Origin: a virus
Strand: one strand, 5' to 3'
Length of the DNA: 20,468 nucleotides
IMG/VR virus record: IMGVR_UViG_3300005337_000054
Span: 1-20,468 of that record
The position numbers were made by a program, and so were the translations under genes. The notes under the pieces were generated by a model. The model worked only from the letters and a program-made list of their open reading frames with translations. It had not been told where the DNA came from and ran no database searches. Shown in pieces: positions 1 to 20,468 of this stretch; position 1 is the first letter of the stretch, and every line of letters starts with the position of its first letter.

Positions 1-1633
1 GTTCGCGAATGAACCTTTTCAGCATGAATTCAGCGTCGTTAGCATCCGAGAATCTGCTAGCCGCCTCTCTTACGGCCGCATCACCTATTGCTTTCGTATC
101 CCAGCCCTGTTCGATGGCGTGCTGGTAGCCGGCGCGCATTTCGACATACGCGCGCATCTGTTCGGAATCCATCACGGCCGGGTCGGCCGCGTCACCGAGC
201 TTCGTGACTGCGTACTTTAGGTGCTGCGACAATTCCTCCGGCGTAGCGGTAGAACGCGCCTCTTCCGCGACACGCGCCAGCGCGCGGACTTCCTCATGGG
301 TTAGCGCGTACAGACCGCCTCCCGTCTCCCACGAATCGATGATGGCCCGCCCTTCCGGTGACAGAGCCTGCTTCATGGATTCGGCCTTATCGTAGGCCCG
401 CTCCGAACTGCTGGCTGCCAACTTGGCGAACTGCTTCGCGTCGGCCTCGTTGCCAAAGGCAGCAAGCAGTAGATCGTCATCAGCGGATTTCATGCTATCC
501 GCTGTCTGATGCAACTGTTCTGGCGACATCTCCCATACCGGAAGGCCGTCATGCAGCCATCGTTCATTCTCTGGCGTCACCCGCTGCGCGGGCGTTGCAA
601 TTAGCCCACCCTCTTCCACCGTCACAGGATCTTCCGGCACTGCGCGCGCGACGCGGTCAGCAGCCTGCGCGGATTCCTGCACGCGACCGTTCTGAGTCAA
701 CGCCGTCCCTTCGTGCTGCGCGACCGCATCGCCGACGTTCACCGGCTCGTTGCGCGACAGTTGCTCAAGCGCGGTGGTGATCGCGTCCTGATGGGCAACC
801 GATGCTTCTGGGCTGTCGATGGCTCCCGGCGCAGTCGTGTCCTGAAAGCTCTGCGCATTACGTGCCGTGAGGATCGAATCCACGGCCTTCTGCGGCAGCT
901 TCGGATTGACCGGCTCGCGGACTGAGAGATGCGTTGCGCCTCCGAACAGCAGGCCACTGAGCGCATCGACCGCGAGGCTTTCGCCAGTCGTATCGAACTG
1001 ACGGGCCTGATCTTCAAAACCGGTACGCTCAAGGATCTGTTGGTTGAGCTTTCGACCGGCGGCGCCGATGGCGACGTTTCCAACTGCACCAGTAGCGAGG
1101 CGGGACGAAAGCCCGCTACCGAGAATCGGAATCTTGAAGCCTAGGCCGGTTGCCAAAGCTTGTGCGGTTCCAACTGTAGCGGCCGTTGGCGCGGATACCC
1201 CGGCGTCTACCAGATCCTTGCCGGTCTCGATTCCAGTGGTGCCGAGCAACAGCGAAGGATTGCCGCCGCCCGCCATCAGCGGCAGGACTATTTCACCCAA
1301 TCCGCCGAGTACGCGGCCAGCGGTTCCAACTTCTCCCGCCTTGGGCGTCCAGTAATCCGCCGCATCGCGGTACGCGTTCCGCGCATCCGGCGACCGGCGG
1401 CGATCAGCCGGCAATCCGGCGTCCTGTTCCTCGGGCGAGCCATAGATCGTGTCGCTCACGGTTTGCAGGAAGTCCGCAGCGCGAGCACCGCCGCGCATGA
1501 TGCCCTTGCCGACACCCTCGCCAAATCCGGTGAAGAACCCCGGAGGCTGGTTCATGAGATCGGCAGGATTCGCGGCAGCCCTCTGCGCGGCTTCCTGATT
1601 ACCAACCGGGTCAAGTGCGAATACGTCGCTCAT
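1..1633 (-). CDS. Partial large internal virion / DNA-ejection protein (T7 gp16-like position)
   Basis: Reading the minus strand from the ATG at 1633 gives 544 codons with no stop, so the gene runs off the left edge and only its N-terminal part is visible. The ATG overlaps the stop of the preceding ejection gene (ATGA, 1633-1630). The N-terminus reads MSDVFALDPVGNQEAAQRAA, followed by Gly-rich amphipathic stretches such as GFFTGFGEGVGKGIMRGGA (about residues 32-50) and a Gly/Ala/Leu-rich, partly hydrophobic zone at about residues 100-180. From about residue 240 on it is charged, helical-looking and Glu/Ala-rich. This composition and its place last after gp14- and gp15-like genes fit the largest ejection protein of T7-like phages, which spans the periplasm and inner membrane during genome entry. 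I see no lytic transglycosylase motif in the visible part. It could lie in the missing C-terminus or be absent. The identity rests on context and general character, not a diagnostic motif. Confidence 0.8.
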   Translation of the reverse strand, partial: MSDVFALDPVGNQEAAQRAAANPADLMNQPPGFFTGFGEGVGKGIMRGGARAADFLQTVSDTIYGSPEEQDAGLPADRRRSPDARNAYRDAADYWTPKAGEVGTAGRVLGGLGEIVLPLMAGGGNPSLLLGTTGIETGKDLVDAGVSAPTAATVGTAQALATGLGFKIPILGSGLSSRLATGAVGNVAIGAAGRKLNQQILERTGFEDQARQFDTTGESLAVDALSGLLFGGATHLSVREPVNPKLPQKAVDSILTARNAQSFQDTTAPGAIDSPEASVAHQDAITTALEQLSRNEPVNVGDAVAQHEGTALTQNGRVQESAQAADRVARAVPEDPVTVEEGGLIATPAQRVTPENERWLHDGLPVWEMSPEQLHQTADSMKSADDDLLLAAFGNEADAKQFAKLAASSSERAYDKAESMKQALSPEGRAIIDSWETGGGLYALTHEEVRALARVAEEARSTATPEELSQHLKYAVTKLGDAADPAVMDSEQMRAYVEMRAGYQHAIEQGWDTKAIGDAAVREAASRFSDANDAEFMLKRFIRE

Positions 1634-3651
1634 TGGCCCACCGTCAGCACAACCGGCTGGCCGTTCTTGCCGGTCACGTAGGCATTGCCGGCCTTCACGC
1701 GATAGCTATTTGGACCGGCTGATTCGAGGCCGAACTTGTTGAATGCGAGCGGCTGGCCTTCCTTGTGCGGGATGGTGTCGCGTATTGCGTCGAACTGTTG
1801 CTTTGCGGCGGTCTGGAACTGTTCCTCGCTCATGCCCCACGGAGCAAGCACTTCACCGCGCCCGTTCACATCCACCACGGAGCCGAGCACGGAGCGCACG
1901 GCTTCCTTCACGATCTTTCCGTCCACGTCGTACCCGTCTTTGGCAATACGCCCCAGCTGGTCGGCCTTGCCGACGTAGTACGCCTTGACCGCCTGGAACG
2001 CCTTGTCAGCGGCGTCCGGACGGTAGGCAAAGGCAGACCCGACTTCAGCCGCGAATCGATCCTGAAGTAGCTGCTGGGCTTCGTTGGGCAGGTACAGGGA
2101 AATCTTCGGCTTGCCGTTCTGCTGCTGGTCAGTCTTGGACGGCGACAGAATCGCGTCTCCTGCCAGCACGGTGGCCGCTACGTCGCCGCTCGTAGTCTTG
2201 TCCGTGGTGCGTGGGCGAGCAGCTAGAAGCCCCGCGAACGCTTTCACAGGAGAATCCGGGGCAATCTGCTGCATGATGGCCGTGTAGGCCAGATCGTCTC
2301 CAGCCGCCTGCCGCAGGGCGCCAAACAGAGCGGTCAGCTGTTGCGGACTGGAGGAATTCACTGCACCGGACAGTTGAGCGACTTCCTGCGGCAGCAGCGG
2401 CTTCATCTGAACCTGGGCGCCGTACTGCTTCTGCATCCCCCGGATCGTGTCCACTCGGCTTTGCAGGGACTGCGCGGTGTAGAGGCCGCGATCCCCGTCA
2501 CCCAGCGTCTGGAGATTCAGCGGGGCAATATCTGTCTGCGTGCGGTTCGCCGCGAATTGCAGAGGGTTCTGCTGGAGGGTTGTGATGTTCTTTTGCACCG
2601 CATTGGTCAGGCGCTGGAGGTTCGCGGCTTCACGAACCGTTCCACCGCCACTGTCGAGCGCGGCAGTCTTGTCCTGCACCGCCTTGATCTGCTGATCGAT
2701 CGGCTTGCGCAGGAGGCCTTGAACTTCGCGCTCGTCATCCAACCGCTGCTTGAATTCACCTTCCAGCGAGGTGCCACGGATCTTGCCCTGCCAGCCGGCC
2801 CACATGGACGGCGTCGCGGGAACGCCGGAGGCGATCTGCTTGTCGATCTCGTTCAACGCGCGTTCGGCAACCGCATCCCGGTGATCAGCAGTAACACGAG
2901 CGCGGTCCGCAGCGATTCGCTTGGCATCGGTGATCGCATTCTCTATCCACGCCGCCTTGTCGCCATTGACGCGATCTTTGATGGAGTTGTAGTAGCTTTC
3001 CGCGCCCTTGATGTTGTCGTTCGCGAGGTAGCGTTGCACGATTCCGGTGTAGGCAGAGCTGCTGCGAATCCCGTACTCTGTGGACTTCTGTGCGTCGTCG
3101 ATACCCGGAATCAGGTTTACCGCAGACTTGAGGTTCGCCAGTGAAGCATCGATAGCCTTCGGATCGTCGTAGTGCGTGACGGCGTTCAGGTGCTGCTGAT
3201 CCATGTAGTCCGAGTTGGACTTCTGCTGCCACGCTTGCGCCTGGCTGCCCTCATGGCTTCCGATCTGCCGTTCCAACTGGGCGCGCTTCTGATTGATCGA
3301 CTCGCGGTAGGCCAGCTTCTGGCGATCCGACCGCAGGCCGTTACCGATCTCGGCAGACCGCTTGTCGAATTCCTCCAGCGACTTGTCGGTAATTCCGACG
3401 GCGTCTTTCAGCTGTAGGGACTGCGCCTTGGCGAACAGGTCGTTGTAAAACGCATCCGTCTGCCGGTCGGCGTCCATGAACTCGGCGCGCTCAACTTTCT
3501 GGCGTTCCTGCTTCTGGATTTGCTGCGCGACTTCACCGACAGCCATCAGGCCGGCGCCGACATCCTGCCCGACAGTGCTCTGCAACGGCTGGCGCTGCAC
3601 GTTGGGCGCACGCTGTAGGCTGATCTGGTTGTCCAACGTAGGGATTTGCAC
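1630..3651 (-). CDS. Internal virion / DNA-ejection protein (T7 gp15-like)
   Basis: A 673-aa protein if it starts at the GTG at 3651, which lies 1 nt after the stop of the upstream gene and has AGGA a few bases upstream. The protein then begins MQIPTLDNQISLQRAPN, the short IPT-type N-terminus I know from gp15-like ejection proteins. An ATG at 3687 in the same frame would add 12 residues but overlap the upstream gene by 35 nt. The protein is soluble-looking, rich in Gln, Ala, Lys and Asp, and largely helical: long heptad-like stretches at about residues 40-160 (QQIQKQERQKVERAEF, RESINQKRAQLERQI) and further Gln/Ala-rich helices through the middle. In T7, gp15 forms the middle ring of the ejection tunnel. 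Neighbours are the gp14-like gene upstream and the gp16-like gene downstream, joined by an ATGA overlap. No catalytic motif was noticed. Function is inferred from order, size and composition. Confidence 0.78.
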   Translation of the reverse strand: MQIPTLDNQISLQRAPNVQRQPLQSTVGQDVGAGLMAVGEVAQQIQKQERQKVERAEFMDADRQTDAFYNDLFAKAQSLQLKDAVGITDKSLEEFDKRSAEIGNGLRSDRQKLAYRESINQKRAQLERQIGSHEGSQAQAWQQKSNSDYMDQQHLNAVTHYDDPKAIDASLANLKSAVNLIPGIDDAQKSTEYGIRSSSAYTGIVQRYLANDNIKGAESYYNSIKDRVNGDKAAWIENAITDAKRIAADRARVTADHRDAVAERALNEIDKQIASGVPATPSMWAGWQGKIRGTSLEGEFKQRLDDEREVQGLLRKPIDQQIKAVQDKTAALDSGGGTVREAANLQRLTNAVQKNITTLQQNPLQFAANRTQTDIAPLNLQTLGDGDRGLYTAQSLQSRVDTIRGMQKQYGAQVQMKPLLPQEVAQLSGAVNSSSPQQLTALFGALRQAAGDDLAYTAIMQQIAPDSPVKAFAGLLAARPRTTDKTTSGDVAATVLAGDAILSPSKTDQQQNGKPKISLYLPNEAQQLLQDRFAAEVGSAFAYRPDAADKAFQAVKAYYVGKADQLGRIAKDGYDVDGKIVKEAVRSVLGSVVDVNGRGEVLAPWGMSEEQFQTAAKQQFDAIRDTIPHKEGQPLAFNKFGLESAGPNSYRVKAGNAYVTGKNGQPVVLTVGQ

Positions 3652-3652
3652 G

Positions 3653-4096
3653 TTAGTCCTGCCGCCACTGGCCGTAGGCTTGGGCACCGCTAGTCAGCAA
3701 CGTCCCGGCAGCCGACCCGTAGGCGTTGCGCTTCTGATTCGCACCCCAACGGTTCGCCTCGTTCGCCTGGTTGCGATAGGACCAAGCCTCGCGCGCCGCG
3801 TTGTTGCGGATGGTCTGCACGTCCTCTTCGCCGACTTGGGCGGTATCGCCGAGCAGATCCAAGGCGGTTCCCGATGCAGCGACGTTGCGGGCACCGAACG
3901 CCGCCCTCTGACCGCTGGCGATCTTGGCGATCTCGCGACGGTAGCGGGCCTCCTCGACTGATCCGCGCAGCAATGCGTCGTCGGCCTGGAAGTTCGCCAG
4001 CTGCTGATTCTCGGCAGCCGTCTTGGCGTCTTCCTTGCCCTGCGCGATCTTTTCGGAAGCGCCGATACCCGCACCGATGAGTTTTACCCAGCCCAT
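3653..4096 (-). CDS. Internal virion protein (T7 gp14-like)
   Basis: A 147-aa protein beginning MGWVKLIGAGIGASEKIAQG, a short Gly-rich amphipathic N-terminus, followed by a long charged helix (about residues 20-75: KEDAKTAAENQQLANFQADD and RGSVEEARYRREIAKIASGQ). Then comes a segment typical of small podovirus core proteins (GARNVAASGTALDLLGDTAQ, about 68-87), and the protein ends in a Gly/Ala/Tyr-rich tail (GSAAGTLLTSGAQAYGQWRQ). The SGTALDLLGD-like element and the helical Arg/Gln-rich body are familiar from gp14-type ejection proteins, thought to form the outer-membrane part of the DNA tunnel. The start codon shares bases with the stop of the gp13-like gene (TGATG at 4096), so translation is probably coupled. 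The downstream gene starts 1 nt after its stop. Family assignment is by resemblance and operon position. Confidence 0.75.
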   Translation of the reverse strand: MGWVKLIGAGIGASEKIAQGKEDAKTAAENQQLANFQADDALLRGSVEEARYRREIAKIASGQRAAFGARNVAASGTALDLLGDTAQVGEEDVQTIRNNAAREAWSYRNQANEANRWGANQKRNAYGSAAGTLLTSGAQAYGQWRQD

Positions 4097-4524
4097 CAGT
4101 GAATCTCCACGCGGTGAAACGGCTCGCCATTCACGCCCAATGGTTCAGGTTCAGACACTTCAAAGCCCAACCACTTGAACCAGCGCACAGCCTCCTGATT
4201 GCGGGCGTCCACATGCTGGATCAGCGTTCCGCACACCGACTCGCGCCAGCGCTTGCACGCGCGCAGGAAGGTGATCGGATGCTCGTCAATAGCTGTCGTG
4301 AAACACGCCCATGGGACGTTTCCGTCCGGGTACTCGGTGATGCCGAAGATTCCAGCAGGCTTGCCGTTGATGAACACGGTCTGTGCGTTGCCGAACATCA
4401 AGCCGAAGCGGATGCACTCTTCCGACGTATGGCCGAGCGCGGCAAGCTCCGCGACTTCCGCGTCGCGCAAGGCGGTCAGGACTAGCCAGCAGTCACCGGG
4501 CATTGTCGGACGGATCTCAACCAT
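4096..4524 (-). CDS. gp13-like virion assembly protein with GNAT-type acetyltransferase fold
   Basis: A 142-aa protein. Its C-terminal half carries features of the GNAT fold: a beta-hairpin-like VFINGKPAGIFGITEYPDG (about residues 50-68), a helix with RACKRWRE (about 88-95), and the typical late GNAT element VDARNQEAVRWFKWLGFEV (about 105-123), in which the Asn/Ala/Leu-Gly-Phe pattern marks the last helix and strand. The canonical acetyl-CoA loop (Q/RxxGxG/A) is not obvious, so it may not be an active enzyme. T7 gp13, required for correct virion assembly though not a stable core component, is the positional counterpart, sitting directly after the nozzle gene. The start overlaps the nozzle stop by 8 nt (4524-4517) and the stop overlaps the next start (TGATG). 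The fold is well supported; the gp13 role is inferred. Confidence 0.72.
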   Translation of the reverse strand: MVEIRPTMPGDCWLVLTALRDAEVAELAALGHTSEECIRFGLMFGNAQTVFINGKPAGIFGITEYPDGNVPWACFTTAIDEHPITFLRACKRWRESVCGTLIQHVDARNQEAVRWFKWLGFEVSEPEPLGVNGEPFHRVEIH

Positions 4525-7288
4525 TTCCGCCTACCTCGACCTGCGGAAGCACGGCCAGAATGGTTGCTGGAAGAGGATGCGGCTGACGGAGCAGAACGCG
4601 GCCACTGTCGTTCCATGAAGTCACCAAGTGGCCGCGTTGCACTTTGGTCTGCAACGGCCACGGAGAATTGAAGTCGAAATCCGTTGGCTGCTCGCCGAGG
4701 TCGTGGAGATTGTCTTCATCAGGCCCAGCCTGAAGACCGAGCGTCTTCTGCACGACCACCGAAACCTTCGGAATGACTTTGGCGTTGTCGCGGATCGACT
4801 CCTGCGCGCCGAATATCGTGACGTTCAGGGTTTCCAGATCGCTCACATAGGGCAGGCCGATATGAACGACACCAGCAGGAATGCCGAGCGTGATCTGCCC
4901 GTTTTCCACCCGCTGCGCGTCTTCTGGTGAGCCGTCAGCAAGGATTGCGACTTCCTCGCCTTCTAGGTGCTCAAGGCCGCTCATGACGTTGTGCGCGAAC
5001 GTCCACGTAGCGGTTGCGGCGTTCTGAAGGTGCGCCGGAACGGGCGACTGCAATACTGCCGTGACCACGGTCGAGCTGGTGTAGCCAGTGATCAGCGCCC
5101 TGACCTGTCCGGCCTCGTAGAGCAGTTCGTCTTCATCGTCGTACTGCGCTTCGTATGGGAACTGGATCATGTCGCCGATATCGGACGTGCCAGTGAAGAT
5201 CCCAGCACTTGCGGTGAGCGTCACTTCCTGCCCGCCGTCGTAGCTCGCCCCGCTGATCGTGACCGTCGTTGAGGTCGTGTTGCGGCCGTCGTAGGTCAGG
5301 CCGCTATCGACAAAGAACGAATCCAGAATGCTGGCCTGATCCCTGATCGCCATGCGCTCCAGGTATCGAACGGTCGATCCGTTGATGCTCCGGCGAACCA
5401 CGAAATAAGGCGTATCGACCCCATCCTCCGGAATCACGCAAACGCGCTCGAAGAACCCCTCCGTGTCGTGGCGGTGCCATGCAACCACTTCCTGCTCGCG
5501 CAGATAGGTCAGGCCGATGAGCGCGCCATCACTGCGAACCATCCACAGGATGCCGTGCGGCTCCTTGGCGTAGTCCCAATCAACAATGGTGTTGCCATCC
5601 TCGAACATATGACGGGCGAGGACGGTCAGCTCCGGGCCGCTGTACTTGTCTCCGGTGTTGCCGTATTGAAGCTCGCGGACTTTCGTCGCTCCACGCTGGG
5701 CGAACAGGATGCTGTCTCCGGTCTGGATCGCACGCAGGAACTCCGCCCCGTCGAACGACTGCGGGTCGTAACCGATTGTCTGCGGCGTCCAGACTTCACC
5801 ACGCTTCGGGCTTGCCCACGACGAGGAAGAGGTGAGCGCAATCAGCTGATCCGCCGGCACGATCTCTTGAATGGCGTTGATCTGCCGCGCGTTCAGGCGC
5901 TGCGTGATCGCATCAGCAGGGAGCAGCGGCGAGGACTTGCCGAAGTTGTGATAGTCGCCAGTCTTGCTGGCCCATTCCGTCTGTGGCTGGCCGATGGAAT
6001 TGGCGAATACCAGGCGGTCCGCGAAGTACGTGCAGAGTGCCGGATACCCCTGATCCTCGCTCCACGCGCCGAGAGCCCAGACAGTTGTCGTGGTCGATAC
6101 CACCACGGATGGCAGCTGCTCGATCACCGTGGCCGTGGCAGTTGTTCCGCCGCCGCCAATTGCGGTGATCCGCGCAATACCGAATAGGTTGCTCTGAAAG
6201 GCCCAACTGACGCCGGCACGAGTTGCGGCTGTACCGTTGTAGAGGCCGAGATCACCATCCAACTCTGTGCCGTCGTCGTGATTCGGCGGGATGGTTCCCG
6301 TGTAGGTCCCGCTCGCCGGAGCCGCAGCATTCCCGGCTGCCACATAAACTTTGCCGTTAAATGTGCGGATCTCGCCGTCCGGATCTACAGTCGAGGCCGC
6401 AATGTGCTTTCCGGGCTCCCACGGCTTGTATGAGGACAGATCCTCTGCGGTCAGGCGAATCAGTGCACCGACATGGTCGGCTGTGAATACGGGCGCGGAT
6501 GCCGTGATCGTAACGACACCCGTTGCAGCATTGGCCTGCATGGTCGTTGCGGTCACGTTGTCGTCGAGGAACGGGCCTCCGGTGAAATCGTCGATCTCAT
6601 CGTAGGAGAATGTGCTCGCGCTCAGGCGCGTAATCTCCGCCTGCGGATACGTGTAGTGCGTGAGCGTCAGAACGTCCGCGCTCTGCGTGTATCGCAAATC
6701 CGCCAGCTCATCGCTCTGATACGGCGTGGTCAGCTCGTAGGGAACCGTCGCAACACCGCCGCTCACGTAAGCGCCGGTATACGGGTTTGGATGAAAGATG
6801 GCCCAAAACTTGTTGGCCGCCGGAACCGCCTGAATCGTCCATGTCCCGTTAGCAATCGCGAAATCGTAAGTAGCAACGACGGCCGAGACCGTGACCAGCT
6901 GCCCGGCAGTGAAGCCATGTGCGCCAGAAGTGGTGAACTCCAACACGTAGTACGGAGCCGAGAAGGTCTCCGTGATGTTGGTGATCGTCGCTGTTGCGGC
7001 ATTCTGGACGAATGCGCCATCGTGGAACACACGCGCGTTCTCTTCCTGAAACACCAGCATGTAGGCGATGTCTGTGCTGTAGATAAACGGAATCAGCGCG
7101 GCCAGGCTGTCAGGATTCAGCGCATATACGAACTCAAGTCCCGCCCGATTACTCGCCCCGCCAGTCGGCCGGATGAAGAAGTTGCGGCACGTCGTCACGG
7201 CGGCAGCGAACATCTGCAAGTCCGCGCGCTCGCTCAAGCTGGGACTGATCTCCCCTCGCCCGAAGCTGACTTGTGAGAGCTTTGGCAT
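4517..7288 (-). CDS. Tail tubular protein B / nozzle protein (T7 gp12-like)
   Basis: A 923-aa protein starting at the ATG at 7288, which shares its A with the stop of the gp11-like gene (TGATG). A GTG at 7300 would add four residues but needs a longer overlap. The N-terminus is diagnostic for podovirus nozzle proteins: MPKLSQVSFGRGEISPSLSE, then CRNFFIRPTGGASNRAGLEF at about residues 34-53. The rest is long, Thr/Ala/Val-rich beta structure, with elements such as FADRLVFANS followed by QPQTEWASKTGDYHNFG at about residues 420-450, a well-known stretch of this family, and LTSSSSWASPKRGEVW soon after. In the virion it is expected to form the hexameric nozzle at the tip of the short tail. It lies between the gp11-like gene and the gp13-like gene, as in T7-type phages. 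The size is somewhat greater than the roughly 800 residues of T7 gp12. Confidence 0.9.
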   Translation of the reverse strand: MPKLSQVSFGRGEISPSLSERADLQMFAAAVTTCRNFFIRPTGGASNRAGLEFVYALNPDSLAALIPFIYSTDIAYMLVFQEENARVFHDGAFVQNAATATITNITETFSAPYYVLEFTTSGAHGFTAGQLVTVSAVVATYDFAIANGTWTIQAVPAANKFWAIFHPNPYTGAYVSGGVATVPYELTTPYQSDELADLRYTQSADVLTLTHYTYPQAEITRLSASTFSYDEIDDFTGGPFLDDNVTATTMQANAATGVVTITASAPVFTADHVGALIRLTAEDLSSYKPWEPGKHIAASTVDPDGEIRTFNGKVYVAAGNAAAPASGTYTGTIPPNHDDGTELDGDLGLYNGTAATRAGVSWAFQSNLFGIARITAIGGGGTTATATVIEQLPSVVVSTTTTVWALGAWSEDQGYPALCTYFADRLVFANSIGQPQTEWASKTGDYHNFGKSSPLLPADAITQRLNARQINAIQEIVPADQLIALTSSSSWASPKRGEVWTPQTIGYDPQSFDGAEFLRAIQTGDSILFAQRGATKVRELQYGNTGDKYSGPELTVLARHMFEDGNTIVDWDYAKEPHGILWMVRSDGALIGLTYLREQEVVAWHRHDTEGFFERVCVIPEDGVDTPYFVVRRSINGSTVRYLERMAIRDQASILDSFFVDSGLTYDGRNTTSTTVTISGASYDGGQEVTLTASAGIFTGTSDIGDMIQFPYEAQYDDEDELLYEAGQVRALITGYTSSTVVTAVLQSPVPAHLQNAATATWTFAHNVMSGLEHLEGEEVAILADGSPEDAQRVENGQITLGIPAGVVHIGLPYVSDLETLNVTIFGAQESIRDNAKVIPKVSVVVQKTLGLQAGPDEDNLHDLGEQPTDFDFNSPWPLQTKVQRGHLVTSWNDSGRVLLRQPHPLPATILAVLPQVEVGGNG

Positions 7289-7935
7289 CAGCGGCGACAC
7301 GCGATGGACTCAGGCTCGGCCTGAGCATCGTCCTTCTGTTCGTTCATCGCAGCGGCGGCGGCTTGAGACATCCATCCGATGTAGTTATCGCGCGCGGTAG
7401 TGATGAAATCAGCCTTGGCCTGCAATGGGCCGCCAGCCTCCATGGCCCAGCGCCATGACAGTACAGAACCGAAATCGATGTCCCACGCGCCGACATTGGT
7501 CACGTCGTGCGTGTAGAAGCCCCACGCGGTTGCGACATCGGTCAGTAGCACCTGAGACGTGCCGTCGGTCTTGAGCGCCTTCTGCCAGGGGATGCGTATC
7601 TGCTGGATCTCGCTCCAGTAGCACGGGTCATTGCACAGCGCCAAGCCACGCACGCGGCGCATGCCGGATTCATCCCCGACCGCGCGCATGTTCAGGCAGC
7701 CGTTTGGGTACTGGTACACGTAGGTCCAGCCCGGGAAGGTCTGGTCAGCGACTTCCGCCAAGGCTTCAGCCCACAGCGCGAATCCCCACGGAAACGCGCG
7801 CAGGACTTCCTGCCTGACTTGCACGTAGACGCGGTTCAGTGTCTTCGCTTCGACCGAGTTCTCCGACAATGACTGGATAGTCTTGCCGATGCCTAGGCGA
7901 CCAAGCGTGGTGTTGGCCCAGCTGGTGATGTCCAT
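7288..7935 (-). CDS. Tail tubular protein A / adaptor (T7 gp11 / P22 gp4-like)
   Basis: A 215-aa protein with the N-terminal pattern of the gp11/gp4-like head-completion adaptors: MDITSWANTTLGRLGIGKTI, a polar SLSENSVEAKTLNRVY (about 22-37), then VRQEVLRAFPWGFALWAEAL (about 40-59). The R-x-EVLR-x-xPW-x-FA motif is the family signature. The central part is aromatic, with YQYPNGCLNMR and an ACR-type C-terminus. The adaptor forms a dodecameric ring between portal and nozzle. The ATG at 7935 overlaps the preceding stop (TAATG) and the stop overlaps the nozzle start (TGATG), a tight adaptor-nozzle pair as in other T7-like phages. A longer reading in this frame upstream of 7935 would overlap the 67-aa gene and has the look of a shadow, so the internal ATG is preferred. 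Confidence 0.87.
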   Translation of the reverse strand: MDITSWANTTLGRLGIGKTIQSLSENSVEAKTLNRVYVQVRQEVLRAFPWGFALWAEALAEVADQTFPGWTYVYQYPNGCLNMRAVGDESGMRRVRGLALCNDPCYWSEIQQIRIPWQKALKTDGTSQVLLTDVATAWGFYTHDVTNVGAWDIDFGSVLSWRWAMEAGGPLQAKADFITTARDNYIGWMSQAAAAAMNEQKDDAQAEPESIACRR

Positions 7936-8138
7936 TACCTGCGCCTCATGTAACTGCCGCCGCCGCCAGTCTTGGTGCCGGTGAAGTCGGCGCCCGTGGG
8001 GCCGTAGGTGACGCCTGCGGTGACATCGGCAGGATCGGGGAATACAGCTGTAGCCGTGCCGTTTGCCCAGAAGTCCACGGCCCATAAGTCATCGGCCCAG
8101 AACCCCGCCGCCCATACTGTGACTCCGGTGTCAGCCAC
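7935..8138 (-). CDS. Small protein with WAxDF pentapeptide repeats, probable tail or fibre accessory
   Basis: A 67-aa protein with a GTG start immediately abutting the stop of the fibre gene (TAAGTG at 8141-8136) and a stop overlapping the gp11-like start (TAATG). After MADTGVTV come four back-to-back five-residue units beginning with Trp-Ala: WAAGF, WADDL, WAVDF and WANGT (residues 9-28). The second half reads VFPDPADVTAGVTYGPTGAD and then a Gly/Thr-rich end (TGTKTGGGGSYMRRR). A DPADV-x-AGV-x-YGP-x-G segment is one I associate with phage fibre-like and virion-associated small proteins, though I cannot name the family. No catalytic residues or signal peptide are seen. Its position between fibre and adaptor suggests a structural role. 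A different reading frame covers almost the same bases (start 8146) but lacks any patterned composition, so it was rejected. Confidence 0.65.
   Translation of the reverse strand: MADTGVTVWAAGFWADDLWAVDFWANGTATAVFPDPADVTAGVTYGPTGADFTGTKTGGGGSYMRRR
8055..8114 (-). repeat. Tandem 15-nt repeats encoding four WAxxF/L pentapeptides
   Basis: Codons 9-28 of the 67-aa gene form four consecutive 15-nt units, each starting with TGG GC(C/N) for Trp-Ala and mostly ending in a Phe or Leu codon. The units have diverged at the third and fourth residues (AG, DD, VD, NG), so they are degenerate protein-level repeats and not recent perfect DNA duplications. Confidence 0.65.
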
Positions 8139-9425
8139 TTAGGCACCGTAGCCCTGCCCGCCAGTGCCAGCAGCGTTCAGCGTGGTATTGCCAACTCGCT
8201 TAATAGCCGCATCGACCATGCCGGCAGTGGTGAACGTGAGGCTGTCGGTCTTGGCCTTAATGCCATCCACCTTGCCATCAGTCGTTGCCAGTGCGGCGGC
8301 CGTCGCCAGTCCGCTCTGTAGCTCCGTGGTCAGGTCAGCAGCAGCGGCAGCCGCGGTCATGGTGTTGGCCGCCATGGCGCCCACAGAGGCGTCCATGCGC
8401 CCGCCTACAAGCGCCGCCGGAAGGCGCGTCTGGATGTTGTCGGTGTCGGCCTGCACGCCGGCCACGTCAGCACTGATCGAGGCGCCAACCGGCGCTCCTA
8501 TGCGGCTCATGATCGCGTCCGTGGCAGCAATGATCAGCGACTCATCAGCCGGATCGCTCGGCAGGTTGTCTGTTTTCGCCTTGATCGCCGCGATCTCGGT
8601 ATCCACGAAATCGTCGATGGTGTCGAGCTTCGTGCTTAATCCGGACAACTGCGTGTCGAGGTTGGCCGACGCCATCCCGAGTGCGGCACGAGTTCCCGCA
8701 GCGTCAAGGCCGCCAGAACCGCTACCGCTGGCCGGAGCGGTCATTGCGACCTTGTATGAAATGGTGCCGCTTGGGGTGACAACCCAGCCATCGACCGTGG
8801 CTGTTTTTGTCGCCGCCACATAATCCGTAATGATCAGATCCTGCCAGTACCCTTGCGTCGATCCGAACGCCCAAACAGTTTGGCCAATGCAGACATCATC
8901 AGCGGTGAACGGACAGCCGGCGCGAAACTGTATCGATGTCGCTCCGGCAGCCTGTGCCGTGCCTTGGTCAGAAAGTCCCTGCCACGGAACAGCGCCGGCT
9001 GTGTCATCGAAGGCATTTTCGAGGTTGTCGGCAGCCGTACCATCGCCGCTGATCTGCGCGACATTGACCGGAGCATTGGCTATGTATCCGAGCGCGCTGG
9101 CGCCGAACAGCATGTCGTAGACGGCTTCTTCTACCACCACGAAGGTGGCGAACACGGGGAGCGCTCCAGACACCACGACAGACACGAAGATTTCGCCCAC
9201 TGTTGCCGTGTCCGTCGCATCGAAGGTGATGCCATAGACACCATTCGCGCGATGCGTACCGCCGCCTGAGTTCTTGTTGGCGCTCGCCGCGCCGTTAATC
9301 ATCAGCTTGATATCGGTGTTCGCGATGGTCAGGCCGGTTTCGGCGGTTTTGAAGTCCGTGTCATCGAGGAACGGCCCTATCGACCTGCTCTGAGACGCTG
9401 TGGACTGCTTGAGGTAGCTGTGCAC
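8139..9425 (-). CDS. Tail fibre / appendage protein with coiled-coil C-terminus
   Basis: A 428-aa protein, GTG start at 9425, one base after the stop of the glycine-rich gene. Residues about 15-110 form a beta-rich domain with a pattern known from several phage fibre N-termini: FLDDTDFKTAETGLTIANTD (20-39), then ANKNSGGGTHRANGVYGITF (49-68), TDTATVGEIFVSVVVSGALP and YDMLFGAS. The middle (about 165-230) is another beta-rich domain (FRAGCPFTADDVCIGQTVW; TATVDGWVVTPSGTISYKVA). After a Ser/Gly linker (about 232-239), residues 255-410 are Ala/Asp/Leu-rich helical sequence expected to trimerise. The IKAKTD motif occurs twice (281-286 and 389-394), first followed by NLPSDPADES and later by SLTFTTAGMVDAAI, both common in fibre C-termini. 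Its role is probably host adhesion or a connector for the neighbouring glycine-rich protein. No enzymatic depolymerase signature was seen. Confidence 0.78.
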   Translation of the reverse strand: MHSYLKQSTASQSRSIGPFLDDTDFKTAETGLTIANTDIKLMINGAASANKNSGGGTHRANGVYGITFDATDTATVGEIFVSVVVSGALPVFATFVVVEEAVYDMLFGASALGYIANAPVNVAQISGDGTAADNLENAFDDTAGAVPWQGLSDQGTAQAAGATSIQFRAGCPFTADDVCIGQTVWAFGSTQGYWQDLIITDYVAATKTATVDGWVVTPSGTISYKVAMTAPASGSGSGGLDAAGTRAALGMASANLDTQLSGLSTKLDTIDDFVDTEIAAIKAKTDNLPSDPADESLIIAATDAIMSRIGAPVGASISADVAGVQADTDNIQTRLPAALVGGRMDASVGAMAANTMTAAAAAADLTTELQSGLATAAALATTDGKVDGIKAKTDSLTFTTAGMVDAAIKRVGNTTLNAAGTGGQGYGA

Positions 9426-9426
9426 T

Positions 9427-10443
9427 TCAATTCCCCATCATTCGTGCGTAGTGCGGCCAAGGTTTCCCGCCGCCACCGGCAGCTGGCGTGTACGTGATAA
9501 CGATCAGTCCGCCGGCACCCGCTCCGCCGGAACCTTGGGTGCCGTTCTGCGAATAGCCACCACCACCGCCACCGCCGCCGTAGCCGCCGCCCGCTCCGCC
9601 CGCTCCGCCGTTGTTCGTGGCGTTGGTAGAGCCGCCGCCACCACCACCGCCACCGCCGGGCCCGTGGGTCGCGTCGAATGCGATGCCGGCGCCACCGGCA
9701 CCGCCTGCCGCGCTGGCGGCATCACCGGGATCACCAGAACCACCACCGCCACCACCAGACCCATGCGAGCCGGCTCCGCCAGCGGTAGGCGTCGTGCCGC
9801 CAGCCCCTGCGGTTCCCCCCGCGGTTGAGTCTTGTGCTGCGCCACCTGCGGAACCGTTGTAGCTGGCAGGCGCAATGACACCTGCCGATCCGTTGTCAGC
9901 TGCGCCGCCTCCAGTTCCGCCATACCCTGAATTGGTAGGATCTTGCGCGCCACCATCCTTGCCATTTCCGTGCGGTCCGGCGGCACCACCACCGCCCGTT
10001 CCGCCAGCCCCGAGTCCAGCCGGATCTATACCGGAGCCACCGCTGTTCTTCGTGGTGCCGACGCCAGAGGCCGCAGCGCCGCCTGCGCCAGGCGTTCCGT
10101 TGCTCTGTCCACCGCCGCCGCCCTTAGCTCCAACACTCGACGCGCCAAGGGATGCGCCGTTGAACCACGTATCTCCACCAGCACTGCCGTTCGGGCTTCC
10201 GTTGGTGCCGTTTGCACCACCCGTGCCGACCTGAAAAGCAGCGGTACCGCTCGGGGTAAGCGTGAGGTTGGTGATCTTCGAATACGCGCCGCCACCACCA
10301 CCGGCTCCCTGCGATACGTTGGTGGCGCCAGAAGACCCGCCGCCGCCAGCAGCGATCACCTCGATGGTGTTATCTGAATTGTTCCAGTCAGCGGGAACGG
10401 TCCACGGACTGGTATCCGCAGTGGTGAGGTAGATCGTGGTCAT
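9427..10443 (-). CDS. Glycine-rich adhesin / fibre-tip-like protein
   Basis: A 338-aa protein of which I count about 120 residues (roughly a third) as glycine. The first 25 residues are ordinary (MTTIYLTTADTSPWTVPADW), then IEVIAAGGGGSSG opens the repetitive part, with GAGGGGGAYSKITNLTLTPS at about residues 46-65 and FQVGTGG soon after. This opening is typical of the glycine-rich domain found in phage fibres. From about 75 to 320 it is an irregular array of Gly runs separated by short Ala/Ser/Asn/Thr/Asp spacers, ending in GLIVITYTPA and a short polar tail. Such sequences are known, in T-even-type gp38 adhesins, to form a sandwich of polyglycine-II helices displaying specificity loops. A similar architecture here is inference. 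The start overlaps the stop of the upstream beta-rich gene by four bases (ATGA), and the fibre gene follows by one base, suggesting one adhesion cassette. Confidence 0.8.
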   Translation of the reverse strand: MTTIYLTTADTSPWTVPADWNNSDNTIEVIAAGGGGSSGATNVSQGAGGGGGAYSKITNLTLTPSGTAAFQVGTGGANGTNGSPNGSAGGDTWFNGASLGASSVGAKGGGGGQSNGTPGAGGAAASGVGTTKNSGGSGIDPAGLGAGGTGGGGAAGPHGNGKDGGAQDPTNSGYGGTGGGAADNGSAGVIAPASYNGSAGGAAQDSTAGGTAGAGGTTPTAGGAGSHGSGGGGGGSGDPGDAASAAGGAGGAGIAFDATHGPGGGGGGGGGSTNATNNGGAGGAGGGYGGGGGGGGYSQNGTQGSGGAGAGGLIVITYTPAAGGGGKPWPHYARMMGN

Positions 10444-11132
10444 TGCACGTTCATCGTCTTGCAGGCCGAGATGCCGAACTGGTCGTTAGCCGCCGCGCCA
10501 GTGCCAGAGAAGAACCCAATTCCAGGACCACCTCCGGACATCGGAATGCGGCCACCAGAGGTGCAATCGAATGGGCTGACAATGTCCGTACCGTCCAATG
10601 TCAGCGAGGTCCCGCCATAGCAGAAGTGAATGGTGTAGTTCTTGCGCCACGCCTTGATGAGCATGCCGTTGGTTACGGACACCACGCCAAGCACTTGAAC
10701 ACACTCGTCGTAGTTGGATATGTCAGCAGGACCGCTGAGCGTCACGCCCTTCGCGCGATTGATGAACGCATACTGGCCGTTATTCGAGATCCCGCACTCA
10801 TAGCCGCTCGTGGTGTTGTTCGTATCTACCCAGTTCAACAGGCACTCGATCTCCTGCTGGCCTGCGGTCGTACCGACCTTCGCAACGATCTCCACGTACT
10901 GCTCGAATGGGTCGTAGCCCAAGCGGTAAGCGTAGGCGTCCTGATACTGGTCGGTGACGAACGGGTTTGGCTGCAACCCGTAGCAGTTCCCAGCACCGCC
11001 AACACGAGCTTTCGTGTAGTAATCGCTGTTGTTCTGCCAACCACTTGCGATGGGATTTTGGGCAGACGGGAAAGTAAAGCTCTCCTGGAAGAACCGGCGA
11101 CGCCGAGGGCGTTGGGCGAGGACGGCGTTCAT
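10440..11132 (-). CDS. Beta-rich virion protein, possibly concanavalin/LamG-like, unknown function
   Basis: A 230-aa protein starting MNAVLAQRPRRRRFFQESFT. After the basic N-terminus it alternates short strands and loops: YAYRLGYDPFEQYVEIVAKV (about residues 67-86), QEIECLLNWVDTNNTTSGYE, then YAFINRAKG, LIKAWRKNYTIHFCYGG and LTLDGTDIV, ending GIGFFSGTGAAANDQFGISA plus a final strand. The sequence of a strand pairing around a GYE/YAF core with a final GIGFFSG and a DQFGI strand resembles the jelly-roll of concanavalin-like (LamG-type) carbohydrate-binding domains, but no metal-binding residues can be confirmed by eye, so this is a hypothesis. The stop overlaps the glycine-rich gene's start (ATGA), and the gene is preceded by the largest gap of the window (44 nt). 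It is probably a component of, or a chaperone for, the tail adhesion apparatus. Confidence 0.7.
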   Translation of the reverse strand: MNAVLAQRPRRRRFFQESFTFPSAQNPIASGWQNNSDYYTKARVGGAGNCYGLQPNPFVTDQYQDAYAYRLGYDPFEQYVEIVAKVGTTAGQQEIECLLNWVDTNNTTSGYECGISNNGQYAFINRAKGVTLSGPADISNYDECVQVLGVVSVTNGMLIKAWRKNYTIHFCYGGTSLTLDGTDIVSPFDCTSGGRIPMSGGGPGIGFFSGTGAAANDQFGISACKTMNVQ

Positions 11133-11176
11133 CGACTCACCACTCGACAGCCATGTGGAATGGCTTGCATGGGGCG

Positions 11177-11659
11177 TTAACCCCCAAATCGCTGGCGCGC
11201 GTCCGCCTTGGCTTGCTCGATGCGGGCGTTGATGTCGGCCAGTTCTGCGAGCGCAGCATCGCGGGCCGCATGTGCCTCGGCGATCTCGCGGCGCGCTGTA
11301 GCTGTGGCTGACTTCGACAGCTCGTTTGCGGCGTTGGCCGCCTCCAGCACTTCACCGTGAGTCTTGCGCGCTTCAGCCACAATCCCAGCGGCCCGAGTAT
11401 TGGCCTCGCTCACGATACGCACGGCTTCGTCACGGGCTTCTGTGACGGCCTGCGCGGCACTTTCGGCGGCAGCGCGGGTCTGCTCGGCCTTCGTCTCGGC
11501 GGCAAGCGTGGCGGCTTCTGCGCGCTTCAGGCGGTCTGCAAAGCCGGCCTCTTCCTGCTCGGCCTTCGCAGCCGCTTCCAGTACAGTCTGGACGCGCGCT
11601 AACGTCGCGAGGAACGCGCCCAGCTTCTCAGCAGCAGCCTTGGCTTCCCGGTAGCTCAT
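11177..11659 (-). CDS. Alanine-rich coiled-coil protein of the structural operon
   Basis: A 160-aa protein made almost wholly of Ala, Glu, Arg, Lys and Leu in heptad-like spacing: MSYREAKAAAEKLGAFLATL, then AAAKAEQEEAGFADRLKRAE, ARDEAVRIVSEANTRAAGIV and REIAEAHAARDAALAELADI, ending QAKADARQRFGG. There are almost no aromatic residues, no Cys, no signal peptide and no membrane segment. The start overlaps the upstream stop (GGATGAG, 11659-11656). A long parallel coiled coil between capsid and fibre genes could be a fibre shaft, a head-internal protein or an assembly factor. I cannot choose between these. Such composition gives spurious matches to many coiled-coil proteins, so no family is named. 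Confidence 0.75.
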   Translation of the reverse strand: MSYREAKAAAEKLGAFLATLARVQTVLEAAAKAEQEEAGFADRLKRAEAATLAAETKAEQTRAAAESAAQAVTEARDEAVRIVSEANTRAAGIVAEARKTHGEVLEAANAANELSKSATATARREIAEAHAARDAALAELADINARIEQAKADARQRFGG

Positions 11660-12039
11660 CCGCGCCTCATCAGTAGACGGGTGATGATGGCCGTAGAGGC
11701 GCCGCCACCCGTGATCTTCGGGCGAATCCAGCGGGTCAGTTCCAGCACCTGTTCACCGCCTGGATCGGTGCGGGTTATGGGATTGCCCTGCGCGTCAGTC
11801 AGCTGGAACCAGTCGAGATCCGTGGCTGGATCTGGGCTGGCGAAGTTGGAGCCCCACAGCTTGGCTGTGGCGCCGTCGAACTCGCCGGAGAACTGCACGC
11901 AGCGGTCAGCAGATCCGGCAAGGGCAACAGCCTCACCTGCATCATCAGTCGTGGTCAGTGGATTCCACTTCGCCACCTGAACAGCCGAGTTGAACCCGAA
12001 GGTCTCGGCTTTCTCGATGTCGTAGCCGGCCAGTGCCAT
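11656..12039 (-). CDS. Beta-sandwich-like phage structural protein, unknown role
   Basis: A 127-aa protein. The middle and end match a pattern I recall from many phage virion proteins: CVQFSGEFDGATAKLWGSNF (about residues 47-66), then DWFQLTDAQGNPITRTDPGG (about 76-95) and TRWIRPKITGGGASTAIITR (about 102-121), ending LLMRRG. In this pattern a strand-loop-strand over 'FDGAT-xxx-GSN' is followed by 'W-x-x-LTD-x-x-G' and an 'R-x-IRP-x-x-TGG' strand, suggesting a small beta-sandwich. The usual 'GSNDG' is here GSNFASPDP, a slightly longer loop. It is encoded just after the cement-protein gene and one other small gene, and its stop overlaps the coiled-coil gene start. Roles as head decoration, tail or fibre base are all possible. 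Confidence 0.72.
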   Translation of the reverse strand: MALAGYDIEKAETFGFNSAVQVAKWNPLTTTDDAGEAVALAGSADRCVQFSGEFDGATAKLWGSNFASPDPATDLDWFQLTDAQGNPITRTDPGGEQVLELTRWIRPKITGGGASTAIITRLLMRRG

Positions 12040-12042
12040 GGA

Positions 12043-12348
12043 CTAGCCCCCGAGCTGGTCGGCGATGTCTTTGGCCTTCTGCTTGGCCGCCGCGCCTCCG
12101 CTGGCCGCCATGGCTGCCGCAAGTCCTCGCTTGTCCTCGGCCGCCTTCACGGCCACTGATTCAGCGCGGGCCGCAGCAGCATCCGGCGCTGCCTTCAACC
12201 ACTTCGGCAGGATGGGCTTGCCATCCTTGTCCTTCTTCAGCTTCGACAGGGCGACATCGTCCAGCGTGAAGATGTCGCCCGTCGCCACGCGAGATGCCGT
12301 GGACTTGCGGTAGCCCGGCTGGAGAGCCACGACTTGCAGTTCAGCCAT
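12043..12348 (-). CDS. Small conserved-looking phage protein after the cement protein, unknown function
   Basis: A 101-aa protein with two parts. Residues 1-50 form a small ordered-looking domain, VVALQPGYRKSTASRVATGD then IFTLDD and PKWLKAAP. 'Aliphatic-LQPGY ... GDIF ... WLK' is a pattern I associate with short proteins encoded near phage capsid genes. Residues about 52-101 form an Ala/Lys/Glu-rich helical tail ending DIADQLGG. The ATG at 12348 follows the cement stop by 8 nt and is preceded by AGGTGA within the cement stop region. The next gene starts after a 3-nt gap. No known function is assigned, but a virion or assembly role is likely from its place between cement and accessory structural genes. 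Confidence 0.7.
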   Translation of the reverse strand: MAELQVVALQPGYRKSTASRVATGDIFTLDDVALSKLKKDKDGKPILPKWLKAAPDAAAARAESVAVKAAEDKRGLAAAMAASGGAAAKQKAKDIADQLGG

Positions 12349-12356
12349 GGATCACC

Positions 12357-12833
12357 TCAGGTGAAGTCGGTGTAGGCTTTCCACTTCGCGACATCGCGAG
12401 TCAGGAAGGCGTTGATCTTGCCGGCCGTGGTCGTGGTGGTCGCCGTGATCGCGAGGATGCCCAGGTAGCGCTCGTACACGTTGCCCTCCATCGGCAGCGC
12501 CACGACCGCGATCAGGCCGCCGACGTTGAACTTGGAATCGTTCGCCGCCGCGTCGTCGGTCACCAGCGTGCCGGTGTCGTAGTGCACCGTTGCCGAACCG
12601 TCAGTGGCAATCGCAGCCTGCGCGTCGGACACCAGCTGGAACTTCAGGGTACCCGCAGCGCCGGCAGTGATGATTTCCACGCTGCCGGTCTGGATCACCA
12701 GATACAGCGGGTCACCGTTGCCGATGTCGCGGGCCGCCGAGCCCAGGTCAACCACATCACCGATCAGCGCGGTACCCGCAGCAGCGGCTACCGAGACATC
12801 TTCGGCGAATTCGAGAAAGTCATCGAGGATCAT
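12357..12833 (-). CDS. Capsid cement protein (Bbp16-like)
   Basis: A 158-aa protein from the ATG at 12833. A much longer reading in this frame (from 13328) exists only as a shadow through the capsid gene. The start is fixed by AAGGAG seven bases upstream. The protein starts MILDDFLEFAEDVSVAAAAG and continues with VDLGSAARDIGNGDPLYLVI (about residues 28-47), DPLYLVIQTGSVEIITAGAA, LKFQLVSD, and later MEGNVYERYLGILAITATTT, with AFLTRDVAKWKAYTDF at the C-terminus. The 'D-x-GSAARDIGNG-x-PLYLVI' and 'ERYLGILA' elements are the recognisable part of the Bbp16-type cement family. In Bordetella phage BPP-1 this protein is a jelly-roll that dimerises on the outside of the capsid and stabilises the shell. 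Its position directly after the Bbp17-like capsid gene repeats the BPP-1 arrangement. Confidence 0.86.
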   Translation of the reverse strand: MILDDFLEFAEDVSVAAAAGTALIGDVVDLGSAARDIGNGDPLYLVIQTGSVEIITAGAAGTLKFQLVSDAQAAIATDGSATVHYDTGTLVTDDAAANDSKFNVGGLIAVVALPMEGNVYERYLGILAITATTTTTAGKINAFLTRDVAKWKAYTDFT

Positions 12834-12840
12834 GTTGGTT

Positions 12841-12846
12841 CTCCTT
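12841..12846 (-). promoter_or_regulatory. Shine-Dalgarno site of the cement protein gene
   Basis: The minus strand reads AAGGAG, seven bases before the ATG at 12833. It decides the cement start against the longer shadow reading. Just upstream lies CTCC, so CTCCAAGGAG forms a small inverted repeat around the site. Its loop of two bases is probably too tight to matter. Confidence 0.8.
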
Positions 12847-12856
12847 GGAGGCGGGC

Positions 12857-13864
12857 TTAGATGCCAGACTCGTTGTTGAGGAGCGCATCGCTGCGGCGGA
12901 TCGCGATACCGTCGAACATCGGCACGCGAATGTTGGCGCCGTTCGCCCGGGTGATCTGCTCGATTGACAGCGTGCTGTTCACCGTCTTGTTCATGATCTG
13001 CCGGCGGATGAACCCGCGAATCGTGCGGTTGGCGTAGAACACCGGCCGGCCCGCGTTGATGTTCGGCACCAGGTCGATGGCCTGCGACATCAGGTCGATC
13101 AGATCGGGGCCGGTGGCCGCGTTCTTCAGCAGGTCTTCGGCATCGATGTTGATCCGGACGACGTAGCGCCAGTCCTTGACGTGCAGGCCGCAGTCCCAGC
13201 GGAAGTGCGTGCGGTAGCCCTCGTAGTAGCCCGTGGAAGGGCTGCCGATGGTGACCTGACCCTTGTCGGTGGCCTGAATGCCGGCCTTCGAGCCCTTCGG
13301 GTAGATGCCGTGGACGTTGTCGCCCCACACCACAAGCCAGATGGACGCGTTGTCCGTGCTGTCCGGAGTCGCGGCAGAGGTGATGATGTTGCCGCCGTTC
13401 TCCGCGGCCTGATCGTTGAAGCGCGGCGAAAACCCGGTGAACTCTTCAGGAGTCGTGGCTTCGTTGCCGTACCACAGCGTGTCGGAGAGCTTCTGCGAAA
13501 ACGCCTCGATCTTCGCACGGTCTTCCGTAGCACGGAACGCCGAAGCGTTGCCGTTCAGGTCAGCGAGGGCTTTGTCGATCTCGCTGTAGTCCTCCATCAT
13601 GCCCGTGGTGTCGGTGATGACGGCCGTGGTGCTCTTGGTCGGCTGGGTGTAGCCGTAGAGCTTGCGGAACGTGATCGCCGGAATGCCGGTGCGGATGATG
13701 CCGCGATGGCCGGTCAGAAGGTTGCCCTCCTTCCACACCATGTCGTCGAGCACTTCGTTCGTCTCGTTCAGGATCTCCGCGATGGAAGTTTCGACACTTC
13801 CCTGCGGGTTCAGGCGCCGCGCAACGTCAAGCAGCGTCGGGTGGATTGCGTCGAGAGTGGACAT
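12857..13864 (-). CDS. Major capsid protein (BPP-1 Bbp17-like, HK97-type fold)
   Basis: A 335-aa protein with a strong Shine-Dalgarno site. It starts MSTLDAIHPTLLDVARRLNP, with EILNETNEVLDDMVWKEGNL at about residues 30-49 and HRGIIRTGIPAITFRKLYGY at about 53-72. This helix-plus-strand opening ('ETN-x-VLDDM-x-W-x-EGN ... TFR-x-x-YG') is characteristic of the BPP-1 / podovirus GP7-type capsid family. Later parts include YGNEATTPEEFTGFSPRFND (about 132-151), WLVVWGDNVHGIYPKGSKAG (about 176-195), YVVRINIDAEDL and NKTVNSTLSIEQITRANGAN. These match the same family. BPP-1's capsid protein has an HK97-like fold with altered chain topology, so this one may too. It is preceded by the scaffold gene and followed by the cement gene. 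No delta-domain or protease was seen within it, consistent with a separate scaffold. Confidence 0.92.
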   Translation of the reverse strand: MSTLDAIHPTLLDVARRLNPQGSVETSIAEILNETNEVLDDMVWKEGNLLTGHRGIIRTGIPAITFRKLYGYTQPTKSTTAVITDTTGMMEDYSEIDKALADLNGNASAFRATEDRAKIEAFSQKLSDTLWYGNEATTPEEFTGFSPRFNDQAAENGGNIITSAATPDSTDNASIWLVVWGDNVHGIYPKGSKAGIQATDKGQVTIGSPSTGYYEGYRTHFRWDCGLHVKDWRYVVRINIDAEDLLKNAATGPDLIDLMSQAIDLVPNINAGRPVFYANRTIRGFIRRQIMNKTVNSTLSIEQITRANGANIRVPMFDGIAIRRSDALLNNESGI

Positions 13865-13870
13865 CTACAT

Positions 13871-13876
13871 CTCCTT
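13871..13876 (-). promoter_or_regulatory. Shine-Dalgarno site of the major capsid gene
   Basis: The minus strand reads AAGGAG, six bases before the ATG at 13864 and overlapping the scaffold stop codon by one base. This is among the best consensus ribosome-binding sites in the window, in line with the high expression expected of a capsid gene. Confidence 0.85.
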
Positions 13877-14538
13877 CAATTCGTCGGGGACGCGGTGTAG
13901 AGGCTTTCCAGCCCCTTGTGCTGCGCGCCATTGGGAAGCCCGCCATTCGGCGGCGTGTCTTCGCTGACCATCTTTCCCACCGCGAGGAATGCCTTCAGGA
14001 ACTCGGGGTGGTTGCCCAGCCCGGTTTCATCGAGCAGTGCCTTGGCTGCCGGACTGAACACACGCGCCATGCCCTTCTGTGCAGTGGCGAGGTTCGCGTC
14101 GTGCTGCGCGCCCCATTCGGTGCGGATCGCCGCAAGGTTGTCCTTGGCTCGCTGAGCCATGAACGCCTTGAAGTCCTCTTCACGCTTGGTTTCGTCGGCC
14201 TTGAACAGCTCGGCAGTGGCCTTTGCATGGGCCTCCACAAGCTTGTTCGCGCCGTCCTGAGTCATGCCGAGTTCACGCAGCACCGGAGCGACCGCATCGA
14301 CAAGCACTGGATTCAGAGCAATGCCTTCGGGCAGCTTCAGGGCCGTGAAGTCGTACTTCTCGGGGATGACGGGCTTGGTGGGTTCCGCGACCTTCGCCGG
14401 ATCGGCGACAGGAGCGGCGGGGTTCGCAGTCGGGTCAGCAACAGGCGTTGCGGGGGGATCGGCTACCGGCGAAGCAGCAGGAGATGGTGTTGGATCTGCA
14501 ACGGGGTCAGCCACAACGGTCTCACGAAGTGCCTGCAA
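13876..14538 (-). CDS. Probable capsid scaffolding protein
   Basis: Located directly upstream of the major capsid gene. Residues 1-60 are a Pro/Ala/Val/Asp-rich, disordered-looking segment with five VADP copies. From about residue 60 (EKYDFTALKLPEGIALNPVL, about 60-79) the protein becomes a regular alpha-helical scaffold: ELGMTQDGANKLVEAHAKAT, DETKREEDFKAFMAQRAKDN, then IRTEWGAQHD (about residues 143-152), FSPAAKALLDETGLGNHPEF and AFLAVGKMVSEDTPPNGG. The pattern 'Y-x-F-x-x-P-x-G ... LGLTQ-x-x-A-x-x-LV ... W-x-x-x-x-x-x-D' is common among phage scaffold proteins. No in-frame ATG is present near the start. The farthest start is the TTG at 14538, and a GTG at 14514 (V9) is an alternative. Neither has a good Shine-Dalgarno. 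An in-frame TAG lies seven codons upstream of the TTG, which limits the extent. Confidence 0.8.
   Translation of the reverse strand: MQALRETVVADPVADPTPSPAASPVADPPATPVADPTANPAAPVADPAKVAEPTKPVIPEKYDFTALKLPEGIALNPVLVDAVAPVLRELGMTQDGANKLVEAHAKATAELFKADETKREEDFKAFMAQRAKDNLAAIRTEWGAQHDANLATAQKGMARVFSPAAKALLDETGLGNHPEFLKAFLAVGKMVSEDTPPNGGLPNGAQHKGLESLYTASPTN
14398..14514 (-). repeat. Five VADP-containing repeats in the scaffold N-terminus
   Basis: Codons 9-47 of the scaffold reading contain VADP at residues 9-12, 13-16, 25-28, 33-36 and 44-47, with Pro/Thr/Ala spacers of unequal length. The region looks unstructured. It could be a flexible linker or, if translation starts at the GTG for residue 9, the very N-terminus. 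Confidence 0.7.
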
Positions 14539-14547
14539 GTGCAGGCA
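14530..14547. repeat. 18-bp inverted repeat overlapping the scaffold start
   Basis: TGCCTGCA, then AG, then TGCAGGCA on the plus strand: two perfect 8-nt arms with a 2-bp centre. It can also form a 7-bp stem with a 4-nt loop in RNA. It spans the TTG at 14538 and sits in the 27-nt gap after the Phd-like gene. No U-run follows, so it is not an intrinsic terminator. It may be an operator or an RNA hairpin affecting scaffold translation. Confidence 0.6.
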
Positions 14548-14565
14548 GTCGCGAAACTACGCGGC

Positions 14566-14757
14566 TTATGAGCGCATCGGCGTAAGTGTGTACACACCTC
14601 GACGCAGCAACAGTAGCTCGCGGTAGTCCTCGACAGAGATCAATACGGCCGCCGGCTCGCCGTGTTTGAGCAGCACCGCAGGATGCGAGCGAGCGCTGGC
14701 TGCAATCTCAGCCAGTTGCCGGCGAAACTCTCGCGTCTTGAGGCGCACTTCGCTCAC
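14566..14757 (-). CDS. Phd/YefM-type antitoxin-like protein inside the head gene cluster
   Basis: A 63-aa protein if started at the GTG at 14757, which overlaps the upstream stop as GTGA and has GGGAGG about ten bases upstream. An ATG at 14775 would add six residues. The sequence has the Phd/YefM N-domain layout: a first strand EVRLKTREFRRQLAEIAASA (residues 3-22), where a helix 'REFRRQLAEI' follows the 'VRLKT' strand, then VLLKHGEPAAVLISVEDYRE (28-47). The 'xxHGEPAAVLIS-x-EDY-x-xLL' motif is the family hallmark. Only about 16 residues follow this domain, ending TLTPMRS, shorter than the toxin-neutralising tails of typical 70-90 aa members. The next gene is scaffold, so there is no adjacent RelE/ParE/Doc-like toxin. 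It sits between a Bbp19-like gene and scaffold, an unusual location for an antitoxin. It may be a decoy antitoxin, a DNA-binding repressor or an acquired accessory gene. Confidence 0.82.
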   Translation of the reverse strand: MSEVRLKTREFRRQLAEIAASARSHPAVLLKHGEPAAVLISVEDYRELLLLRRGVYTLTPMRS

Positions 14758-15077
14758 TTCTGCTGCGCCTCCCATGTCTCAACCATCATCTGCGGGATCA
14801 CCAGCGGGTCCGCCGCTTCAATCTCCGCCCACATCACGCGCGCCACGTCCTGCATGCCGATGTTCAGCGACTGCTGGCTGCCGTTCGGGTTCGCGGCAGA
14901 GCGCAATGGAAAGCCGCACGTTTCATTCCAGTGCCGCCACACGTAGCGCCTGAACTCCGGCAGCTTAAGCAGCGTCACGAGGTCAGAACGTTGCAGCTCG
15001 GCCGCGTTCTTGGCGTTGCGCTTGCGGTCCTTGACCTGCGTTTCGTCGGCGGCGTTGGGAATTGGCTTGTCGGTCAT
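14754..15077 (-). CDS. Bbp19-like phage protein of the head module
   Basis: A 107-aa protein. Its N-terminal third (residues 1-30) is charged and polar (KDRKRNAKNAAELQRSD). The remainder follows the Bbp19-type pattern: SDLVTLLKLPEFRRYVWRHW (31-50), then ETCGFPLRSAANPNGSQQSL (52-71), then NIGMQDVARVMWAEIEAADP (72-91) and LVIPQMMVETWEA. The 'L-x-x-PE-FRR-x-x-WR', 'CG-x-x-x-S', 'N-x-G-x-x-x-x-A-x-x-x-x-x-EI' and 'MM-x-E' residues are the ones I recall from this family, named for a Bordetella phage BPP-1 gene. Its biochemical function is not known to me. The start overlaps the portal stop (ATGA, 15077-15074) and its stop overlaps the Phd-like start (GTGA). It is found with portal and scaffold genes in related podoviruses, supporting a head-assembly link. 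Confidence 0.8.
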   Translation of the reverse strand: MTDKPIPNAADETQVKDRKRNAKNAAELQRSDLVTLLKLPEFRRYVWRHWNETCGFPLRSAANPNGSQQSLNIGMQDVARVMWAEIEAADPLVIPQMMVETWEAQQK

Positions 15078-16792
15078 GCGGCACTCGCAACAGCATCCAG
15101 CGCGCTACCAGTGCCCAATTGCGTCTCGCTCGCCGCCTTGGCTGCCTGCGCCATGTCCTTGAGCGGTGCAGCTGCGGCCATCTGCTGCTGCTGGGCCTGC
15201 TGTGCGGCGCGATCCTTCTGGATCTGCTCGACATCGTCGTCACTGCGGATCACGGATGGCGGAACACCCAGCGCCAGACCCATTTCGTCAATGGACTGCT
15301 CCGCATCGACCTTGTCCCACGCTGTGACCGCGGAGCCGCTGTCGGCCTGATACTTGGCGACCATGCCCACGTAGCCCATGAAGCGCTCGATGGTGTTGCC
15401 AGTGATCGCCTTGAACGCCTGAGCGAGCGTGCCGCGCATCTCGATCTTGATGTCCAGATTCGCCAGCTCGGGGGGCGGCGGCGGGAATCTGCCCTGCCGC
15501 ATGCCGACGTAGAATGTACGGTCGATGAACTGCTTGGCGAACATGGACACGTTGTACAGAACAGGCCCAAGTCCCAGGATTTGCTCCTGCCGGCGGGCGT
15601 CGATCTCCGGCACGGACGCATTGCGAGGGTCGGCCAGCGTGATGGCGTAGAACAGGTCGTAGAACATCGCACGCTGGATCTGCCGGCGGGAGTCCGCGAT
15701 GTCCGCCGCGACCGCTGGAATGCCCTGCGCGGCAATGATATAGGCGGGCTGGAACTTCGGTGCCGAACCATTCGGCGTGAAGCCTGAGTACGTGATGTCG
15801 CCAGAAATCAGCGACGACGGCTGATTCTTCAGCGCAGGATCGGCAACCATTGGAGGATCGACCCACTTGTCGGTAGCCTTGGCCTTCTGCTTCGTCTGCA
15901 CTTGGAGGGCCTTGGACATGCCAAGCCCGTCCATGGCACAGCTTGAGCCGTAGGGATCGGTGATCTCTGTGCGCTCCCAATGCAGGGTCGCAACGGGATT
16001 GTCCTCAAAGCCTGAAAGCCGCAGGGAGTTGTCGTCGTTGCCCTTGGCCTCGAAGTAGTTGGACGACCAGCGCATGTTGCGGTTGTCGTAGGCGCCGTAC
16101 TTGCGTCCCTCGTTGGGCTCCACCGCGTGCAGAACGCTGTTCAGCTGCTCGCCGGTATTATTACGCACGGCGGTCCTGACCGAATCGCTCACCCTCAACT
16201 CGCCGAAGTCGTTGACCATGTTGCGCGCCGACATCTGGTACTCGCAGTACATCGTGTCGATCACGCCTTCAGAATTGCAGGCGAGGTAGTAACTGCCCAC
16301 GGGCTTGGGAGTAAATGTCACGACCTTCGTAGGGTGTTCGGGCATGAACACCGGCGATGTGCCATATACCCCGGCATCGGTGTACACACTGGGAAGCACC
16401 GAATACAGGTTGGAGCGCTCGAAGATGTCGCGAAGGATGTTCTCGACCGCGTACAGCCACTGGCTGACAGCAGGAAACTCCATCATCTCAGGGTCTGGGG
16501 TGACCAGCTTGAACCACGGCATAGCCGGGTTCGTGGCTCCCGCGTGCATGCCGGCCCCGAGCGTGCGGGCGCAGAATCGCGGTTCAGGATCTACCAGCTT
16601 CTGGTTGCGCTTGCTGCCTCGATTGCTCTGCTGGTCCTTGTCGAGCCACCGTCCACGACGTGGGGTGAACCAGTCCTGCAACTCGCGCCAGTGGTCGTCC
16701 CACGAATCTCGAGCGGACTTCATATCCGCGAGCCTTCGCTTCGTGCGCCGATTGGCGGACTCAGCCTGCACAGCTGACGCGACGGCGCTCAT
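15074..16792 (-). CDS. Portal (head-to-tail connector) protein, T7-like type
   Basis: A 572-aa protein of the T7-type connector family. Diagnostic stretches: RRLADMKSARDSWDDHWREL (about 19-38) and DWFTPRRGRWLDK, where 'W-x-x-LQDWF-x-PRRGR' is the family N-terminal mark, then CARTLGAGMHAGATNPAMPW (about 74-93), where 'GAGMHAGATNP-x-MPWF' is another mark. After that come VYTDAGVYGTSPVFMPEHP, GSYYLACNSEGVIDTMYCEY, and a mid-late element KALQVQTKQKAKATDKWVDP. The final about 50 residues are Gln/Ala-rich (IQKDRAAQQAQQQQMAAAA), the low-complexity tail seen in related connectors. The dodecameric ring sits at one capsid vertex and serves as the packaging channel. It lies downstream of the terminase large subunit and an unknown 131-aa gene and is joined to neighbours by ATGA overlaps on both sides. 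Length fits the usual 500-600 aa. Confidence 0.93.
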   Translation of the reverse strand: MSAVASAVQAESANRRTKRRLADMKSARDSWDDHWRELQDWFTPRRGRWLDKDQQSNRGSKRNQKLVDPEPRFCARTLGAGMHAGATNPAMPWFKLVTPDPEMMEFPAVSQWLYAVENILRDIFERSNLYSVLPSVYTDAGVYGTSPVFMPEHPTKVVTFTPKPVGSYYLACNSEGVIDTMYCEYQMSARNMVNDFGELRVSDSVRTAVRNNTGEQLNSVLHAVEPNEGRKYGAYDNRNMRWSSNYFEAKGNDDNSLRLSGFEDNPVATLHWERTEITDPYGSSCAMDGLGMSKALQVQTKQKAKATDKWVDPPMVADPALKNQPSSLISGDITYSGFTPNGSAPKFQPAYIIAAQGIPAVAADIADSRRQIQRAMFYDLFYAITLADPRNASVPEIDARRQEQILGLGPVLYNVSMFAKQFIDRTFYVGMRQGRFPPPPPELANLDIKIEMRGTLAQAFKAITGNTIERFMGYVGMVAKYQADSGSAVTAWDKVDAEQSIDEMGLALGVPPSVIRSDDDVEQIQKDRAAQQAQQQQMAAAAPLKDMAQAAKAASETQLGTGSALDAVASAA

Positions 16793-17184
16793 GAGCCCAA
16801 CAGCGCGGCAGGCGCGGTGCTGACAGGCTTGGCGAGGGAGCCCGCGTGGATGGTGCTTGCGACACCCTGTGCCAGTCTTGCGCGCCTGCGCTGGATGTCA
16901 CGGGCTTGCATGGAGCCTGCCAGCGGATCGGTGTACGGGATCTGGGGCTGGTCCTCGGGCTTGTAGTACGTGTTGTCGTAGGCCCCAACGATCTGTCCGC
17001 CGAGGTCGTACTTGGCCGAGTCTTTCTTGCCAAGTAGCCAGGTATGCGGCATCGCTGCATTGGCGTGGCGGAACAGGCCTGCTGTGCTGGTGCCGCTGGC
17101 TGAATCTGCGCCAATCTGCGGCAGGCCGATAGACGCAAGTCCGGTGGACTTGAGTGCGTTCTTGGGTTTGATGCTGTCGCCCAT
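16789..17184 (-). CDS. Unknown 131-aa phage protein between terminase and portal
   Basis: The ATG at 17184 shares one base with the terminase stop (TAATG). An upstream start in the same frame (to 17640) would lie within terminase and gives unpatterned Arg/Cys-rich sequence, so it is rejected. The protein starts MGDSIKPKNALKSTGLASIG and has mixed Gly/Ala/Ser segments. A Tyr-rich centre (VGAYDNTYYKPEDQPQIPYT) is followed by a basic helix and a characteristic-looking C-terminal element (ARDIQRRRARLAQGVASTIH, then AGSL). 'RRR-x-x-L-x-x-G-x-ASTI-x-x-G' resembles a short motif I remember from small virion-associated proteins of podoviruses, but I cannot name the family. No membrane segment or catalytic motif. 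The stop overlaps the portal start (ATGA). A head-neck or packaging-related role is plausible only by position. Confidence 0.72.
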   Translation of the reverse strand: MGDSIKPKNALKSTGLASIGLPQIGADSASGTSTAGLFRHANAAMPHTWLLGKKDSAKYDLGGQIVGAYDNTYYKPEDQPQIPYTDPLAGSMQARDIQRRRARLAQGVASTIHAGSLAKPVSTAPAALLGS

Positions 17185-18653
17185 TACATGCCTCGATTGA
17201 ACACGTCGTAATCCGTTTTGCACTTGCCTGCCATCGACTGATTGATCAGGTGCTCGTAGCCCGCGAATCTGCGGTCCACATGCACGGGTTCCGCGAACGT
17301 GGTAAACAGCGCATCGGCGTAGTTCGGTGAACGGCCAAGGCGCTTCTTGACCTGGTCCTTGTCCTCGACGATGAGCTTGTCTCCCTTGAACGAGTACGTA
17401 GGCACAGTCAGCTCGCCGATCAGCTCGGGGACATTCGGCAGGCACCCGCCGTCCTTCACCCACTGGCAGCCTTCCCACCAGATTTCGGCACGCTTGTTGT
17501 AATACTTCGGGTCTGTTGCGCGACCAGCAAACTGCACGTCGAAGCAGGTGCGGCCCAGAGTGCCCAGCATGTCGATCCAGCCGGCGCCGTATCCGCCAGT
17601 GCCGTCCACAAAGCATGCATCCGCGTTCCATTCGGTCCACTTGCGCTGCACGAATCCCGCGCCGACTTCGGAATTCACGTTGCGCAAGGTCGTAGGCATG
17701 AATGCGGCCAAGCCCTGCCGAGGGAACATGACGCTCGGGTCGTCACCGAACCGTCCCACATCCACGCCAATGACGCGTGCGGCGTGCTGGTACTTGTCCA
17801 GCCCGATATGCCGGCCCATGGCGGCAGTGACTTCCTCGATGCCAAGCAACGACCTGAAGCCGGCGGGCGGGAACAGTCCCAAGATCGTCGCCATCACCCA
17901 CGGATTGTCGCGGCCTTGGGTCGCGATCATCTCGCGCGCATGCTCAATGCTCACCCGAGGTGTGCGCTTGGAGTCGTCTGGATCTGCGGTAATGGTGATG
18001 ATCTTCCACATCGCCGCGCCGTTCGTACACGAGTCGTAGAGCAGACCATCGGTGCTTGTTGGGTTTCCCGCCTGTGCGATCAGCGCGTCCAGCGGCATCC
18101 CCGTGAATATCTGCATTGCGGCCCGACCCACAGACACCGGCATGTCGCCGGTCTCATCCAGCAGGATGAACGGGAACTTGCTGTGCAGCCCAGACAATGC
18201 TCGGCCTATCGCCTCGGCGTCAGCATCCTTGGCGAAGGACCGTGCGGACAAAAACCACGTTTCTGGATGGTCGTTGGCGTAGATCCGTTCCTTGGTCCAG
18301 GTGAACGCGGCGGACAGGAACTTCGAACGGGTCTGCCACTTCGCACATTCCGCCCACAAGTTGTCCTTGAGGTTGTCACCGGTGCTCGATAGTGCTGCAC
18401 CCTTGGGGTGCTCGCCCTTCGCGGCAAAGCATGCGAGGCGGTGCCAGCCGATCCACGCGAGCACCGCGGACTTGCCGGGGCCGGTGCAGGCTTTCATGCA
18501 CAATCGGCGCTTGACGCTGTAATCGCCGCCTACTGCATTCAAGGCATCGATCTGCCACGCGTCAGGCTCAACCTCGAAGTTCTCGCGGACGAATGCGACG
18601 GGATCAAGGCGCCAGCGGCGGACACGCGCTACAGCGTCTTCAAGCTCGCTCAT
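17184..18653 (-). CDS. terL: Terminase large subunit (ATPase and nuclease)
   Basis: A 489-aa DNA-packaging motor. The ATPase domain has Walker A at residues 54-63 (KACTGPGKSA, variant P-loop with GPGKS), an adenine-binding Q about residue 34 (DAWQIDAL), Walker B at 162-170 (FILLDETGD, with the DE pair at 166-167), and a coupling-type element QAGNPTST at 194-201. The C-terminal nuclease of RNase H type shows GVDVGRFGDD (Asp298 and the later pair), FVDGTGGYG (Asp350) and the last acid in NYADALF (Asp447). These are three metal-binding acids in the order expected of TerL. The start overlaps the terS stop (ATGA 18653-18650). The sequence pattern (VGVDVGRFGDD, LDETGD) is that of Sf6/P22-like terminases, which commonly package headful, but the ends of the packaged genome cannot be read from this window. 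Confidence 0.95.
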   Translation of the reverse strand: MSELEDAVARVRRWRLDPVAFVRENFEVEPDAWQIDALNAVGGDYSVKRRLCMKACTGPGKSAVLAWIGWHRLACFAAKGEHPKGAALSSTGDNLKDNLWAECAKWQTRSKFLSAAFTWTKERIYANDHPETWFLSARSFAKDADAEAIGRALSGLHSKFPFILLDETGDMPVSVGRAAMQIFTGMPLDALIAQAGNPTSTDGLLYDSCTNGAAMWKIITITADPDDSKRTPRVSIEHAREMIATQGRDNPWVMATILGLFPPAGFRSLLGIEEVTAAMGRHIGLDKYQHAARVIGVDVGRFGDDPSVMFPRQGLAAFMPTTLRNVNSEVGAGFVQRKWTEWNADACFVDGTGGYGAGWIDMLGTLGRTCFDVQFAGRATDPKYYNKRAEIWWEGCQWVKDGGCLPNVPELIGELTVPTYSFKGDKLIVEDKDQVKKRLGRSPNYADALFTTFAEPVHVDRRFAGYEHLINQSMAGKCKTDYDVFNRGM

Positions 18654-19099
18654 CCAGCACCACCCGCGCCCGCGATGATCTCCTCCAGCGTGATCTTGCC
18701 GCTGTGTTCATGCTCGACCTTGTCGCCGTATTTCTTCGGCTTCAGCTTGGCCGCGATCCACTTGCGAGTTTCAACGCGGAGCCGGCTGCGCTGGATGGCC
18801 TCGCCGTTCTCCCGCCAACCCTTGATTTCGCCCTCGCGGTCCTTCTCCTCCATCCAGTCATTGGTGCCGTCGTCCGCGATGTCGGTCATTTCGTCAACGA
18901 GCGCGTCAGCTGACTCCTGTTTCGCGCGCGTGTATTGCTCGCAGAATTCGGTATTCGTGCGCAGCCACCTGAATACGGTGCTCGCATCCGGCATGTCGTC
19001 AGCCATGCACACGGTACGCAGGCTCACGCCCTCTGCGAGCCGCTCACAGATTCGGTCAGCCAATTCCGGGGTGTAGTCGCTTGGTCGTCCAGCTGGCAT
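18650..19099 (-). CDS. terS: Terminase small subunit (Sf6-like)
   Basis: A 149-aa DNA-recognition protein. An N-terminal HTH domain begins GRPSDYTPELADRICERLAE (residues 4-23), continues GVSLRTVCMADDMPDASTVF (24-43) and RWLRTNTEFCEQYTRAKQES (44-63). 'GRPS-x-YTPE-x-AD-x-IC-x-x-x-x-EG-x-SLR-x-VC' is the hallmark of the Sf6-type family. The middle about 64-85 is acidic (LVDEMTDIADDGTNDWMEEK) and about 100-125 forms a basic segment (QRSRLRVETRKWIAAKLKPK). The C-terminal end is flexible and Gly-rich. It forms a ring that binds the packaging initiation site, which in pac-type phages often lies within or close to this gene. The gene is followed by terL with four-base overlap. The start ATG at 19099 has only weak upstream Shine-Dalgarno complementarity. 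The previous gene ends 16 nt upstream. Confidence 0.92.
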   Translation of the reverse strand: MPAGRPSDYTPELADRICERLAEGVSLRTVCMADDMPDASTVFRWLRTNTEFCEQYTRAKQESADALVDEMTDIADDGTNDWMEEKDREGEIKGWRENGEAIQRSRLRVETRKWIAAKLKPKKYGDKVEHEHSGKITLEEIIAGAGGAG

Positions 19100-19115
19100 A
19101 GCTGGTCGAAGAGTG

Positions 19116-19346
19116 TCAGTGCGTTAGCCTTTCAGAGTCTGAAAGATTGCAGGCTGGTTCACTGACCGCATTCAGCAGCGCCAATAGCCTTTCACCGCCT
19201 GAATGGCCCGGCTCCTGGGTGAGGTTGTTGGCTAGGTTGTACAGCGTACCCACGGGAATGCTGGTGGCTCTGTGCAGCTGGGGATAGCTCATGCCCCGTT
19301 CCCTGAGCTGCGCCATCACAGCCGCCCAGTCGATGCGCCCGGTCAT
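19116..19346 (-). CDS. Small HTH (Xre/Cro-like) DNA-binding protein
   Basis: A 76-aa protein reading MTGRIDWAAVMAQLRERGMS followed by YPQLHRATSIPVGTLYNLAN. The first part is helix one, 'GMSYPQLHRATSIP' forms the second helix and turn, and 'VGTLYNLAN' the recognition helix. A later 'RLLALLNAV' element (about residues 53-61) completes a five-helix Cro-like fold. The C-terminal tail of about 15 residues is polar. The ATG overlaps the stop of a 33-aa gene (ATGA). Its location upstream of the terminase genes might point to a regulator of the late operon or to an additional packaging helper. The sequence alone does not decide between the two. Confidence 0.75.
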   Translation of the reverse strand: MTGRIDWAAVMAQLRERGMSYPQLHRATSIPVGTLYNLANNLTQEPGHSGGERLLALLNAVSEPACNLSDSERLTH

Positions 19347-19444
19347 CCCCGCCCCACAATCACGGCGACATAGACCAGAATCGCGGTAGAGATGCCGTAG
19401 ATCAGCCTGATGGGCCAGCGGGGAGGGGCTTTGGTGCTACCCAT
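19343..19444 (-). CDS. 33-aa single-membrane-segment small protein
   Basis: A very short gene: ATG at 19444, TGA at 19345-19343, giving MGSTKAPPRWPIRLIYGIST and then AILVYVAVIVGRG. The N-terminus is short and basic (K5, R9, R13), followed by about 18 hydrophobic residues and a short GRG tail, as in a small single-pass inner-membrane protein. Its stop overlaps the start of the HTH gene as ATGA, and its start overlaps the upstream gene's stop by eight bases. These junctions match the rest of the operon and argue that it is real despite its size. No function is recognised. It is too short for a normal holin. Confidence 0.55.
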   Translation of the reverse strand: MGSTKAPPRWPIRLIYGISTAILVYVAVIVGRG

Positions 19445-19694
19445 GGGAGGGCTCCCGACATTCCGCAATGATCACGCCGAGCTTCTTGGCTCGTTCGGTA
19501 TAGCCGATGACATCGAGGATATTCTCGCGCTCTGCATTCATCGTCTCGATAGCCAGCGCCAGCCGTGCGCGAAGGGCGTTCGTCCATTCACGCTCAATGC
19601 AAAGCCGTTCGCCGAGGCTGTAATACCTGTCGGTAATCGTTGATCGCTTCTCCGGCCACCTCGGCAGCCCCTCCACGCTCGCTTCGGTGCTCAT
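19437..19694 (-). CDS. Unknown 85-aa small phage protein
   Basis: The start ATG at 19694 overlaps the stop of the preceding 49-aa gene (ATGA). The sequence MSTEASVEGLPRWPEKRSTI then a helical stretch YYSLGERLCIEREWTNALRA and LALAIETMNAERENILDVIG gives a mostly alpha-helical, charged protein, with a small C-terminal segment RAKKLGVIIAECREPSHG. No motif, signal or membrane segment. Not recognised. It is a small early or middle protein in a chain of coupled small genes upstream of the packaging genes. Confidence 0.6.
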   Translation of the reverse strand: MSTEASVEGLPRWPEKRSTITDRYYSLGERLCIEREWTNALRARLALAIETMNAERENILDVIGYTERAKKLGVIIAECREPSHG

Positions 19695-19840
19695 CGGCTT
19701 CCCCTGAATTGCGCCCGCTTGCGCTGTTCCACAGAGCGATTCACCGACCGCATGGTGCGAGTGCTTTGATTAGTTCCGCATGCCGCCTCGATCAGCGCGG
19801 CCATCAGTTCGCGGCGTTTCTGCTTGCGTGTGGTGCTCAT
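19691..19840 (-). CDS. Unknown basic 49-aa protein
   Basis: A short gene: ATG at 19840, TGA at 19693-19691. It reads MSTTRKQKRRELMAALIEAA followed by CGTNQSTRTMRSVNRSVEQR and KRAQFRGSR, a strongly basic (about one quarter Lys/Arg) peptide. The start overlaps the stop of the MbcA-like domain gene (ATGA) and the stop overlaps the next start (ATGA), the same coupling as elsewhere in the operon. No family is recognised. A nucleic-acid-binding role could be guessed from charge alone and is not asserted. Confidence 0.55.
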   Translation of the reverse strand: MSTTRKQKRRELMAALIEAACGTNQSTRTMRSVNRSVEQRKRAQFRGSR

Positions 19841-19989
19841 GGCGCGGACCTCGCCGGTGATGCTTCCTCGATCGCGTTCTCAACAAACTGTGCCAGCTTC
19901 ATTCCGCGACCCATCTTGCACATGTCCAGCGGTGAGGTGTTGCCAAGCATTGGGTTTTGCGTCGTGAACCATGCGCGTAGCAGATCCAC
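19837..19989 (-). CDS. Short MbcA/ParS (Xre-antitoxin C-terminal)-like domain protein
   Basis: In a frame different from the Cys-rich gene it overlaps, a 50-residue segment starting at the GTG at 19989 reads MDLLRAWFTTQNPMLGNTSP then LDMCKMGRGMKLAQFVENAI. This has the pattern of the MbcA/ParS toxin-binding domain ('W-x-x-x-PNP-x-LG-x-x-SPLD-x-x-x-x-G-x-x-x-x-x-x-x-x-x-I'). Its stop overlaps the next start (ATGA), so the end is likely real. The start is uncertain: there is no good Shine-Dalgarno close to the GTG, an open frame continues to an ATG at 20145, but the upstream extension looks unpatterned and has poor third-position GC. A -1 frameshift from the Cys-rich gene would instead make a 112-aa fusion. 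No toxin of the RES type or other partner is adjacent. Confidence 0.6.
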   Translation of the reverse strand: MDLLRAWFTTQNPMLGNTSPLDMCKMGRGMKLAQFVENAIEEASPARSAP

Positions 19990-20174
19990 GTTGTTGTTGG
20001 GGCGCGCCTCAGCTCCGTTACGCGAGCGCGCAGCAGCTCCACACATCTGGACATGGCATGCCTTGTTGCGCCATCGATGATATGGAAGCTCTCGCCTTCC
20101 ATGATCGATAGACCACAGCAACTGCATCTGGCGACAGGGCTGCAATCCACGCCATCGGGGGGAGGGGCGGTCAA
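19899..20174 (-). CDS. Cys-rich small protein, possibly 5' part of a frameshifted gene
   Basis: A TTG start at 20174 overlaps the preceding stop as TTGA. The protein reads MTAPPPDGVDCSPVARCSCC, then GLSIMEGESFHIIDGATRHA and MSRCVELLRARVTELRRA. The CSCCG group with a later His and Cys (C18, C20, C21; H48 region; C52 region by eye) looks like a small zinc-binding unit followed by a short helix. About residues 1-57 have the high third-position GC of a real gene. The last about 30 residues, ending CARWVAE, look like a shadow. The MbcA-like frame takes over from there. So this is either a short gene that overlaps the next by 91 nt or the first part of a fusion. No function is assigned. Confidence 0.5.
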   Translation of the reverse strand: MTAPPPDGVDCSPVARCSCCGLSIMEGESFHIIDGATRHAMSRCVELLRARVTELRRAPTTTWICYAHGSRRKTQCLATPHRWTCARWVAE

Positions 20175-20468
20175 GGCGATGTCCTCGCGGTGTCAGGTTC
20201 TGTTCCGTCCATCATGTGTAGGTACGGCCGCTTCGGCGACTTCTTGAGCATGCGAAGCTCGCGACGCTGCTCGGCAATCTTGCGTTCCAGATTTCTGCGC
20301 TCATGCTGGAAGTTCATTGACTGGTTCGAGTTCTCGCAGATGAGCTTGAACACCGCCTGCCCCAGCAGCTGGTAATCGGGTTCGATCTGACCGAGAACCA
20401 TTCGTGACGCTTGCGACCGCCAGTCTCCGGGCAGCACATAATTGCCAGTCCTGTCCAAGGTAATTCGG
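20171..20468 (-). CDS. Partial unknown protein with C-terminal coiled coil, cut by the right edge
   Basis: An open frame enters from the right edge. An in-frame TTG at 20458 is possible, but no stop lies between it and the edge, so the true start is probably outside. The visible part reads LDRTGNYVLPGDWRSQASRM, then VLGQIEPDYQLLGQAVFKLI, an N-terminal helical or mixed part, and NFQHERRNLERKIAEQRREL with RMLKKSPKRPYL as a coiled-coil-like basic helix. The end is flexible (DGTEPDTARTSP). The stop overlaps the next start (TTGA). It is not recognised. The Gln/Arg/Glu heptads suggest a multimeric or nucleic-acid-binding protein but prove nothing. Confidence 0.6.
   Translation of the reverse strand, partial: RITLDRTGNYVLPGDWRSQASRMVLGQIEPDYQLLGQAVFKLICENSNQSMNFQHERRNLERKIAEQRRELRMLKKSPKRPYLHMMDGTEPDTARTSP

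Follow-up and report, generated by a model that had tools for sequence, protein, structure and literature searches.

A toxin-free Phd/YefM-type protein and a phased TGTACA site as a candidate regulatory system of phage scaffold and capsid genes

What could an antitoxin-like gene without a toxin be doing inside the head-assembly cluster of a phage? Antitoxin-like phage genes that stand alone are commonly taken for decoys or remnants. The gene considered here lies on the minus strand of the window, that is, the whole stretch of 20,468 nucleotides that was analysed. An earlier note on this DNA placed a 63-aa protein with a Phd/YefM N-domain between a Bbp19-like gene and a scaffold gene, and proposed that it either keeps host toxin-antitoxin systems quiet during virion assembly or acts only as a DNA-binding regulator.

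The open reading frame (14757..14566, minus strand) and its place in the cluster are real. The Pfam family PF02604 matches it above the cut-off (E = 1.5e-8; 34.7 bits against 29.8) over profile positions 7–48 of 74, and matches were also obtained with TIGR01552 phd_fam of NCBIfam (29 bits, cut-off 20.8) and with PHROG 2268 'antitoxin' (1.2e-7). All of them are confined to the N-terminal two thirds of the protein, the DNA-binding/dimerisation domain. The GTG start codon shares bases with the TGA of the Bbp19-like open reading frame (14754..15077, minus) in the GTGA overlap noticed earlier; a GGAGG ribosome-binding site (14772-14768, minus) lies within the 3' end of the Bbp19-like gene, and an in-frame ATG is found at 14775. 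PADLOC gave no match for the ORF. Used as the sole query, the protein found no close homologue among viral contigs, the only homologue being a 'RelB-like antitoxin' of Gordonia phage Sidious (41.5% identical). The AlphaFold2 model (mean pLDDT 79) has a helix at residues 8–20, strands at 27–31 and 34–39, and a second helix at 42–52. The predicted fold is helix-strand-strand-helix; in a PDB comparison the nearest structures are the N-domains of RelB, YefM and Phd, among them one from a YefM-DNA complex, and the E-values are weak.

The gene is not peculiar to this phage. Six relatives with portal proteins about 60% identical (L185, L186, L197, L259, L261 and L265) emerged when the Bbp19-like protein, TerL and a portal alignment were used as queries; together with the window they form a small sample of seven phages, all known as metagenome contigs. 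Each of the seven has exactly one PF02604 match, five of them over the cut-off, and in each the Phd-like ORF occupies the junction of the Bbp19-like and scaffold genes, with its start overlapping the end of the former. The portal tree groups the six carriers whose portal gene is full-length in one clade with 100/100 support, and a single change of state accounts for the distribution of phd. PF02604 scans of about 100 contigs whose portal or capsid genes are related found phd in no virus record, and the only matches came from four bacterial genomes carrying related phage loci. These scans had at first suggested a lone insertion; this was ruled out once the true clade was found. The conserved position in all seven phages and the single portal clade indicate that phd is a stable part of the head cluster of this clade, and not the isolated insertion that the earlier note had allowed for. 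Head modules of the Epsilon15/BPP-1 type share the order of portal, Bbp19-like, scaffold and GP7-type capsid genes; in contrast to the clade, their sampled members are devoid of phd, and many have a Bbp19-like gene that lies directly against the scaffold gene or overlaps it.

No toxin accompanies the gene. Among the seven contigs, two of which are 47–48 kb long, no match was found to ParE/RelE (PF05016), YoeB (PF06769) or Fic/Doc (PF02661), in a search of these three profiles that gave matches in control genomes, had PIN/VapC outside its range and ran on contigs that may be incomplete. The description of the gene as an orphan holds for its contig as a whole, and neither an adjacent cognate toxin gene nor one elsewhere on the same element, as in type II toxin-antitoxin systems, was found. 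The C-terminus is indeed unusually short. After profile position 48 the seven phage proteins continue for 4–20 residues (15 in the window), and 11 bacterial members of the Phd family, picked up by the same scans, for 27–42, with no overlap between the ranges. The phage tails do not align and are not conserved, and the L185 protein stops directly after the N-domain. A frame error masking a longer tail was considered and rejected, as in the approximately 50 nt between phd and scaffold no frame continues an obvious tail. The proteins thus have the N-domain of the Phd/YefM family and not its C-terminal toxin-binding segment. Phage decoy antitoxins are known in principle, and the N-domain does belong to the right family for a protein that would neutralise host toxins of the RelE, YoeB or Doc type during virion assembly; however, the missing and unconserved toxin-binding tail argues against such a role, which we regard as highly improbable.

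The short tail and the absence of a toxin could also be the marks of a decaying relic, left by a toxin-antitoxin pair after loss of the toxin. The pattern of conservation speaks against decay. The open frame, the start overlap and the N-domain are kept in all seven phages despite protein identities to the window of only 18–44%, and all seven have the same arginine, R12, at the beginning of helix 1. Codon positions 1 and 2 are conserved above position 3 in pairs with L186, less clearly in the other pairs. Persistence at one place through a whole clade is not expected of a relic either, and this explanation appears very unlikely. The lowest identities, 18–22% in L259, L261 and L265, point to fast divergence or to replacement in place by another Phd type.

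The DNA between the end of phd and the scaffold gene offers a more specific clue. The scaffold-like gene (13876..14514, minus; PHROG 458, 6.9e-36) most likely starts with GTG at 14514 (MADPVADP...) and not with TTG at 14538; the start was revised because five relatives begin the scaffold with ATGGC(T/C)GA at the corresponding place. This leaves an untranslated leader of 51 nt from the phd stop to the scaffold start (14515..14565, minus), with a GTGAG motif resembling a ribosome site shortly before the start codon. Upstream of the leader, over the 3'-end codons of phd and 74 nt before the scaffold start, lies a perfect 12-bp palindrome, GTGTGTACACAC (14586-14597), with the core TGTACA. The operators of YefM and Axe have the same hexamer as their core (PMC7730913, PMC4803016), and we consider the palindrome a candidate operator.

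TGTACA precedes the scaffold gene in six of the seven carriers, forming symmetric palindromes with differing flanks in five. The sites of L186 (GTGTACAC, 72 nt from the scaffold start) and L197 (GTTGTACAAC, 80 nt) lie inside the phd reading frame, as in the window. Those of L261 (TTGTGTACACAA, 72 nt) and L265 (TGTACA without symmetry, 81 nt) are non-coding, and so are the two sites of L185, AATCTGTACAGATT and a second TGTACA 33 bp apart, the second being 75 nt from the scaffold start; here it is the non-symmetric one of the two that has the common spacing. L259 is without TGTACA and has CGTACT at the same spacing. The pattern was first noticed in four phages; of those examined later, L261 and L265 had the same spacing and L259 did not.

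Several comparisons, in which shared descent lowers the independence of the tests, set these sites apart from chance occurrences. The 1,272 bp of the interval between the end of phd and the scaffold contain seven TGTACA sites, where the frequency in the remaining DNA of these phages predicts 0.14. Among 106 non-redundant loci of Phd-less relatives, only two have TGTACA within -200..+30 of the scaffold (Fisher 7.6e-8 against six of seven carriers). The flanks of the interval sites are more symmetric than those of other TGTACA sites (Mann-Whitney p = 0.0025) and than random flanks (8e-5). The innermost flanking bases change together, giving three matched types (G..C, T..A and C..G), as expected of a DNA site with two-fold symmetry and not of a conserved peptide. 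Since the sites of the window, L186 and L197 fall within the phd frame, their conservation could be partly at the protein level (V/L-Y-T/N); that L185, L261 and L265 have their copies in non-coding DNA, and that the flanks are matched, speaks against such a cause. Just upstream of phd, no TGTACA occurs in the window. A copy of GTGTACAC at 16380, inside the portal gene, is symmetric over 8 bp only and was taken as chance or coding.

The spacing shows to which gene the site belongs. Its distance to the scaffold start is 72–81 nt in all six phages, whereas the distance to the phd stop varies from -37 to +236, and random placement in a Monte Carlo simulation equalled this phasing in 1 of 20,000 trials (about 5e-5). 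The constancy of the one distance and the variability of the other tie the site to the scaffold gene, and what looks like a C-terminal tail in the window protein is coding sequence that overlies the site. A decoy antitoxin would leave this phased site unexplained.

Recognition of TGTACA by the Phd-like protein itself is a prediction. Unrelated regulators use palindromes of the TGTACA type, and a host GntR-type regulator or another phage protein could read the site while the Phd-like protein plays a separate role. Against this stand the near confinement of the site to phd carriers and the identity of its core with the one published for the same family, and we judge this alternative unlikely. 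A further explanation is that the site is bound for a purpose other than transcription, as a packaging mark or as a tether of the genome to the scaffold. Its placement among terminase, portal and scaffold genes would suit such a purpose, as would the scarcity of strongly symmetric TGTACA sites elsewhere in the examined contigs; however, a role in gene expression accounts more readily for the constant distance from the scaffold start codon, and a non-transcriptional use of the site seems very doubtful.

The regulatory proposal of the earlier note is, by contrast, well supported by the sequence comparison, given the conserved N-domain and the phased TGTACA before the scaffold in six of seven carriers. 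We consider it reasonably likely that the gene encodes a toxin-free DNA-binding protein of the Phd/YefM type that regulates the scaffold and capsid genes through an operator attached to them; its product is probably a switch for capsid-building genes and not an antidote. Translation of phd, at the far end of a terminase-portal transcript, would be coupled to that of the Bbp19-like gene. The predicted binding site of a Phd-type dimer is the palindrome with the TGTACA core, some 75 nt before the scaffold start codon, from where the dimer would control the segment comprising the scaffold, the presumed regulated gene, and the next gene, encoding a major capsid protein of the GP7 family (12857..13864, minus; PF20911, 1.1e-115). 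The sign and timing of the regulation are conjectural; by analogy with YefM autorepression, the protein would most likely repress an internal promoter or stand as a roadblock in the way of read-through transcription. A promoter at the site is likewise a prediction, with the fixed spacing as its main support; no sigma-70-like promoter or terminator was found there.

In fold and operator core, the closest known systems are yefM-yoeB of Escherichia coli and axe-txe, whose antitoxins YefM and Axe share with the phage proteins the Phd/YefM N-domain fold and a palindromic operator with a TGTACA core (PMC7730913, PMC4803016). Unlike these, the phage clade has no toxin gene and no toxin-binding tail, and its operator is downstream of phd and phased to the scaffold. 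The YefM operator consists of two palindromes 12 bp apart at the promoter upstream of its own gene, while the phage clade shares the TGTACA-core palindrome, usually has one and lacks this paired upstream arrangement; the difference in number and position is a point against the regulatory explanation. Phd of phage P1 also is a phage-borne Phd N-domain protein; its operator binding is established and that of the clade is predicted. P1 Phd represses its own operon and has a partner, Doc, and a disordered Doc-binding tail (PMC4803016), both of which are absent from the clade. PfiA of the pfiAT system of Pf4 is phage-encoded too, with a similar DNA-binding fold; it affects phage production, and its DNA binding needs basic residues on helix 1 (PMC13048266). 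It works with the toxin PfiT, and without PfiT it does not bind its site, AATTC-N5-GAATT, which lies in its own promoter (PMC13048266). No clear precedent for head-gene regulation by an orphan phage Phd protein emerged from the literature covered, which left out most subscription papers.

The Phd/YefM domain of the clade is ordinary; what is unusual is the proposed system, in which a toxin-free regulator with a phased operator varies the Phd/YefM theme. There is perhaps an even chance that the clade turned this domain into a dedicated regulator of capsid assembly, losing the toxin and the tail and setting a TGTACA operator at a fixed distance before the scaffold, and thereby adjusting when, or in what amount, scaffold and capsid are made compared with terminase and portal. 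The comparative evidence points to a third fate for an orphan antitoxin gene, that of a structural-gene regulator with its own phased operator. If true, it would account for both the absent toxin and the absent tail, and it offers a concrete site and target gene. Other orphan phage antitoxin genes may merit checking for operators before neighbouring genes.

Several further features of the head cluster were observed. The leader contains an inverted repeat, TGCCTGCA-AG-TGCAGGCA (14530..14547); a conserved leader hairpin was considered, as leader folding looked striking in the window and L265 when compared with shuffled sequences, but was rejected because across the clade it is not unusually stable against other windows of the same DNA (combined p = 0.36). 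The capsid protein of the window (12857-13864) is 66–76% identical to those of phages without phd, whereas the portal (15074..16792, minus; PF12236, 9.8e-123), the gene on which the clade was defined, and the Bbp19-like and scaffold genes follow the phd clade; a recombination joint between the scaffold and capsid genes is likely, judging from these identities. In L265, a 70-codon ORF on the opposite strand (7236-7448, minus) between phd and scaffold has its start overlapping the TGTACA site; it has no match in Pfam, and its start at TGTACA would suit a divergent promoter region, if the ORF is a gene. L259 also has an opposite-strand ORF between phd and scaffold (about 5150-5400, minus). In many relatives (L089, L112, L131, L143, L154 and others) the stretch from portal to scaffold holds 1–3.4 kb of extra ORFs and is a variable place of insertion. 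Elsewhere in the window, positions 9427-10443 encode a long glycine-rich low-complexity protein, possibly of the tail or a fibre, and a small ORF adjoining the small terminase gene (19116-19346) has a weak match (5e-4) to PHROG 6223, a family of phage transcriptional repressors.
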